Shown piece by piece: positions 1-64,000 of a stretch of DNA of 64,000 bases. Position 1 is the first letter of the stretch, and the number at the start of each line of letters is the position of its first letter. The notes under the pieces are model-generated. The model worked only from the letters and a program-made list of their open reading frames with translations. It made no database searches and was not told the DNA's origin. Source of the DNA: Kribbella sp. ALI-6-A (GTDB lineage: Bacteria > Actinomycetota > Actinomycetes > Propionibacteriales > Kribbellaceae); assembly GCF_001984195.1 (NCBI RefSeq), contig NZ_MTQN01000007.1, positions 310,001 to 374,000 of the forward strand, read 5' to 3'. The position numbers were made by a program, and so were the translations under genes.

Positions 1-513
1 GAGAGCGCGCAGCTGATCATGCGCGCGGTGCACGACGGGGACGTGGAACTGGCATTGCGGGTGGTCGACCAGTGTCACGCGGAGCTGCACGAGCAACGCC
101 GGGCCACGGACACCGCCAGCGAGGCACTGGGCGCGGCGGCCGAGCAGTTCCTCGACGGTCAGCCGGTGGCGGGCCCGCCGCTGCGCGTCGGCGAGCTGGC
201 TCATCAGCTGGGCATCAGGACGTCGGCGTTGCGGGTGTGGGAAGCCGCCGGGCTGCTCACGCCGGCCCGCGAACGCGGCACGAACTACCGCCGCTACCAG
301 CCGGCCCAGGTACGGGACGCGCGGATCATTCACATGTTGCGCCAGGGCCGCTACAGCTTCGACCAGATCCGGCCGGTGCTGGAGGGACTTCGCCGTACCG
401 GCAGCACCGAGGCGCTCCGGGCCGCTGTCGCCGAGCGCAGGGCTGCGCACGACCGGCGGACCAGGGCGATGCTGCACGGCGCGGCACTGCTGGACGGGTA
501 CCTCAACCGATAA
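1..513 (+). CDS. MerR-family transcriptional regulator, 5'-truncated by the window edge
   Basis: The reading frame is open from base 1 and ends at the TAA at 511-513, so at least 170 C-terminal residues are visible and the true start lies upstream. A MerR winged-helix segment runs from about residue 62 of the visible part: LRVGELAHQLGIRTSALRVW, then a wing rich in Arg and Tyr (TNYRRYQPAQV). An unassigned helical stretch precedes it and a helical coiled tail follows, so the HTH sits at the C-terminal side rather than the usual N-terminus. That suggests a two-domain MerR arrangement whose first half is outside the window. The effector is unknown. It is followed 41 bp later by a MoxR ATPase gene and may only be a neighbour. 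Confidence 0.8.
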   Translation, partial: ESAQLIMRAVHDGDVELALRVVDQCHAELHEQRRATDTASEALGAAAEQFLDGQPVAGPPLRVGELAHQLGIRTSALRVWEAAGLLTPARERGTNYRRYQPAQVRDARIIHMLRQGRYSFDQIRPVLEGLRRTGSTEALRAAVAERRAAHDRRTRAMLHGAALLDGYLNR

Positions 514-554
514 CCGCGGGTGTTTGTTGGGGTGAGCGAGCTAACGTCGTCAGG

Positions 555-1952
555 GTGACTAGTGCACCTGCTGACCTTCCCCGGAAGGCGGGCGAGCTTC
601 GCGCCGCCGGTTACCTTCCCCGCACCATCAAAGCCGAGATCCGCGACAACCTGCTGACCAAGCTGCGCGCCGGCGACGACCCGTGGCCCGGCATCGTCGG
701 GTTCTCCCGAACCGTGATTCCCCAGCTCGAGCGGGCACTGCTCGCCGGGCACGACGTCGTCCTGCTCGGTGAGCGTGGCCAGGGCAAGACCCGCCTGCTG
801 CGCACGCTGATCGGGCTGCTCGACGAGTGGACGCCCGTGATCGAGGGAGCGGAGCTGCCCGAGCACCCGCTCGACCCGATCACGCCGGCCTCGCAGCGCC
901 GGGCCGCCGAGCTCGGCGACGACCTCCCGGTCGCCTGGTTGCACCGCGACCTGCGGTACGCCGAGAAGCTGGCGACGCCGGACACGTCGGTCGGTGACCT
1001 GATCGGCGACGTCGACCCGGTCAAGGTCGCCGAGGGCCGCAGCCTCGGTGACCCCGAGACGATCCACTTCGGACTGGTCCCGCGGGCGCACCGCGGCATC
1101 GTCGCGATCAACGAGCTGCCCGACCTGGCCGAGCGGATCCAGGTCGCGCTGCTGAACGTGATGGAGGAGCGCGACATCCAGGTCCGTGGCTACACGCTGC
1201 GGCTGCCGCTCGACGTGTTGCTGGTGGCAACGGCCAACCCGGAGGACTACACCAACCGCGGCCGGATCATCACGCCGCTGAAGGACCGGTTCGGCGCCGA
1301 GGTCCGGACCCACTACCCGCTCGACGTGGACGCCGAGGTGGACGTCGTGCGGCAGGAGGCCGAGCTGACCGCCGAGGTCGGCGAGCCGCTGCTGGAGGTG
1401 CTGGCGCGGTTCGTCCGGCACCTGCGGGAGTCGACGGCGATCGACCAGCGGTCGGGTGTGTCCGCCCGGTTCGCGGTGGCGGCGGCCGAGACGGTCGCGG
1501 CCGCGGCGCTACGGCGCAGCGCGATCACCGGCGAGGAGCCGGCCGTCGCTCGCCCGGTCGACCTCGAGGCCGTGCCCGCCGTACTGCGGGGCAAGCTGGA
1601 GTTCGAGCCTGGTGAGGAAGGGCGCGAGACGGAGCTGCTGGAGTACCTGCTGCGCCGGTCCGTCGCCGACACCGCGCGCGAGCGCTTCGCCGGACTGGAC
1701 CTGACGCCGCTGGCGAACGCGGTGGCCGAGGGCCACTTGGTGACGACCGGTGAGCGCATTCCTGGGCGCGACGTGCTGTCGGCGTTGCCCGAGCTGCCGG
1801 TGCTGCACGACGTCGCGGCGCGGGCGGGAGTCGAGGCCGATGACTCCCCGGGCCGGATCGCGGCGGCGGTCGAGCTCGCGCTGGAAGCGCTCTACCTGTC
1901 GAAACGACTGGCCAAGGACGCCGACGACGACACCACGGTCTACGGGGTCTGA
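555..1952 (+). CDS. MoxR-type AAA+ ATPase (magnesium-chelatase subunit I-like)
   Basis: A 465-aa AAA+ ATPase of the MoxR/ChlI class. Walker A is GERGQGKT at residues 72-79; a Walker B-like strand (GIVAINELP) and a sensor-1 stretch (LLVATANPEDYTNRGR) follow near residues 180-235. The GTG at 555 is chosen because coding-like sequence begins there; the frame is open upstream but overlaps the MerR gene. The Shine-Dalgarno is weak, so the start is only moderately sure. The next gene, 33 bp downstream, encodes a VWA protein. MoxR-VWA pairs act as chaperone or metal-insertion machines in known families, with the ATPase remodelling a client bound by the VWA partner. No client gene (cobalamin or chlorophyll type) is adjacent, so the substrate is unknown. 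Confidence 0.88.
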   Translation: MTSAPADLPRKAGELRAAGYLPRTIKAEIRDNLLTKLRAGDDPWPGIVGFSRTVIPQLERALLAGHDVVLLGERGQGKTRLLRTLIGLLDEWTPVIEGAELPEHPLDPITPASQRRAAELGDDLPVAWLHRDLRYAEKLATPDTSVGDLIGDVDPVKVAEGRSLGDPETIHFGLVPRAHRGIVAINELPDLAERIQVALLNVMEERDIQVRGYTLRLPLDVLLVATANPEDYTNRGRIITPLKDRFGAEVRTHYPLDVDAEVDVVRQEAELTAEVGEPLLEVLARFVRHLRESTAIDQRSGVSARFAVAAAETVAAAALRRSAITGEEPAVARPVDLEAVPAVLRGKLEFEPGEEGRETELLEYLLRRSVADTARERFAGLDLTPLANAVAEGHLVTTGERIPGRDVLSALPELPVLHDVAARAGVEADDSPGRIAAAVELALEALYLSKRLAKDADDDTTVYGV

Positions 1953-1985
1953 CATGAGTCCGGTAAGCCCGGAAGGAGGGCTGAG

Positions 1986-3977
1986 ATGACCGCTGCGATT
2001 CCCGAAGGCTGGTCGTACGGGCCCTGGCACGAAGGGCCGGATCCGCTGGCGCCACCGGTGGATCTGCGGGACGCGCTCGACGAGCTCGGTCGCGACGTGA
2101 TGGCCGGGTCGTCCCCGCGGTCGGCGCTGGAGGAGCTGCTCCGGCGCGGCACGCGGAACACCCAAGGCCTCGACGACCTCACCCGCCGGCTGTGGGAGCG
2201 GCGCCGCGAGATCCAGTCCCGGCACAACCTCGAAGGCACCTTGCGCGACGTCCAGCGGCTGCTCGACGAAGCGCTGGAGGCCGAGCGGCACGACCTGTTC
2301 CCGAACCCGTCCGACGACGCCCGCTTCCGCGAGGCGCAGCTCGACGCGTTGCCGTCCGGTACGGCGGCCGCCGTACGGGAGCTGGCCGAGTACGACTGGC
2401 AGTCGCCGCAGGCACGGCAGAAGTACGAACAGATCCGCGAGCTGCTCGGCAAGGAGCTGCTCGGCTCGCGCTTCGAGGGCATGAAGGAAGCGCTGCAGAA
2501 CACCACACCCGAGGATGTCGCGCGGGTCAACGAGATGCTCGCCGACCTGAACGCGTTGCTCGCCGCGCACGCGCAGGGCCGGCCGGACGTCGACCAGCTG
2601 TTCGAGCAGTTCATGGCCGACCACGGCGACTTCTTCCCGGAGAACCCGCGCACGGTCGACGAGCTGATCGACGCGCTGGCCCGGCGGGCGGCCGCGGCGC
2701 AACGGATGATGAACTCGATGACGCCGGAGCAGCGGGCCGAGCTGGCTCAGCTCTCGCAGCAGGCGTTCGGCAGTCCGGAGCTGTCGCAGCAGCTGTCCCA
2801 GCTCGACGCGCAATTGCAGGCGCTGCGGCCGGGCGAGGACTGGTACTCCGGTGAGCGGATGAGCGGCGACGACCCGCTCGGCCTGGTCGAGGGCGCGCAG
2901 GCGATGAACGACCTGGCCGAGCTGGACGCGTTGGCCGAGCAGCTGTCGCAGTCGTACCCGGGCGCCCGGCTGGAGGACATCGACCTCGACGCACTGACCA
3001 GGCAGCTCGGCGACGAGGCGACGGTCGACGCGCGCCGGCTGAGCGAGCTCGAACGCGAGCTGCGCAACCAGGGTCTGCTGGAGCGTGCTCCGGACGGATC
3101 GCTCAGGTTGTCGCCGAAGGCACTGCGGCAGCTCGGGCAGACCGCGCTGTCCGACGTACTGCGTACCGCGCGTGGGCAGTCGGGCGAGCGGGAGTCGGCG
3201 TCGGCCGGGGCCGCGGGGGAGTTGAGTGGTTCGACCCGGCCGTGGCAGTTCGGCGACACCCAGTCGTGGGACGTGCCGCGGACGATTCGCAACGCCGTAC
3301 TGCGCACGGCCGGCGAGCCGATCGCGGCGAAGGTCGGCGGGCGGGCTGACGGCCGGGTGCGGCTCGACGTGGCTGATGTCGAGATCGCGGAGACCGAGCA
3401 CCGGGCGCGGGCGGCGGTGGCGTTGCTGGTGGACACCTCCTGGTCGATGGTCCAGGAGAACCGCTGGCTGCCGATGAAGCGGACGGCGCTCGCGCTGCAC
3501 CAGCTGATCTCGACGCGCTACCGCAACGACGCCCTCCAGCTGATCACCTTCGGCCGGTACGCCGGGGTGGTGGAGCTGCCGCAGCTGATCGGGCTCGAAG
3601 GCACCTGGGAGCAGGGCACCAACGCGCACCACGCGCTGCTGCTCGCAGGTCGGCACCTGCGGCGGCACCCGGACGCCCAGCCCGTCGTGCTGATGGTGAC
3701 CGACGGCGAACCGACGGCCCACCTGGAGCCGGACGGAACGGCGGAGTTCTCCTACCCGCCGGAGCCGGCCACCCTGCGCAAGACGATCTTCGAGGTCGAC
3801 CGGCTGGCCAAGCTCGGTGCCTCACTGACCGTCTTCCGGCTCGGCGACGATCCGCGGCTGGAGGCGTTCGTGGATCTGCTCGCCCGGCGCAGTGGTGGGC
3901 GAGTGCTGGCGCCCGACGCCGACGGGCTCGGCGCGGCCGTGGTCGGCGACTACCTGAGGACGCGTCGCAAGCTCTGA
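1986..3977 (+). CDS. VWA-domain protein, partner of the MoxR ATPase
   Basis: A 663-aa protein. The ATG at 1986 has a strong Shine-Dalgarno (GGAAGGAGGG, 1970-1979). The first 430 residues are helical, acidic and Gln/Leu-rich without a recognisable enzyme fold. The C-terminal third is a von Willebrand A domain with a MIDAS start DTSWSM near residue 482 (canonical DxSxS) and a second metal-site strand VTDGEPT near 571. This resembles the D-subunit or CoxE-like partner of MoxR ATPases. It is co-directional with the ATPase and ends just before a strong terminator, so the two genes look like a bicistron. It is cytoplasmic, with no signal peptide or membrane helix. Its client is unknown. Confidence 0.88.
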   Translation: MTAAIPEGWSYGPWHEGPDPLAPPVDLRDALDELGRDVMAGSSPRSALEELLRRGTRNTQGLDDLTRRLWERRREIQSRHNLEGTLRDVQRLLDEALEAERHDLFPNPSDDARFREAQLDALPSGTAAAVRELAEYDWQSPQARQKYEQIRELLGKELLGSRFEGMKEALQNTTPEDVARVNEMLADLNALLAAHAQGRPDVDQLFEQFMADHGDFFPENPRTVDELIDALARRAAAAQRMMNSMTPEQRAELAQLSQQAFGSPELSQQLSQLDAQLQALRPGEDWYSGERMSGDDPLGLVEGAQAMNDLAELDALAEQLSQSYPGARLEDIDLDALTRQLGDEATVDARRLSELERELRNQGLLERAPDGSLRLSPKALRQLGQTALSDVLRTARGQSGERESASAGAAGELSGSTRPWQFGDTQSWDVPRTIRNAVLRTAGEPIAAKVGGRADGRVRLDVADVEIAETEHRARAAVALLVDTSWSMVQENRWLPMKRTALALHQLISTRYRNDALQLITFGRYAGVVELPQLIGLEGTWEQGTNAHHALLLAGRHLRRHPDAQPVVLMVTDGEPTAHLEPDGTAEFSYPPEPATLRKTIFEVDRLAKLGASLTVFRLGDDPRLEAFVDLLARRSGGRVLAPDADGLGAAVVGDYLRTRRKL

Positions 3978-3987
3978 CCCGCTGGAC

Positions 3988-4037
3988 CCGAAGCAGGGTG
4001 TCTACCCATCTCGAAGGTGGGTGACACCCTGCTTCGG
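3988..4037 (+). terminator. Strong intrinsic-type terminator after the MoxR-VWA operon
   Basis: An inverted repeat starts 11 bp after the VWA stop codon. A perfect 15-bp outer stem (CCGAAGCAGGGTGTC with GACACCCTGCTTCGG) continues into a TACCCA/TGGGT inner stem with one bulged base and a short loop. A weak T-run (CGTTTCG) follows, typical for high-GC actinobacteria. Confidence 0.85.
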
Positions 4038-4253
4038 CGTTTCGACGGAAAAGTCACACGATGTCCTGCGTTGTCAACGTGGCAAGGGCTTTCCGTCGAC
4101 GCTCGTGTGGGCAGCATCACGATCTCTGCGTGAGACCAGTGTTCAACTGGACTGGTTTTTGGGCTTACTCTGAAAAAACGCCCCCGCCACCGGAGCCGGA
4201 CAGGCCAGCGGCCACCGCCGCGACCGTTCACCGCATCGCTCGATCACCTGGGA

Positions 4254-6926
4254 GTGACTGTGCCGAAACTCGTCTACGACTTCTCCGAAGGCAACAAGGA
4301 CATGAAAGAGTTGCTCGGAGGGAAGGGGGCGAACCTGGCCGAGATGACCAATCTCGGTCTGCCGGTGCCGCCCGGCTTCACCATCTCCGCCGAGGCGTGC
4401 AAGGTCTATCTGGCCACCGGCTCGGTGCCCGCGGAGCTGGCCGACGAGATCGACCACCACATCGACGCCCTGCAGCAGAAGATGGGCAAGAAGCTCGGCC
4501 AGGCCGACGACCCGCTGCTGGTTTCGGTCCGTTCCGGTGCCGCGGTGTCGATGCCCGGAATGATGGAGACCGTGCTCAACGTCGGGCTGAACGACGACTC
4601 GGTGAACGGTCTGGCCCACCAGTCCGGCAACCCGCGCTTCGCCTGGGACGCCTACCGGCGGCTGATCCAGATGTTCGGCAAAACCGTGCTGGGCATGGAA
4701 GGTGACGTCTTCGAGGACGCGCTCGACGCGGCCAAGCAGGCCAAGGGCGCGAGCAGCGACCTCGACCTGGACGCCGAGGATCTGAAAGCCCTGGTCGGCA
4801 CCTTCAAGGCCGCCGTCCGTGACCACACCGGCCGGGACTTCCCGCAGGACCCGCGCGAGCAGATGGACCTGGCGATCGAGGCCGTGTTCGGCTCGTGGAA
4901 CTCCGAACGCGCCATCCTCTACCGCCGGCAGGAGCGGATCGCGACCGACCTCGGCACCGCGGTGAACATCTGCTCGATGGTCTTCGGCAACCTCGGCATG
5001 GACTCCGGCACCGGCGTCGCGTTCACCCGCGACCCGTCCAGCGGCCAGCCCGGCGTGTACGGCGACTACCTGCAGAACGCGCAGGGCGAGGACGTCGTGG
5101 CCGGCATCCGCAACACGGTGCCGCTGGCCGACCTCGAACAGATCGACAAGGCGTCGTACGACGATCTGATGCGGATCATGGCCACGCTCGAAGGCCACTA
5201 CCGCGACCTGTGCGACATCGAGTTCACCGTCGAGCGCGGCAAGCTGTGGATGCTGCAGACCCGGGTCGGCAAGCGAACCGCCGCGGCGGCGTTCCGGATC
5301 GCGACCAGCCTGGTCGACGAGGGCGTGATCGACATCGACGAGGCGCTGAAGCGGGTCAAGGGTGCCCAGCTCGCGCAGCTGATGTTCCCGCGGTTCGACT
5401 CGGACGCGGACAAGAAGCTGCTGACCAAGGCGATCGGCGCCTCGCCGGGCGCGGCCTCCGGCACGGTGGTCTTCACCTCGGCGGCCGCCGTCGCCGCCGC
5501 CGAGCGCGGCGAGAAGGTGATCCTGGTCCGGCGGGAGACCAACCCCGACGACCTGCACGGCATGATCGCCGCCCAGGGCATCCTGACCAGCCGCGGCGGC
5601 AAGACCTCGCACGCGGCCGTGGTCGCGCGTGGCATGGGCAAGACCTGTGTCTGCGGCGCCGAGGAGCTCGACGTCAGCGCGTCCGCGGAGACGATCAGCG
5701 TGAACGGTACGTCGATCGGCCCGGGCGAGGTGATCTCGATCGACGGCACCACCGGCGAGGTGTTCCTCGGCGAGGTACCGGTCGTGCCGTCGCCGGTCGT
5801 GCGGTACTTCGAGGGCACGCTCGCGCCGGACTCCGGCGACGAGCTGGTCGAGGCCGTGCACCGGCTGATCACGCACGCCGACGAGACCCGCCGGCTCGGC
5901 GTACGGACGAACGCCGACACCGCCGACGACGCGGCCCGGGCCCGCCGGTTCGGTGCCCAGGGCATCGGTCTGTGCCGGACCGAGCACATGTTCCTCGGCG
6001 AACGCCGGGAGTCGGTCGAGCGGCTGATCCTGGCCGAGGACGACGCCGAGCGCGACGCGGCGCTGGCCGAGCTGGAACCCTTGCAGCGCGGCGACTTCCT
6101 CGAGCTGCTCGACGCGATGGACGGGCTGCCGGTGACGATCCGGCTGATCGACCCGCCGCTGCACGAGTTCCTGCCCTCGATGGAGGACCTCGCGGTCAAG
6201 GTCGCGCTGGCCAAGGAGCGGGGCGAGGAGCCGGGGCACGACGTGAAGCTGCTGGCCGCGGTCGAGCGGCTGCACGAGCAGAACCCGATGCTCGGACTGC
6301 GCGGCGTACGGCTCGGGCTGATGATCCCCGGCCTGTTCGCGATGCAGGTCCGCGCGATCGCGTCGGCGGCGGCCGAGCTGCGCAAGCAGGGCAAGGATCC
6401 GCGGCCGGAGATCATGATCCCGCTGGTCGGTGCGATCCAGGAGCTGCAGCTGGCCCGGGACGAGGTCGAGGGCGTGCTGAACGAGGTGGCCGAGGCTTCC
6501 GGTGTGGAGTGGACCACGCCGATCGGCACGATGATCGAGCTGCCGCGGGCGGCGGTGATCGCGGACCAGATCGCCGAGGCGGCCGACTTCTTCTCCTTCG
6601 GCACCAACGACCTGACCCAGACCACCTGGGGCTTCAGCCGCGACGACGTCGAGGGCTCGTTCTTCTCCCGCTACCTGGAGAAGGGCATCTTCGCGGTGTC
6701 GCCGTTCGAGTCGATCGACCGCGAGGGCGTCGGCAGCCTGGTCCGCACCGGCGTCGAGCGCGGCCGGGCCACCCGTCCCGACCTGAAGCTCGGCATCTGC
6801 GGCGAGCACGGCGGCGACCCGGACAGCATCCACTTCTTCCACGAGGTCGGGCTGGACTACGTCTCCTGCTCGCCGTTCCGCATCCCGGTCGCGCGCCTCG
6901 AGGCCGGACGCGCCGCGCTGGACTGA
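4254..6926 (+). CDS. ppdK: Pyruvate, phosphate dikinase
   Basis: 890 aa, the usual length for PPDK, which interconverts pyruvate + ATP + Pi with phosphoenolpyruvate + AMP + PPi in central carbon metabolism. The N-terminal ATP-grasp domain opens with GGKGANLAEM near residue 23. The swivelling phosphohistidine domain carries the catalytic His in GGKTSHAAVVARG near residue 449. The C-terminal PEP/pyruvate TIM barrel has GTNDLTQTTWGFSRDD near residue 783 and an essential CGEHGG near 850. The start is GTG at 4254, with an alternative GTG two codons on; a GGGAG-like sequence precedes it. The gene stands alone between two hairpins. A 200-bp leader upstream (4054-4253) shows no riboswitch I can recognise. 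Confidence 0.97.
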   Translation: MTVPKLVYDFSEGNKDMKELLGGKGANLAEMTNLGLPVPPGFTISAEACKVYLATGSVPAELADEIDHHIDALQQKMGKKLGQADDPLLVSVRSGAAVSMPGMMETVLNVGLNDDSVNGLAHQSGNPRFAWDAYRRLIQMFGKTVLGMEGDVFEDALDAAKQAKGASSDLDLDAEDLKALVGTFKAAVRDHTGRDFPQDPREQMDLAIEAVFGSWNSERAILYRRQERIATDLGTAVNICSMVFGNLGMDSGTGVAFTRDPSSGQPGVYGDYLQNAQGEDVVAGIRNTVPLADLEQIDKASYDDLMRIMATLEGHYRDLCDIEFTVERGKLWMLQTRVGKRTAAAAFRIATSLVDEGVIDIDEALKRVKGAQLAQLMFPRFDSDADKKLLTKAIGASPGAASGTVVFTSAAAVAAAERGEKVILVRRETNPDDLHGMIAAQGILTSRGGKTSHAAVVARGMGKTCVCGAEELDVSASAETISVNGTSIGPGEVISIDGTTGEVFLGEVPVVPSPVVRYFEGTLAPDSGDELVEAVHRLITHADETRRLGVRTNADTADDAARARRFGAQGIGLCRTEHMFLGERRESVERLILAEDDAERDAALAELEPLQRGDFLELLDAMDGLPVTIRLIDPPLHEFLPSMEDLAVKVALAKERGEEPGHDVKLLAAVERLHEQNPMLGLRGVRLGLMIPGLFAMQVRAIASAAAELRKQGKDPRPEIMIPLVGAIQELQLARDEVEGVLNEVAEASGVEWTTPIGTMIELPRAAVIADQIAEAADFFSFGTNDLTQTTWGFSRDDVEGSFFSRYLEKGIFAVSPFESIDREGVGSLVRTGVERGRATRPDLKLGICGEHGGDPDSIHFFHEVGLDYVSCSPFRIPVARLEAGRAALD

Positions 6927-6932
6927 GCACCC

Positions 6933-6960
6933 GCCCGCCCGGGCGTCGTACCGGGCGGGC
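6933..6960 (+). terminator. GC-rich hairpin after ppdK
   Basis: Perfect 10-bp stem GCCCGCCCGG / CCGGGCGGGC with an 8-nt loop, starting 7 bp after the ppdK stop. It has no T-run, as is common for actinobacterial terminators. Confidence 0.65.
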
Positions 6961-7003
6961 CGCAGGACCGACTCCCGCGCGCCGGATGCCCTAGCCTGCT
7001 CGC

Positions 7004-7792
7004 ATGGGGCGGGAGCTGCGAACGACGTTCGGGGAAGACGCGGAGTTGTACGACCGCGTGCGGCCGGGCTACCCGAGTCGCCTGTACGACGAGCTCGCGC
7101 GGCTGCTCGGGCCCGTCGCGCGGCCGCGCGTGCTGGAGATCGGGTGCGGGACCGGCCAGGCGACCGCGCCGATGGTCCAGCGGGGCTGGTCGGTCAAGGC
7201 CGTCGAGCTGAGTCCGGATCTCGGCAGGATCGCCCGCGACAAGCTGCCCGAGCTCGAGGTGATCACCGCGGACTTCGACACCTGGCGGCTGCCGGCCGAG
7301 CGGTTCGACCTGGTGCTGTCGGCGACGGCGTGGCACTGGCTCGACCCGGCGACGCGGGTGGACAAAGCGGCTGACGCGCTGCGGCCGGGTGGACTGCTCG
7401 CGGTGGTGGCCACGCACCATGTCGCGGGTGGCAGCGAGCAGTTCTGGGTCGACGTCCAGGACTGCTACCGGCGCTTCACCGATGGCGCGGACGAGGCCGG
7501 GTTGCCGCCGGGGGACTCGGTTCCGGGCGAGGAGGACGAGCTGGCGGCGTCGGGCCGATTCGAGCCGGCAGTGGTGCGGCGGTTCGAGTGGGAGGTCACG
7601 TACACGACCTCCGAATACCTCGAGCTGTTGTCGTCGTACTCGGGTCATCGGGCCTTGACAGCGCAGGCGCGTGACGGTCTGTACAACTGTATTCAGGCCC
7701 TGGCCGACGCCACCGGCGGTTCGGTCACGAAGCGTTACATGACTCTACTGACTGCAGCAATTCGTCCTGACCAACCCCTTGCGCCGGCCTGA
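7004..7792 (+). CDS. Class I SAM-dependent methyltransferase
   Basis: 262 aa from ATG 7004. The SAM-binding motif I is VLEIGCGTGQAT near residue 44, followed by an acidic motif II (VKAVELSPD) and a motif IV-like stretch (FDLVLSATAWHWLDP). This pattern is typical of the Methyltransf_11/25 group. The substrate cannot be inferred from sequence. A paralogue with the same N-terminal layout (YDRVRPGYPS versus YERFRPGYPT) lies at 40461-41225. The gene is preceded by the ppdK hairpin and is probably monocistronic. Confidence 0.88.
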   Translation: MGRELRTTFGEDAELYDRVRPGYPSRLYDELARLLGPVARPRVLEIGCGTGQATAPMVQRGWSVKAVELSPDLGRIARDKLPELEVITADFDTWRLPAERFDLVLSATAWHWLDPATRVDKAADALRPGGLLAVVATHHVAGGSEQFWVDVQDCYRRFTDGADEAGLPPGDSVPGEEDELAASGRFEPAVVRRFEWEVTYTTSEYLELLSSYSGHRALTAQARDGLYNCIQALADATGGSVTKRYMTLLTAAIRPDQPLAPA

Positions 7793-7922
7793 TCCGGCAG
7801 TCCAAGATGGCCGGGCGGGAAGGGCATCACACGTCGACTTTCGGGTTCGACTCGAACCAGCCGCTGTGGCGGCTCGTGACTCCCTTCCCGCACCAAATCC
7901 CTTTTTCTTATAGGGTTTCGGC

Positions 7923-8198
7923 ATGGCCCTCTTCGCTGTGCAGCTGAGCTTCGACGTCGACAACCCCGAGCCCCGGATGCAGGTCCGCCCGGCGCACCGC
8001 GACTACCTGACCTCGCTCAAGGAGGCGGGCAAACTGGTCGCGGCCGGGCCGTTCGCGGACGAGTCCGGCGCCCTGCTGCTCTACGACGTCGCCGACGAGG
8101 CCGAGCTCCGCGACATCCTCGCGAAGGATCCGTACACCCCGGCCGGCGTGTACGAGCTGGTCACCCTCAAGGAGTGGAACCAGATCTTCAAGCCCTAG
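7923..8198 (+). CDS. YciI-family protein
   Basis: 91 aa, the standard size for the YciI ferredoxin-like-fold family. It has the family's conserved stretch RPAHRDYLTSLKEAGKL, with a His near residue 23, and an AAGPFADESG segment. YciI relatives act as small dehalogenase- or muconolactone isomerase-like proteins, but most have no assigned substrate. The ATG at 7923 has only a GGG upstream, so the transcript may have a very short leader; an AT-rich patch (TTCTTATAGGG) lies just 5'. The TAG stop overlaps the stop of the convergent gene on the other strand (CTAG, 8195-8198). Confidence 0.88.
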   Translation: MALFAVQLSFDVDNPEPRMQVRPAHRDYLTSLKEAGKLVAAGPFADESGALLLYDVADEAELRDILAKDPYTPAGVYELVTLKEWNQIFKP

Positions 8199-9415
8199 GC
8201 CTCCGCGCCTTCCAGGTCCAGGTGGTCGACGTACGCCCAGAACCAGCTGAGCGGTCCGAGCACCAGCTCCGGCTCGCCGCCCTCGTCCTCGATGAACAGC
8301 AGCGTGCCCTGGCCGCTCTTGATGTCCTCGAGCACGGCGCCGCAGACCTCCAGCGCGGCCTCGAACGGGACCAGCTCCGGCCCGCTCTCCCAGTGCGGCT
8401 TCGGTAACGGCAGCACCGGTGCGTCCTCGGTGCCGTCCAGGTCGACCGAGACCTGCTGCAGCAGCTCGTACAGGTCGTAGGAGATCAGCCCGGCCAGCGG
8501 GTGCCCGTCGACTCCGACCAGGTACGGGTCGTCGGCGCCGTCGCGGAAGCTGTCGCGGACCTGCGGCAGCGCCGCGGCCAGGTCGTCGATCTCCAGGTAC
8601 GGCGCTTCCTGCAGTTCTTCGTCGTTGTCGGCCGTCAGCCCGCTGCGCATCTCGTCGAACTGGTGCAGCAGCCCGGACAGCTCCTCGTGCGCGCCGCCGT
8701 TCGGGGCCTTCTGGGCCCGCTCCTCCAGGTCGCGCAGGTGCTCGACCAGGTCGTCCTCGAAGTGCAGGTCGTAGCGCGGCAGGCCCGGTTCGCGGCCGGC
8801 GTTGATCTGGGCGACGATCTGGGTCGAGATCGGCCCGAGCCGCTCGGCCAGCACCTCCAGCGGCGTGGTCGGCTTGTCCTCGTCGTCGTGCGCGCAGGAG
8901 TCGTCCTCGGTCTTGCCGCCGCCCTCCATCGCCAGCAGTACGGCGAACGCCGGGAACGCGATCAGCGCGGCGGTCGCGAGCATGCCGTCGCCGATGAGCA
9001 TCAGCGGGTTGCCGCCGGCCTCGGTCCGGCGCAGGTGGTCGGGCAGCAGCACCGCGGCCTGCTCGACGTTCACCTGGCTGGCCAGCGAGCTGAGCCCGTG
9101 GTCGGTGTCGACGCCGAGCAGCTCGACCAGCGTCTCGGAGCTCATGTCGAAGTTCGACCGCAAGTAGTAGCGCAGCCAGCCGGCGTCCACCGGGTTGCCG
9201 AGCAGCTCGGCGATCCGGGCCCGGAAGTCGGCCAGGTCGGCGATCGCCAGCACGACCAGCACCGGCTGGTCGCCGTCGCCGATCACCAGCGGGCGGGTGT
9301 CGCCGTTCTGGAAGCCGTCGATCACCTGGGCCAGACCCTCGGCGGCTGCGTCCAGAGGCCAGGACTCGGCCTCGAACTCGGTCACACCGGCGGCGGTGCT
9401 GACGTCGTCGGGCAT
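8195..9415 (-). CDS. Unrecognised 406-aa actinobacterial protein
   Basis: I do not recognise a family. The protein begins with an acidic region (VTEFEAESWPLD), has one hydrophobic stretch near residues 140-165 (GDGMLATAALIAFPAFAVLL), and a very acidic C-terminal half rich in Asp, Glu and Leu with no Cys pattern. Coding is supported by length, strong GC3 bias and the tail-to-tail CTAG overlap with the YciI gene. The upstream region is shared with the divergent HTH-MurA gene about 150 bp away, so the two may share control sequences. The single hydrophobic segment is compatible with either a buried helix or one membrane span. Confidence 0.8.
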   Translation of the reverse strand: MPDDVSTAAGVTEFEAESWPLDAAAEGLAQVIDGFQNGDTRPLVIGDGDQPVLVVLAIADLADFRARIAELLGNPVDAGWLRYYLRSNFDMSSETLVELLGVDTDHGLSSLASQVNVEQAAVLLPDHLRRTEAGGNPLMLIGDGMLATAALIAFPAFAVLLAMEGGGKTEDDSCAHDDEDKPTTPLEVLAERLGPISTQIVAQINAGREPGLPRYDLHFEDDLVEHLRDLEERAQKAPNGGAHEELSGLLHQFDEMRSGLTADNDEELQEAPYLEIDDLAAALPQVRDSFRDGADDPYLVGVDGHPLAGLISYDLYELLQQVSVDLDGTEDAPVLPLPKPHWESGPELVPFEAALEVCGAVLEDIKSGQGTLLFIEDEGGEPELVLGPLSWFWAYVDHLDLEGAEA

Positions 9416-9541
9416 CTGCTGGTCCTCTCCGATGGCGGCGGCGGGGTGGCGCTAACTGTAGGGGGCACCGGTTCCAGCCGGGTGGGCCGGTCGGTGCGTC
9501 GTGACATCGGCTACGCTCTCAACGGCGGGTCGGCGAGGTGG

Positions 9542-9559
9542 TATCTCACATGTGAGATA
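9542..9559. promoter_or_regulatory. Perfect 18-bp palindrome at the start of the HTH-MurA gene (candidate operator)
   Basis: TATCTCACATGTGAGATA is identical to its own reverse complement. It ends on the first base of an upstream ATG (9559) and lies 11 bp before the preferred ATG at 9571. The downstream protein carries its own HTH domain, so autoregulation is the simplest reading (inference). Confidence 0.65.
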
Positions 9560-9570
9560 TGGTCCGGCGC

Positions 9571-11097
9571 ATGACTGTTGACTACCTGAGCCGGATCGGC
9601 AACCTGATCCGGGACGCCCGTAAGCACCGCGGCTGGACGCAGACCCAGCTCGCCGACGTGCTCGGCACCAGCCAAAGTGCCGTGAACCGGATCGAAAAGG
9701 GTCATCAGAACCTCACTCTCGAGATGCTCGCCCGGATCGGCGAGGCACTCGACTCCGAAATTGTCTCTCTCGGTGGCGGTCCGGTCCACCTTCGCGTGGC
9801 CGGTGGACGGCAGCTGTCCGGATCGATCGACGTCAAGTCCAGCAAGAACGCCGGCGTCGCGCTGCTGTGCGCCAGCCTGCTGAACAAGGGCCGGACCACG
9901 CTGCGCAAGGTGGCCCGGATCGAGGAGGTCAACCGGCTGCTCGAGGTACTGAACTCGATCGGCGTCCGGACCACCTGGCTGAACGACGCCGGCGACCTGG
10001 AGATCGTGCCGCCGGAGCACCTGAACCTGGCCGGGATGGACGCCGAGGCGGCCCGGCGGACCCGCAGCATCATCATGTTCCTCGGCCCGCTGCTGCACCG
10101 CGAGGACACCTTCGCGCTGCCGTACGCCGGGGGCTGCGACCTCGGCACCCGGACCGTCGAACCGCACATGTCGGCGCTGCGCCCGTTCGGGCTGGAGATC
10201 AAGGCGACCGCGGGGGAGTACCACGCGGTGGTGAACCGGGCGATCACGCCGGGCAAGCCGATCGTGCTGACCGAGCGCGGCGACACGGTGACCGAGAACG
10301 CGATCATGGCCGCCGCCCGGCACGACGGCGTCACCGTGATCCGCAACGCCTCGTCCAACTACATGGTGCAGGACCTGTGCTTCTACCTCGACCTGCTCGG
10401 GGTGAGGATCGACGGCGTCGGCTCGACCACGCTGACCGTGCACGGCCGCGCGGAGATCGACGTCGACGTCGACTACGCGCCCTCGGAGGACCCGATCGAG
10501 GCGATGAGCCTGCTCACCGCCGCGATCGTCACCGGCTCGGAGATCACCATCCGGCGCGCGCCGGTGGAGTTCCTGGAGATCGAGCTGGCGCTGCTGGAGG
10601 AGATGGGCCTGGACTACAGCCGCTCCGACGAGTACCTGGCCGAGAACGGCCGGACCCGGCTGGTCGACCTGACCACCCGGCCGTCCACGCTGCACGCGCC
10701 GATCGACAAGATCCACCCGATGCCGTTCCCGGGGCTGAACATCGACAACCTGCCGTTCTTCGCGGTGATCGCGGCGACGGCGACCGGCCAGACGCTGATC
10801 CACGACTGGGTCTACGAGAACCGCGCGATCTACCTGACCGACCTGAACAAGCTCGGCGGCCGGGTCAAGCTGCTCGACCCGCACCGGGTGATGGTCGAGG
10901 GACCGACGCACTTCTCCGGCGCCGAGATCATGTGCCCGCCGGCCCTGCGCCCGGCCGTGGTCACGCTGATCGCGATGATGGCCGCCAAGGGCACGTCGGT
11001 GCTGCGCTCGGTCTACGTGATCAACCGCGGCTACGAGGACCTGGCCACCCGGCTGAACTCGCTAGGCGCCCAGATCGAGACGTTCCGCGACATCTGA
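9571..11097 (+). CDS. Fusion of an XRE-type HTH domain with a MurA-like UDP-GlcNAc enolpyruvyl transferase
   Basis: About 508 aa. Residues 1-65 form a Cro/C1 helix-turn-helix (RGWTQTQLADVLGTSQSAVN). The rest is an EPSP-synthase/MurA fold. MurA adds enolpyruvate to UDP-GlcNAc, the first committed step of peptidoglycan synthesis. The key positions are kept: SKNA (E. coli Lys22/Asn23), Cys in GGCDLGTRTVEPH (Cys115 site) with its Arg, an Asp in PFPGLNIDNLP (Asp305 region) and Arg in YENRAIY (Arg397 region), so it should be active or at least bind ligand. I prefer ATG 9571 to ATG 9559 because the latter overlaps the palindrome. It could be a second, regulated MurA or a sugar-nucleotide-sensing regulator; a plain housekeeping MurA would lack the HTH. 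Confidence 0.9.
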   Translation: MTVDYLSRIGNLIRDARKHRGWTQTQLADVLGTSQSAVNRIEKGHQNLTLEMLARIGEALDSEIVSLGGGPVHLRVAGGRQLSGSIDVKSSKNAGVALLCASLLNKGRTTLRKVARIEEVNRLLEVLNSIGVRTTWLNDAGDLEIVPPEHLNLAGMDAEAARRTRSIIMFLGPLLHREDTFALPYAGGCDLGTRTVEPHMSALRPFGLEIKATAGEYHAVVNRAITPGKPIVLTERGDTVTENAIMAAARHDGVTVIRNASSNYMVQDLCFYLDLLGVRIDGVGSTTLTVHGRAEIDVDVDYAPSEDPIEAMSLLTAAIVTGSEITIRRAPVEFLEIELALLEEMGLDYSRSDEYLAENGRTRLVDLTTRPSTLHAPIDKIHPMPFPGLNIDNLPFFAVIAATATGQTLIHDWVYENRAIYLTDLNKLGGRVKLLDPHRVMVEGPTHFSGAEIMCPPALRPAVVTLIAMMAAKGTSVLRSVYVINRGYEDLATRLNSLGAQIETFRDI

Positions 11098-11961
11098 CCC
11101 CTCAGTCGCGTCCGAAGAACCGTGGCCTGGAGCGCTCGGTTCTTCGGACGCTGTGAGGAAGGTGATGGCCTCGGCGACGACCGTGGGGTCGACCATGATC
11201 CGGCGGTGGCCGAGGCCGTTCGTCTGGCGGAACCGCGCCTTCGGCCCGTACGACGCCAGCAGCACCGGCGCCTGGGCCGGGTCGACCACGTCGTCCTCGT
11301 CGTTGTGGATCGACAGCAGCTCGGACCTGCCGGGCACGATCGAGAACTTCGTCCAGATCTCCGGATCGCCCGCGAACAGCTTGCGCTCGACCTGCCGGCG
11401 CAACGCCTGGTTGGTCCGCGCGCCGAGCCCGAGCGCCCGGCAGAACGCGTCGGCCAGGTAGCTGAACTCGGCGAAGCCGCTGATCACGACGACGCGCTCG
11501 GCGGTCAGCTTGTCGTCGCGCAGCGCGTAGAGCACGAACGGCACACCCATCGAGTGCGCGATCACGCCTTCGAAGGCGCCGTACCGGGAGCCGAGGCGCT
11601 GGATGATCCGCTCGTGGTCGAGGATCGTGCCGGCCCGGCCGGGGGTGTCGCCGTGGCCCGGCGCGTCGTACGAGACCGGGCTGTAGCCGAGCTCGACCAG
11701 CCGCTCGACGAAGGCGGCGAACCGGGACGCGCGCGACCGCCAGCCGTGCACGAGCAGAACGGGCTTTGTGCCGTCGCCCCACGCGTACGTCACCACTCCG
11801 TCGACCACTTCGACCCGCGCTGCCGCGTGCACGGCCTGCTCGGTGGCACGGACCTTGCCGCGTCGCAACGGACGCCGCCACAGCTCGAACGCCAACCGCC
11901 CGGCCGCCTGGGGTGAGAGTGCTTCGATCATCCGCAGTCCCGCACCCACAGCTCGGGTCAT
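11062..11961 (-). CDS. Alpha/beta hydrolase
   Basis: 299 aa if translation starts at ATG 11961. That start has GGGGAGG about nine bases upstream and overlaps the upstream stop as TGATG; an alternative ATG six codons earlier (11979) would overlap the upstream gene by 19 bp. Features: oxyanion-hole strand VLLVHGW near residue 75, a nucleophile elbow AHSMGVPF (Ser) near 140, an acidic residue (NDEDDVVDP) and a late His (GLGHRRI). The substrate is unknown. It is translationally coupled to the DinB-like gene. Its 3' end overlaps the convergent MurA fusion by 36 bp and contains a hairpin. Confidence 0.87.
   Translation of the reverse strand: MTRAVGAGLRMIEALSPQAAGRLAFELWRRPLRRGKVRATEQAVHAAARVEVVDGVVTYAWGDGTKPVLLVHGWRSRASRFAAFVERLVELGYSPVSYDAPGHGDTPGRAGTILDHERIIQRLGSRYGAFEGVIAHSMGVPFVLYALRDDKLTAERVVVISGFAEFSYLADAFCRALGLGARTNQALRRQVERKLFAGDPEIWTKFSIVPGRSELLSIHNDEDDVVDPAQAPVLLASYGPKARFRQTNGLGHRRIMVDPTVVAEAITFLTASEEPSAPGHGSSDATEGSDVAERLDLGA
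11109..11150. terminator. Hairpin between convergent genes, inside the hydrolase 3' end
   Basis: Perfect 13-bp stem CGTCCGAAGAACC / GGTTCTTCGGACG with a 16-nt loop. It lies 12 bp after the HTH-MurA stop and within the last codons of the convergent hydrolase, so it can terminate the plus-strand transcript. Confidence 0.7.
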
Positions 11962-12536
11962 CACAGCGTTCCTCCCCATCGAGGATCTCTTCCGGTCAGA
12001 CCGAGGAATCGGTCCGATGCCGTTCCGTTCGTCGCCACCGTTGGCGCGAAGGCGCTGCCGGGTGGCCGGTCGGTCGGGATCTGTTCGGCGTACGGGATCG
12101 CCGCCTCCGCCAGGTGGGGCGGGATCGGATCGTCGAGCCCGATTGCCCGCGCGATGTCCCAGCTGTGCGCGAGGTAGTCGACGAAGTGCATCGCGATCGC
12201 CGTCCGCGCCGGGAACACGCCGAACTCGCGGACCTCCACCGGCGCGTCCAGGTCGGCGATCCGGAACGCGCCGGTCACCAGGTTCACCGACTCGGCGAAC
12301 GACTCCAGCGCGGTCTCCGCACGGCCGGGCCGCCAGATCTCACGGTTGATCGCACCGGGCGGATTGATCACGTTGGCGGCGAATCCCCGATTCTCCGCCA
12401 CCTGGTGGGCGAGCAACTCACCGAGCGACCAGTCCGTGCAGGGAGTGGGCAGCTCGAGCTGGTCGGGGCGGACCTGGGCCACCACCGCCAGGCAGACGGC
12501 CGCGGCCGCTTCGTCCAGAGCTCTGGGGTCGGTCAC
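11961..12536 (-). CDS. TIGR03086-like mycothiol-transferase/DinB-type metal-binding protein
   Basis: 191 aa from GTG 12536, with GAGGAG directly upstream. The N-terminal half has the family signature LPTPCTDWSLGELLAHQV, and a second conserved site FVDYLAHSWDIARA near residue 120 provides further His/Asp ligands. The fold is the four-helix DinB/maleylpyruvate isomerase-like bundle. In actinobacteria such proteins may use mycothiol as cosubstrate, but the substrate here is not known. It is first in a two-gene operon with the hydrolase and faces a TetR gene across a palindromic intergenic region. Confidence 0.85.
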   Translation of the reverse strand: MTDPRALDEAAAAVCLAVVAQVRPDQLELPTPCTDWSLGELLAHQVAENRGFAANVINPPGAINREIWRPGRAETALESFAESVNLVTGAFRIADLDAPVEVREFGVFPARTAIAMHFVDYLAHSWDIARAIGLDDPIPPHLAEAAIPYAEQIPTDRPPGSAFAPTVATNGTASDRFLGLTGRDPRWGGTL

Positions 12537-12560
12537 ATTCTCCTCGATCCGCTGTAAACT

Positions 12561-12576
12561 ATACGAACGATCGTAT
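12561..12576. promoter_or_regulatory. Candidate TetR operator between divergent genes
   Basis: ATACGA-N4-TCGTAT (16 bp, perfect 6-bp arms) in the 109-bp gap between the DinB-like gene and the TetR gene. It touches a minus-strand TATAGT (12558-12563) and a plus-strand TATTAT (12574-12579) that could be the two -10 boxes, so binding would block both promoters. Confidence 0.65.
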
Positions 12577-12645
12577 TATTAGTTCATCAGAGCTCGGGCG
12601 TCAACGGCAATAGGATCGCCGCACGCTCGAAGGGAGAGGGTGACG

Positions 12646-13281
12646 ATGGAGACGACCCGCGTCGACGGTCGCCTGGTCCGTGGTGACCAGACCCGCCGTG
12701 CCGTGCTGCGCCGGGCGGTCGACATCGCGTCGGTCGACGGGCTCGAAGGGCTGTCGATCGGCCGGCTCGCCAAGGACCTGGAGATCAGCAAGAGCGGGTT
12801 GTTCGCCCACTTCGGCTCCAAGGAGGAGCTGCAGCTCGCCACCATTCGCGCCGCCCGCCGGATCTACGCCGAAGCGGTGGTCGAGCCCGCTTTCGCCGTA
12901 CCGCCTGGCCTGGCGCGGGTCTGGACGCTGAGTGAGAGCTGGCTCGACTACTCGCGGCGGCGGGTCTTTCCGGGTGGCTGCTTCTTCGCCAAGACCTCGC
13001 ACGAGTTCGGCGCGCGGCCCGGCGTCGTACGGGACTATCTGGCCGAGGTCAACGCGGAGTGGATGGCGCTGATCGAGCAGACCCTTGCCGAGGCGGTCGA
13101 GCTGGGGGAGCTGACCGGCGATCCGGCGCCGCTGGCCTTCGAGCTCAATGCCTTCTACGACTCGGCCAACCTCGCGTCCCTGCTCCGCGACGACCACGAC
13201 ACGATCTACGGCCAGGCTCGGCTGTCGATCCGCAGCCGACTGGAATCAGCTGCTCCGGCTGGGACTGCCCGGCCCTGGTGA
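12646..13281 (+). CDS. TetR-family transcriptional regulator
   Basis: 211 aa from ATG 12646. The purine-rich AGGGAGAGG at 12631-12639 is well spaced for this ATG but too close for the alternative GTG at 12640. The N-terminal HTH is typical (GLSIGRLAKDLEISKSGLFAHFGSKEELQ, about residues 37-65). The C-terminal half resembles the TetR_C_33-type ligand domain (FPGGCFFAKTSHEF). It is divergent from the DinB/hydrolase operon and separated by a TCGTAT palindrome, so it probably represses that operon and itself. The ligand is unknown. The 3' end overlaps the convergent MFS gene by 36 bp. Confidence 0.9.
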   Translation: METTRVDGRLVRGDQTRRAVLRRAVDIASVDGLEGLSIGRLAKDLEISKSGLFAHFGSKEELQLATIRAARRIYAEAVVEPAFAVPPGLARVWTLSESWLDYSRRRVFPGGCFFAKTSHEFGARPGVVRDYLAEVNAEWMALIEQTLAEAVELGELTGDPAPLAFELNAFYDSANLASLLRDDHDTIYGQARLSIRSRLESAAPAGTARPW

Positions 13282-14520
13282 CACCTCCTGCCGGCGTTCG
13301 GGGAGATCTCGGCGGCGGCGGATGGGGGAGCAGAACAGGACGAGACCCGCGAGGGGGATGCCCGCGGTGGTGATCCAGAGGGCCGGGGTGAGGCCGAGCA
13401 GTTCGCCGAGCGTGCCGCCGAGCAGGGCGCCGATGGGGATCGTGCCGTAGTTGACGAACGACGACGTCGCGGTGAGGCGGCCGAGCAGGTCCGGTGGGCA
13501 GTAGGCCTGGTAGAAGGTGGCTTTGACGACGTTCCCGGCGACGACGCCGACGCCGATGCAGAACGCGCCGGCCAGGTAGAACCATGGGCTCACCGTGCTC
13601 AAGGGGATGAGCAACGCGAACGTCGGCAGGCCGAGTTCGGCGATCAGGATGGCTCGGGCGGTGCCGAACCGGCGCATCAGACGCCGGGCCGCGAAGGCAC
13701 CGGCGATGCCGCCGCTGCCCGAGGCGGCGATCAGGGCGCCGACGGTGCCGGCGCTGAGGCCGACCTCGCGGACGAGGAACACGACCGCGATCGACTGGTA
13801 GCCCATCAGGGCGAGGTTCGAGACGGCACCGAAGATCGTGAGCGTGCGCAGCCAGACGTCGCGCGCGACCAGGCGCAGGCCGTCGACGATCTCGACGGCG
13901 ATCGTGGGACGGGCTGGCGCTTGGCGGGCCGGCGTACGGGGTGGTTCGCGGTGGTGGATCGCTGCGAGGCAGGCGAGGGCGACGAGGAAGGTGGCGGCGT
14001 CGACGAGCAGACCGTTGACCGGTCCGGCCAGCTGGATGATCAGCCCGCCGCAGCCGGCACCGGCGATCTGTGCGGCCGAGGCGCTGCCGTGGAGCTTGGC
14101 GTTGCCCTCGGCATGGTCTGCGGGGGCGATCAGCGTCGGAAGGTAAGCGGTGTAGGCGGTTTGGAAGAGCACGGCCGCGACGCCGGTCAGGGCGACGGCG
14201 GCCAGAAGGAGGTGCACCGTGAGAATTCCGGTGGCCGACATCAGCGGGACCGAAGCGATCAGCGCGAACGACGCCGCCGCGGCGGCGAGCATGATCGGGC
14301 GGCGGGGGAGCCGGTCGACCCAGGCGCCGACCGGGAGGCCGATCACCAGCCAGGGGAGCCAGGCGAAGGCGGTGAGCAGGCCGACCTGAAAGGTAGTTGC
14401 GTCGAGCAACGAGATGGCGACCAGGGGGATGGCGACGCCGGAGACCGCGGTGCCGAACCTGCTCGTGGTCTCGCCGGCCCAGAGCAGGCGGAAGTCGCGG
14501 TGGCGCCGGAGCAGGTTCAT
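13246..14520 (-). CDS. MFS transporter (drug-exporter-like)
   Basis: 424 aa from ATG 14520, which overlaps the stop of the upstream regulator as ATGA. The protein has about 12 hydrophobic segments. It opens with RHRDFRLLWAGETTSRFGTAVS, typical of actinobacterial MFS_3/EntS-like exporters, and has the loop 2-3 motif GAWVDRLPRRP. It sits in the membrane and presumably exports a small molecule by proton antiport. Control by the co-transcribed ArsR-type regulator, with a 28-bp operator, suggests substrate induction. A second MFS protein with similar architecture is at 52541-53755. Confidence 0.9.
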   Translation of the reverse strand: MNLLRRHRDFRLLWAGETTSRFGTAVSGVAIPLVAISLLDATTFQVGLLTAFAWLPWLVIGLPVGAWVDRLPRRPIMLAAAAASFALIASVPLMSATGILTVHLLLAAVALTGVAAVLFQTAYTAYLPTLIAPADHAEGNAKLHGSASAAQIAGAGCGGLIIQLAGPVNGLLVDAATFLVALACLAAIHHREPPRTPARQAPARPTIAVEIVDGLRLVARDVWLRTLTIFGAVSNLALMGYQSIAVVFLVREVGLSAGTVGALIAASGSGGIAGAFAARRLMRRFGTARAILIAELGLPTFALLIPLSTVSPWFYLAGAFCIGVGVVAGNVVKATFYQAYCPPDLLGRLTATSSFVNYGTIPIGALLGGTLGELLGLTPALWITTAGIPLAGLVLFCSPIRRRRDLPERRQEVSPGPGSPSRSS

Positions 14521-15101
14521 GCGCGGTCGGCGTTGTCGGCCTCGGTGGCTGCGGCTGGCTCGGGGGTTCTCGGGAAAGACTGGAGTTGGACGATCACCGG
14601 CTTCGCGTCCTGGCCGGGCTCGACCTTCGTGTAGCGGTCGATCACGGCGGCGATCTCGTCGTTCAGGGCGGTGAGCTGGTCGGGGCTGAGGCGCAGGTCG
14701 CGCCAGTCCGACAGGGCTGCCGCGTGCTGCCACTCGCCGGGCCAGTTCTGGTCGACGTACGCCTGCACTCGCGCGTAGTACCGCTGGACGAGGTGCTGCA
14801 GATAGACGCGCAGCGCCCCGCTGGTCTCGGGGTCGTCGCGGAATTCCGCCGGATCCAGCACCGTCGGCTCCGGCGGCACTCTCCACCACCGCTCGCGCTT
14901 GGTGCCGCGCTCGGTGTCCTCCTCGATGTAGCCGTGTTCGGCGAGCAGCCGCAGGTGCCAGCTGATCGTGCCGGTGTTCTCGCCGAGGCGCTGCGCGAGC
15001 GTGCTGGACGTGGCCGGACCATCTAGCTCCAGCGCCTCGAGCATGGTCATTCGCAGTGGGTGGGCCAGGCCGCGCAAACTCCGGGCGGTGATTCTTCGCA
15101 T
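14517..15101 (-). CDS. ArsR/HTH_20-type transcriptional regulator of the MFS gene
   Basis: 194 aa. The winged HTH is at the N-terminus (SLRGLAHPLRMTMLEAL, then GENTGTISWHLRLLAEHGYI with the recognition helix near residues 43-60). The C-terminal 100 residues are a helical effector domain with several Trp and Tyr. It has no metal-binding Cys cluster, so it is probably not a metal sensor. It is the first gene of a two-gene operon with the MFS exporter (ATGA overlap) and its start lies five bases from a near-perfect 28-bp inverted repeat, suggesting autoregulation. Confidence 0.88.
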   Translation of the reverse strand: MRRITARSLRGLAHPLRMTMLEALELDGPATSSTLAQRLGENTGTISWHLRLLAEHGYIEEDTERGTKRERWWRVPPEPTVLDPAEFRDDPETSGALRVYLQHLVQRYYARVQAYVDQNWPGEWQHAAALSDWRDLRLSPDQLTALNDEIAAVIDRYTKVEPGQDAKPVIVQLQSFPRTPEPAAATEADNADRA

Positions 15102-15105
15102 GATG

Positions 15106-15133
15106 CAGAGAATACTCTGCAGAGAGTTCTCTG
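15106..15133. promoter_or_regulatory. 28-bp inverted-repeat operator upstream of the ArsR-MFS operon
   Basis: The two 14-bp arms (starting CAGAGAAT and ending GTTCTCTG, centred on CTCTGCAGAG) match at 12 of 14 pairs. It begins 5 bp upstream of the regulator's ATG and lies 41 bp from the divergent reductase start, so one site could control both directions. Confidence 0.75.
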
Positions 15134-15174
15134 TAAATGCGAAAGTGTCGGTTGCGGCCTCTAGCGTCTGGGGT

Positions 15175-15786
15175 ATGCGGCCACATGTGGTGGGTCATCT
15201 GGCGGTCTCCGTCGACGGCGTGACGGCCGGGTTCGACGTCGACCTGGCGCGGTTCTACGCGATGGCGACGCTGTGGCAGGAGGACGTCACGCTTGTCGGC
15301 GCGGACACGATCCTCGCGCAGGAAGCAGCGCTGCGTTCGGCTCCGTTGCCCGGCCCGCGCGAGGCCGGCCCGTTGCTCGCCGTCGTCGACAGTCGGAGGC
15401 GCGTCCGCGAGTGGGATCGCCTGCGTGACGTCGGCCACTGGTCCGACGTGCTCGCCCTGTACGCCGACCAGACGCCGGCCCGGCCGCCGGACAGCCGGAC
15501 GCGCGAGTTGATCACCGGCTACGACCGGGTGGATCTGGACGATGCACTTCAGCAGCTCGGCAAGTCCTACGACGCGCGAGTGGTTCGCGTCGACACGGGC
15601 GGCACGCTGCTCGGCGTACTGCTCGAGCTCGGGCTGGTCGACGAGCTGAGTCTGCTCGTGCACCCGGTGGTGGTCGGTTCGGGCCCGCGCTGGCAGGGCG
15701 GTTTCACCGGTCGTCTCGACCTCGGACTGGCCAATGTGGAGGTGTTCGAAGGCGGCGTCGTGTGGCTTCGGTACTGCACCTTGTAG
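15175..15786 (+). CDS. RibD C-terminal/dihydrofolate-reductase-like protein
   Basis: 203 aa from ATG 15175. The frame is open further upstream, but that part runs through the operator and the neighbouring regulator and is not coding. The N-terminus MRPHVVGHLAVSVDGVTAGF is the family signature, followed by DVTLVGADTIL. The C-terminal part has the conserved VDTGGTLLGVLLELGLVDEL and LLVHPVVVGSG strands. Relatives reduce riboflavin intermediates or folate-like substrates with NADPH, but stand-alone actinobacterial copies mostly have unknown substrates. It is divergent from the ArsR-MFS operon. Confidence 0.85.
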   Translation: MRPHVVGHLAVSVDGVTAGFDVDLARFYAMATLWQEDVTLVGADTILAQEAALRSAPLPGPREAGPLLAVVDSRRRVREWDRLRDVGHWSDVLALYADQTPARPPDSRTRELITGYDRVDLDDALQQLGKSYDARVVRVDTGGTLLGVLLELGLVDELSLLVHPVVVGSGPRWQGGFTGRLDLGLANVEVFEGGVVWLRYCTL

Positions 15787-15832
15787 AAACCGGGTACGGT
15801 GTACGGAGTTGCATCGACGTGAGGAGTTCCGA

Positions 15833-16234
15833 ATGCCTGGATACGTGCCGACCGCGGACGACGTCGCGAGCGTGCTGGCCTGGTTCGACACCTACGACGC
15901 GCTGGCCGCGGCGCGTGACTACGAGGCGATGGCCGACGTCGCCGTCTTCCCGCTGAACGAGGTCACCGACGACGGCAAGGGCAACGCGTCGGCGACCCAG
16001 ACCGATCGCGCGGCGTACGTGGCCCAGATGGCGCAGGTGATGGGCGGCGCCGACGACGTGAAGCTGGAGACCACCCGGACGCCGCACTTCCTGTCGGACT
16101 CGCTGGTCTTCGTGATCAGCGACGGCACGATGACGTACCAGGGTGAGACGACGCCGATCCGGTACGGCGACCTGCTGCTCAAGACCGGCGGGGAGTGGAA
16201 GTTTCAGACGATGGTGCAGGGCGGTTGGGGCTGA
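15833..16234 (+). CDS. NTF2-like/SnoaL-type small protein
   Basis: 133 aa from ATG 15833, with GAGGAG 8 bases upstream; the frame extends upstream but that part is not coding-like. It is a small alpha+beta cone-fold candidate: N-terminal helix (DDVASVLAWFDTYDALAAARD), a stretch naming fields typical of SnoaL-like proteins (MADVAVFPLNEVTDD), and a terminal strand pair GEWKFQTMVQGGWG. No catalytic residues can be assigned. It lies 46 bp after the RibD-like gene and could be co-transcribed. Confidence 0.78.
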   Translation: MPGYVPTADDVASVLAWFDTYDALAAARDYEAMADVAVFPLNEVTDDGKGNASATQTDRAAYVAQMAQVMGGADDVKLETTRTPHFLSDSLVFVISDGTMTYQGETTPIRYGDLLLKTGGEWKFQTMVQGGWG

Positions 16235-16273
16235 TGTTCACCTGAACGTCGGTGGCGGCCGGTAGTTTGAGGG

Positions 16274-17506
16274 ATGATGAGGAAGCAGTCCGAGGGCTAC
16301 GACGAGCACGACGCCGAGCGGTGGGTGCCTGAGCCGGTCAAACGGCCCGGGCGGACGGCGTTCGCCCGGGACCGGGCGCGCGTGCTGCACAGCGCCGGTC
16401 TTCGCCGCCTGGCGGCCAAGACCCAGGTGGCGACGGCCGGCAGCGACGACTTCGTCCGCAACCGGCTGACCCACAGCCTCGAGGTCGCCCAGATCGGCCG
16501 CGAGCTGGCCGGCACGCTCGGCTGCGACCCCGACATCGTCGACGCCGCCTGCCTGGCCCACGACCTCGGCCACCCGCCGTTCGGGCACAACGGCGAACGC
16601 GCCCTTGACCAGATCGCCGCGGACATCGGCGGGTTCGAGGGCAACGCGCAGACCCTGCGGCTGCTCACCCGGCTGGAGTCCAAGGCCTTCACCGCCGACG
16701 GCCGCAGTGCCGGGCTCAACCTGAGCCGCGCGACCCTCGACGCCGCGACCAAGTACCCCTGGCCGCGGCGCGAGGGCGTGCGCAAGTTCGGGGTGTACGA
16801 CGACGACCTGACCGTCTTCGAGTGGCTCCGCCAGGATCTGGGCGACCAGCGGTGCCTGGAGGCCCAGGTGATGGACTTCGCCGACGACGTCGCGTACTCG
16901 GTGCACGACGTCGAGGACGGGATCGTTGCCCATAGCATCGATCTGGACCGGGTCGGCGCCGACCGGGCGCCGTACTGGCAGACCGTGCGGGAGACCTACC
17001 TGCCCGACGCCTCCGACGCGCAGCTCGACGAAGCGTGGCAGCGGCTCACCATCCTGCCGTACTGGCCGACCGGCCCGTTCGACGACAGCCGCCGGGCTCT
17101 CGGCGGCCTCAAGGACATGACCAGCCAGCTGATCGGCCGGTTCTGCACCGCTGCCGAGCAGGCCACGCATGCTCGGTTCGGCCGGCGCTCCCGCCTGGTC
17201 CGGTACGACGCCGACCTGGTCGTGCCCGACGGCACGCGCGCCGAGATCGCGCTGCTCAAGGGCATCGGCATGTGGCACGTGCTGAACTCCCCGGAGCGCC
17301 AGCGCCGCCGCGCCGTCCAGCGCGAGCTGCTCACCGAGCTGGTCGAAGCGCTCGTCGACACAGCGCCCGCCCACCTCGACGCGCCGTTCGCGGCTGACTA
17401 CAAGGCAGCGACTGACGACGCCACGCGGTTGCGGGTGGTGATCGACCAGGTCGCGTCGCTCACCGACCCGTCCGCCCAGGCCTGGCACGCCGCGCTCACG
17501 AACTGA
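16274..17506 (+). CDS. dgt: Deoxyguanosinetriphosphate triphosphohydrolase-like HD protein
   Basis: 410 aa. An HD-domain metal phosphohydrolase that cleaves dNTPs to deoxynucleoside and tripolyphosphate, a dNTP-pool housekeeping role. The N-terminal signature EHDAERWVPEPVKRPGRTAF is followed by the metal site: RLTHSLEVAQIGREL (His), then AHDLGHPPFGHNGE (His-Asp), and an Asp in MDFADDVAYSVHDVEDG. The start is ATG 16274 or the adjacent ATG 16277. In many actinobacteria dgt directly precedes dnaG; here one flavoprotein gene separates them. Confidence 0.94.
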   Translation: MMRKQSEGYDEHDAERWVPEPVKRPGRTAFARDRARVLHSAGLRRLAAKTQVATAGSDDFVRNRLTHSLEVAQIGRELAGTLGCDPDIVDAACLAHDLGHPPFGHNGERALDQIAADIGGFEGNAQTLRLLTRLESKAFTADGRSAGLNLSRATLDAATKYPWPRREGVRKFGVYDDDLTVFEWLRQDLGDQRCLEAQVMDFADDVAYSVHDVEDGIVAHSIDLDRVGADRAPYWQTVRETYLPDASDAQLDEAWQRLTILPYWPTGPFDDSRRALGGLKDMTSQLIGRFCTAAEQATHARFGRRSRLVRYDADLVVPDGTRAEIALLKGIGMWHVLNSPERQRRRAVQRELLTELVEALVDTAPAHLDAPFAADYKAATDDATRLRVVIDQVASLTDPSAQAWHAALTN

Positions 17507-17570
17507 CCCGGCGGGAGCGTCCGCGACGACGGGCCGACCGCCCGCGTCGGACAAGGTCTAATCTCGTGGC

Positions 17571-18812
17571 ATGACGGATGCACAGCGGATCGTGATCGTC
17601 GGAGCGAGCTTGGCCGGGGCCTCGGCGGCGGAGACTCTGCGGTCGGAAGGCTTCACCGGAGAGCTCGTCCTGATCGGCAGTGAGACCGAGTTGCCGTACG
17701 AGCGACCGCCGTTGTCCAAGGGAGTGCTGCTCGGCAAGGACGAGCCCGTCTCGGCGCAACTGCACGACCAGCAATGGTACGACGACCACTCGATCAACCT
17801 CCGGCTCGGCACCACCGTGACCGCGCTCGACACCGCCGCCAAGACCGTCACGACCGACGACGGCCAGGCCACGCCGTACGACGAACTGCTGATCGCGACC
17901 GGCTCGCGCGTCCGTCGCCTCGACGTACCGGGCGGTGACCTGTCCGGTATCCATTACTTGCGCACCGCGGCCGACTCTCAGGCCCTCACCGACGCGTACG
18001 CCGCGAAGCCGCGGGTGGTCGTCGTCGGCGCGGGATGGATCGGGCTGGAGTCCGCCGCGGCGGCGCGGGAACGCGGCTGCGAGGTGACGGTGATCGAGCC
18101 GCAGTCCACCGCGCTCGCGTCGGTGCTGGGGGAGCAGGTCGGGGAGTTGTTCGCCGAGCTGCACCGGCAGCACGGCGTCCGGCTGCTGTTCGGGACCGGC
18201 GTCGAGGGCTTCGAGGGCAGCGACAAGGTGACCGGCGTGCGTACGTCGTCCGGCGAGGTGGTTCCGGCCGACCTCGTGGTGGTCGGCGTCGGCGTCCAGC
18301 CGAACATCGAACTCGCCGCCGAGGCCGGGATCGAGGTCGCGTCGCGGGAGAACGGCTCGGGCATCGTCACCGGGCCGGACCTGAAGACCTCGGCGCCCGG
18401 GGTCTTCGCGGCCGGTGACGTGGTCCGCTGGGAGCACCCGCTGCTCGGGCGGCCGGTCCGCGTCGAGCACTGGTCGAACGCGAAGGACAGCGGCGCCACG
18501 GCCGCGAAGGCGATGCTCGGCCAGGACGTCGCGCACGACGCGATCCCGTTCTTCTTCACCGACCAGTACGACCTGGGTATGGAGTACGCCGGTGACGTTC
18601 CGCGCGGTACGTCGTACCAGGTGGTGCTGCGCGGCGACCCGGCCTCCGGCGCCTATCTCGCGTTCTGGCTGGACGACGACCGGCACGTGCTGGCCGGGAT
18701 GCACGTCAACACCTGGGGTGCGATCGACGGCATCCAGGACCTCATCCGCTCGGGCCGGACGGTCGACGTGGACAAGCTCGCCGACCCGTCGGTCGAGCTC
18801 GGCGAGGTCTGA
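17571..18812 (+). CDS. FAD-dependent NAD(P)H:ferredoxin reductase-like protein
   Basis: 413 aa. Two Rossmann motifs are present: the FAD site IVIVGASLAGASAAETLR at residues 6-23 and the NAD site VVVVGAGWIGLESAAAA near 145. The rhodocoxin/putidaredoxin-reductase signature YERPPLSKGVL is near residue 43 and the second FAD motif GVFAAGDVVRW near 280. The C-terminal reductase domain is present. Such enzymes feed electrons from NAD(P)H to a ferredoxin serving a P450 or dioxygenase; neither is nearby, so the partner is elsewhere. It sits between dgt and dnaG on the same strand, 64 bp after dgt. Confidence 0.92.
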   Translation: MTDAQRIVIVGASLAGASAAETLRSEGFTGELVLIGSETELPYERPPLSKGVLLGKDEPVSAQLHDQQWYDDHSINLRLGTTVTALDTAAKTVTTDDGQATPYDELLIATGSRVRRLDVPGGDLSGIHYLRTAADSQALTDAYAAKPRVVVVGAGWIGLESAAAARERGCEVTVIEPQSTALASVLGEQVGELFAELHRQHGVRLLFGTGVEGFEGSDKVTGVRTSSGEVVPADLVVVGVGVQPNIELAAEAGIEVASRENGSGIVTGPDLKTSAPGVFAAGDVVRWEHPLLGRPVRVEHWSNAKDSGATAAKAMLGQDVAHDAIPFFFTDQYDLGMEYAGDVPRGTSYQVVLRGDPASGAYLAFWLDDDRHVLAGMHVNTWGAIDGIQDLIRSGRTVDVDKLADPSVELGEV

Positions 18813-18977
18813 CCAAGGACTGACCCGGCTCGGCGGGTGCGGGCCCCTGCCGGGCCGGGTCGGGTACGCCGGGGGCCGTGTCGGCCGAGCCGGTGCTCGA
18901 GTGGTCGCGGGCCGGTCGGGCAAGCCGGTGCTCGGGCGGGGCAGCGGGCGGCTACGGCGCCCCCGTAGACTCGCCGC

Positions 18978-20882
18978 GTGGCAGGCAGGATCAAGGACGA
19001 GGACATCGCGCTGGTGCGCGAGCGGGCGCGGATCGACGAGATCGTCGGCTCGTACGTGACCTTGAAGAACGCCGGTGGTGGATCGCTGAAGGGGCTGTGC
19101 CCGTTCCACGACGAGAAGTCGCCGTCGTTCAACGTGACTCCGGCCCGGGGGTTCTTCTACTGCTTCGGCTGCCAAGAGGGCGGCGACGTGATCGACTTCA
19201 TCCAGAAGATCGACCAGATCAGCTTCCATGAGGCGGTCGAGACGCTGGCCGCCAAGGTCGGCATCCAGCTGCGCTACGACGAATCCGGCGCGCCGATGCC
19301 GAAGTCGCAGAGCAACCAGCGGCCGCGCCTGGTCGAGGCGCACAAAGTGGCGGCCGAGTTCTACTCCGAGCTGCTGTTCGGTGCGCCCGAGGCGACGCTC
19401 GGGCGGCAGTTCCTGGACAAGCGCGGCTTCGACCGCGACGCCGCGGCGCACTTCGGGGTCGGGTTCTCGCCGCGCGGTGGCGAGCAGTTGGTCGCGCATC
19501 TGCGCGGCCGGGGCTTCAGCAACGCCGAACTGGTCGCGTCCGGGCTGTGTGCCGAGGGTGCGCGCGGGCTGTACGACCGGTTCCGCGGGCGGCTGATGTG
19601 GCCGATCCGCGACGCCAGCTCCGACGTCATCGGCTTCGGCGCGCGCCGGCTGTTCGACGACGACAAGATCGAGGCCAAGTACCTGAACACGCCGGAGACG
19701 GTGATCTACAAGAAGTCCAAGGTCCTGTACGGCGTGGACCTGGCCCGGCGGGAGATCGCGAAGGGCAAGCAGGCGGTTGTCGTCGAGGGCTACACCGACG
19801 TGATGGCCTGCCATCTGGCCGGCGTACAGACCGCGGTGGCGACGTGCGGTACGTCGTTCGGCGAGGACCACGCGCGGGTGCTGCGGCAGTTGCTGCTCGA
19901 CCACGACCAGTTCCGTGGCGAGGTGATCTTCACCTTCGACGGCGACTCGGCCGGCCAGCGCGCCGCGGTCAAGGCGTTCGAGGGTGACCAGGCGTTCGCG
20001 GCGCAGACGTACGTAGCGGTCGAGCCAGACGGGCTGGACCCGTGCGACCTGCGCCTGCAGAAGGGCGACGCGGCGGTCCGCGAGCTGATCGGCCGGCGGG
20101 TGCCGCTGTACCGGTTCGTGCTGACCGACCGGCTGTCGAAGTACGACCTCGACCGCGCCGACACCCGGATCGACGCCCTGCGCGACGCCGCACACCTGGT
20201 GGTGAGCATCCGGGACCGGTCGAAGGTCGACGCCTTCACCCGCGAACTCGCCGGCCTGCTCGGGATGGAGGTCGACCAGGTTCGCGCCGAGGTCCACCGC
20301 GCCGCCTCACGCCCGACGCCGGCTCGCGGCGGCGCGCCCGATCGCAGCCCGGTCGTCGTACAGACCGAGGCGCCACCGCCTCCCCGCCAGAATTTGCCGT
20401 CCCCCCGCGAGCCGCGCTTCCTGATGGAATGGGACGTTCTGAAGCTCGCAATGCAGTACCCAGCCCTGGTCGGCGCCGCCTTCGACGAACTCGACGACCA
20501 CGACTTCACCCACCCCTGGCTCGCCGCCGTCCGCGCCGCAATGGCCAAGCTCGGCGGCCCGACCCAGGCGGCCCCCGGCGAAGCCTGGGTCGTCGCCGTC
20601 CGCGATGCTATGGGCAACGACCCGGCCGCCGCGGTCGTCTCAGCCTTGGCCGTGGAGGGCCTGCGCCTCGGCCGTGACCCCGACGAACGCTTCGCCCGGG
20701 CCCATGTGGCGAGGTTGCAGGAGCTCACCTGTCTGCGGCGGATCGCGGACCTCAAGTCGAAGCTCCAGCGCACGAATCCGATCGACAAGGCGGATGAGTA
20801 CAACCGGATGTTCGGCGAGCTGATCGCGTTGGAGCAGTACCGGACCGAGCTGAGGGAACAGGCGATCTCCGGGGCGTTGTAG
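18978..20882 (+). CDS. dnaG: DNA primase
   Basis: 634 aa from GTG 18978. It synthesises RNA primers at replication forks with the DnaB helicase. The N-terminal CHC2 zinc ribbon is complete (LCPFHDEKSPSF, then FYCFGCQEGGDV, about residues 40-72). The RNA-polymerase/Toprim core has VVEGYTDVMA near 268 and FTFDGDSAGQ near 318. A Pro/Arg-rich linker near 440-475 leads to the helical DnaB-binding domain (MEWDVLKLAMQYPALVG). The length is usual for actinobacterial primases. The 165-bp gap upstream is very GC-rich with short repeats and no clear promoter. Confidence 0.97.
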   Translation: MAGRIKDEDIALVRERARIDEIVGSYVTLKNAGGGSLKGLCPFHDEKSPSFNVTPARGFFYCFGCQEGGDVIDFIQKIDQISFHEAVETLAAKVGIQLRYDESGAPMPKSQSNQRPRLVEAHKVAAEFYSELLFGAPEATLGRQFLDKRGFDRDAAAHFGVGFSPRGGEQLVAHLRGRGFSNAELVASGLCAEGARGLYDRFRGRLMWPIRDASSDVIGFGARRLFDDDKIEAKYLNTPETVIYKKSKVLYGVDLARREIAKGKQAVVVEGYTDVMACHLAGVQTAVATCGTSFGEDHARVLRQLLLDHDQFRGEVIFTFDGDSAGQRAAVKAFEGDQAFAAQTYVAVEPDGLDPCDLRLQKGDAAVRELIGRRVPLYRFVLTDRLSKYDLDRADTRIDALRDAAHLVVSIRDRSKVDAFTRELAGLLGMEVDQVRAEVHRAASRPTPARGGAPDRSPVVVQTEAPPPPRQNLPSPREPRFLMEWDVLKLAMQYPALVGAAFDELDDHDFTHPWLAAVRAAMAKLGGPTQAAPGEAWVVAVRDAMGNDPAAAVVSALAVEGLRLGRDPDERFARAHVARLQELTCLRRIADLKSKLQRTNPIDKADEYNRMFGELIALEQYRTELREQAISGAL

Positions 20883-20942
20883 GTCGGGCTTGGCTGGTGG
20901 GCCTCTTCGGGGGTCTTCGGGCGGACATCGGCCGCCGTTCGG

Positions 20943-21590
20943 CGGAGGGCCGCTCACCCGGCCCCGCTCAAGGCGCTCGACCGCAACGCCAACGGCCACT
21001 ACGGGCAGTCAGCTGCTCTTCGGAAGGGCCTCCAGGCGGCGCTCGGCCGCCGTTCGGCCGAGGACCGCTCACCCGGTGCCGCCCAAGGCACCCGACCGCA
21101 CCGCTGACGGCCACCGCGCAGCAGTCGGCCACCTTTCGGCAGGGCCTCAGCGCGGCCGTCGGCAGCCCTTCCGCGGAGGACCGCTGACCCGGCCCCGCTC
21201 AAGGCGCTCGGCCGCACCCGCCCGCGTCCACCGCCCGGCAGCCGGGTACCTTTCGGCAGGCCCCAGGCCCCAGGCCCGGGCCCGGCCGCGGGCGGCGTTC
21301 GGCCACCTTCTCGGCGGGGCCTCCGCTTCCCCCGCCCCGCGCGAGGTGCTCGGCCGACGGCCACCACGCGGCAGTCAGTCGCCCTCGGGCGGAGGACCGC
21401 TCATCCCGTCCCGCTCATGGCGCGCGGCCCGCAACGCCAACGGCGACTGCGCGGCAGCCGGGCACCCTCCGGCGTGGCCGCCGGGCGGCAGTCGGGCACC
21501 TTCCGGCGTGGCCGCCGGGCGGCAGTCCGGCACCTTCTCGGCGGGGCCTCCGCGCGGCAGCCGGACACCCTTCCCCGGCCCTTCGGCGAC
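20943..21590. repeat. GC-rich degenerate tandem-repeat region (nested ~118-nt and 34-nt units)
   Basis: In the 852-bp dnaG to 46-aa-gene gap, a block like CCGCTCACCCGGCCCCGCTC followed by AAGGCGCTCG recurs at about 20948, 21064, 21181 and 21396. Within and after it a 34-nt unit starting GCGGCAGYCGGGCACC is tandemly repeated at 21451, 21485, 21519 and 21554, with looser copies near 21003, 21117, 21233 and 21292. Open frames exist on both strands, but they are Pro/Arg/Gly-rich products of GC composition without start signals, so I do not call them genes. Confidence 0.75.
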
Positions 21591-21734
21591 CGTCGGGCAC
21601 CCTCGCCCACCTCCGGGCGACCGTAAGGCCCCCATTTCCGGCCGGAAACCAGGGCTGTCTCAGGGGTGTGACCCAGTGCTTCTCACCACCGGCAGGGGAT
21701 GATGGAGTCCAGGTCCGACCGAAGGAGAAATTCG

Positions 21735-21875
21735 ATGGGCTGGTTCATCCTGCTGGTGCTGATCGTGGGCGCCGTCGCGGCATTCAAGTACCGCGTCCCT
21801 CTGATCGCCAAGCTGACCGGGCAACCCCCACACCGCATCCAGCGTGCCCTGGAGCGCCGCAAGAACAAGAGCTGA
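21735..21875 (+). CDS. 46-aa single-pass membrane microprotein
   Basis: A short gene. ATG 21735 with GGAG (GAAGGAG, 21721-21727) about eight bases upstream encodes a hydrophobic helix (WFILLVLIVGAVAAF, residues 3-17) followed by a basic tail (RIQRALERRKNKS) and a TGA at 21873. The pattern of one N-terminal membrane span with a cationic cytoplasmic tail, together with the Shine-Dalgarno, supports coding. Similar small proteins are common in actinobacterial genomes (inference from general knowledge). It is flanked on both sides by tandem-repeat arrays and stands alone. The function is unknown; membrane-complex accessory subunits often look like this. Confidence 0.75.
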   Translation: MGWFILLVLIVGAVAAFKYRVPLIAKLTGQPPHRIQRALERRKNKS

Positions 21876-21980
21876 CCCACTGTCGTCATCGCCCCGTCGC
21901 ACCAAGCGACGGGGCGTTCGAACTCACGCCCGAGCGAACGCGCTCCGCCCCGGGCGCAGCAACTTCGACCCGATCTCGCT

Positions 21981-22294
21981 CGAGTGGCCCACACCGACGG
22001 ATGCGGGCTGGAGAGCCCGCGCAAACGCGGTTGGCTCAAATGCCCCACATCACCGCGGTGCAGCCGGAGCGACCCACACCAAAGCCGTCCGGATCGCATG
22101 ATCCACTTCAGCGCCGTCCGCCTCAACCATCCTCTATCGACGCTCTCGCCCGAGATGTCGCGCATCACCGCGGATCAGCTGAAGCGCCCCGCAACACCGC
22201 CGTCCGGCTCGAATGACCCACTTCAGCGCAGTCCGGCTGGAGTGCCCCACTTCAACCCCGTACGGCTCGAGTGCGGGCGGAATTGTTGCCGGCC
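21981..22294. repeat. Tandem array of about eleven degenerate ~29-nt units
   Basis: Units begin near 21981, 22010, 22037, 22066, 22095, 22124, 22151, 22181, 22210, 22239 and 22268. The best copies share CGAATGACCCACTTCAGCGC followed by CGTCCGGCT. They abut directly with no spacers, and copies differ from the consensus by several bases. The array occupies most of the 517-bp gap between the 46-aa gene and tRNA-Asn. No gene is evident in it. Confidence 0.75.
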
Positions 22295-22392
22295 GGCTCG
22301 AGCCCAACCGGCTCATCGCCGACCGCCGACCGCCCGGCGTTCAAGCAACAAAAAGACCGATTCCGAAGCCGGAACCGGTCGATCGTTTGTTG

Positions 22393-22465
22393 CTCCCGCG
22401 ACTGGACTCGAACCAGTAACCTGCCGGTTAACAGCCGGCTGCTCTGCCAATTGAGCTACGCGGGA
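22393..22465 (-). tRNA. tRNA-Asn (GTT)
   Basis: The complement folds into a 73-nt cloverleaf: acceptor TCCCGCG/CGCGGGA, D-arm GCTCAATTGGCAGAGC, anticodon stem GCCGG/CCGGC around loop CTGTTAA (anticodon GTT), and T-arm ACTGGTTCGAGTCCAGT. The 3' CCA is not fully encoded. Confidence 0.95.
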
Positions 22466-22581
22466 TCGGTGGTCTTGCGTTGTCCCCGATCCCCGAGGAC
22501 CGGATTAGGTTAGCAGGCTCCGGCCGAACTACAAAAACGGGATTCGCGCACCCCGATCGCGGGCCCGAACCGCCTTCCGCG

Positions 22582-23106
22582 TCAGACTCCGAACTCCTCC
22601 CGAACACCCTGCAACGCCGCCTCCGCCCGCTCGATCAGCCCCGGCTGGTCCGGCGACAATCCCTTGTCCAGAACGAAGTTCCAGGCGATCGGCGCGTCCG
22701 TCGTCGCCGGGTTCCGCCGGCCGACGATCCGCACGCCCTTCTTGCCCGCCAACGGAACGTGCCGCTGTACGACGATGCTCGCGTCGACCCGCTCCCGCAG
22801 CAACTGCCCGAACCGTCCCGGGTCGTCCACCGCCAGATCGGTCGACCGCAACGGCGTCCCGAACGCGGTCGTCTCGTACACGTGCAGCACCGACCCCTCG
22901 GAGTCCCACGCCGCCCGCTCGATCGCCTCCCAACCCACCCGGCGAAGCTTGTCCCCCTCCGGCAGATAGACCGCCGACCGAGTCCCCGCCACCCAGGCCC
23001 CGTCCGTCAGCTGCACCGCCGCGAGAATGTCGTCCCGCTCACCCGCGGCAACCCGCACCGCCTCGACCAGCTCAGAGGGCCATACCGAACGCCGAAGTTT
23101 GAACAC
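22582..23106 (-). CDS. Unrecognised actinobacterial protein, 174 aa
   Basis: I do not recognise a named family. From GTG 23106 the protein starts FKLRRSVWPSELVEAVRVAAG. It has a mixed alpha/beta pattern, with a beta-rich centre (TDGAWVAGTRSAVYLPEG, then GSVLHVYETTAFGTPL) and a terminal helical segment with IAWNFVLDKGLSPDQPG. It has no signal peptide or membrane helix. The frame is open to 23190 but those codons are unlike a protein start. A GGAGG sits very close to the chosen GTG, so the start is uncertain. It lies 116 bp upstream of tRNA-Asn on the same strand. Confidence 0.75.
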   Translation of the reverse strand: MFKLRRSVWPSELVEAVRVAAGERDDILAAVQLTDGAWVAGTRSAVYLPEGDKLRRVGWEAIERAAWDSEGSVLHVYETTAFGTPLRSTDLAVDDPGRFGQLLRERVDASIVVQRHVPLAGKKGVRIVGRRNPATTDAPIAWNFVLDKGLSPDQPGLIERAEAALQGVREEFGV

Positions 23107-23338
23107 ACCTCCATCGTCGCAGCCCACGCCAACCGCCCCGCCGCCTGGTCTCCAACGCCATCGACCCGGGCGCCTCGCGCAGTTGCTCACGGCCTTCGCC
23201 GCACCTACCGCTCAGGCGCCCGGGTTGCAGAGCGCGACAGAAGCCCAGTGCGAGGAACTCTGACAGCCTCCTGGGGCGAAGCGCAGGTCTCCAACCAGTG
23301 GTTGGCGCCACTCGACGCCAAACCCTAAGTTGAGACCT

Positions 23339-24085
23339 ATGCGACTCTTCCGGCGGCAGAAGACCATCTCCGTGCCGGACCGATACGGCCTCGGCCCCGG
23401 CGACGCCATCGAACTGCCGGCTCAGCCGAACGTGCAGCGGTTGTTCGACGGCGTCGCGGACAAAGACCGAACCCGCATGATCGTCGGCTACCTGAGCCAC
23501 CCCGACCCGGCCGTCCGCCTCGCTGCCATCCAGCAAGGCCCGGCCCCCGGCACTGCGACCGTCGCCGAGATCGAAGAACTGGTCGACCGCCTGGCCGACC
23601 TCGACCCCGCCGTACGAGCTGCCGCGGGCGCCGCCCTCTGGGACATCCAGGCCGACACCGCCTGCGAGCGAACCGTCCTGATCCTCCGCGACGAGATCCG
23701 CGGCCACACGATGACTTTCGGCGCCCCCAGCACCGAATCCCTCCGCCTGGGCCGCGAACCAGCCGAACAGGCCCTGCAAACCCTGCTTGCCTCAGCCCCC
23801 GACGACGAAGCCCAGGCCCGCCTCCAAGCCCTGATCGACGAACACGTCCTTCTCCCCGACACCGTCGAGCCCGACCCCACTCTCGTCCTTGAGTTCATCG
23901 AAAAGGTCATGCGCCGAACCAGCGACGGCGAGATCGCCACGTACGAGGCCTACCGCGCCACTGACCGCGTTCAAGCCCTTGCCTACCTCAACGCCCACCC
24001 GGTCACCGAGGAGTTCTACTACCTCGAAGTAGAAACCCCGGAAGGCACCTTCGGCCGCGACATCAAGGGCATCTACGACATCTGA
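23339..24085 (+). CDS. HEAT-repeat-like protein, 248 aa
   Basis: From ATG 23339. Two short HEAT-like helical pairs are visible (YLSHPDPAVRLAAIQQGP and LADLDPAVRAAAGAALWDI, about residues 45-105), followed by a helical acidic region and a C-terminal segment with EFYYLEVETPEGTFGRD. No catalytic motif is seen. The repeats suggest protein-protein contacts. The gene is divergent from the 174-aa gene (232-bp gap). I am confident it is coding; the function is open. Confidence 0.8.
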   Translation: MRLFRRQKTISVPDRYGLGPGDAIELPAQPNVQRLFDGVADKDRTRMIVGYLSHPDPAVRLAAIQQGPAPGTATVAEIEELVDRLADLDPAVRAAAGAALWDIQADTACERTVLILRDEIRGHTMTFGAPSTESLRLGREPAEQALQTLLASAPDDEAQARLQALIDEHVLLPDTVEPDPTLVLEFIEKVMRRTSDGEIATYEAYRATDRVQALAYLNAHPVTEEFYYLEVETPEGTFGRDIKGIYDI

Positions 24086-24631
24086 CGCACCAGCCGGACG
24101 TCGACAACAACTTGGTCGCGTCGACGCGAATCGTCGACGACCTCGTCGGCCCACTCGAACTTTCGACGACCTCGGCGCGGCCCACCTTCAATGACGTCCT
24201 CGTCAGCTCCTTCGGCAGATCCGGGTCACCAGAGCACCGCGAGCCGGCCGCGCCGAACGGCGGCGAACGAGCGCCCCGAGGACTCGTACGACCGCAGCCG
24301 TGCGGCTGAGTTTCAACCAGCGCCGATCATCTCCCTCCTCGGCCATACGCTCCGCGAGCCGACGAGCCGCGTGGCTGCCATACGCCGACTTGTTGTGGGT
24401 GACAGAAGTCGACGTACGGCAGATGTAACCCCGCGCAGTAGCGAGGCAGCCGCAAGCGCACAGCGGCGTCGCGGGTCAGGTCCCGCTCGGCGACCCGTTC
24501 CGGCGGGACGGGCCCTGGCCTGCGGCAGCTGCAGCGCACAGCGGCGCCACCACGGGCAGGTCGCGTCGGCGAGCCTGTCCGGCGGGGATCAGCCTGGCCC
24601 TCGCCCGAGGTCCGCACAGGCGAGGGCTGGG
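24086..24631. other. 546-bp intergenic region with an imperfect direct repeat
   Basis: Between two convergent genes. No gene or RNA is recognised. Two imperfect copies of a ~75-bp sequence lie next to each other (about 24455-24525 and 24530-24605); both contain GCGCACAGCGGCG, then GGTCAGGTCC/GGCAGGTCGC, CGGCGA and TCCGGCGGG. No hairpin with a T-run was found. Confidence 0.5.
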
Positions 24632-25534
<903 letters not shown>

Positions 25535-25749
25535 CGTTCTCCCCTCTCTCTTGAAGGGATGGTGCCGCGATTCACCACGCCAGAACGGGCCGATCTGAGA
25601 TCGGTGGACAACTACGGGAAGTAACCGTGTGGTAACCCGGTGTCTGTGGATAACGCGCGACAGCCAAGCGGCCCGCCGGGTTATCCTCCGGCGCCGACGA
25701 TCCGGAGCCCACCAGATACGATCTCCCGACAAGCGCCGACCAGGCGCCG

Positions 25750-25826
25750 GGGGCGGTAGCTCAGCCGGTCAGAGCAGGGGACTCATAATCCCTGGGTCGT
25801 GGGTTCGAGCCCCACCCGCCCCACCA
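25750..25826 (+). tRNA. tRNA with CAT anticodon (elongator Met or Ile2)
   Basis: 77 nt including an encoded CCA. Acceptor GGGGCGG/CCGCCCC, D-arm GCTCAGCCGGTCAGAGC, anticodon stem GGGGA/TCCCT around loop CTCATAA (anticodon CAT), T-arm GTGGGTTCGAGCCCCAC. The first acceptor pair is normal, so it is not initiator tRNA-like. Met versus lysidine-modified Ile cannot be settled by eye. Confidence 0.93.
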
Positions 25827-26096
25827 CAAGACCGCAGGTCAGGTGCATCGCATCCGGTCGACGTTGGCTCTGCGCGGTATCTGGCCACGGTGAATCCCGT
25901 GGCTCTCCCTGGCGCCGGTCGTCAGCTCACCGTCCAGGTTGAGGTCGGTCCCCGGCGGCTGAGGGGTTCCTGGCTGGGTCGGCGGTCCACCGCGTGCGTT
26001 GCCTGTCGCAGCTGCACGCGAGCAGTAGATCGTGATCGTGGAAGTTGGGTACTGGTGCGGTAGGCAACTACCTAGCGACCACAAGGGAGTCGATCG

Positions 26097-26306
26097 ATGG
26101 CTGAGACGAAGTCGACCCGCAACAGCGGCCAGGAGTGGACCGACGACGACGTGCAGCAGTTGCGCGAGCTGGCCGAGGGCAACACCCCGGTCGGTGTGAT
26201 GAGCGTGAAGCTCGGCCGCACCGAGGACGCGATCCGGGGCAAGGCGCAGGCGGAGGGGATCAGCCTGTCGCCGCCGAACCGGTCGCCGTACGGCGACATG
26301 AGCTGA
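26097..26306 (+). CDS. Small SANT/Myb-like protein, 69 aa
   Basis: ATG 26097 with AGGGAG eight bases upstream. The sequence EWTDDDVQQLRELAEGNTPV followed by VKLGRTEDAIRGKAQAEGIS has the WT(x)ED...L...G.....A..LGRT..A...KA pattern of a short SANT/Myb-type three-helix DNA-binding domain. Small proteins with this pattern are widespread in bacteria and usually annotated hypothetical. The remaining tail (PPNRSPYGDMS) is disordered. The gene follows the CAU tRNA by 270 bp and stands just before the decayed island, so it marks the end of core-like sequence. Confidence 0.82.
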   Translation: MAETKSTRNSGQEWTDDDVQQLRELAEGNTPVGVMSVKLGRTEDAIRGKAQAEGISLSPPNRSPYGDMS

Positions 26307-26337
26307 CACCGGCCGCTGCTGATTCCTTCACGGGAAG

Positions 26338-26472
26338 GGCAGCGCGGCGTCGACCCGGCTGCCGGCCGATCTGGTCGGCCCGGTCGACGTCGAGTTCGCG
26401 AAGCTGGTCGAGACGATCCCGGGCGAGTCCGCGCTGCCCGACGGTAGTCGGTACGACGTCAAGGATGGGTAC
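26338..26472 (+). pseudogene. N-terminal fragment of an ATP-dependent DNA ligase
   Basis: One frame reads TRLPADLVGPVDVEFAKLVE followed by TIPGESALPDGSRYDVKDGY. That matches the start of small actinobacterial ATP-dependent ligases up to the adenylation motif K(W)DGYR, but the Trp codon between Lys and Asp-Gly is missing and homology stops at about 26472. There is no start codon with a Shine-Dalgarno. It carries exactly the section that the larger remnant at 28073-28978 lacks. Confidence 0.65.
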
Positions 26473-27136
26473 CTTCACTGAACTCGTCAAGTCGTGTTTG
26501 AACGCTCGACTGGTGCCTCGGCGCGTGGAGTGCGGGTGCGGGGTCGCAGGTGCGTCGGTAGCTTGTCCGGTGAAACCGGGGGTAGCGCACCGACGAGCCA
26601 TTAGGCGAAACCCGCATGGTTGGTGGCTCGCTGAGCGGGAACCTGTTGGTAACGTGGTCAGGATCCCGCGCGGGAGATGGGCTGCCAGGTCGCGCGCTTG
26701 GACAATGCAGCGCGCGTGACCGTTCCCATCTACCCGCTCGGGTGGATCTTAGGATGCACCCGCAGCGTCGCCTGGCGTGAGGAGTTCGCACAAGTTCGAC
26801 GAGGCAGCGGATCGAGTGGGCCACCGGAGTGCTGATGCAGCACCTTGACCTGGCCGCTCGTCCGGCCCGCGCTAGGTCGGCGATTCTGGCGATCGACCGG
26901 TCGCTGGCGACGACTGCACGTGAGGTGGTTGTGGCTGCGGTGGCCGGGCGCTGTGGGTGATGGTGTGCGGGGCGGTTCTGGTGCTGCTGGTCTGAACAAC
27001 CGGAACCTCGGGCGGCCGGACCTCGCGCGCGACTGCTCCCCGTGCGGGTGGAGTGCCCCCGCTGATGCACCGACTCACCGAGTCAGCGATCCATCGCCAG
27101 TATCGCAAAACGAGGTCGAACCGTTACACCGGGCGC
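26473..27136. other. Degenerate intergenic region; possible ANTAR remnant near 26800-26960
   Basis: No intact gene is supported. On the plus strand around 26800-26955 a frame reads RIEWATGVLMQHLDLAARPA and ends in AREVVVAAVAG, which resembles an ANTAR RNA-binding tail (helix, then R/L-rich helix, then VVxG) but has no start or upstream domain. The rest shows nothing. Confidence 0.35.
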
Positions 27137-27812
27137 TCAGGGCAGTTTGCGGCTGTCGACCAGCTCTTGGGCGACGTCGCGCAGTTTGCGGTTGGCGTCC
27201 ATGGAGTAGCGCCGCAGCACTTCGAACGCTGGGGTCGCGTCGAGCTTGTAGCGCTCCATCAGAATGTCCATCGCCTCGCCGACGAGCCGGCGGGCGTCGA
27301 CCGCCTGGGTCAGGTTGGCTGTATAGCGAGCGGCGGCGATCGCGGCCGAGGCGTGCTGGGCCAAGATGTGCGCGATGTCCAGATCGTCGTCGCTGAAGCC
27401 GTGGGCTTTGGCGCTGTACAGCGCCAGCACCGCCTCGGGGCGCCCGGCCACCAGCAGGGGCAGGTGCATCGCGGAACGGATCCCGGCAGCCAGCATCTGC
27501 TGGCACCACTGCGACGACCACCGGTCGTCTGCGGCGACGTCGGGGATCAGCAGCGCGGACCGCTCCTTGAGCGCGGTGATCATCGGACCGGCGCCGGCAT
27601 CGATTTGATCGTGGTACAGCGCGGCTAGCTTCGGGTCGGTCATTGCCATGATCTGAGCGCGTCGGGCCTTGGCGATCAGCACGACCGCGGCGTAGTCACA
27701 CCACACCCTGCAGCGAGAACTGCACCACTGTCTCGACGGTCTGCTCGACGCCGTCGGCGGCCTGCAGGTCCGCGGCCAGCCGACCGAATTCCTCGGCTGA
27801 CGAATGGTTCAT
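27137..27812 (-). pseudogene. GAF-ANTAR regulator, frameshifted near its N-terminus
   Basis: Starting at ATG 27812 the frame encodes about 38 residues (NHSSAEEFGRLAADLQAADG..., then VVQFSLQGV) and hits a TGA. The neighbouring frame from about 27706 continues the same protein as CDYAAVVLI, through a GAF domain (ITALKERSALLIPDVAADDR, then MHLPLLVAG) to an ANTAR domain (ARRLVGEAMDILMERYKLDA, then SMDANRKLRDVAQELV) at 27137. A one-base deletion near 27700 explains this. A GTG at 27706 could still start a truncated 189-aa protein that keeps most of the GAF domain and the ANTAR, so some function may remain. ANTAR domains bind paired hairpins in leader RNAs and act as antiterminators; the GAF domain would sense a ligand or redox state. 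Confidence 0.75.
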
Positions 27813-28072
27813 TGACACAGCAGGCTCCTCCTAGCCCTCGCCCAATGCTGCTCACACGAGCAGGAGTGACCCCGCGTCGCCGACCAATACCCCGCACACG
27901 TTCGGCGTAAAACTTGGCCAGCGCGCCCTGGTCGAACGCCCGGCAGCCGGAAGGAGCGCGGGCTGGACGATGCCGCTTTGATGCTTGCACCTAGCGCTGA
28001 GACGCGGTTGAGCGTCAACCGAGGCGTGCGCCCGGCTGTGCCTGAGCGGCGATGGTGGCGAGACTTGGGGGG

Positions 28073-28978
28073 ATGGAGTCGTTGGCGGGCGACCTGCTTG
28101 GGCCGGTCGGGCTGGCGCGGCGGTGAGGTGCGGTTGTGGTCGCGTAACGGCAACGACTTCACCGCGAAGTTCCCCGACGTCCAGGTCGCGCTGGCCCGGC
28201 AGGTCGACGTCGACTGTGTTCTCGACGGCGAACTGGTGGTGTGGACCGGGAACCGGCTCGACTTCGACGCACTGCAGCAGCGGATGGCCAGCACCGCGGC
28301 AACGGTGCGGCGCCGCCTGGCCCCGGCCCAGCCGGCGTCGTTCGTCGCCTTCGATGTCCTCGCGATCGACAGCGTCGATGTGCGCCCGATGCGCTGGACT
28401 GCTCGCCGTACCCGGCTGGAATCCCTCGCGGCCGGCTGGACGCCACCGCTGCAACTGTCCCCGGCCACCGCCGACGCCGACGAGGCCATGGAGTGGCTGG
28501 AACCGTTCAAGACCAGCGGCGTCGAAGGCCTGGTCGTCAAAGGCGCCTCCAGCCGGTACCTGCCAGGCCGGCGGGAGTGGCTGAAGGTGAAGCACCGCGA
28601 CACCGTTGAGGCGATCATCGGCGCCGTCACCGGGTCCCTGCAGCACCCCGAAATCTTGGTCGTCGGCCGCTACCGCGGCAAGGAACTGAAGTGATCGGCC
28701 GCACGGTCAAGCTGAAGTCCGACCAGGCGGCCGTACTCGCCAAGCTACTGAAACCGGCCTCGGCCAGGCACCCGTGGCCCGACCAGATCGCCACCCATTG
28801 GGGTAAAGGCAGCAAAACCCCGATCATCAAGGTCCAGCCCAAGGTCGTCGTCGAAGTCGCCGCCGACGCGGCCCTGCAGGCCGGCCACTACCGGCACCCG
28901 CTGCGACTCATGCGTCACCGAGCTGACGTGCAGCCCGAAGACGTCCCCACACTTCCTGAGATCAGTGCGGGCAGCTGA
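28073..28978 (+). pseudogene. ATP-dependent DNA ligase remnant, copy 1 (catalytic lysine region deleted, frameshifted)
   Basis: An initial ATG (28073, preceded by GGGGGG) encodes MESLAGDLLGPVGLAR, the ligase N-terminus. Sequence then jumps frame to GGEVRLWSRNGNDFTAKFPD, so the KWDGYR adenylation motif is deleted. The adenylation domain continues (VDCVLDGELVVW, FVAFDVLAIDSVDVR, VEGLVVKGASSRYLPGRR, WLKVKH) and ends at GKELK by a one-base deletion. The following frame carries the OB-fold part (IGRTVKLKSDQAA through VVVEVAADAALQAGHYRHP) to 28978. Copy 2 (35851-36345) keeps the base lost here. Without its catalytic lysine it cannot ligate DNA. Such enzymes join nicks, often in NHEJ-like repair. 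Confidence 0.8.
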
Positions 28979-28996
28979 TGAGAGCGTCGAGCCGGT

Positions 28997-29686
28997 TCAT
29001 CTGGCCTTGGCGGCTACATCGGCGACGATCCCGGCTGCGACTCGGTGCAATTTGATGTTGCCCGCTTGGGAGGTTCGGACCAAGAAGGCGAAGGCCCGGT
29101 CCGGGTCGAGCTGGTAGCGCTCCATCACAATGCCGATCGCCTGACCGATGCCGTTTCGGGTCTCCAACGCCCTGTGAAGGGTGTCGTCTTGGCGGCTCCA
29201 GCCCAGCGCGGCCGCGGCGAGGTTGGCGAACAGCATGGCGAGCTGGCGATCCTCGATGCTGATGCTGTGCGGCTGGTCGGAGTAGAGGTTGAACCCGCCG
29301 CGCACGTGCGGTTCCGCACGGAACTGGAACGCCAATTGCGACCCGATCCCGAAATCGCGCGCCGCCCGCGGCCCGTACACCGGCCACCGCAGATCGGTGC
29401 GGATGTCGTCGACCTGGACCACCGGTTCCTCGAGCACGGCCGCCAGGCACGGTCCCTCGCCCAGCTCGTACTGCAACTCGTCAGCTCGGACCGCGATGTC
29501 ATCGGTCGGAGCCAACGTGGTGATTTTGCCGTCCTTGGCGGTGAGAGAGACGCTCGCGTGGTCAATAGCCGGCGTTGCCGCGACCACGGCCTCGGTGATG
29601 CCTTGCAGGGTCTGCTCGACGTCCATCGGGAACCGCAGCGACAACGCGACCTGATGCATGACGGTGAGGAGTTCCGGGACTTCCAC
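28997..29686 (-). CDS. GAF-ANTAR domain regulator
   Basis: 229 aa, intact. An N-terminal GAF domain (about residues 15-160) contains DHASVSLTAKDGKITTLAPT and QYELGEGPCLAAVLEEPVVQ, the typical actinobacterial GAF-ANTAR signature. The C-terminal ANTAR domain (about 165-225) contains LETRNGIGQAIGIVMERYQL and reads through a helix with HRVAAGIVADV. It would act as a signal-dependent transcription antiterminator in the cytoplasm. No linked sensor kinase is present. It lies 18 bp from the end of ligase remnant 1, convergent to it. Its paralogue at 27137-27812 is frameshifted. Confidence 0.88.
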   Translation of the reverse strand: MEVPELLTVMHQVALSLRFPMDVEQTLQGITEAVVAATPAIDHASVSLTAKDGKITTLAPTDDIAVRADELQYELGEGPCLAAVLEEPVVQVDDIRTDLRWPVYGPRAARDFGIGSQLAFQFRAEPHVRGGFNLYSDQPHSISIEDRQLAMLFANLAAAALGWSRQDDTLHRALETRNGIGQAIGIVMERYQLDPDRAFAFLVRTSQAGNIKLHRVAAGIVADVAAKAR

Positions 29687-29789
29687 GGCGTCGGTCCGAT
29701 CTCAGCCGGCACCTACAGGTGAGTCGGACTGATCTTCGAGAGAACCGAGGATGCCTCAGCTGACCGCTGAAACGAGAAACCGCCGGTAA

Positions 29790-30359
29790 TTACACTGTAC
29801 TCCTAGGCGCGGGGAGCGCCGCCGGGCCTAATGCCGAGCAGTTGTGCACGGTGCCGATCATCCGCTGGAAAAAGCACATTCCGACGTCGCGCCCAACCGT
29901 GCTCGGCACGCTCCAACTGCGTCCAGCGCTGACACCGAACCGAAACCACGGCATCAGGTCGCAGGCCGAGCTGCGCAGCGTCCCTGGTGACAGTCCAAGG
30001 CCGCGAGGTCCCGGAGCATCAGGGTCTGCCGTGCAGCTCGACGCCGGTCGTGAGACATATGCGGCAGGGGTCCAGCCGTGGGCGGTCGTGTCTGGGTCGT
30101 CCCAGTACCAGCCGTGGACTCCGCAGTGCCGGCAGTACGGGCGCGGCCAGGTGCCCCGCTGGTCGATGCTCACGGGGTGAGCACAGGTCAGCTTGCGTAC
30201 GGCGTCGACCGCTGCGCCCAGCTGCCCGGTTCGTTCCGGCCAGGCGTCGGCACCGATCGGTGGCAACAGCTGCTCGACGTACTCGATCGCTGCGAGCAGC
30301 TGCTCACCGTCGACCGCGGCGTGGTGTCGGGATGCCGGCATACCGACATCCTCTCCCAT
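29790..30359 (-). CDS. Unrecognised small protein with a Cys/His cluster
   Basis: ATG 30359 begins two bases after the stop of the preceding small gene (TGACATG), with 189 codons to 29790. The first ~100 residues look genuine: a helical segment (GEQLLAAIEYVEQLLPPIGA) and then CAHPVSIDQRGTWPRPYCRH followed by CGVHGWYWDD, a C-x16-C-x2-C arrangement with nearby His that could bind zinc. The C-terminal ~80 residues are Pro/Ser-rich and unconvincing, so the original end may have been shifted. I do not recognise the family. Context is a decayed mobile island, so plasmid or phage ancestry is plausible. Confidence 0.5.
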   Translation of the reverse strand: MGEDVGMPASRHHAAVDGEQLLAAIEYVEQLLPPIGADAWPERTGQLGAAVDAVRKLTCAHPVSIDQRGTWPRPYCRHCGVHGWYWDDPDTTAHGWTPAAYVSRPASSCTADPDAPGPRGLGLSPGTLRSSACDLMPWFRFGVSAGRSWSVPSTVGRDVGMCFFQRMIGTVHNCSALGPAALPAPRSTV

Positions 30360-30360
30360 G

Positions 30361-30602
30361 TCAGCGGCGCGGCTGGTGGTTGTGGTTCGGCATGGCCTTG
30401 AGAACCGTCTCGAGTTCCCGTAGCCGGGCGGAGTCGAGGGGCTGGGAGCCGAGCTTGGGCTGCCGAGGGAGGCTCGCCCAGGCTTCGCGCGCTCCGCCTC
30501 GCGGTAGCTGAAAACCTCCGACAGCGGCATGCCGTACCCGAGATAGGCCCTCATCCGGTCGGCGTAGAACTCCGAGCGGCGCGCGGCCCACTGCACCACC
30601 AC
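30361..30602 (-). pseudogene. Small helical gene with an internal frameshift
   Basis: From about 30602 one frame reads VVQWAARRSEFYADRMRAYL then GYGMPLSEVFSYREAERAKP. Continuity then passes to the adjacent frame (LPRQPKLGSQPLDSARLREL, ETVLKAMPNHNHQPRR) and stops at 30361, directly before the next gene's ATG. The shift is near 30460-30480. Both parts are charged and helical, which is why I join them. No family is recognised, and the upstream start is unclear. Confidence 0.45.
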
Positions 30603-30657
30603 AGGGCGCGAACATCGGGGCCAGCATCATGAACCTGCGCAGCCTTCACAACGACGA

Positions 30658-30703
30658 GAAGGCGCCGCCCGGTGCCGTAGAACGGCACGTTGACGGCGCC
30701 TTC
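30658..30703. other. Two-tier stem-loop structure
   Basis: Outer stem GAAGGCGCCG (30658-30667) with CGGCGCCTTC (30694-30703), and inner stem GTGCCGT (30672-30678) with ACGGCAC (30682-30688) around a 3-nt loop. It lies in the gap between the AT-rich membrane gene and the frameshifted pair. It may be a terminator or a recombination scar; role unknown. Confidence 0.55.
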
Positions 30704-30872
30704 GTTCGTCCCCTGCGGTGGTGGCCAGTCAGACGACCTGTTGACTGCACAGATCGAACGCGGGCGGCAACCTGCGGCTTCCGCCAATCGCTGCACGTTC
30801 GAGGTATCCAGGCCGCTGCTCGCATCCAATCCGTCACGTATCCGCCGAGGGGGGTTACTGCGATGATATACG

Positions 30873-31079
30873 TTACTGTTCTTCAGTATTGCGCGGTTTG
30901 GTTTTTGCGCGTTTGGTGAAGAATAAGATAAAGACTAAAGCGATTGAAAGGGCTGCAATAAGTACGCCAATGCTTTGATTTCTGGTCAGCCCTGCTAGAG
31001 CTGCGAGGGCGCCAAGCAGAATCCCTGCGATGAATATTGTTAGAGAGATTGCTCTATAGTTTTTCTTAGGCTGACTCAC
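30873..31079 (-). CDS. AT-rich two-helix membrane protein, candidate immunity protein for the RHS toxin
   Basis: 68 aa from GTG 31079, with AAGGA nine bases upstream. Two hydrophobic helices are visible (ISLTIFIAGILLGALAALAG, then SIGVLIAALSIALVFILFF) with a basic tail (TKRAKTKPRN), so it is an inner-membrane hairpin. By hand count 30901-31080 is about 44% GC, far below its surroundings, a sign of recent transfer. It is the first gene downstream of the RHS protein on the same strand (94-bp gap with a strong hairpin), the usual position of an immunity gene. A longer frame upstream (to 31421) only overlaps the RHS 3' end. The immunity role is inference from position and topology. Confidence 0.68.
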   Translation of the reverse strand: MSQPKKNYRAISLTIFIAGILLGALAALAGLTRNQSIGVLIAALSIALVFILFFTKRAKTKPRNTEEQ

Positions 31080-31126
31080 TGGTGAGCTTCCTTGAGGTTT
31101 CGAATGATCTGATCTGCAGGCGAACA

Positions 31127-31165
31127 GTGATCCGGAGCGACTCAGGGATGCCTGCTCCGGATCAC
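31127..31165 (-). terminator. Hairpin between the RHS gene and the AT-rich membrane gene
   Basis: Perfect 12-bp stem GTGATCCGGAGC / GCTCCGGATCAC with a 15-nt loop, starting 8 bp after the RHS stop codon. It has no clear U-run. It may terminate or attenuate transcription between the two genes. Confidence 0.65.
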
Positions 31166-31173
31166 CGATCATC

Positions 31174-34100
31174 CTAATCGTCGTCAAGTAGTCCTTCAGT
31201 GACGACGTAGCCGATTCCGAATCCAAGGCCAGCGGCTCCCCCGATAGCTGTACCAGGGCCGATGCTGAAGATGGAACCGGCGGCCGCGCCGATGGTAGTC
31301 GTCGTGCCGATGAATCCGAGGTCGGAACGGAAGTCGGCGTCCGAGTATAGACCGGTGGGGTCAATCCTGTTGGCTGGATTCCCGCTGGCATAGGAGTACC
31401 GGCTCGCCTCGTCTGGCGCAAGCAGGAAGCTGAGGGGGTCTTGGCTGGTCCAGTTGGCGGTGGTGGTGTCGTGGAAGCGAACGCCTCGTTTGAGCCAGCC
31501 GGTTTGGTCGTCGAGGAGACCGGCGGTGTAGCGCAAGGGGTTGACCGTGGCGGAGGTTCCGGTGGAGGTCATCTGCTTGCCGGCGGGATCATAGGTGTAG
31601 GTCGCGGTCACCGTGCCCGTGTTGTTGACCAGGCCGATCGGTGAGCCTTGGTTGTCGAGGGTGTAGTAGTCGACACCAGTGCCGGTGTTGAGAGCGATGG
31701 GCGAGCCGGTGGGGTCGGTGTCGAGGTAACTGATCTGGCCGTTCTTGATGAACGACGAGATGATCGGCACGCCGTTCCGGTCGTTTTGGCCGTAGACATA
31801 ACTGGTGGTGTTGGTGCCACTGGTGGTGGAGACGAGTTCGTTCTGGTCGCCGCCGCCCCAGGTGTAGGTACTCGAGGACGAGCCGTTGGTGCGAGCCGTC
31901 ATCTGGCCGGCGGCGTTGTAGGTGAAGGTGCCCTGGGCCGGGTCGGCGGTGCGATTGCCGGCGGCGTCGTGGCTGTAGCCGGCGGAGCTGATCTGGTTGG
32001 CGGTGTTGTACGCCAGGCCCTGGACCTGGACGCCGTCGATCTTTGTCGAGGTGCGGTTGCCGGCCTTGTCGTAGGCGTAGACATAGTCGCGGCCGCCGTA
32101 GTTCGTCACGCCGGTGAGCCGGTTGGAGGTGTCGTAGCTGTAGATCGACCGAGCGGCATTCAGGTTGTTGACCGACCAGCGGATGACGCCGGTGTCGGTC
32201 GTCGCTGTCGCGGACGGGCAGGCCTGGCCGGAGACGTAAGGGGAGTAGCAGAACGAGGTGTCGTAGACCTTGGTGGCGTCGTTGGAGGCGCGCGACGTCC
32301 AGGTGCGCGAGATCCGCCCGGCCTTGTCGAAGGTGGTCTTGGTGTGCGCGGCGAACGTCGTCCGGGCGGTGTTGGTGTTGAACCAGGTGTCGGTGCGTTT
32401 GCCGTTGGCGTCGTAGGCGAACGCGGTGGCCTGACCGTTCGGCGTCGTCATCGACACAACCTGGTTCGCGGCGTCGTACGTGTAGACGGTGGTGCCCCGC
32501 GGATCGGTCTTCGACGTCAGGTTCCCGGCCTTGTCGTAGCCGTAACCGAGCGTTCCACCGCCAGAGGTCGACGTACGGGAGGTGACGCGGTTCTGGGCGT
32601 CGTAGGTGTACGTCGTGGTGCCGGAGGCGTCGGTGCGGGTCAGCACGTTGCCGGCGCCGTCGTAGGTGAATGCGACGTCGGGGGTGGTGTCGGAATACTG
32701 GATGGTCTTGATCCGGTCGGCGCGGTCGTAGGCGTAGATGGTGCGCAGCCCGCGGCCGTCGCGGACGCTGTGCAGCCGCCCGAACCCGTCGTAGTCGACC
32801 ACGACCGGCGCCAGCGACGATCCGGTCGGCGGGGTGATGTTGGTCAACTGGTGGTCGGCGTTGACGGTGTAGTCGGTGACGTTGTCCCGCGGATCGGTGG
32901 AGGTATTCAGCGTGCCGTCGGCGTTGTAGTCGACCTTGGACGTCGCGGTCGCGGAACTGTTCGCCGAGGTGAGCTGGTTGCCGGCGCCGTCGTAGGTGAA
33001 GAGCTTGTTGTTGCCCTGGGTGTCGGTACCGCCGGACGGCAGGTACTTCGCGGCGCCGGTGTTGGCGTAGGCCGCGGTTGACTTCGCGCCGGTGGCCGAC
33101 GTGACGCCGGTCAGGGATTCGCCGCCGTTGACGGCCGAGTTGTAACCGAAGGTGGTGACCCCGGAGACGCCGTTGGTCGAGGTCGCGACATCGTTGAACG
33201 CGGTGTAGGTGTTGGCCCGAGAACGGCCCACCGGGTCGGAGACTGAGGTTACCAACTCCTGTGCGTTCAGCGTGTAGTAAGTCTGCGGGCCCTCGGACGG
33301 GATCGTGGCGGTGTTGTTCGGGTCCGCGACGTAGGTTTCACCGTTGGAGTAATAGGTGAACCGGGTCGCCGCGCCGCCGGCCGGGTTCTGCTGGGTCACC
33401 TTCTTCACCCGGTGGGAGACGTCGTACTGGATGGCGGTCTGCTTGCCCTCGCCGTTGGTGATCGTGGTCAGGTCGCCGGTGGTCGCGTCGTACCCGAACT
33501 GGGTCGACTTCGAGGTCGGGTCGGTGATCTTGGTCAGTTTGCCGTTGGTATAGGTGTAGCCGACGCTGCGCGGGGTGCCGTCGTCGCCGGCCTGGGCGAT
33601 CGTGACCAGGCTGCCCGACCAGGTGAAGTTCGCCGTCTTCGCGCCCGCTCCGCCGCGCGTGGAGACGACCTGGGACAACTTGCCCGAGGTGTAGGTGAAC
33701 GTCGCGGACTGGCCGTTGCGGTCCTTGATCGACACCAGCTGACCGGTCGAGTTGAACGTCGACACCTGGTTGCTGGAGTGGTCGGTGATCGTCCACCCCG
33801 TACTCGTTTTCACCATGGTGACCTTGAACCCCGCGGGAGCGGTGTACGTCGTTGCGGTGGCGGGCTGGAACAGGCCCTCTCGGCCTTCCGGTGCCAGGTA
33901 GAGCACCGAGTTGTCGGAGTTCAGGATCACCTTCGTGTCCTGACCGACCCGCATCGCCCAACCCGCACCGGCCGAACCAGACGGCAGAGCAGCTCCCGCG
34001 GCGAGCCGCAGGCTGTTGTAGTCCAGACCGAGCTGCAGATCGCCCTGGATCCCCGGCAACAACAGATCGGACGTGGTGACCAGCAGGTTTCCAGTGGCGA

Positions 34101-34302
34101 CATCGACCGAGGCCGACACCTTGTCAGAGATCGAGAACGGGATCCGCGTCGCCGACGGACGCGCCCCGGTGAACTGGGCAGTGAGAACTGCCGCTGTGCT
34201 GGCCTCGGCTGGCAGCGCGGCGATCGCGCCCCCGGAAAAGAGCGTCAATACAGCGGCGGCCGCGCTGACGGAACGACGAGAAGACAGACTTCGGGCAAAC
34301 AA
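31174..34302 (-). CDS. Secreted RHS/YD-repeat protein with a short glycine-zipper C-terminal tip
   Basis: About 1042 aa from TTG 34302, with GGGGG seven bases upstream; a GTG at 34362 would add 20 residues. A clear signal peptide starts the protein (FARSLSSRRSVSAAAAVLTL, cleavage after AEA). The body carries many YD repeats (FTYDGAGN, YAYDRADR, YGYDKAGNLTSKTDPRGTTV), which form a beta-barrel shell around a tip in known RHS proteins. The RHS core ends at about residue 990 with the GNPANRIDPTGL boundary motif. After it only about 50 residues remain, rich in Gly/Ala (GFIGTTTTIGAAAGSIFSIG, then GTAIGGAAGLGFGIGYVVTE). This suggests a membrane-inserting toxin rather than a nuclease. The next gene is a candidate immunity protein. 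Confidence 0.9.
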   Translation of the reverse strand: MFARSLSSRRSVSAAAAVLTLFSGGAIAALPAEASTAAVLTAQFTGARPSATRIPFSISDKVSASVDVATGNLLVTTSDLLLPGIQGDLQLGLDYNSLRLAAGAALPSGSAGAGWAMRVGQDTKVILNSDNSVLYLAPEGREGLFQPATATTYTAPAGFKVTMVKTSTGWTITDHSSNQVSTFNSTGQLVSIKDRNGQSATFTYTSGKLSQVVSTRGGAGAKTANFTWSGSLVTIAQAGDDGTPRSVGYTYTNGKLTKITDPTSKSTQFGYDATTGDLTTITNGEGKQTAIQYDVSHRVKKVTQQNPAGGAATRFTYYSNGETYVADPNNTATIPSEGPQTYYTLNAQELVTSVSDPVGRSRANTYTAFNDVATSTNGVSGVTTFGYNSAVNGGESLTGVTSATGAKSTAAYANTGAAKYLPSGGTDTQGNNKLFTYDGAGNQLTSANSSATATSKVDYNADGTLNTSTDPRDNVTDYTVNADHQLTNITPPTGSSLAPVVVDYDGFGRLHSVRDGRGLRTIYAYDRADRIKTIQYSDTTPDVAFTYDGAGNVLTRTDASGTTTYTYDAQNRVTSRTSTSGGGTLGYGYDKAGNLTSKTDPRGTTVYTYDAANQVVSMTTPNGQATAFAYDANGKRTDTWFNTNTARTTFAAHTKTTFDKAGRISRTWTSRASNDATKVYDTSFCYSPYVSGQACPSATATTDTGVIRWSVNNLNAARSIYSYDTSNRLTGVTNYGGRDYVYAYDKAGNRTSTKIDGVQVQGLAYNTANQISSAGYSHDAAGNRTADPAQGTFTYNAAGQMTARTNGSSSSTYTWGGGDQNELVSTTSGTNTTSYVYGQNDRNGVPIISSFIKNGQISYLDTDPTGSPIALNTGTGVDYYTLDNQGSPIGLVNNTGTVTATYTYDPAGKQMTSTGTSATVNPLRYTAGLLDDQTGWLKRGVRFHDTTTANWTSQDPLSFLLAPDEASRYSYASGNPANRIDPTGLYSDADFRSDLGFIGTTTTIGAAAGSIFSIGPGTAIGGAAGLGFGIGYVVTEGLLDDD

Positions 34303-34362
34303 AACAAACCCCCAGTAGCTGTACGGCTTCCCCACCACGGCCCCCAAGCCAGGGAAGAACAC

Positions 34363-34878
34363 CTGTGACAGTAGGTAGGCAACCAGTCACCATCAAGAGG
34401 TTGGATCACGCAACCAGTTGCAACAAGATGCAGTTCGCAGGCAGTTCACTCATCAGCACGGTTCCGTATCCGAGGCGGTCGTACTTTGTGCACTGTCGGG
34501 ACGCTGGCGCGGCTAGGCAAGTCAAGCGGGTACTTAGCGGGCCAGGGCCGGGAGTGCTGGCGGGCGCAGTGGCCTCGGCGAGTGAGGCGAATTTACGTTT
34601 CCCGAAGGCGGAGCACCGAAAGTCGTGCCCTATGGAGTAGCCGTTGGCGGCGGACGGCAGCGTGGCATCACTCGTGGCACGAAATGGTCGCGATGTATGG
34701 GAATCTCGCCTCCGCTGAGGGATGGCGCGCAACTGGAACAGCTGTAGGGAGCGGATGCGACGCTGTCGTTCCTCCTCGTATGAGAAGGGCGTAGGTCCGA
34801 TGCACACAGGGCGGCGTAAGCAGTCCTGTCAATCTTGGTCGGCACAGGTCACTGCGGTGAGACGTTGAATGCCCATTG
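34363..34878. other. Upstream region of the RHS gene, no gene seen
   Basis: About 500 bp of less GC-rich sequence with short open frames on both strands, none with a convincing start, length or composition. No RNA structure or operator was recognised. Confidence 0.4.
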
Positions 34879-35850
34879 TCATCCCGCACAACATGACCCT
34901 CCACAGCTTGACGAGTTCGGCTGCGTCTCTACTCCGCGGTTGAGGTGGAGGCTCTTCGCCGCGACAGATATGTGGCTCGTCGAACGACACAACCACACAC
35001 GTGTCAGCACGACACTGACAGTTGCTCCCGTTGGTGCCGTGGCGTCAGCCTCTGCACTGAGTACGGCGGAGTGGTTATGGACATTCGCGAGGAGAGCGGA
35101 CGGGAGGCGGTCGTAGTCGGTCTTCGGGCCGTGGTCTCCGGGCTGTTCGAGCCATAGTAGGGTCTGGCGATCCAGGGGGACGGCGATTGCTATCGCGCCC
35201 GCTAGCCCTCTTTCGTCGTAACCGTCGCCCGGTACCAGGGAGACTGGGACGTCTGAGGCCACGAGCCGTTTCCGCGTGTAGATAACGCGGGACCAGGACC
35301 GGTCGTAAACGATGGCGGTCGCTCTGTCGTATGTCCTGGCGAGGATGTCGAGGTGCTCTTCACCGTCGACGACGACCTCAGGTCCTTCGGGCGAGTGGAT
35401 GTCGTCCCACACGCGTTCGGCCTCGGCTATGGATACCGCGCGGCCCAAGCCTTCGCTCATCGCATGCTGGAGGTAGGCAAGACCGCCCATGCCAACCTGA
35501 GCCTGAACGGTGATCGCAGCGACCTCGGCCATCCGCCGACGGTTGTCGGGGCCCCGGAGATATTGGCGGGGCGACCCAACGGGCGAGCAGTGCGCGATCG
35601 TTGTCCTGAAGTTCGAAGGTCGGCATGTCGATCGCTCGCCGCAGGGCCGGTGCGATCTCGTTCTCCACCTCGCTCAGCCACCGCTCCCATGCATCGGTGA
35701 CCGTCCCGTCTGGAAGAACGACGGTGTAGAAGTTTTGATGACCGCGGCATCGGTCACCGACACCTCTCGGCGACGACCCGTGTCGAGGTCCAGTTGAATG
35801 ATGCGCTCGTCGACGTCAGCGACGCCGCGCAGATGCAGCCGGGGCACCGC
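34879..35850 (-). pseudogene. DUF4238-like gene with two frameshifts and a truncated N-terminus
   Basis: Three frame segments form one protein. VPRLHLRGVADVDERIIQLD leads to VSVTDAAVIK. The next frame reads NFYTVVLPDGTVTDAWERWL and SEVENEIAPALRRAI to LLARWVA. The original frame then resumes at QYLRGPDNRRR and runs to SDVPVSLVPGDGYDERGL and LLWLEQPG before ending at 34879. The two shifts (near 35733 and 35565) compensate each other. The start is missing: the coding trace stops at about 35850, where plus-strand ligase remnant 2 begins. DUF4238 proteins are of unknown function, often in mobile or defence-rich regions. The C-terminal 60 residues look atypical. Confidence 0.7.
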
Positions 35851-36345
35851 CGTCGACAGCGTTGACGTGCGACCGCTGCGCTGGACCGCCCGCCGTACCG
35901 GGCTGGAGGCCTTCCGGACGGCTGGACGTCGCCGATGCAGCTGTCTCCGGTCACCGCCGATGTCGACGAGGCCAAGGAGTGGCTGGAAGCGTTCAAGGCC
36001 AGCGGCTTCGAAGGCCTCGTCGTCAAAGGCGCCTCCAGCCGGTACCTTCCCGGGCAGTGCGAGTGGTTGAAGGTACACCGCGACGCAGTCGAAGCGATCA
36101 TCGGCGCCGTCACCGGTTCCCTGCAGCACCCCGAGATCTTGGTCGTCGGCCGCTACCGCGGCAAGGAACTCGAGATGATCGGCCCGACGGTCAAGCTGGA
36201 AACGGACCAGCAGCAGGACCCCGATCAATCAAGGTGCAGCCGCAGCTCGTCGTCGAGGTCGCCGCCGACGCTGCTCTGCAAGTCGGCCACTACCGCCACC
36301 CGCTGCGCCTGGTCCGCCACCGCGCCGACCTCCGGCCAGCGACGT
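35851..36345 (+). pseudogene. ATP-dependent DNA ligase remnant, copy 2
   Basis: Begins inside the adenylation domain (a trace of IDSVDVRPLRWTARRTGLEA), with a frame change before MQLSPVTADVDEAKEWLEAF. It continues in frame through GFEGLVVKGASSRYLPGQ to EILVVGRYRGKELEMIGPTV. After TVKLETDQ an internal deletion removes part of the OB domain and a frame shift follows before the VVEVAADAALQVGHYRHPLR trace. It lies in the same orientation as copy 1 and is nearly identical along 28368-28720 by eye. The N-terminal third including the catalytic Lys is absent, so it is inactive. Confidence 0.75.
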
Positions 36346-36545
36346 CGAGACGCTGCCTGGCAGCTGATCACGGCACCGGGCAATGTCGTAGCGATGTGCC
36401 GCGGCAGTCCGGTGGAGACCATCTCGGTCGCGAAAAGGCGCCGGAAGTCGTGCGGGGTGAAGTGGATCGCTGGCCGGCGCCGCGCAGCCCGGCGGCCGGC
36501 CGCGACGTCGAGCAGTAGTCGCCTCACGACCGCAGCCGAGATCAC
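36346..36545 (-). pseudogene. Tyrosine recombinase (integrase) C-terminal remnant
   Basis: On the minus strand a frame reads ISAAVVRRLLLDVAAGRRAA and then IHFTPHDFRRLFATEMVSTG followed by LPRHIATTLPG. This is the H-x-x-R box and the following helix of phage-type tyrosine recombinases (usual form PHDFRRLFATE.V..GLP.HI...LGH). The final GH.. and the catalytic Tyr are missing, because ligase remnant 2 abuts. No upstream half is found in 36546-36824, only short frames with stops. Confidence 0.65.
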
Positions 36546-36824
36546 TCCGTGCTGGGCGCGTTCCGGCGTGCGAAAAGGTGCAGGAACGGCTCACTCGCAC
36601 CTTCTCGTGTGGATCGCAGCGGTAGCGGCAGACATCACACTTGCGTCAGAGCCAGGTCACGACGAAGGCAGCGGATCGAGCAGGTGTGGCCGTTGTTGCG
36701 GCTTACGTCATTGACTGGGTCGACATCCGCATGAGGAGCCGGCTACGGCCGAGGAACGGACCCCGGGACGAGTGATCTTCAGGTCGGTCGTGCCGAGGGG
36801 ACGGCGTGGGCAGGCGACGAGCTG

Positions 36825-37850
36825 TCAGGCTGCGACCGCTTCGGTCAAGGTTGAACTGAGTTCCGCGGTACGGCGGGCGCGAAGGCCGCCGATCAGGCAC
36901 AGCACTGCGCCGAGCGCGACCCAGGCGGCCAGCACGGTAACGGCTTGGGCGATGCCGCGGCCTTCGAAGAAGGCGGTGGAGCGCAGCAGTTGGCCGCCGG
37001 CGCCGGGAGGCATGAGTTGCCCGAGCATGCCGGACCATCCCGGCAGCATCTCGGGTGCGGTCGATGTCCCCGAGAGCGGATTGCCGACGAGCATCATCAC
37101 GACGGCACCGATGCCAATCCCGGCGAAGCCGAGCAGCGATTCCAGCCCGAGAATGGTCAGGGACGTCGCCGCGATGGTGCTGGCGACGGCTCCGGCGTTG
37201 GCCAGATAGTTCCCGCTCAGTGACCCGAACCAGAACTGCAGGATCGCTGCCACCGCGAGACCACCGCAGATCGAGTAACCGAGTGCTCCGGTGACGCGGC
37301 GGCCGCTGCCGCGAACGAGTCTGGTCAGCAGTACAGCTCCCATCAGCCCGCCCATGACCAACGGCATCGCGCCTGCTGAAAGGCCAGCGCCGCGAGGGTC
37401 GTCGGCCGGGAGTGCAGCGATGTCACGCACACCGGACGGCGCCGCGGGCTGACTTGCCTGAGCCAGGCCGGCCGCCATGCTCTGCAGTGTTTGGGCGACG
37501 GCCGTGCTGCCGGCCGAGGCAACGATCACTTGCGGACTGCCGGTGCTGAGATCGATCGCGCCGTACACCTCCCGATCGCGGATGAGTTGCTCCGCCGCTG
37601 CCGTGTCGGCGACCTCGGTGATGTCGAAACCACCCGGCGCGCGCTGGTCCAGGGCGGCACGAACTTGCCCGGCCGCGCTGGTCGGCCCGGCTACCGCGAT
37701 TGGCACGTCGTGAAGCGAGGACCGTGCCGATGGCCAGGCGAACGCGATCAGCAACATGCTGGTGATCGCCGTGAGGAGGGCTACTGTGCCGGCCGTCTGC
37801 GGCCATGGTGACGGGCGTGAAGTGGTGGCGAGCGGTGCCCGCGGGGTCAT
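36825..37850 (-). CDS. ABC-2/YhgE-like multi-pass membrane protein
   Basis: 341 aa from ATG 37850, with AGGAG five bases upstream (AGGAGCAAACATG). There is one N-terminal membrane helix (TVALLTAITSMLLIAFAWPS), an extracytoplasmic domain of about 140 residues (PIAVAGPTSAAGQVRAALDQ, then VASAGSTAVAQTLQSMA), and five or six C-terminal helices (PLVMGGLMGAVLLTRLVRGS onward). This layout, an external domain between helix 1 and the rest, is that of YhgE/Pip-like and ABC-2 permease-like proteins. No ATPase gene is next to it, so it may act with a distant partner. It faces the decayed island at its 3' side. Confidence 0.85.
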   Translation of the reverse strand: MTPRAPLATTSRPSPWPQTAGTVALLTAITSMLLIAFAWPSARSSLHDVPIAVAGPTSAAGQVRAALDQRAPGGFDITEVADTAAAEQLIRDREVYGAIDLSTGSPQVIVASAGSTAVAQTLQSMAAGLAQASQPAAPSGVRDIAALPADDPRGAGLSAGAMPLVMGGLMGAVLLTRLVRGSGRRVTGALGYSICGGLAVAAILQFWFGSLSGNYLANAGAVASTIAATSLTILGLESLLGFAGIGIGAVVMMLVGNPLSGTSTAPEMLPGWSGMLGQLMPPGAGGQLLRSTAFFEGRGIAQAVTVLAAWVALGAVLCLIGGLRARRTAELSSTLTEAVAA

Positions 37851-38137
37851 GTTTGCTCCTCGAAGTGTGTGGTCCTGAACGGTCCCCACCGCAACGTGCG
37901 GCGGGTTTGGGAGTCGATTCAGGTCAGCTCGTGCCGGATGGGGACGTAGTAGAGGCCGGCGTTTCCTTCCCTCTGAGCGACCTCGAGCACAAGACGCCAC
38001 AGCCTCGGGAGTCCTGACAGGCTGTGGTGCAGATCACCCGGCTGGTGCTGTGACGCAGGCCATATCTCGTTCCTGTCAGCAATCGGGGCGCTGTCCCGCT
38101 CAACCCCACAAGAGCAACCGAACCGACAGGAGCACCA

Positions 38138-39358
38138 ATGAAGCACCGAATCGTGGTCCTCGGCGCCGGCTACGCAGGGGCGTTCGTGGCCGGGACGCTG
38201 GCCCGCCGGCTGTCCCGGGCCGACACCGAGATCACCGTCGTCAACGCTGTGCCGGACTTCGTCCAGCGGCTGCGGCTCCACCAGCTCGCAGCCGGGCAGA
38301 AGATCGAGAATCCGCAGCTCACCGACGTCTTCGCCGGCACCGGGATCGAGTTGCGGCTGGCCCGCGTCACCACCGTCGACGCCGAGCGCCGGATCGTCAC
38401 GGTCGCCGACGCCGACGGTGGCAGCGAGCTCGGATACGACACGCTGGTCTACGCGCTCGGCAGCCGCGGCGGCACCAGCGGCCTTCCCGGCGCCGCCGAG
38501 CACGCCTTCGACATCGCCAGCCGCCCCTCCGCACTGCGCCTGCGCGAACGCCTGGACAAGCTGGACCAGCGAACCGAAGGCGGGAGCGTCGTCGTCATCG
38601 GCGACGGGCTGACCGGCATCGAGAGCGCCACCGAGATCGCCGAGTCCCGACCCGGGCTGTCGGTCACACTGATCGCCCGCGGCGAACTCGGCGCCAGGCT
38701 TTCGACCGGTGCACGCGAGCACCTGCGCCGGGTCTGTGACCGGCTGAAGGTCGCCGTGCTCGAACACACCAGCGTCGAAGCCGTCGAGGCCGAACGAGTG
38801 CTTTGCGCCGACGGAACCGTCGTGGCTTCCGACGCGACCGTCTGGACGGCCGGGTTCGCGGTCGACCCGATCGCCGCCGAGACCGGGCTGGACGTGACCG
38901 AGGACGGTCGGATCGTCGTCGATCGCAGCATGCAATCGGTGTCACACTCGGGGATTTACGCGATCGGCGACGCCGCCTACGCCATCGGCGACAACGGACG
39001 ACCGCTGCCGATGTCGTGCGCCTCGGCCGGCTACACCGGAACGCAGGCGATCGAAGCGATCATCGCCCGACTCACCGGCCGCGAGGTACGCCAGACCAAA
39101 CTGCTGTACCACGGCAATCACATCAGCCTCGGCCGGCGCGACGGAATCGTGCAGATGGTCGACGACCAAGGACTCGCGAAACCGAAGCACACCGGCGGAC
39201 GCAGCGCCGCGTTGATCAAGACCGGCATCGTCAAGGCGTCGCTGTGGGCCACCTCGCATCCGACCTTCGGCATGCCCAAGCGCAAGCACCGGGTCACCGC
39301 CGAGCCGCGCACGCTGACCGCCGTACGGAGGCCGGAAACACCGGCTGAGATCGCCTGA
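38138..39358 (+). CDS. NDH-2-like FAD/NAD(P)H oxidoreductase
   Basis: 406 aa. FAD motif RIVVLGAGYAGAFVAGTLAR at residues 3-22, NAD motif GGSVVVIGDGLTGIESATEI near 148-167, and a second FAD site YAIGDAAYAIGDNGRPLPMS near 275. This is the pattern of type II NADH dehydrogenases and related quinone reductases. It has no obvious membrane-anchor helix at the C-terminus. It is 21 bp upstream of an ECF41 sigma factor gene on the same strand, and ECF41 factors are typically co-located with an oxidoreductase, epimerase or carboxymuconolactone decarboxylase gene, so this is probably its target or partner. An ATG with AGGAG upstream (CAGGAGCACC) is used. Confidence 0.92.
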   Translation: MKHRIVVLGAGYAGAFVAGTLARRLSRADTEITVVNAVPDFVQRLRLHQLAAGQKIENPQLTDVFAGTGIELRLARVTTVDAERRIVTVADADGGSELGYDTLVYALGSRGGTSGLPGAAEHAFDIASRPSALRLRERLDKLDQRTEGGSVVVIGDGLTGIESATEIAESRPGLSVTLIARGELGARLSTGAREHLRRVCDRLKVAVLEHTSVEAVEAERVLCADGTVVASDATVWTAGFAVDPIAAETGLDVTEDGRIVVDRSMQSVSHSGIYAIGDAAYAIGDNGRPLPMSCASAGYTGTQAIEAIIARLTGREVRQTKLLYHGNHISLGRRDGIVQMVDDQGLAKPKHTGGRSAALIKTGIVKASLWATSHPTFGMPKRKHRVTAEPRTLTAVRRPETPAEIA

Positions 39359-39379
39359 CGGCCACTAGAGTCAGCTTTC

Positions 39380-40318
39380 GTGGACAGCATCGCCATCGAT
39401 CGCTTCGAGGCCAGCCGGAACCGGCTGGCCTCGCTGGCCTACCGTCTGCTCGGTTCGGCGGTCGATGCCGAAGACGCGGTACAGGACGCGTTCCTGCACT
39501 GGCAGGCGACCGATCGGGACCAGATCAAGGTGCCGGAAGCCTGGCTGACCAAGGTCGTCACCAACCTGTGCCTCGACCGTCTTCGCTCGGCGCAGCACCG
39601 GCGCGAACGCACGGCCGGCAATTGGCTGCCCGAACCGTTGCTCGGCGGTGACCCGATGCTCGGCCCGGCCGAGACGTTCGAGCAGCGCGAATCGGTCTCG
39701 CTGGCCGTGCTGACTCTGCTGGAACGCCTGGCCCCCGTCGAACGAGCCGTCTACGTCCTGCGCGAAGCCTTCTCCTACAGCCACGCCGAGGTCGCCGAGA
39801 TCCTCGACATCACCGAGTCCGCCAGCCAGCAGCACCTCCACCGGGCCCGGCACCGCATCACCAGCGCATCGCACCGCGGCCAACAGGTCAATCGTGCGTC
39901 CGCCCGCAGCATCGTCGAGGAGTTCCTGGCCGCCGCCTCCTCAGGCCGCACCGAGCGCCTGGTGGCGCTTCTCACCGACAACGCCACCGCGATCTCCGAC
40001 CACGCCGGCCTGACCGAGACCCTGCTGCGGTACGACACACCACAGCGCATCGCGGCGATCGTCCGCGGCGGCTTCAAATCCAGCCCCGCGAAACGCCGCC
40101 TCGCCGGCGGCACTCCCGCGATCCACTACGCGGAGGTCAACGGCGGGCCCGCGATCCTCTTCGTGGTCGACGAGCGAGTCGTCGGAGTCGTGACGTTCGA
40201 CATCACCGACGGAAAGATCGCAACAGTACGCGGCATCGCCGCCCCCGCGAGGCTCACCCGTATCACCACCACCTGGCGCCGGCACGAACCGGGGACCCCA
40301 CTCGTCGCCGAGTGGTGA
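39380..40318 (+). CDS. sigJ: ECF41-type RNA polymerase sigma factor (SigJ-like)
   Basis: 312 aa from GTG 39380. Sigma region 2 (LASLAYRLLGSAVDAEDAVQ) and region 4 (VYVLREAFSYSHAEVAEILD, then ITESASQQHLHRAR) are followed by a SnoaL-like C-terminal domain (about residues 180-300). Two ECF41 hallmarks are present: GNWLPEPLLG in the linker between regions 2 and 4, and EVNGGPAILF in the C-terminal domain. In this group the C-terminal extension modulates activity in place of an anti-sigma factor, and none is encoded here. It is co-directional with an NDH-2-like oxidoreductase. I looked for the group's TGTCACA-like promoter upstream of 38138 but found no convincing match. Confidence 0.9.
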   Translation: MDSIAIDRFEASRNRLASLAYRLLGSAVDAEDAVQDAFLHWQATDRDQIKVPEAWLTKVVTNLCLDRLRSAQHRRERTAGNWLPEPLLGGDPMLGPAETFEQRESVSLAVLTLLERLAPVERAVYVLREAFSYSHAEVAEILDITESASQQHLHRARHRITSASHRGQQVNRASARSIVEEFLAAASSGRTERLVALLTDNATAISDHAGLTETLLRYDTPQRIAAIVRGGFKSSPAKRRLAGGTPAIHYAEVNGGPAILFVVDERVVGVVTFDITDGKIATVRGIAAPARLTRITTTWRRHEPGTPLVAEW

Positions 40319-40460
40319 CAGCGAAACCGCCTTGAGGCCCGCCAACTGGTCGCGTCGACGTCAGCACGTCGTCCGGGGACCTCGGCATGTGGTCCGGTAG
40401 CGCCCTCCGGCGGCGGAAAATGGCAAGCGCCGGAGCGTGGATGAGTGTCAGGATGCCGGC

Positions 40461-41225
40461 ATGGTTGCGCGCGCGTTGAGCTTCGGGGTGGTAGCGGAAG
40501 CGTATGAACGCTTCCGGCCCGGGTATCCCACGGAACTGCTCGAGCTGGTGATGGCGTACGCCGATGTGCCTATTCGGACCGCCCTCGAAATCGGCGCCGG
40601 GACGGGCAAGGCGACGCGCTTGTTCGCGCACGGAGGGATCGCGGTCACGGCGACCGAGCCTGACGCGGCGATGCTCGTGGAGCTGCGCAAGCACGTGCCG
40701 GCGAACGTCTCAACGGTGCAAGCCGCTTTCGAGGACTTGCCGCTGGATTCGTCGTACGAGCTGGTGTATTCGGCGGCCGCGCTGCACTGGACCAAACCTG
40801 AGGGCCGGTGGGATCGCATGGCCGCGCTCGTCCGACCGGGTGGCGTGTTCGCCTCGTTCGCTGTGCCGATCCAGTTGGCCGACCCGGCCCTCAAGGAGGC
40901 CGTGCGTGCGGCGCGTGCGCCGTACCTGGAGAACGACGGTGTCCCGTCGCCTGATGCAACACCACCGGCGGATCGCGCGATGGAATGGCCCGGCACAGAG
41001 TTGCTGGAGGCCGAGTGGTTCACCGATGTGCGGCAGGCGGTGATCGAACGGCGTCTGACGATGAGTGCCGAGGACTACGTCGGACAGCTCTCGACGGTCT
41101 CGGCGTACGTGATGCTGCCGCCCGCCGAGCGGGACCAGGTCTTCCGCCGAATCCTCGAGGTCCTGCCAGAAACCGTGGAGCTCAACGCGGAGATCACCGC
41201 CCACCTCGCCCGCCGCCGGCACTAG
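40461..41225 (+). CDS. Class I SAM-dependent methyltransferase
   Basis: About 254 aa. ATG 40461 is preferred because the frame's earlier start (40437) adds eight residues before the typical SFGVVAEAYERFRPGYPTEL opening. The SAM motif is ALEIGAGTGKATRLFAHGG near residue 43, then the acidic end VTATEPDAAM and a motif IV stretch (YELVYSAAALHWTKPEGRWD). It has the same layout as the methyltransferase at 7004-7792 and is probably a paralogue. The substrate is unknown. It follows the sigma factor by about 140 bp and is convergent with the next gene. Confidence 0.87.
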   Translation: MVARALSFGVVAEAYERFRPGYPTELLELVMAYADVPIRTALEIGAGTGKATRLFAHGGIAVTATEPDAAMLVELRKHVPANVSTVQAAFEDLPLDSSYELVYSAAALHWTKPEGRWDRMAALVRPGGVFASFAVPIQLADPALKEAVRAARAPYLENDGVPSPDATPPADRAMEWPGTELLEAEWFTDVRQAVIERRLTMSAEDYVGQLSTVSAYVMLPPAERDQVFRRILEVLPETVELNAEITAHLARRRH

Positions 41226-41251
41226 GACGACGCAGGCACCACCGCGCCCGA

Positions 41252-42214
41252 CTACTCGAGTTGCGCCAGCAAGCAGTCGCGCGCGGCGGCCCGTCGAGCG
41301 GCTTGCCACTCGGCGCTCTTCTGCCAGTAGTAGTGGGACTTCGTCTCGGGGGCCAGCGCAGCGATGTCGAACGTGGTCAGAGCGAGGTGGACCTGCTCCC
41401 AACTCGGCAGCGGCACCTTGCGATGTTCGGCGTACGCCGTCCAGAGGTGCCGGCGGAGGTCGCCGTACGAGCGTTCGGCGGCCCAGCTTGCGCTGTCCCA
41501 CTGGCTGCAGGTGAAGTCGACAAGAGGATTCAGCACACCTCCGAATCCCCAGTCGAGAATTCCGGTCAAGGTCCCGGATGCGTCGAGCAGCAAGTGGTTT
41601 TCGTAGAGGTCGCCGTGGGCAAGGACCGGGTCCATCGCGTCGACAGCTTCGAGTGCTTCGAGCAACGTCTTCCGCGCTGCCGGGCCGAGGAAAGGTGCGA
41701 CCGATTCGGCAAGGCGTTCGGTGCCGCCCAGTTCGCGGAGGGGCGAGTAGCAGTCGGTCGCGGTCGGTGGGGTCGGCGGCGGTTCCGACCAGGCGTTGGC
41801 CCACAGGCGCGGTGGGACGTGCTCGACATCGACGTCGTGGCACGCTGCGATCGCTGTGCCGAGCTGTTCCGCCAGGATTCGCAGGTGTTCTGGCGACGTG
41901 TCGTCGGGCACCGAGCCTCGGAGCCGAGTGACGGCGAAGAACGGGTACGGCGAGATCGCGGGCTCGTCCCAGCGGCCGAGCAGCTTTGAGACGAGCGGGT
42001 GGTCGACGGTTGCGTAGACGTCGCATTCGCGTTCGAGCTGCGCGACGATCGTGTGGTTGCGGGGGAACAGAAAGGCGCGATCGTCGGCGAGCAGCACATG
42101 TTTTGTGGCTCCGTCGAACCGCGGCTCGATCGGGCCTGCCACCTCGCAGAGCTTCCTGAATCGCTGGAGTTGGGTCTGGACGAGGACAGCGGAGACGGCT
42201 GTTTCGTCATCCAT
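41252..42214 (-). CDS. APH-fold phosphotransferase
   Basis: About 320 aa if it starts at ATG 42214 (MDDETAVSAVLVQTQLQRFR). The frame stays open to 42406 and the real start could be upstream. It has the kinase catalytic loop AHGDLYENHLLLD near residue 205 and the metal/DFG-like site GILDWGFGGVLNPLVD near 225. This fold includes aminoglycoside and macrolide phosphotransferases, homoserine and choline-like kinases, so the substrate cannot be named. The last residues (AARRAAARDCLLAQLE) end at 41252, a short gap from the methyltransferase. It is divergent from another APH-fold gene at 42427. Confidence 0.85.
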   Translation of the reverse strand: MDDETAVSAVLVQTQLQRFRKLCEVAGPIEPRFDGATKHVLLADDRAFLFPRNHTIVAQLERECDVYATVDHPLVSKLLGRWDEPAISPYPFFAVTRLRGSVPDDTSPEHLRILAEQLGTAIAACHDVDVEHVPPRLWANAWSEPPPTPPTATDCYSPLRELGGTERLAESVAPFLGPAARKTLLEALEAVDAMDPVLAHGDLYENHLLLDASGTLTGILDWGFGGVLNPLVDFTCSQWDSASWAAERSYGDLRRHLWTAYAEHRKVPLPSWEQVHLALTTFDIAALAPETKSHYYWQKSAEWQAARRAAARDCLLAQLE

Positions 42215-42426
42215 GGCGAGCCAACGACGGACGCGTTCCTGGCGGGAGTTCGTGCACCTGCGGTCTCCTGTCGACTGCCTGCGTCGCGCTCCGTCGAACA
42301 CGTCGGTGTCAGGCTCCCTGCAGAACTCGGGAAGCTCTCGATTTTCATCGTATGCGGTACCGGAACGACTTCGTCGCCGTAGCCGTTGATCACTGACGAC
42401 GCTCATCGCTGACCTCGGAGGGACCC

Positions 42427-43437
42427 TTGCACACGCCGACTCCGGAGGAAATCGCGGTGGCGTTCGATCTGGGTGTGCCCGTGGGCGGCCTCGAGCACGT
42501 CAGGCGCGGTGACACCGATGCCTGGCGGCTCGACACCACGACCGGACGGTATTTCGTCAAGGGGTACTTTCCGACGACGGGCGGTCAGTTCCACGGCGAC
42601 GACTTGATCGACCAACTGGCGGTCGCGATGGAGTTCGAGCGCCTGGCGCTCGAGGCAGGCGTGGACATGCCGGAGCCGATCACGCCGGTCGAACCCGTCC
42701 TGGGATGGTTGGCCCGCATCGAAGACCGGCTCTTTCGGGTTCACCGGTGGATCGATGTTCGAACGCCTCAGCCCGGTGGAGACATCTCGGCGTGGCTCGG
42801 CCCGACGATGGTGCAGGTCCATCGGCTGCAGCCACTCGGCCGGGTCGGCTTGCCTCAGTGGTGGCGGCAAGCGGTCCAGGCGCCGGCGACCTGGGAGGGC
42901 TGGTTCGCCGAGGCCCGCGATCGTCATGCCTCGTGGGCGGGCCTGTATCGGGACAGCCTTCCCCACATCCTTGCGGTCACCGAACGGATCGCGGAGCTTT
43001 GCGACGTCGCCCCGGATCTCGTGACAACTCATGGCGATTTCAAGATCCACAACATCGTCATGTCCGACTTGGGGCCCGTGCTCGTGGACTGGGACAGCGT
43101 CCGGGCCGACAGTGCAGCCCTCGAGGCGGGTCGGGTCGCGTACATCTTCGGAGACGGAAACCCCGAGCAGGTCAGGAAAGTGCTGACCGCGTACGTCGCT
43201 GCCGGCGGCGACGTGGGCTGGGCCGGGTCGGATCTGTTCCTCAGCGTGGCCAGGAATCAGGTTCAGGTTCTCAGCGAGCAGATCCGGGTCTCACTCGGGG
43301 AGGCCGCTGCGGCGCGATGGATGGGGGACTGGGCGGCGGTTGAGGCTGCCATCGGTACGACGTTGCGAGACCTTCCCGGCAAGATCGACCACTTGCGATA
43401 CCTCGCGACGATGGTCGGCGGCCCCCGCTGGGGTTAG
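42427..43437 (+). CDS. APH-fold phosphotransferase
   Basis: 336 aa from TTG 42427, with GGAGGG five bases upstream, a start decided by that Shine-Dalgarno. An N-lobe substrate strand (DTDAWRLDTTTGRYFVKGYF) is followed by the catalytic loop TTHGDFKIHNIVMSD near residue 200 and the metal-binding site GPVLVDWDSVRADS near 218. It is possibly a resistance or small-molecule kinase; the substrate is unknown. It is divergent from the APH-fold gene at 41252-42214, and a third family member is at 45712-46665. Confidence 0.85.
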   Translation: MHTPTPEEIAVAFDLGVPVGGLEHVRRGDTDAWRLDTTTGRYFVKGYFPTTGGQFHGDDLIDQLAVAMEFERLALEAGVDMPEPITPVEPVLGWLARIEDRLFRVHRWIDVRTPQPGGDISAWLGPTMVQVHRLQPLGRVGLPQWWRQAVQAPATWEGWFAEARDRHASWAGLYRDSLPHILAVTERIAELCDVAPDLVTTHGDFKIHNIVMSDLGPVLVDWDSVRADSAALEAGRVAYIFGDGNPEQVRKVLTAYVAAGGDVGWAGSDLFLSVARNQVQVLSEQIRVSLGEAAAARWMGDWAAVEAAIGTTLRDLPGKIDHLRYLATMVGGPRWG

Positions 43438-43784
43438 CTCGGTGATGTCGACGAGCTTGGCTGGCACGTCGTGCGTCAGCAGGTCTGTCAGTAGGTGGCC
43501 GAGCCGGGGAGGGAAGATCGTCTCGGTCGCTTCGGCCAGCTCGGAGGCTTGCCATCAGCGGAAGCCCGAGATGTTGCGGGCTTCGTACTCGGACAAGTGG
43601 AGCAGGCGGTCGTCTTCATCCAGCAACAGGAGCTTGACTTCGCGTCTCGCCACGGGCCAACAGTAAGTGGTCGGGCCTCTCCTAGAGATCGCGGTACGCG
43701 GACGCTCAGGGCATCAGGCCCGCGGAACGACGTGAACTGGACCGCCCGGCTCGTGGTCGCCAACGTGTCGACACGCTTCTCGCG
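43438..43784. other. Gap with degraded short frames, no intact gene
   Basis: On the minus strand a 32-residue frame (ARREVKLLLLDEDDRLLHLS, starting at about 43651) ends in a TGA, and a neighbouring frame (QASELAEATETIFPPRLGHL, then LTDLLTHDVPAKLVDITELT) could continue it, suggesting a decayed gene. I cannot name a family. Confidence 0.35.
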
Positions 43785-44042
43785 ATGATCGAAGCGGGCG
43801 AGATCGCGCATGCCGATACCCGGACCGAGTTGCTCGGGGCCATCGATGGCATTCTCGAAGCCGGCCGTACGAGCGGGGAACTCCGCGCCGACGTCGCCGT
43901 CGAGGACATCGCGGCCGCTCTCATCGGGATCTTCACAGTGGCAGGCAAGCCCGCGCATGCAGCGATGGCGGCTCGGCTGCTGAACCTGCTGATGGACGGA
44001 CTCCGCCTTTCTTCCGGCGGTCAACGCAAGATGGCTGAGTGA
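43690..44042 (+). pseudogene. TetR-family regulator remnant (C-terminal part only)
   Basis: The frame from 43785 reads EIAHADTRTELLGAIDGILE and then VAVEDIAAALIGIFTVAGKP, ending in LLNLLMDGLRLSSGG at 44042. This is the ligand-binding C-terminus of TetR regulators of the SbtR type. The HTH half is missing; just upstream, another frame gives NDVNWTARLVVANVSTRFSR, a plausible earlier part. No complete regulator can be built, so I call it a remnant. Confidence 0.6.
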
Positions 44043-44082
44043 GCGTGTGTATCGCTGAAGTCAAGCGTGCCTTTGAGGGCGG

Positions 44083-44952
44083 TCACAGCAGGGGCAGCAG
44101 GATGCGTGCCGCGTTGACGGCGCCGTGGATGACGAGGATCGGCCACATCACGCGGTACTTGCTCCAGAGGTACCCGAGCAGCAGTCCGAGGACGCCCTGG
44201 TTGACGAAGGTCGACGCGAGGTCGACCGGCAGGTCGCCAGTGCGCTGGATGGCGACGTGCCAGGCTGCCCAGAGCAGGGACGCGAGCACGATTGCCGGCC
44301 ACCGGCCGAGAATCGACTCCCACCTCGACTGCAGCCAGCGCCGGTAGAAGAGCTCCTCGATCACGCTGTTGACGAGGAACACGGTGACGACGACGAGGAC
44401 GAGCGTGGTCATGCTCACGGTGGAGGCGAAGTCGCTGAACGGCATCGCCCACGGACCCGCGTAACTGAGCAGGGCCCAGATGCTCACCGGTACCACGGGA
44501 GCCCACCGTCGCCACCCGTCCAGTACCGCGCGCTCCGGCTGCCAGGCGGTGCCCTTGCGCCGCAGGATGAAGAACATCGCAAGGGGGACAGCCAGCAAAA
44601 GTAGGAGCTTCAACAGGGTGTGAGCCGGCTCGCCACCACCGATCAGTCGCAGCGTCACTGCGAAGAGCACGGCTGAGCCCAGAAGGACTCCCGCCTCGAG
44701 TCGGGGTCGGCGCTGGGTCGGTGCGGTCGCGATGGCGGGACCCGGCATCAGTCGCGCCAACGTAAGGCCGGCGAGGACTGGAATCCAACGCAACCACATC
44801 GGGATGGTGTCGTCGGTGTCCGCCGAGTACCGGACGTCGGTGGAGCCGGTCAGCACGAACCACAGTGCCGATCCGAGGATCGACAGCAGTCCGCCGAAGA
44901 GCACGATCGTGCTCGCAGCGCGCGCCGTCGTCGCACCACCTTTATTTAGCAT
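44083..44952 (-). CDS. CPBP-family intramembrane metalloprotease
   Basis: 289 aa from ATG 44952. It has seven or eight hydrophobic segments. The CPBP/Abi motif 1 is NSVIEELFYRRWLQSRWESI (EExxxR near residue 193), motif 2 is LLWAAWHVA (His near 225) and motif 3 has H in ILVIHGAVNAARI near 275. Members cleave or bind membrane substrates, and some give bacteriocin self-immunity or phage resistance. It is divergent from a TetR gene across a shared palindrome, so it is probably repressed by it. Its -10 box (TATACA) lies so close to the ATG that the mRNA may be leaderless. Confidence 0.87.
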   Translation of the reverse strand: MLNKGGATTARAASTIVLFGGLLSILGSALWFVLTGSTDVRYSADTDDTIPMWLRWIPVLAGLTLARLMPGPAIATAPTQRRPRLEAGVLLGSAVLFAVTLRLIGGGEPAHTLLKLLLLLAVPLAMFFILRRKGTAWQPERAVLDGWRRWAPVVPVSIWALLSYAGPWAMPFSDFASTVSMTTLVLVVVTVFLVNSVIEELFYRRWLQSRWESILGRWPAIVLASLLWAAWHVAIQRTGDLPVDLASTFVNQGVLGLLLGYLWSKYRVMWPILVIHGAVNAARILLPLL

Positions 44953-44981
44953 GCGCGTACTGTATAAGAGACCGTACGCGC
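44953..44981. promoter_or_regulatory. Candidate TetR operator with two face-to-face leaderless promoters
   Basis: GCGCGTAC (44953-44960) and GTACGCGC (44974-44981) form a perfect 8-bp inverted repeat with a 13-bp spacer. Plus-strand TATAAC (44986-44991) ends six bases before the GTG at 44998, and minus-strand TATACA (complement of 44961-44966) ends eight bases before ATG 44952. Confidence 0.65.
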
Positions 44982-44997
44982 GTGCTATAACCGGTGC

Positions 44998-45666
44998 GTG
45001 CCGAAAATCGTCGATCACGCGCAGCGCCGCGAAGAGCTGGCCCGCGTGGTGTGGGACGTCATCAGCCGCGACGGCATCGAGGGTGTGACGGTGCGCAAGG
45101 TCGCGGACGAGGCCGGCGTCTCGGTAGGCGGGCTGCGACATTACTTCGACAGCCAGCGGGGTCTGCTTCTGTTCGCGGCGAAGGCGATGGCCGACAAAGT
45201 CGCTGCCCGCATCACCGCACATCTCGACGGCGACATACCCGGCCGCGACCGGGCCCGGCTGATGCTCGAGGAACTTCTGCCGTTGGACGCCGACCGGCGG
45301 GTGGACGTCGACGTATGGCTGGCCTGCATGATGCGCTCGCGCTACGACGACGCACTCGCCGAACTGCAGGCATCGGGATTTCCTGGCGAACGGCACATCT
45401 GCCGGCTGGCGGTCGCGTACGCCTGCGGTCAACCGGCTCCGGAACGCATCGGCGATCCGCTCGGGGATCCTCGTCTCGACCGGCAGTCCGCGCGTCTGCA
45501 CACGTTCGTCGACGGACTCACCTTGCACGCGGCGATGTACCCGCGAGAATTCCCGGCCGAGGAGATCCGGCGACTCCTGGACGAGGAACTCACCGCCCTC
45601 CTTCCCGACCCACGGGAAGACCTCGGCCCGCCCGACAGCACCGGCAATCAGCGTTCTCACCAGTGA
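44998..45666 (+). CDS. TetR-family transcriptional regulator
   Basis: 222 aa from GTG 44998. The HTH (IEGVTVRKVADEAGVSVGGL followed by RHYFDSQRGLLLFAAKAMAD) is typical of TetR, about residues 25-60, and the C-terminal part has the TetR_C_6-like stretch ADRRVDVDVWLACMMRSRYD. The BetI-like C-terminus suggests a small ligand. It is divergent from the CPBP protease gene and separated by a palindromic operator and promoter pair, so it probably represses both. The GTG sits where a leaderless transcript would begin, and there is no Shine-Dalgarno. Confidence 0.9.
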   Translation: MPKIVDHAQRREELARVVWDVISRDGIEGVTVRKVADEAGVSVGGLRHYFDSQRGLLLFAAKAMADKVAARITAHLDGDIPGRDRARLMLEELLPLDADRRVDVDVWLACMMRSRYDDALAELQASGFPGERHICRLAVAYACGQPAPERIGDPLGDPRLDRQSARLHTFVDGLTLHAAMYPREFPAEEIRRLLDEELTALLPDPREDLGPPDSTGNQRSHQ

Positions 45667-45711
45667 GAAACTCCTTCGCGAAGGCCGCCGTTTGGATGAT
45701 GTGGTGGCACG

Positions 45712-46665
45712 GTGACGTACCACGATGAGGCGATGGCGGTCCGGCCGTTGACGCTGGCTTGGGTGAACCGGCACCTGGCGGTTGGCGAACGGATCGTCGG
45801 GACTGAAGTGCTGCATGGCGGCATCACGGCCGAGATGCGGAGGCTGACCCTCGGCGCGCGGGACGGGAGCACCCGTCAGCTGGTACTGCGGAGCTTCGTC
45901 GACGTGGAGTGGGCCGAGGATTGGCTGAGCAGGGAGGCCGGTGCGCTGAGCCTGCTCGCGGGGACCGGCGTACCGGCTCCTGGGTTGGTCGCGGTTGATG
46001 CGACCGGGGTGCATTGTGAGTATCCGTCGCTGCTGATGACGCATCTGGCGGGCCGGACGGTTCTCGGGGACGAGGGGTTGGAGGCACGCGTCCCTGCGCT
46101 GGCTCGTCAGCTCGTGGCGATCCACGCGGTGCGGCCTGTTGAGCGGCCTCGCGAATATGTTGCCTTGACGACTGCTGACACGGTCGTGGTGCCGCGGGGT
46201 GCGGACACGGCGGTCTGGGGTGCGGCGATTGATGTGATCCGGACGCCGGCGCCGGCGTACGAGGGGCGGTTCCTGCATCGGGATTTCCAGCCTGGCAACG
46301 TGTTGTTCGACGTGTCCTCTTCAGGGTCGGCAGGTGTGCGTATCACCGGGGTTGTCGACTGGGCGGCGGCGTCCTGGGGTCCGGCGGATCTTGATGTGGC
46401 GCACTGCGCCGTTAGTCTTGCGCTGCTGCACGGGCCGAGGTGGGGTCTGCGGTTTGCTGCGGCGTACGAGGAGGCCGGCGGGGTTCTGGCCGCGGCGAAG
46501 AGCGAGCGGCTGTATTGGCAGGTGCGGGATGCGCTGGCGTCCTCGGAAGAAGTTCAGGTGGTGTCGCAGCCATGGCGTGAGGCAGGGAGGACGGAGCTGA
46601 CGACGCGGGTGGTGGAGGAGCGGCTGGATGCCTATGTCGCCGCGCTGATGGACACGCTGGGTTGA
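45712..46665 (+). CDS. APH-fold phosphotransferase
   Basis: 317 aa from GTG 45712; ATG 45733 is an alternative start (MAVRPLTLAWVNRHL). The kinase loop is FLHRDFQPGNVLFDVS near residue 186 and the metal site GVVDWAAASWGPADLDVAH near 210. The N-lobe has VLHGGITAEMRRLTL. The substrate is unknown; the fold covers antibiotic and metabolite kinases. It follows the TetR gene by 45 bp on the same strand, so it may be co-transcribed, and converges on smpB. Confidence 0.86.
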   Translation: MTYHDEAMAVRPLTLAWVNRHLAVGERIVGTEVLHGGITAEMRRLTLGARDGSTRQLVLRSFVDVEWAEDWLSREAGALSLLAGTGVPAPGLVAVDATGVHCEYPSLLMTHLAGRTVLGDEGLEARVPALARQLVAIHAVRPVERPREYVALTTADTVVVPRGADTAVWGAAIDVIRTPAPAYEGRFLHRDFQPGNVLFDVSSSGSAGVRITGVVDWAAASWGPADLDVAHCAVSLALLHGPRWGLRFAAAYEEAGGVLAAAKSERLYWQVRDALASSEEVQVVSQPWREAGRTELTTRVVEERLDAYVAALMDTLG

Positions 46666-46780
46666 GATCCAGGGGTTGACCGCCGGGCGTGGAGGACTCC
46701 CCGCGGACCGGCCGCAGGATCCGACGATGAGCTGGATGCGGCACTCCGACGAGTACGCCGACCAGCGGTGACGCCGGGGA

Positions 46781-47260
46781 TCAGTCCGAGCGACCCTTCA
46801 GCCGGCGGCTGACCGCGCGTTCGGCTTCCCGGGTCGCCTCGCGCTCGGCGAGCGTCTGCCGCTTGTCCCAGGTCTTCTTGCCGCGGGCCAGCGCGATCTC
46901 GACCTTCGCGCGACCGTCCTTGAAGTAGAGCAGCACCGGGACGATCGTCAGCCCGCTCTCGTTGACCTTGCGCTCGATCTTGTCGATCTGGGCCCGGTGC
47001 AGCAGCAACTTCCGCTTGCGGCGTGAGCCGTCGTTGAACCAGCGGGCCTGCGTGTACTGCGGAATGTGCACGCCGTGCAACCAGATCTCCCGGTCCTCGA
47101 CAGAACCGAAGCCACCGACCAGGGACGCCCGGCCGGCACGGAGTGCCTTCACCTCCGGCCCCTGCAGCACGATCCCCGCCTCCCAGGACTCGCCCAGGTG
47201 GTAGTCGTGGGCAGCCTTGCGGTTGCGCGCGATCACGGGGTCGGTCTGGGGCTTCTTCAC
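46781..47260 (-). CDS. smpB: SsrA-binding protein
   Basis: 159 aa from GTG 47260; the frame is open to 47335, but the SmpB-like sequence begins at [19 protein letters not shown]. The OB fold continues ([20 protein letters not shown], then [20 protein letters not shown]) and the basic tail is complete ([20 protein letters not shown], then [10 protein letters not shown]). SmpB delivers tmRNA to stalled ribosomes for trans-translation. The usual actinobacterial ftsE/ftsX neighbours are absent upstream and I see no tmRNA in the 115 bp downstream, so ssrA must be elsewhere. It ends in a short gap to a convergent APH-fold gene. Confidence 0.95.
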
Positions 47261-47465
47261 GGGGCAATTCTGCCTCGGCAGTCCGCCCTGGGAGCCGATC
47301 GGGGCCGAATTCGCCGTCCTGGCCGAGCACCGCATTGCTCTCTGCGGCGAGACCGAGTGATGTCCGAGGACCTCCCGCCCTCTCCCCGCTGAATCCAGTT
47401 CGCGGACTTCTTGCGCGGTTCCGGCCGCCGCCCGCGTCGCGGCCGAGGCTGGGTGGACTCCGCCG

Positions 47466-47768
47466 TCAGCGCACGATCGGGGTCTTCACGCTGGGCGAAG
47501 TACTGAACGGCTTGTGGCCGCGCAGCCGAGCGGTTGCGGCAAATGCGGCTCCGGTCACGGCGATCCCGCCGACGGTCCCTGCGCCGATCTGCACCAGGTC
47601 AAGATCGCCGTCCTGGTGTTGGGGCGAGGGCACCGGTCCTGCGGAGACCTTCCCGCCGGACTCGTGTTTGTTGATGGCGCTGGCCGGCGAGCTGAGGGTC
47701 AGCGGGAGGCCGGCGATGCCGATGGTTGCGGCGATGGCGGCGATTCTGGTGATGGTTCTGGTGGTCAT
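47466..47768 (-). CDS. Small secreted or membrane-anchored protein, 100 aa
   Basis: A signal peptide ([20 protein letters not shown], cleavage after SSPASA) is followed by a short polar region ([14 protein letters not shown]), one hydrophobic stretch ([20 protein letters not shown]) and a basic tail ([12 protein letters not shown]). It is probably anchored by that C-terminal helix in the cell envelope. The family is not recognised; actinobacterial genomes carry many such small proteins. ATG 47768 with GGAG upstream (AAGGAGTGACATCC). Confidence 0.78.
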
Positions 47769-47986
47769 TGGATGTCACTCCTTCGTGGGTTGGACCTGCC
47801 AATGACTGTCCGGGACGAGGAGTGCCGTCGGCATCGGGTATTCGCGCTCGAAGAGGCCGCCGTTCGCCTTATGTCACTGCGGCTGTGCCTTAGGTGCGGT
47901 GAGGATGCCGACGCCCGTTCGCCGGGCCTGGCAATTGCGGCGTAGTCGCACTATGACCGCACTCGATCGGGGCGCATGATGGGGGC

Positions 47987-50778
47987 ATGGCCGGCTTGGT
48001 GGTCGGACGCGAGGCCGAGGCTGCGGTATTGCGAGGATCGATCGCGGATCTGCCGGAGCACTCGGCGGCCGCGGTGGTTCGGGGTGAGGCGGGCATTGGG
48101 AAGACGGTGCTCGTCCAGTCAGTTCTCGACGAATACTCCGGCAGCGGCGTGCGGATCTTTCGCGGCGCCTGCGCGCCGATGTCCGGTGCGACCGCCTACA
48201 GCGGCCTCGGCACCACGGTGACTGCTGCGCTGAGCCAACCTGCGGCATCCGGCCAGTTCCCGTCGGCAGCCGCGGCCCGAGCCTGGTCGATGCAGACCCT
48301 CACGGGCGTGCTCGACAGCGACTCGGCGCAAGGCACGATCCTGCTGGTCGAGGACATTCACTGGGCGGATTGGTCCACGCTCGATTTCCTCGCCCATGTG
48401 ACCCGTAACCTGCCCGACCGGCGGCTGCTGGTCCTGCTGACGTGGCGGGACGAGGCGGCTCATCCCGACCGCCTGACCTGGCTGGCGGAACTGCTGCGCT
48501 GTCCGGCCGTGATCGACTTGCCGCTGCGCCGACTGACAACTCGGGAGACGTCGGAGCAGGTGAGCGGTCTTCGACCCGGCTGTACGGCGGACATGGTCGC
48601 TGCCATCCACCAACGCAGCGCGGGCAATCCCTATCTCAACGCCGAACTGGCCCGCGGCGACTTGACGGTGCCGGCTTCGTTGCGTCAACTGTTGCTCGCG
48701 CGTCTGCAAGTACTCTCGCCGCCGGCTCGGGTGATTGTCGCGGCCACCGGAACGCTGGCTCGCGCTCTCGACGACGATGACCTGCTGGCGGTGGTGAGCG
48801 GTGCCGCCGACGCCGTACGAGAGGCCTGTGATTCCGGTCTGGTGATCCGCGACCCGGCGGTCGGCTGCGCCGCGCGGCACCCGGTGATCGCCGAGGTCGC
48901 CTACGACCAGCTGCTGTCTCCGGAACGCCGCGACCTGCACGCACGACTCGCACAGCATTTGGCCGGCCGTGTTCGCAGCGATGCCTCCGCATCGGTGATC
49001 GCCGAGGTCGCTGAGCAGTACCATCGTGCCGGCGAGCGAGATGCGGCGTTCGGTTGGGCTTTGAAGGCCGCTCGTGCCGCCGAGAAGGAGTGCGCGTTCG
49101 CGGAGGCCGGCCACTGGTTCTCCGTGGCTTCGTCGCTCTGGAGTCCCTCGGACTTGGCCGATGACCTGGCGACGCATCGCCTAGTGCTCGCCGAGCGGGC
49201 GGCCTCGCTGCTGGGCGGCGCCGGCCGGCACGCCGAGGCTCTCGCCTTGCTCGAGGCCACGGTGGACGAGACCGGCGCCGAGTTGGGCTTGCTTGAGGCC
49301 TTGCTGATGCGGGGGAGATTGCGTGCGCTGACCGATGACCTCGCCGGCGCGCTGGCGGACCTCGAGCGAGCTCAGCGTCTGGTGCCGGCCGGCGACGACC
49401 GAGCGCTCGGACAGGTCTGCATCGCGCACGCGGTGGCGGTGAATGCTTACGGCCGCCAGACCGAGGTCACTGAGGCCGCCCGGCTGGCGTTGGAGTACGC
49501 GACCCGAGCGGGTGACATCCGGACGATTGGACAGGCCCGGGCGACGCTGAGCTGGGTCGCCGTGAGCGAGGGCCGGTTCGACGACGCAGTCGACGAGGCG
49601 CAGGCCGCGCTGACGATCGCTCGCGACCTCGCCGAGCCGGAAGATCTGGCCATGGCAGCAATGCAGCTGACTTACGCGTACGGCGTGCACGGCGATACCG
49701 ACAACGTCCTGGCGGTCGCCGAGATGATCCAGCCCGAGCTCCGGAGCCTGATGGTCAACGAGCATTGGGTCGAGGGCGTCATCGAAAACAATGCCGTGTG
49801 CGAGCTCCGTCTCGCCGGCCGGTGGGATGAGGCGCTGCACAGGGACGACAGAGGCCGGTTGCCCTCCGGACCGGCGTCAAGAACGCCGAGCTCGCGCTGA
49901 TCCACATGGAGCGTGGGAACCTGCCGAAGGCCGTCGAACTGATGCAGGGGCAAGAGCAGTACGCGGTCGACGACCAGCCCATGATGAAGCGCGACTATGC
50001 AACCATCGCTGCCGAGCTGCGTCTGCTGCAGCAGCGTCCTCACGAGGCCCTGGCCCTTGCACTGGACGCCGCCGAACTCAGCCACGACACCGACGACGAA
50101 TTGGTGTCGGGAGGGCTGCTACGGATCGGCCTCGAAGCGGCGGTCGCGTCGCAGTCACCCGAAGGCTTCGATCGACTCGTGACACTGCTTCCGCGCGCCG
50201 TGTTCGGGGTCGAGGCCGCAGCGCTGGCCGCGATCGTCGACGGAGAACGGTCCCGGATCCGCGGCACTCCCGACCCGATTCCGTGGCTCACCGCCGCCCA
50301 GGAGTGGGTGTCACTCGGCCGGCCGTACTGGGAGGCGCAAGCACGACTGCGGGCAGCCGAGGCGCTGCTGATTGACCGCGGGCACCCTGGCAGCCGAGGC
50401 AGGGCGACCGGCGAACTCCAAGCGGCGCGACGGATCGCCGAGCAACTCGGCGCGGTACCGCTGCTCGGCCAGATTCTGAAGCTGGCGAAGATTGCCCGGA
50501 TTCATCTCGACGACTCCGCGACCGAGCACCGCGCGGACACCACCAGCACGCACCCATCGTTGACCGAACGTGAACGTCAGGTGCTGACGCTGGTCGCGGC
50601 CGGGCGGACGAATCGCGAAATCGGCGCGATGCTCTACATGAGCCCGAAGACTGCCAGCGTTCACGTCACCCACATCTTCGAGAAGCTCGGCGTGCGGACC
50701 CGCGTCCAGCTCGCCGCCGAAGCGATCCGGCTCGGACTTCTGGACAACCGCGCAGCACCGCCTGACGACGGCGGGTGA
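47987..50778 (+). pseudogene. LuxR-family (LAL) ATPase regulator, frameshifted into two parts
   Basis: The first part (47987 to about 49860) carries a P-loop domain: VGREAEAAVLRGSIADLPEH, Walker A GEAGIGKTVLVQ near residue 35, an ILLVEDIHWADWSTLDFLAH Walker B-like stretch, and then TPR-like helices. The second part continues from about 49855 as VALRTGVKNAELALIHMERG and ends with a LuxR HTH (LTERERQVLTLVAAGRTNRE, then MLYMSPKTASVHVTHIFEKL) at 50778. A single one-base deletion near 49850 would join them, giving a ~930-aa MalT/LAL regulator. As written, the first part lacks the DNA-binding domain. A downstream ATG (49906) may still yield the 290-aa HTH part. A sequencing error cannot be excluded. 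Confidence 0.78.
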
Positions 50779-50958
50779 GCGTTCTGTGGTTGCGCGCATT
50801 CAGCGTCGGTGAAGCTGTCCTGCTCGAGTTTGATTGATCAGCGACCTGACCTTGCCGATACTCGCCCGATCAGCACGGGGAGAGGGATACGCAGTAGAAA
50901 GGCGTTCGCCTGGAAATGCGAGGGGATCTCAGCGAAGTCATGAGTATCGTGCGGGTCT

Positions 50959-51432
50959 ATGAGCATCAGCGTGCGGTCCTACGAATCCGGCGATGCCGAG
51001 GCGACCTGGGAGGCGTACTTCCGGGCGATTCGTGACACCGCGTCGAAGGACTACTCGGCGGAGCAGATCGCCGCGTGGGCGCCGGAGTCGGTGGATCTGG
51101 CGGAGTGGAACGAACGCCGTTCGGCTGCTCATACCTTCGTCGCGGTCGTCGGCGGGCGGGTCGTGGGGTTCAGTGACGTCACCGGCGACGGACTGCTCGA
51201 CATGCTCTTCGTGCATCCGGACGCCGGCGGCCGGGGTGTCGCGCGGGCGCTCGTCGAGGCGGTTGTCGCCAAGGCTCGCGAGCTGGGGCTGTCCGAGCTT
51301 CGCACTCACGCGAGCCGAACGGCCCGGCCCGCGTTCGAGCGGTTCGGCTTCGAGGTGGAGCGGGCGAACGACCAGAACCGGATCCGGGGGCAGAACGTGC
51401 CGAACTACGACATGCGGTTGACGGTCGGCTAG
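50959..51432 (+). CDS. GNAT-family N-acetyltransferase
   Basis: 157 aa from ATG 50959. The GNAT core is clear: a beta strand (GRVVGFSDVTGDGLLDMLFV), the acetyl-CoA loop HPDAGGRGVARALVEAVVAK near residue 91 (R/Q-x-x-G-x-G/A motif), and the C-terminal strands with THASRTARPAFERFGFEVER. It transfers an acetyl group to an unknown amine. It is alone, with 180 bp upstream and no recognised promoter. Confidence 0.88.
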   Translation: MSISVRSYESGDAEATWEAYFRAIRDTASKDYSAEQIAAWAPESVDLAEWNERRSAAHTFVAVVGGRVVGFSDVTGDGLLDMLFVHPDAGGRGVARALVEAVVAKARELGLSELRTHASRTARPAFERFGFEVERANDQNRIRGQNVPNYDMRLTVG

Positions 51433-51688
51433 ATCCGCGCGGCAGGCTCGGGCTGGCGTGGTGTTGCCGGGGCATTGATCGGGTACCACGCTGGGGGCGT
51501 GGTCAATCCTTGCCGGAGGCCCCAATCAGCCGCACGGCCTGACCCGGTCCTGCGCGCGAGGAGAGATCGTCAGCGCGCTGACCATCTCTCTCGACACGTT
51601 CGAGTACAGCTACTACGTAAGCCCGCCGCTGCGGGTGACCAGGTGCTGAGCTCGACCCGTTGACCGGCGGCTGTGTCCCGCGGGTGGG

Positions 51689-52237
51689 TCAGCCCAGGGC
51701 GCGGCGGAGGATGCCCTTGTGGACCTCGCTGGCTCGTTGTTGTTCGCCGGCGAAGGCGCTGACGACGACCAGGGCGCCGGTGACGGCGGGGACCGCCCAC
51801 TGGAGGACTGCCAGTCGGCGCTGGGCTGAGGCGACGTCGGGTGGGGTGGTGGCGGCGGGTTCGGTGCCTGATTCTGCCGGTACGTCGGTTTGCGCGGAGA
51901 CCTTCTTGCCGAGGGCTCGGCTGTAGGCGGTTGCGGCGAGCGAGATCGCGGTCAGGGCGGTTTTCAGCATCACCATCGAGCCGACGCCGCGTTGGCCTTT
52001 GATGCGCGGGGCGTTGTCCGCGAGCTGGACCACGGAGCCGATCAGGTGGGAGCCGATGGCGGCGGCGTTGACCGGTGTCCAGCGGTCCCATCCGACGTTG
52101 GCGACGGCGCCGGTCTTGTTGGGGCTGCCGGCCTGGGCCGCGGCGGCGTTCAGGGCGACCGCGTTCGCGAGCGTGCCGCCGAACCAGGCGGCGAGGCCGA
52201 CGTCGTGCATCGAGCGAGCGAGAGTGTTGCGGGCCAT
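51689..52237 (-). CDS. Actinobacterial membrane protein of unknown function
   Basis: 182 aa from ATG 52237, with AAGGAG six bases upstream. It starts ARNTLARSMHDVGLAAWFGG and contains NAVALNAAAAQAGSPNKTGA, then a polar region and a C-terminal hydrophobic helix (LAVLQWAVPAVTGALVVVSA). The N-terminal WFGG segment and two further hydrophobic stretches suggest up to four membrane helices. Proteins like it are widespread in actinobacteria; no function is assigned that I know. The 303-bp gap upstream towards the MFS gene (52238-52540) shows no other feature. Confidence 0.8.
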   Translation of the reverse strand: MARNTLARSMHDVGLAAWFGGTLANAVALNAAAAQAGSPNKTGAVANVGWDRWTPVNAAAIGSHLIGSVVQLADNAPRIKGQRGVGSMVMLKTALTAISLAATAYSRALGKKVSAQTDVPAESGTEPAATTPPDVASAQRRLAVLQWAVPAVTGALVVVSAFAGEQQRASEVHKGILRRALG

Positions 52238-52540
52238 CGGAGTCTCCTTCGTCGGGATGATTCCGGCGGCGGTACCCACGGATGGGTGCGGGTAACCGAG
52301 ATGGGGGCACGGTGTCCTGAGAGCGGAGTCGCGGTCAGCGGCTGCGACCACGGCCGTGGCCTGCAGTGTCTCGACTCCGAGGTCGCCGTCGGAATCGGTG
52401 TGATCACCTGCTGTAGGCGGGCTCTTCGGACCAACCGTTCTCGTCGAGTGACGTCGACGGCGTTCCGCTGGCGGCGAAAACGGTTCGCTGGGGGTGAACC
52501 GGGCTGGTGGCCTGCGGCGGTCGGCCGCGAGGGTTCGGGG

Positions 52541-53755
52541 ATGCGATGGCGCGTGGTGAGCAGCAATCCGGAGTTCCGCAAGTTGTGGATCGGGCAAGGG
52601 GTTTCGGCGGCGGGGACGGCCGTGACGGGCATGGCGTTGCCGTTGGTGGCGGTGGTGGGGTTGGGGGCCTCGGCGGCGGAGATGGGAGTGCTCGCGGCGC
52701 TTGCCGTCGTACCGCATCTGGTGTTGGGGCTGCCGGCCGGAGTGTGGGTGGATCGGGGGAGTCGGCGACGGTTCATGGTGGTCGCCGACGTGGGGCGGGC
52801 GGGGTTGCTGGCAGCGATTCCGTTGCTGGCGGCAACTGGTGAGCTGCGGATGCCGCATCTGTACGTCGTGGCGGTGCTGACCGGCGCGTTGACAGTGGTC
52901 TCCGACACGGCCTCGCTGGCCTTGCTGCCGGCGCTGGTGCGGCGCGAGGAACTGGTGGAGGCCAACAGCGCTTCGATGTTGAGTCAGACGCTGGCGTCGA
53001 CGGCTGGGCCTGCGGGAGCGGGGTTGTTGATCCAGCTCCTCAGCGCGCCGGTGGCGGTCGCGGTGGACGCGGTGTCGTACGTCGGGTCGGCGGTGGCTTC
53101 GTTCCTGATCAAGGAGCCGCCGCGGGAGACACCCCAAACATCGTGGCCCAGGCTCGACCTGACGACAGGGCTGAAGGAGCTGTTCAGAGATCCGGTGCTG
53201 GCCGGGCTCACACGCTCGGCGACCGTGGCGGCTGTAGCCGGCGCGATGCAGGGGCCGCTGGTAGTGCTCTACCTCGTGCGCGAACTGCACTGGTCACCGC
53301 TCCTGGTGGGCGTCGCGATCACCACCCTCGGCGCCTCCTCCGTATTCGGCACGCTCATCGCACCGGCGTACAGCAACAAACTCGGGATCGGACCGGCGTA
53401 CCTGATCGGCCAACTGATCGCCTCGTGCGCCGGCTTCGCGTTGGCCTTGGCGTGGTGGCCGTTGGTCTTCATCGGGCAAGTGATGACCGGACTCGGCATG
53501 CCCCTGTACGGCGTACCGCAGCGCGCGCTCCGGCAGGCGCTGGTGCCCGACCACCTGCTCGGCCGTACGACGGCCGCCTGGCGCACCTTGGTGATCGGCG
53601 GCCAGACCGTCGGCGCTCTAGCCGGTGGACTCGTCGGCACGCTGCTGGACCTCCGAGCCGCACTGGTGCTCAGCAGTCTCGGAATGCTGGCCGGGCTGAT
53701 GCTGGCCCTCCTGTCACCAGTGAAGACTCTTCGTCAGCTGCCGAGCACCGGGTAG
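52541..53755 (+). CDS. MFS transporter
   Basis: 404 aa from ATG 52541; the frame is open well upstream, but the transporter sequence starts at RWRVVSSNPEFRKLWIGQGV. It has about 12 membrane helices. The opening and the loop GVWVDRGSRRR match the actinobacterial MFS_3-type drug exporters, and GLGMPLYGVPQRALRQAL lies near residue 320. It resembles the MFS at 13246-14520 in layout. No regulator is adjacent. It is divergent from the membrane-protein gene and 140 bp upstream of an ABC exporter operon on the same strand. Confidence 0.88.
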   Translation: MRWRVVSSNPEFRKLWIGQGVSAAGTAVTGMALPLVAVVGLGASAAEMGVLAALAVVPHLVLGLPAGVWVDRGSRRRFMVVADVGRAGLLAAIPLLAATGELRMPHLYVVAVLTGALTVVSDTASLALLPALVRREELVEANSASMLSQTLASTAGPAGAGLLIQLLSAPVAVAVDAVSYVGSAVASFLIKEPPRETPQTSWPRLDLTTGLKELFRDPVLAGLTRSATVAAVAGAMQGPLVVLYLVRELHWSPLLVGVAITTLGASSVFGTLIAPAYSNKLGIGPAYLIGQLIASCAGFALALAWWPLVFIGQVMTGLGMPLYGVPQRALRQALVPDHLLGRTTAAWRTLVIGGQTVGALAGGLVGTLLDLRAALVLSSLGMLAGLMLALLSPVKTLRQLPSTG

Positions 53756-53895
53756 CGCAGGATGCAGACACCGCCGACCGCTTTCAGCACTCCAGGAGAA
53801 CCTTCGACGGACGCTGGAGGGTGCCAACGCTGAAGAAGCTCAGCGCCTCAGCGGCCAAGTCTCAAATCTTGCATCACAGTTCTAGGTTGAGATTC

Positions 53896-54885
53896 ATGAC
53901 AGCTGGAGCACCTCCCGTCCGTGTCGACGGCCTGACGATGACGTTCCGGGCACCGGTTCGCGAGGCCGGATTGCGGGCCGCTCTGCGCTCGGTGGCGCGG
54001 CGGGAGTACCGGACGGTCGAGGCGGTCACCGGCCTCTCGTTCGAGCTCGCGGCCGGTGAGGTGGTCGGGTTCATCGGGCCCAACGGCGCCGGCAAGACGA
54101 CCACGATGAAGATCCTGTCCGGCATCCTGCACCCGACCGCGGGCGAGGTCCAGGTGCTCGGCTTCGTCCCGTGGCACCGCAAGGCCGACTACCTGCGGCG
54201 GATCGCGCTGATTCGCGGCAGCCAGCCGATCGGCGGCCCGGCGGAGCTGACCGTGATGGACTCGATGCGGTACCAGCGCGTCCTGTACGCCGTACCGCGG
54301 GACGACCGGACGATCGACGAGCTGGTCGAGCTGCTCGACATCGGCGACCTCCTGCAACGGCAGGTCCGCGCGCTCAGCCTCGGCGAGCGGATGCGCGCCG
54401 GCCTCGCCCTGGCTCTGCTCTACCGCCCGAAGGTCCTGTTCCTCGACGAGCCGACGCTCGGTCTCGACGTCCTGGCCGCGGGGGCGCTGCGCCGGTTCGT
54501 CGCCGAGTACGCCGCCCGCACCGGCGCCACGATTCTGCTGACCAGCCACTACATGGCCGACGTCGAAACCCTCTGCAAGCGGGTGATCCTGATCGACAAG
54601 AGCCGCATCCGGTACGACGGCGGGCTCGACGCGCTGACCACCAGGCTCTCGCCGTACAAGTTGCTCAAGGTGTCGGTCGCCGATCCCACCGGGACGGAGT
54701 GGGAGCGGTTCGGCGAGGTCGAGCACAGCGAGGACGGCAAGGTCGTGCTGCGCGTCCGCCGGGACGAGGTGCCGGCCGTGACCGGCGCGCTGCTCGCGCA
54801 GGTGCCGGTCGTCGATCTCGCGGTCGAGGACCCGTCGCTGGACGTCGTGATGGACCGCTTCTACCGCGATGGAATCCCCTCATGA
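53896..54885 (+). CDS. ABC transporter ATP-binding protein
   Basis: 329 aa from ATG 53896; the frame is open upstream but that part is not transporter-like. Walker A GPNGAGKTTT is near residue 60, a signature ALSLGERMRAGLALAL near 160, Walker B LFLDEPTLGLD near 180 and an H-loop TSHYMAD near 215. The C-terminal extension suits the type of exporter that carries lipids, drugs or peptides. It is coupled by ATGA to the first permease and is the head of a three-gene operon. The cargo is unknown. Confidence 0.92.
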   Translation: MTAGAPPVRVDGLTMTFRAPVREAGLRAALRSVARREYRTVEAVTGLSFELAAGEVVGFIGPNGAGKTTTMKILSGILHPTAGEVQVLGFVPWHRKADYLRRIALIRGSQPIGGPAELTVMDSMRYQRVLYAVPRDDRTIDELVELLDIGDLLQRQVRALSLGERMRAGLALALLYRPKVLFLDEPTLGLDVLAAGALRRFVAEYAARTGATILLTSHYMADVETLCKRVILIDKSRIRYDGGLDALTTRLSPYKLLKVSVADPTGTEWERFGEVEHSEDGKVVLRVRRDEVPAVTGALLAQVPVVDLAVEDPSLDVVMDRFYRDGIPS

Positions 54886-55658
54886 CGATCGCGGTACGGC
54901 GTACGGCGCTGCTGCTCGGGATGGCGATCTGGCGCAGCTCGGTGCAGTGGTGGAGCTTCCGATCGTTCGTGATCACGCTGGTCGCCGGGCGGACCGTGAC
55001 GCCGCTGCTGGGATTGTTCGTCTGGTCGGCGGCCGTCCCTGGTGACGCGGGCATCACCACGTACTACGTGGTGCTGCTCGCCGTGCAGCTGATGACGGTC
55101 TCCTACGAGCACCACACGTTGGCGAGCGACATCTACGGCGGCGACTTCGCCGTCGAGCTGGTCAAACCGCAGCCGGTCGTGCTGGACCTGCTCGGGACCA
55201 ACCTGGCGTTGCGCTTCTGGCATCTGATGTTCGGAGCCCCGGTCATCGTCGCGGTCGCCCTGCTGGCGGAGATCTCCTTGCACGGCGTCGATCTGCTGCT
55301 CGCGCTGCCGGCCATCTTGCTCGCGGCCGGGTTGAGATTCGTGTTCACCTACACGCTGGCCCTGACCGCGGTCTGGACGCAACGGGCGCACGGCGCGGTC
55401 GCGATGGGGGAGACGCTGATCTTCCTGCTCGGTGGGACGGCGGCGCCGCTGACCTTCCTGCCCGAACCGTTCCGGGCGGCCGGGGCCGTGCTGCCGTTCT
55501 GGTCGATGCTCGGGGCACCGGCGGAAATTGCCGCGGGCAACATCGACGCCGTGCTCGAGGTGTACGCCGTCCAGCTCGGCTGGCTGGCCGTGACCAGCGC
55601 GATCGCCGTTGTGGTCTGGCGCCGCGCGGTTCGCCGATTCACGGCTTTCGGAGGATGA
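54882..55658 (+). CDS. ABC-2 type permease (first of a pair)
   Basis: 258 aa from ATG 54882, overlapping the ATPase stop as ATGA. Six hydrophobic helices, the usual number for the PF06182-like ABC-2 permease subfamily (for example FVITLVAGRTVTPLLGLFVW and LLLALPAILLAAGLRFVFTY). It forms an export complex with the ATPase and with the second permease that follows (ATGA overlap). The substrate is unknown. Confidence 0.9.
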   Translation: MTIAVRRTALLLGMAIWRSSVQWWSFRSFVITLVAGRTVTPLLGLFVWSAAVPGDAGITTYYVVLLAVQLMTVSYEHHTLASDIYGGDFAVELVKPQPVVLDLLGTNLALRFWHLMFGAPVIVAVALLAEISLHGVDLLLALPAILLAAGLRFVFTYTLALTAVWTQRAHGAVAMGETLIFLLGGTAAPLTFLPEPFRAAGAVLPFWSMLGAPAEIAAGNIDAVLEVYAVQLGWLAVTSAIAVVVWRRAVRRFTAFGG

Positions 55659-56437
55659 CGATGGTGCTGAAACTGTTCGGGGCGTTGTTCTCGATGTCGC
55701 TGCGGCGGTCGCTGGCCTTCCGGGCCGACCTGCTGTTCGAGCTCGTCATGACGCTCGTCGGCGCCGGTGCGGCGGTTGCCGCGCTCGGGGTCGTCTACAC
55801 GCGGACGGACACGCTCGCCGGCTGGTCGCCGGGAGAGGCGATCGCGTTGCTGGGCACGTTCCAGCTCGTGTCCGGCTTGCGCACCGCGTTCGTCGAGCCG
55901 AACCTGCAGTGGTTCGGCGACCAGGTGAAGAGCGGCCGGTTCGACGCGATCCTGCTGCAACCGGCGCCGAGCATGTTCCTCGCCAGCCTCGCAACCTGTA
56001 CGCCGGCCGCCCTCGTGCAGGTTGCCCTCGGCATCGGCATCACGGCCGCCGGGGTCATCCAGGCCGAGGTCACGCTGACCGTCGCCGGAGTGGCGAGCTG
56101 GCTGATCCTGGTCGTCGCGGCGACCGTGACGATGTGGGCGACGCGGATCGCGCTGGCCTCGGTGGTGTTCTGGGCGCTCGGGCTCAACCTGGACATCCTC
56201 TACGACGCGGTGTGGCAGTTCGGGCGGTATCCCGTCCAGGTCTACCGCTCCACCTTGCAGTCGGTGCTCACGTACGTCGTACCGGTCGCCCTGCTCGCCA
56301 CCGTGCCGGTCGACGCGCTCCGCGACGGCAGCTTCGTCGCGGTCCCCGCCGCGGTGGTCGTTGCCGCAGGCACCAGTACGGCGGCGTGGGTGATCTGGCG
56401 CAGGGGACTCAGGCGCTACACCAGCGCGACGAGCTAG
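55655..56437 (+). CDS. ABC-2 type permease (second of a pair)
   Basis: 260 aa from ATG 55655, overlapping the previous stop as ATGA. About six helices (GALFSMSLRRSLAFRADLLF, then ALGVVYTRTDTLAG... and VALLATVPVDALRDGSFVAV). Its N-terminal segment and length match the first permease, so the two form a heterodimer served by one ATPase. The operon ends 12 bp before the convergent AraC gene, and no terminator is seen there. Confidence 0.9.
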   Translation: MTMVLKLFGALFSMSLRRSLAFRADLLFELVMTLVGAGAAVAALGVVYTRTDTLAGWSPGEAIALLGTFQLVSGLRTAFVEPNLQWFGDQVKSGRFDAILLQPAPSMFLASLATCTPAALVQVALGIGITAAGVIQAEVTLTVAGVASWLILVVAATVTMWATRIALASVVFWALGLNLDILYDAVWQFGRYPVQVYRSTLQSVLTYVVPVALLATVPVDALRDGSFVAVPAAVVVAAGTSTAAWVIWRRGLRRYTSATS

Positions 56438-56448
56438 GGCGTCTCGCC

Positions 56449-57351
56449 CTAGCCGGCGCGCAAGCGAGCGGCGTCCTGGCCGGGCGGCGTACCGAAGAGG
56501 CGGCGGTACTCGCGGTTGAACTGTGACGGGCTGTCGTACCCGACCAGGTGCCCGACTCCGGCGATGTCGCGCGGATGGGCCGCGAGCAACGAGCGCGCTT
56601 CCTGGAGCCGGATGCGTTTCTGGAACTGCAACGGGCTCAGCGCCGTGATCGCGCGGAAGTGCCGGTGGAAGGCCGCCGGGCTCATCCCGGCCAGGCTCGC
56701 CAGATCTGCGACGCGCAGCGGTTCGGCGTAGTTGTCGCGGATCCAGCGGATCGCGCGGTTGACGTGGGTCAGGCTGCTGTCGGCGAGGCCGATCTGGCGG
56801 ATCACGTCGCCGTGCGGGCCGGTGAGCAGCCGCCAGAGCAGCTCGCGCTCGATCAGCGGGGCGAGCACGGGCACGTCGGACGGCGAATCGAGCAGTCGCA
56901 GCAGTCGGGCGGCCGCGTCCAGGATCTCGGGATCGGCCGGGCCGGTGGCGATGGCCGACGCGCCGGCGGCGGTACGGCGTACTGGCGGGGCCTGGAGCAG
57001 CAAGGGAGCGATCGCGTCCGGGCGCAGCGTGACGGCCATCCCCAGGGCGGGCGTCCGCGGGCTCGCGCCGACGAAGTGACCGGACACCGGGAGGTCGGTG
57101 GTGACGACGAACAGGTCGCCGGCCCGGTAGTCGAAGGTCTGGTCGCCGAGCAGGAGGCGCTTGCCGCCCTGGGCCATCACGACCAGCAGCGGTTCGGTGA
57201 GCGAGTAGTCCGGCGCCGAGGACTCGACCTTCGACAGCGTCAGCCCGTCGACGGCGGTCCGCAGGTCGGGGCGGGCGTGTCTCGCGATGCGCTCGCGGAG
57301 CTCGGTCAGCAGCTGGTCTCGGTGCACCTCCTCAGCCAAACACGACGACAT
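56449..57351 (-). CDS. AraC-family transcriptional regulator (AraC_N type)
   Basis: 300 aa from ATG 57351 (a later start at GTG 57327 is possible). An N-terminal AraC_N ligand domain (DLRTAVDGLTLSKVESSAPD, then QGGKRLLLGDQTFDYRAGDL) is followed by two C-terminal HTHs (RVADLASLAGMSPAAFHRHF near 232 and GVGHLVGYDSPSQFNREYRR near 275). It is divergent from an aldo-keto reductase gene with about 130 bp between the starts, a classic pairing in which the regulator controls its neighbour in response to an aldehyde or ketone. It is convergent with the ABC operon. Confidence 0.92.
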   Translation of the reverse strand: MSSCLAEEVHRDQLLTELRERIARHARPDLRTAVDGLTLSKVESSAPDYSLTEPLLVVMAQGGKRLLLGDQTFDYRAGDLFVVTTDLPVSGHFVGASPRTPALGMAVTLRPDAIAPLLLQAPPVRRTAAGASAIATGPADPEILDAAARLLRLLDSPSDVPVLAPLIERELLWRLLTGPHGDVIRQIGLADSSLTHVNRAIRWIRDNYAEPLRVADLASLAGMSPAAFHRHFRAITALSPLQFQKRIRLQEARSLLAAHPRDIAGVGHLVGYDSPSQFNREYRRLFGTPPGQDAARLRAG

Positions 57352-57480
57352 TCCCGGTGCAACCTGATCTGATCGTGCTTGAGAGGAATAGGCAAGAGCT
57401 GGAGGGAATCGGTCTACCGGGTCACAGGGTGCCCGCGATGGGATGGAGCCATCAGATTCAGACACCGTTGGGAGCACCTC

Positions 57481-58563
57481 ATGGGACTCGATCAGTACGT
57501 CACCCTCGGCCGGTCCGGGCTGCGGGTCAGCCCGTTCGCGCTCGGCGCGATGACCTTCGGCGACGACGCCGGCGGCGCCGGTTGCAGCGTCGAGGAGTCG
57601 GAGAAGATCCTCGCGACCTACCTCGATCGCGGCGGGAATTTCGTCGACACGGCCAACTTCTACACCAACGGCCACTCGGAGAAGATCCTCGGTGACTACC
57701 TCGCAGCCCGGCCCGGGCAGCGCGAGCACGTGGTGCTGGCGTCGAAGTTCTTCGGCAACATGTGGCCCGGCGACCCGAACGGGGGCGGCGCGGGCCGGGG
57801 TTCGATCGTCGCGCAACTGGAGCACACACTGCGTCGGCTGCAGACCGACTACCTGGATGTCTACTGGTTGCACAATTGGGACCGGCACACGCCGATCGAG
57901 GAGACACTGCGCACGCTCGACGATCTCGTCCGGGCCGGCAAGATCCGGTACGTCGGCTTCTCGAACACTCCGGCCTGGGTCACCGCGCAGGCCCAGACCA
58001 CCGCGCTGCTGAAGGGCTGGACGCCGTTGATCGCGCTGCAGGTCGAGTACTCGCTGCTGGCGCGGACCGTCGAAGGGGAGCTGGCGCCGCTCGCGCTCGA
58101 CCAGGGGATGGCGCTGGTGCCGTGGAGCCCGCTCAAGAACGGGTTCCTGTCCGGCAAGTACCGGCGCGGGACCGACGTCGTGGACTCGGTGCGGGCGGCG
58201 TACGTCGGTGGGCCGAGCGAGGCGGAGTACGCCGTGATCGACGCCGTCGCGGCGGTGGCCGACGAGCTCGGGAGGTCCTCGGCGGCGGTGGCGCTGGCCT
58301 GGCTGCGCGCGCGCCAGGGGACCGTCGTACCGATCGTCGGCGCTCGGCGGGTCGAGCACCTGGAGAGCAATCTCGTCGCGCTCGAGGTGTCGCTGAGCGA
58401 AGAGCAGGTGCGGCGGCTCGACGAGGTGTCGGCGCCGACGCTGAACTATCCGGCGCCGATGCACGGCGCGCAGCGGGCGATGCTGCAGTTCGCCGGGACG
58501 ACGGTCGACGGGGAGAGCTCGACGATCTACCCGCCGCTCCTGCACAGCGACGTGCGGTACTAG
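57481..58563 (+). CDS. Aldo/keto reductase
   Basis: 360 aa from ATG 57481, with GGGAG eight bases upstream; the frame is open to 57379, but AKR sequence begins at GLDQYVTLGRSGLRVSPFAL. The catalytic tetrad region is visible: Asp and Tyr in NFVDTANFYTNGHSEKILG near 60-68, Lys in VVLASKFFG near 89, and His in DVYWLHNWD near 128. The NADP-binding end is VPIVGARRVEHLESNLVALE. It reduces aldehydes or ketones with NADPH; the substrate is unknown. The stop overlaps the convergent ArsR gene (CTAG, 58560-58563). Confidence 0.92.
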   Translation: MGLDQYVTLGRSGLRVSPFALGAMTFGDDAGGAGCSVEESEKILATYLDRGGNFVDTANFYTNGHSEKILGDYLAARPGQREHVVLASKFFGNMWPGDPNGGGAGRGSIVAQLEHTLRRLQTDYLDVYWLHNWDRHTPIEETLRTLDDLVRAGKIRYVGFSNTPAWVTAQAQTTALLKGWTPLIALQVEYSLLARTVEGELAPLALDQGMALVPWSPLKNGFLSGKYRRGTDVVDSVRAAYVGGPSEAEYAVIDAVAAVADELGRSSAAVALAWLRARQGTVVPIVGARRVEHLESNLVALEVSLSEEQVRRLDEVSAPTLNYPAPMHGAQRAMLQFAGTTVDGESSTIYPPLLHSDVRY

Positions 58564-59132
58564 TCGCGCTTCGGGGGCAGGGCCGGGTAGTCGTGGATCG
58601 GGTAGACGCCGGTGACGAAGCCGTACGTCGTGTCGCCGGAGCGGGGCAGCGTGTCGAACTCGTGCACGAGCTGCTCGACGCGGTCCCAGAACTCGGCCAC
58701 CCGCTCGTCGGGGATCCGCGCGTGCCGGATGAACGAGCGCAGCCGGCCGGCGTCGTACGCGCCGATCGACTCCTTCGCCGCGACCTCGAAGTCGTTGAAG
58801 TCCGGCGGCAGGTCGACGCCGTCGACCCGGCGGCCGAGGCCGACGAAGAACATCCGGGCCGCGCGACCGTAGTACCGCTCGTCGATCGCGCGCACCCGGC
58901 GGGTCCGGACGACGCGCAGGATGCCGGCGTCGGTCAGCACCTTGACGTGGTGCGCGACGGTGCTCTTCGGCCGTTTGACCGCGGCGGCCAGCTCGCTGAC
59001 GGTCGCGGCGCGCTCGTGCAGCAGGCCGAGGATCGTGGTTCGCAGCGGGTCGCTGATCGCCCGCACCTGCTCGGCCGTGGTGAGCTCGATCGTCTCCTCG
59101 AGCTCGTAGTCCGGAACGGCGGAATCGGCCAT
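58560..59132 (-). CDS. ArsR/HTH_20-type transcriptional regulator
   Basis: 190 aa from ATG 59132. A winged HTH is near residues 20-85 (RAISDPLRTTILGLLHERAA, then AAVKRPKSTVAHHVKVLTDA), and the C-terminal ~100 residues are a helical domain with FNDFEVAAKESIGAYDAGRL. The arrangement matches the ArsR-type regulators in this window (for example 14517-15101). No metal-binding cysteines are present. It is tail to tail with the AKR gene and head to tail with the nucleotidyltransferase gene; the target is unknown. Confidence 0.87.
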   Translation of the reverse strand: MADSAVPDYELEETIELTTAEQVRAISDPLRTTILGLLHERAATVSELAAAVKRPKSTVAHHVKVLTDAGILRVVRTRRVRAIDERYYGRAARMFFVGLGRRVDGVDLPPDFNDFEVAAKESIGAYDAGRLRSFIRHARIPDERVAEFWDRVEQLVHEFDTLPRSGDTTYGFVTGVYPIHDYPALPPKRD

Positions 59133-59164
59133 GATCCGGTCAGACTAGCACCGCCGATCCGGGC

Positions 59165-59851
59165 TCAGCCGCGCTCGCCGGCCACGCGGTATCCGGCGAA
59201 AAGCGGGCCGCCGGCAAGCGTCAGCACCTCCTCGGCGAGGCCGCGGATCGCCGGCGTGCTGCCGCGCGCCGCCAGCCAGCGGTCGGCGTACGCGGGATCG
59301 AGATCGCGCAACTCCCGGAGCAACCACTTGCCGTTCCCGATCCAGTGGTTGCGGAAGTTCAGGGTCGCCTCGGCGGTCCGGAGCCAGGCGTACGTCGCGA
59401 CGACCGCCTGCTCGCCGTCCGGCGCGTGGGCGAGGTCGTCGAGCAGGTCGGTCAGGGCGTACCGGATGGTGTCCTGCTCGGCTTGGTCGAGCGGCGCCGG
59501 ACCCGCCTGGAGAGTCCGGCGCGCGGCCGCCTGGGTGCCGGCGGCGTCGCCGGTCACCACGGTGCCGAGGGCAACCATCCGGTGCAGGACCGGCCGTCGG
59601 CCGGGCAAGTCCATGGCCAGGTAGTGCGCGAGGCTGGCCTGGTCGTGGACGAACAGCTCGACCGGCCAGCCGTCGTAGCGCAGCGACTCCCGTCGCGGGG
59701 CGCCGGTGGATCCGTCCGGCAGCAGCACGACGATGTCGAGGTCGGAGCCTGCCGTGCGCGCCGACGTCAGGACGCTGCCGGACAGGATGACCCAGACTGC
59801 CTGCGGGAAGAGCTCGGCTGCCAGCTGTCGAGTGGTCTGCAGGGGATCCAT
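59165..59851 (-). CDS. Nucleotidyltransferase-domain protein
   Basis: About 228 aa from ATG 59851 (an earlier ATG at 59869 would overlap the divergent kinase start). The signature WVILSGSVLTSARTAGSDLD near residues 20-40 is the GS-x(n)-SDxD pattern of the minimal nucleotidyltransferase (MNT) superfamily, which includes aminoglycoside and other adenylyltransferases. The C-terminal part is a helical bundle (EQDTIRYALTDLLDDLAHAP, then TYAWLRTAEATLNFRNHWIG) as in KNTase-type C domains. A third metal-site Asp is not obvious, so activity is not certain. The start is within 20 bp of the divergent kinase, suggesting a shared control region. Confidence 0.82.
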   Translation of the reverse strand: MDPLQTTRQLAAELFPQAVWVILSGSVLTSARTAGSDLDIVVLLPDGSTGAPRRESLRYDGWPVELFVHDQASLAHYLAMDLPGRRPVLHRMVALGTVVTGDAAGTQAAARRTLQAGPAPLDQAEQDTIRYALTDLLDDLAHAPDGEQAVVATYAWLRTAEATLNFRNHWIGNGKWLLRELRDLDPAYADRWLAARGSTPAIRGLAEEVLTLAGGPLFAGYRVAGERG

Positions 59852-59868
59852 GCAGACATCATGGGGCA

Positions 59869-60519
59869 ATGCGAACTGGGCCCGGTGAACCGGTGGTGGC
59901 GGAGTGGAAGACCGTCTCGTTGGCGGAGTTCGTGTCGGGGGTGATGAGCGCGGGGCCTCGGGTGGTGGCCGTCGACGGGCGTAGCGGGAGTGGGAAGTCC
60001 ACGTTGGCCGGGCGGTTGTCCGCTGCGGTGCCAGGAGCCGTGGTGGTGCATGCGGACGACGTCGCGTGGCATGCGCCGATGTTCGGGTGGAGCGAGCTGC
60101 TGGCGCACGGCGTGCTGGAGCCGGTCCGGCGGCGCGAGGCGGTGGCGTATCGGCCGCCGGCTTGGGAGGAGCGTGGACGGCCGGGGGCGATCGAGGTGCC
60201 GGCGGACGCCTCGGTGGTGATTGTCGAAGGTGTGGGCGCCGGGCGGACAGAGCTGGCCGGGCTGATCGACGTACTGGTGTGGGTGCAGTCGGACTTCGAC
60301 GAGGCCGAGAAGCGGGGCATCGCCCGGGACATCGCCTCGGGGGTCAACGGTGATGCGCAGGCGTCGATCGACTTCTGGCACGACTGGCTGGCCGCGGAGA
60401 TGCCGTTCCTGGAGCGCGATCGGCCGTGGGAACGGGCGGACGTCGTGGTCGCGGGGACGTCCCCGGAGCCGCAGGATGCCGCCACGGTCCGGATCGCGGG
60501 GCACGCGCTGAGGTCTTGA
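59869..60519 (+). CDS. P-loop kinase-like protein (uridine kinase/AAA type)
   Basis: 216 aa from ATG 59869. Walker A is AVDGRSGSGKSTLAGRLSAA near residues 34-53, a DxD-like site HADDVAWHAP near 66, and a LID region (GRPGAIEVPADASVVIVEGV, then RGIARDIASGVNGDAQASID). It looks like a small-molecule kinase such as the uridine/pantothenate kinase-like group. The substrate is not identifiable. It is divergent from the nucleotidyltransferase by only a few bases, so both start near one promoter region. Confidence 0.87.
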   Translation: MRTGPGEPVVAEWKTVSLAEFVSGVMSAGPRVVAVDGRSGSGKSTLAGRLSAAVPGAVVVHADDVAWHAPMFGWSELLAHGVLEPVRRREAVAYRPPAWEERGRPGAIEVPADASVVIVEGVGAGRTELAGLIDVLVWVQSDFDEAEKRGIARDIASGVNGDAQASIDFWHDWLAAEMPFLERDRPWERADVVVAGTSPEPQDAATVRIAGHALRS

Positions 60520-60529
60520 CGCCGGGTCG

Positions 60530-61411
60530 GTGGCCCGCTTCGGTGCCAGCATGGCCGGTGTGGAGTCGTACGTCGAACGCCCGCCGCTGCCGGAGCTGGC
60601 GCGCGTCGTACGGACCGTGTGGATCCAGCGCACCGGCGACGCGGCGTACGTGCAACGGCACCTGCCCACCGGTGGGGTCGAGCTGCACTTCCCGATCGGC
60701 GGGCGGCCGCAGCTGGTCGGGCCGCTGACCGGACCGGAGGTCGAGGTCATCCCGGCGCACACCACGATCGTCGGCGCGCGGTTCCTGCCGGGTACGGCGC
60801 CGCCGCTTCCGGCGATGCTCGACGACCTGGTCGATCAGCGGCTGGCGCTGACCGAGCTGTGGGGGAGTCTGGTCGACCGGCTGGTGGAGGCGATGGCCCT
60901 GGCCGGTACGCCGGAACGCGCGCTGCTGATCCTGCAAGGCCATCTCCAGCGGGAGTTCCAGGGTGGCGTCGACCCGCTCGTGGGTGAGGCCGTGCGGGCG
61001 CTGATGCCGTGGCAGCCGCTCAACATCGATGCCTTGGCCGGGCACTTGGCGTTGTCGCCCAGTCAGTTGCGGCGCCGGTGTCTGCAGTCGGTCGGCGTGA
61101 GTCCGAAGGTTCTGCAACGGACGTTGCGGTTCCAGGGGTTCCTCGCGCTGGCGCAGGCCGGAGCGACCGCGACCGGGCGGCGCGGAGCCGACGGCATGGC
61201 GGGACTGGCGATCGACGTCGGGTACGCCGATCAGGCGCATCTCAGCCGGGAGTGCCTGCGACTGACCGGGCTGACGCCGAGCCAGCTGCTCGGCGGCACG
61301 GTCGATCGGTGTCTGTGCGGCCACGACCACTCGGCGTCGTACCGGCCGTTCCTGGCGGGCCGTCGTCGGGTGCTCGATTTGTTCAAGACGGAGCTGGTGC
61401 GCGGAGCCTAG
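60530..61411 (+). CDS. AraC-family regulator with an unusual N-terminal domain
   Basis: About 293 aa from GTG 60530 (ATG 60551 is a possible later start). The N-terminal part (LARVVRTVWIQRTGDAAYVQ, then HLPTGGVELHFPIGGRP) resembles the DUF6597-like domain of AraC relatives. The HTH domain covers about residues 155-265 (LNIDALAGHLALSPSQLRRR, then LAIDVGYADQAHLSRECLRL). A terminal CLCGHDHSASYRPF stretch has paired Cys. The gene is 10 bp from the P-loop kinase and about 10 bp from the FAD oxidase, so it may head or join the following operon and regulate it. Confidence 0.85.
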   Translation: MARFGASMAGVESYVERPPLPELARVVRTVWIQRTGDAAYVQRHLPTGGVELHFPIGGRPQLVGPLTGPEVEVIPAHTTIVGARFLPGTAPPLPAMLDDLVDQRLALTELWGSLVDRLVEAMALAGTPERALLILQGHLQREFQGGVDPLVGEAVRALMPWQPLNIDALAGHLALSPSQLRRRCLQSVGVSPKVLQRTLRFQGFLALAQAGATATGRRGADGMAGLAIDVGYADQAHLSRECLRLTGLTPSQLLGGTVDRCLCGHDHSASYRPFLAGRRRVLDLFKTELVRGA

Positions 61412-61420
61412 GTTCGGGGC

Positions 61421-62722
61421 GTGACCGAACTCGACCTGCGCGACGGGATCGTGCTTCGCCCGGGCACCGCGGCGTACGACGTGGTGCGGCGGCCGGTCCA
61501 GGTCGCGTACCAGGAGGTGCAGCCGCGGCTGGTGGCGCTGTGCCGATCGGTGCCGGACGTGGTCGCCACGCTGAAGTATGCCGCTGAGTCCGGGGATCGC
61601 CTGGTCGCGCGTGGCGGTGGGCACTGCTTCGCGGGCCGGTCGTCGACGGACGGGATCGTGCTGGATCTGTCGGGTCTGGACGAGATCTCGCTGGCCGACG
61701 GGATCGCGACGATCGGGGCCGGCGCGCGGCTGGGGTCGGTGTACGGCGAGTTGCACGCCGCTGGGCGGACGTTGCCGGCTGGGTGTGGGCCGACCGTCGG
61801 GATCGCCGGGCTCACGCTGGGCGGCGGGATCGGGCTGCTCGGGCGCAAGTACGGATTGACGTGCGACCGGCTGGTCAGCGTACAGGTGGTGCTGGCGGAC
61901 GGATGCGTCGTGGAGTGCTCGGAGGACGACGAGCCGGAGCTGTTCTGGGGGCTGCGGGGTGCGGGTGGCGGGCAGTTCGGGGTCGTGACGGCTCTGCGGT
62001 TCGCGACTGTGCCGGAGCCGGTGATGACGCGGATCGAGGGGTGCTCGTCGGTCGATCTCGCCGAGCTGGTGGGGAGGTGGCAGGTGTGGGCGCCTTCCGC
62101 GCCGGACGAGGTGACCGTCGATCTCCGGCTGGTGTCGGAGCCTGGATCGCCCGTGCGCGCGACGGTTTTCGGGGCTTCGATGCTGGGGGTGAACCAGACT
62201 CGGGAGCTGGTGCGGGACTTCGCGGCGGCGATCGAGGTGCGTGGCGGGGTGCCGTACAGCGAGTTGAAGGCGTCGTTGGCGGATCCGCTGGACGTTCCGG
62301 TGGCACGGCTCAGGTCGGAGTTCTTCGCGCGGCCGATGCGAGCGGGGACCATCGCGTCGTTGCTGTCGCAGCTGGGCGAGCCGCGGAGCGCGGGACGTCG
62401 GGAGATCTCGTTCACGGCGATGGGTGGGGCGTACAACCGGGTGGCGGAGGACGCGACCGCGTTCGCGCATCGGGGCGAACGGTTTCTGGTGAACCACGTC
62501 GCCGACGGTCCGGACAACGCTTGGGTCGACGCGTCCTGGGCGACGGCGCACGTCGACGGGTCGGGGCGGGTCTACCCGAACTTCCCCGACCTGGCGCTGG
62601 AGGACTGGGCGACGGCGTACCACGGGGGCAATCTCGCCCGGTTGACGGCGGTCAAGCGGGCTTACGACCCGCAGCGGTTCTTCGACTTTCCGCAAGCGAT
62701 TCAGGACGAGGGAGTGCGATGA
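61421..62722 (+). CDS. BBE/FAD_binding_4-type FAD-linked oxidase
   Basis: 433 aa from GTG 61421. The VAO/BBE FAD-binding domain is shown by RLVARGGGHCFAGRSSTDGI near residue 62, a GIATIGAGARLGSVYGELHA stretch and TVGIAGLTLGGGIGLLGRKYG near 125. The His in GGGHCF is the usual covalent FAD site. The C-terminal tail (AYDPQRFFDFPQAIQ) matches the BBE end. These enzymes oxidise alkaloids, polyketides or sugars with O2. It overlaps the next gene (ATGA), so it is in an operon with a reductase and an epimerase, suggesting a small biosynthetic or catabolic unit. Confidence 0.92.
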   Translation: MTELDLRDGIVLRPGTAAYDVVRRPVQVAYQEVQPRLVALCRSVPDVVATLKYAAESGDRLVARGGGHCFAGRSSTDGIVLDLSGLDEISLADGIATIGAGARLGSVYGELHAAGRTLPAGCGPTVGIAGLTLGGGIGLLGRKYGLTCDRLVSVQVVLADGCVVECSEDDEPELFWGLRGAGGGQFGVVTALRFATVPEPVMTRIEGCSSVDLAELVGRWQVWAPSAPDEVTVDLRLVSEPGSPVRATVFGASMLGVNQTRELVRDFAAAIEVRGGVPYSELKASLADPLDVPVARLRSEFFARPMRAGTIASLLSQLGEPRSAGRREISFTAMGGAYNRVAEDATAFAHRGERFLVNHVADGPDNAWVDASWATAHVDGSGRVYPNFPDLALEDWATAYHGGNLARLTAVKRAYDPQRFFDFPQAIQDEGVR

Positions 62723-63357
62723 GCAAGGTGCTGACGGCGCTGTCGGTGTCGGTCGACGGGTTCATCACGGGGCGCGATCCGGGACCCGGCCGAGGGCTGG
62801 GCGACGGGTCGATGCTGTTCGACTGGTACTTCACCGGGGACACGCCGAGCCGGGAGTTCGACGGGTTCCGGTTGAGTGAGCCGAGTGCGCGGGTGTTCGA
62901 CGGATTGGCGTCGCGGGTCGGGGTGAGTGTGGCCGGGCGCAACACCTACGACGACTCCGGGTGGATCGACGGTGGTGCGCCGCATCCGACGGCGCCGTTG
63001 GTCGTGGTGAGTCATCGGCCGTTGGACGGTGCCGCGGCGGCCGGATCCGAGCGACCTGGCCCAGGTCTGCCGGGGATGAGTGAACGGCAGACGCTGGTCA
63101 CGTCCGGGATCGAGGACGCGATCGCCGTGGCGCGCGAACTGGCCGGCGACAAGGACGTCGTACTGATGGGTGGCGGCGTGGTGACCTCGGCGTTGGCGGC
63201 CGGGCTGGTCGACGAGGTCGTGCTGCACCAGGTGCCGATCCTGCTGGGCGGCGGGCGCCGCTTCTTCCAGGAGCTTCCGCAGCACGTCAGCTTGCGATTG
63301 CGGGAAGCCGTCGCAGCCCCGGGCGTGACGCACCTGCACTACGAGGTGGTCCGATGA
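62719..63357 (+). CDS. RibD-like/dihydrofolate-reductase-like protein
   Basis: 212 aa from ATG 62719 (ATGA overlap with the oxidase stop). The opening [20 protein letters not shown] is the RibD_C family start, and [20 protein letters not shown] with [19 protein letters not shown] forms the central and C-terminal core. It probably binds NADPH. A second family member of similar size is at 15175-15786. It is translationally coupled to the upstream oxidase and the downstream epimerase, so the three likely form one pathway unit. Confidence 0.88.
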
Positions 63358-64000
63358 TTCTCGTCACCGGCGGGCTCGGCATGATCGGCGCCCACACCGC
63401 TCGCGCGCTGCTCGACCTCGGGCAGGAGGTCGTCGTCACGGCGTACCGGCGTACGGAGGTGCCTTCGTTTCTTGCCGGACAGGTGACTGTGGAGGTGCTC
63501 GACACCACCGATGCTTCCGCTTTCCTTGCTTTGGGCAACCGTTATGACGTCAGCGACATCGTTCACCTCGCGGGCAGTATCCCGGGTGAGAACCCGGTCG
63601 GCTTCTTCCGGACCGATCTGACCGGGCTGCTCAACGCGCTGGAGGCCGCGCGGGCGTGGGGCGTGCGGCGGTTTGCCGTCGCCAGCAGCATCGGCGTCTA
63701 CATCGGCCGTAGCGAGATCCCGTGGCACGAGGACCTCGCGCTGCCGACCGTCGACCTGCCCCTGCACATCATCGCGTTCAAGAAGGCGGTCGAGCCGATC
63801 ACGACCCACGCCTTGCAAGGCAGCAGTGTCGAGCCGGTCCTGCTACGGATCGGCAGTGTCTGGGGGCCGCTGATGGACCCGGAGTCGCCGTTCAACCCGA
63901 ACCCGCGCTACATCAGTGCGGTGCTTCGCGGTGAGACCCCCACGGCTCTGTACGCCGACGACGGTGAGGATTCCAGCTACGCGCCTGACGCCGGCCGGGC
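63354..64000 (+). CDS. NAD-dependent epimerase/dehydratase, truncated by the window edge
   Basis: Starts with ATG 63354 (ATGA overlap with the reductase stop) and is still open at base 64000, so about 215 residues are visible. The extended SDR pattern is clear: cofactor motif [20 protein letters not shown] at residues 2-21, an NAD-binding DIVHLAG near 68, an [20 protein letters not shown] stretch near 105 and [16 protein letters not shown], which replaces the usual YxxxK Tyr with Phe-Lys. The visible Phe at that position may reduce activity or mark a different subfamily. Confidence 0.9.

What the first reader, a model, noticed from the sequence alone, without database searches (positions are those of the whole stretch)
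30873..34302. RHS protein with a glycine-zipper tip followed by an AT-rich two-helix protein: candidate pore-forming toxin-immunity pair
The RHS shell ends at the DPTGL boundary and only about 50 residues follow, rich in Gly and Ala with repeated G-x3-G spacing, which looks like a membrane-inserting segment rather than a known nuclease or deaminase tip. The next gene downstream encodes a 68-aa two-helix membrane protein at about 44% GC (hand count, 30901-31080), a sign of separate acquisition. In known polymorphic toxins the immunity gene lies right after the tip. A secreted RHS carrier with a tiny glycine-zipper tip would be an unusual subclass.
Basis: partly seen in the sequence, partly recalled or inferred. 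Interest (0 to 1): 0.85.

Follow-up and report, generated by a model that had tools for sequence, protein, structure and literature searches.

The report
RHS cage with membrane-toxin-like tip
A soil bacterium carries a secreted protein cage ending in a tiny glycine-rich, membrane-seeking tip, followed by a small membrane protein that probably protects its maker, and comparison with many relatives suggests a large, little-noticed family of caged antibacterial peptides.

Summary
An RHS gene (31174-34302, minus strand) ends 57 residues after DPTGL in a Gly/Ala-rich segment. A 68-aa, two-helix membrane protein is encoded 94 bp further on; no 207-bp window of the 64 kb is as GC-poor (44%). The GxxxG pattern of this one tip is not significant alone (P=0.075), but strong across similar tips.

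Four related proteins are 67-75% identical to this one, yet no column after DPTG is invariant; the 90%-identical own-genome paralog diverges at the tip. In 203 non-redundant actinobacterial RHS tips, 46 of 83 short Gly/Ala-rich tips are followed by a small gene with at least two TM segments, against 4 of 120 other tips (p=4e-18). Related tips have related partners more often than chance. Orphan tip modules occur.

Best reading: a polymorphic toxin-immunity system in which a compact exported RHS cage carries and releases a membrane-inserting glycine-zipper peptide. Activity is untested, structure models failed, and the two closest tips lack a matching partner.

Kinds known: Tse5/Tsi5, TelE, Cdz, Tox-WTIP. 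New here: an actinobacterial class of very short tips that I found described in none of eight paper searches. New variant of a known kind.

The parts
31174..34302 (-). RHS (YD-repeat) carrier protein with variable tip; TTG start preferred, longest ORF to 34362
   Evidence: ORF; RHS_repeat, YD_repeat_2x, Rhs_assc_core over cut-off; alignment with relatives
34201..34302 (-). Predicted N-terminal signal peptide (hydrophobic stretch, AxA-like end)
   Evidence: Hydropathy and sequence; cleavage site by eye, not computed
31363..34200 (-). RHS shell and core domain (cage)
   Evidence: sequence relatives of solved Rhs and teneurin shells
31438..31440 (-). First Asp of the putative aspartyl autoprotease (SQDPL, residue 975 from the GTG)
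   Evidence: Invariant in A1 (5 proteins) and in the 11 shell ends of A2; role by analogy with Tse5
31348..31362 (-). DPTGL: second Asp (residue 1001) and predicted release site
   Evidence: role by analogy with Tse5
31177..31347 (-). 57-residue Gly/Ala-rich tip, proposed membrane-inserting glycine-zipper toxin
31087..31093 (-). AAGGAAG, likely ribosome-binding site of the small gene
   Evidence: Sequence
30873..31079 (-). 68-aa two-TM membrane protein, proposed immunity protein (alternative ATG start at 31172 gives 99 aa)

Best explanation
This is a polymorphic toxin-immunity locus. A compact RHS protein is exported through a signal peptide; its beta-cage encloses a 57-residue hydrophobic glycine-zipper peptide. 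The cage's own aspartyl protease cuts after DPTGL. On meeting a target cell the peptide is released, inserts into the cytoplasmic membrane, packs by G-x3-G contacts and makes it leaky or depolarised. The 68-aa two-helix protein sits in the producer's membrane and blocks assembly of its cognate peptide. Shown here by sequence comparison: RHS shell plus variable tip, swapping of the tip, recurrence of small membrane genes behind such tips, above-chance co-occurrence of related tips with related partners, coding constraint in relatives. Inferred: caging, cleavage, insertion, killing, protection.
For: Shell conserved and tip not: no invariant column after DPTG in five proteins; break at the tip boundary against the own paralog. 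Association: 46 of 83 against 4 of 120 non-redundant tips (p 4e-18); of the four, L163 is a 66-aa hydrophobic tip just under the G+A rule. In L021-L130, fetched only for an RHS-core match, 7 of 12 against 5 of 96 (p 2e-5), or 7 of 12 against 3 of 94 by the rules. Antisense control 2 of 52. Loci from family f22: 19 of 34 against 0 of 7 (two of its genomes, G428 and G515, were already in the class sample). Co-occurrence: of 29 pairs with related tips (z>=7), 10 have related partners (z>=5); 2000 permutations give mean 0.85, maximum 5. Tips of L139, L134, L165 all go with 4-TM instead of 2-TM partners. Glycine i+4 z 7.4. Charge: tips negative in 42 of 46, partners positive in 45 of 46; other tips negative in 60 of 120. 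dN below dS for tip and partner in 6 of 6 relative pairs computed. Orphan tip modules in L015, L052, L162. Both Asp of the Rhs autoprotease motif invariant. Tse5 precedent: the shell carries an integral-membrane toxin and cleavage is needed; immunity protein Tsi5 has two TM regions.
Against: 37 of 83 short tips have no such gene under my rule, and these show the same glycine pattern (37 tips, i+4 z 7.8), so the pattern does not depend on a partner. The window tip's closest relatives, L012 (z 12) and L011 (z 8), lack a matching gene; L011's neighbour is a longer 2-TM protein with weaker relatives in 17 of the other 37 genus genomes. Seven of the 20 tip pairs with z>=10 have partners with z below 4. 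Over all pairs of a first set there was no rank correlation. The window tip's own GxxxG excess is not significant. Other RHS tips also show an i+4 excess, though weaker (z 4.3, n=120). Basic partners are expected of many small membrane proteins anyway (general knowledge). Structure models failed (pLDDT 39 and 50). No toxicity data.
Confidence: 0.7

Rival explanations
1. The Gly-rich segment is a translocation (pre-toxin) stretch left after loss of a larger enzymatic tip; the small gene is an unrelated insertion.
For: Gly-rich stretches also begin some long tips (for example L021 and L107) and other tips have a mild i+4 signal; the small gene has unusual GC; L012 has the tip without the gene.
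Against: Related tips end alike: L012 shares the tip and its acidic end; L007 and L020, from different genomes, have similar tips (by eye) ending at the same place. Tips show dN below dS in 6 pairs. Small membrane genes recur behind such tips.
Confidence: 0.1
2. The tip is a membrane anchor: the RHS protein is a surface adhesin held by a C-terminal hairpin, and the small protein helps it insert.
For: Tips are hydrophobic and partners are membrane proteins.
Against: An anchor should be conserved, but tips are the most variable part, swap sharply, occur as orphan modules and lie behind an invariant autoprotease motif.
Confidence: 0.12
3. The tip is a toxin but does not act on membranes, for example by binding an intracellular target, with a membrane partner that blocks entry.
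For: Some short tips in similar carriers look beta-rich by eye and not like TM helices (L019, L164, L166, L184, L185), and L184 and L185 have 2-TM partners; other Gly-rich tips have soluble proteins behind them (L018, L145, L149).
Against: Short tips with partners have few Lys/Arg (2% against 10%) and, as a class, helix-packing glycine spacing.
Confidence: 0.15

Closest known systems
Tse5/Tsi5 (Pseudomonas aeruginosa Rhs pore-forming toxin; PMC9637101, PMC10684867, passages seen)
   Same: Rhs shell carrying a membrane-inserting C-terminus; two-Asp autoprotease motif; immunity protein with two predicted TM regions
   Different: Tse5 is PAAR/T6SS-delivered with a 149-residue toxin; here a signal peptide and a 57-residue tip; sequence relation between the tips was not tested
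TelE/TipE (PMC10434224, passages seen) and EsxX (PMC12744356, search listing only): LXG toxins with glycine zipper
   Same: C-terminal glycine zipper, membrane damage, sequence variants (TelE)
   Different: LXG carrier and T7SS; TipE is a soluble DUF5085 protein
CdzC/CdzD/CdzI and class IIb bacteriocins (PMC5380434, passages seen)
   Same: Small hydrophobic GxxxG proteins, small TM immunity protein
   Different: No RHS cage; type I secretion; CdzI has three predicted TM domains
Tox-WTIP (PMC3482391, passages seen)
   Same: Small hydrophobic two-helix toxin domain, also found on RHS carriers
   Different: Stated as restricted to proteobacteria, with RxxR and W-TIP motifs, which the window tip lacks
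CDI ionophores (PMC11630599, abstract and passages seen)
   Same: Polymorphic membrane-depolarising toxin with polymorphic immunity proteins
   Different: CdiA carrier; five-helix ionophore domain with an entry domain

Membership tests
Rhs/YD-repeat polymorphic toxin | RHS repeats and Rhs_assc_core | tested here: met
   RHS_repeat E 5e-52; Rhs_assc_core 51.4 bits against cut-off 32.5
Rhs/YD-repeat polymorphic toxin | Conserved shell, C-terminal tip exchanged at the DPxG boundary | tested here: met
Rhs/YD-repeat polymorphic toxin | Paired Asp of the autoprotease | tested here: met
   D975 and D1001 invariant; both also invariant in the 11 shell ends of A2; activity not tested
Rhs/YD-repeat polymorphic toxin | Cognate immunity gene right behind the tip | tested here: inconclusive
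   Candidate present in the window and behind 46 of 83 short tips, the window among them; protection untested; absent behind the two nearest tip relatives
Glycine-zipper pore-forming toxins | GxxxG pattern above chance in a membrane segment | tested here: inconclusive
   Not significant for this tip (P=0.075); strong for the class (z 7.4)
Glycine-zipper pore-forming toxins | Membrane depolarisation or damage | not testable with these tools
   Needs expression and dye assays
Tox-WTIP | RxxR and Wx[ST]IP motifs | tested here: not met
   The 57-residue tip has one Arg and no Trp (sequence); definition from passages of PMC3482391
Class IIb bacteriocin | Free small peptide(s), not part of a large carrier protein | tested here: not met
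   The tip is the C-terminus of an RHS protein; definition partly recalled, partly

The most novel reading that the evidence does not exclude
Actinobacteria have a large, undescribed class of compact (mostly about 1,030-1,230 aa) exported RHS carriers that work as caged bacteriocins: the cage is a chaperone that lets a 50-110-residue membrane peptide be exported harmlessly, with many exchangeable tip families each matched by its own small 2-TM, 4-TM or soluble immunity protein.
Probability: 0.45. Interest if true: 0.8.

Novelty: new variant of a known kind. Interest (0 to 1): 0.62.

Why it matters
If right, the tip-partner pairs are a ready set of very small membrane toxins with small immunity proteins (46 partner ORFs of 52-130 codons, median 70.5), small enough for synthesis and structure work. 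They would show how a hydrophobic peptide can be stored in and released from a cage, and how soil actinobacteria compete. Standard family libraries hardly see them: among 24 tips and 22 partners scanned, the one partner I found over a curated cut-off just passes Pfam DUF308, a family of unknown function (26 against 25 bits).

Tried and rejected
AlphaFold2 of the whole RHS protein with five sequences gave pLDDT 39, and of the tip alone 50; both unusable, so no fold search was run. A complex of tip and partner was not modelled. Family scans of 24 tips and 22 partners gave weak hits. Those tables print cut-offs for the first member only, so I rescanned 9 of the 22 partners singly: one, from L031, passes DUF308; the HdeD-family hit (22.6 bits against 189) and the others fall short. 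The tips and the other 13 partners were not rescanned for cut-offs. Regex approaches for tip boundaries found 21 and 33 tips and were replaced by a home-made core HMM. A rank correlation over all 406 pairs of a first set was null (rho 0.05, p 0.28). A PDB search with the tip alignment gave nothing significant (best E 0.088). Paper PMC9424270 was not held.

Row handling: of 225 rows, those with under 450 bp downstream or tips under 45 aa and a wrong-frame L052 ORF (by hand) were dropped, leaving 87 + 123 (49 and 4 with a partner); 83 + 120 after an 80% identity filter. The window is one of the 83 (as L131). Loci came from searches with P0002 (tip included), the core family, the shell-end profile A2 (no tip) or P0001 (L131 only); I picked further places from the printed lists by rank or short frame, before seeing their tips. 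The S rule (45 to 112-113 aa, G+A at least 0.25) was set after seeing the first tips; thresholds of the ORF rule differ slightly. The thinning to 36 tips was by hand and left some relatives in (both L162 tips and L140). Partner ORFs take the most upstream start, so some are too long. The L001/L012 line failed with a script error. Labels beta-rich and soluble are by eye.
Full report
What is there. The minus strand carries an RHS protein (31174-34302; longest ORF to 34362) with an N-terminal hydrophobic signal-like stretch, RHS repeats and an Rhs_assc_core domain. After DPTGL come 57 residues, Gly/Ala-rich, ending in DDD. A gene for a 68-aa two-TM protein follows 94 bp downstream (30873-31079), with AAGGAAG before its GTG. 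A longer form from an ATG at 31172 is possible. Its GC of 0.44 is matched by none of 1276 207-bp windows (step 50) of the 64 kb.

Where it lives. The carrier is patchy: 5 of 38 genus genomes (6 copies, two of them in this genome), 8 of 391 in the order at E<=1e-100, the same five among them, and 3 of 394 in the class sample at E<=1e-150, this genome included. Named relatives are Lentzea cavernae, Amycolatopsis pretoriensis and two Kribbella.

The tip is swapped. Four relatives are 67-75% identical to the window protein, but no column after DPTG is invariant. Against the paralog on contig 10 of the same genome, DNA identity of 90% stops about 10 bp into the DPTG codons, and that paralog has another Gly-rich tip and another two-TM gene starting right at its stop. 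Not all tips differ: that of L012, from another Kribbella genome, is related to the window's (49% in the A3 alignment; z 12).

Is the pairing general? I took 148 genomes of the class, found RHS cores in 66, and read 30 tool-chosen loci and 80 further places. I then searched 200 genomes of each of two families (f40, f22; unnamed) with a profile of shell ends (further stretches). Short tips (45-113 aa, G+A at least 0.25) were compared with all other tips of at least 45 aa. A same-strand ORF of 45-140 aa with at least two TM segments, starting within -60 to +250 bp of the stop, follows 46 of 83 short tips and 4 of 120 others (non-redundant; p 4e-18); 43 of the 46 have two TM segments and 3 have four. 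In L021-L130, sampled without regard to shell type, it is 7 of 12 against 5 of 96, or 7 of 12 against 3 of 94 by the later rules. The antisense control gives 2 of 52. The last-added family f22 gives 19 of 34 against 0 of 7, with two genomes shared with the class sample.

Do tips and partners travel together? Among 1035 pairs of loci, 29 have related tips (z at least 7), and 10 of these also have related partners (z at least 5). Shuffling partners gives a mean of 0.85 and a maximum of 5 in 2000 trials; among 923 pairs with tip z below 3, 19 have related partners. Three related 92-93-residue tips (L139, L134, L165) all have 126-130-aa four-TM partners. Three tips that look related (L018, L145, L149) are followed by soluble-looking proteins of 96-115 aa that look alike by eye. 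Some related tips do not have related partners: 7 of 20 pairs with tip z at least 10 have partner z below 4. Immunity proteins of CDI ionophores are reported to vary even more than the toxins (PMC11630599). In six pairs of relatives dN is below dS for both genes. N-terminally truncated RHS pieces with their own tips lie behind other RHS tips in L015, L052 and L162, a usual sign of orphan toxin modules (general knowledge).

What the tip does. The class shows a helix-packing glycine pattern: i+4 159 against 103 expected (z 7.4), with deficits at i+1 and i+2 (36 tips with partners, thinned by hand). Short tips without a detected partner show it too (37 tips, z 7.8), other tips less (120, z 4.3). 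The window tip alone is not significant. Short tips with partners carry little Lys/Arg (2% against 10% in longer tips) and are acidic in 42 of 46, while partners are basic in 45 of 46. Tse5 gives the mechanistic model: its shell acts as chaperone for an integral-membrane toxin and cleavage is required; its immunity protein has two predicted TM regions. The two Asp of that protease motif are invariant here, 26 residues apart against 23 in Tse5.

Against. The nearest relatives of this very tip, L012 (z 12) and L011 (z 8), lack a matching small gene: none within about 5 kb downstream of L012, and behind L011 a longer 2-TM protein with weaker relatives in 17 of the other 37 genus genomes. So the class-level case is stronger than the case for this pair. 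No structure could be modelled. Nothing here shows toxicity.

Known or new. In the searches made (open-licence PMC only; listings, and passages of seven papers) I found Rhs pore-formers in T6SS, glycine-zipper LXG toxins, Cdz proteins and the proteobacterial Tox-WTIP, but no description of short glycine-zipper tips on actinobacterial RHS carriers. I class it as a new variant of a known kind.

Noticed in passing
window 28424-28935 and 35910-36337: Direct repeats (82-94% alike) of ATP-dependent DNA ligase fragments (28131-28691 matches Pfam DNA_ligase_A_M, E 3e-27) flank the RHS locus about 7.4 kb apart; a related fragment also lies near the second RHS copy (L229:8253-8792, 55%).
   Followed up: partly
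L184, L185 (similar by eye: L019, L164, L166, L151, L187, L213, L219): A second kind of short tip on similar carriers, apparently beta-rich; the tips of L184 and L185 are related and are followed by related 2-TM proteins (z 15 each).
   Followed up: partly
L018, L145, L149; L168: Gly-rich tips followed by small soluble-looking proteins instead of membrane proteins; possible soluble immunity proteins.
   Followed up: partly
families of G480 and G445: Compact RHS carriers (open frames mostly about 1,030-1,230 aa) mostly score above the long RHS proteins (about 1,800-4,000 aa) and seem a subfamily that carries the short tips; a few of 1,540-1,640 aa lie among them.
   Followed up: partly
G000:C3:531468-531746 (L003, L004, L006): Short RHS fragments (57-73% identical to the window shell) elsewhere in the same genome.
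   Followed up: partly
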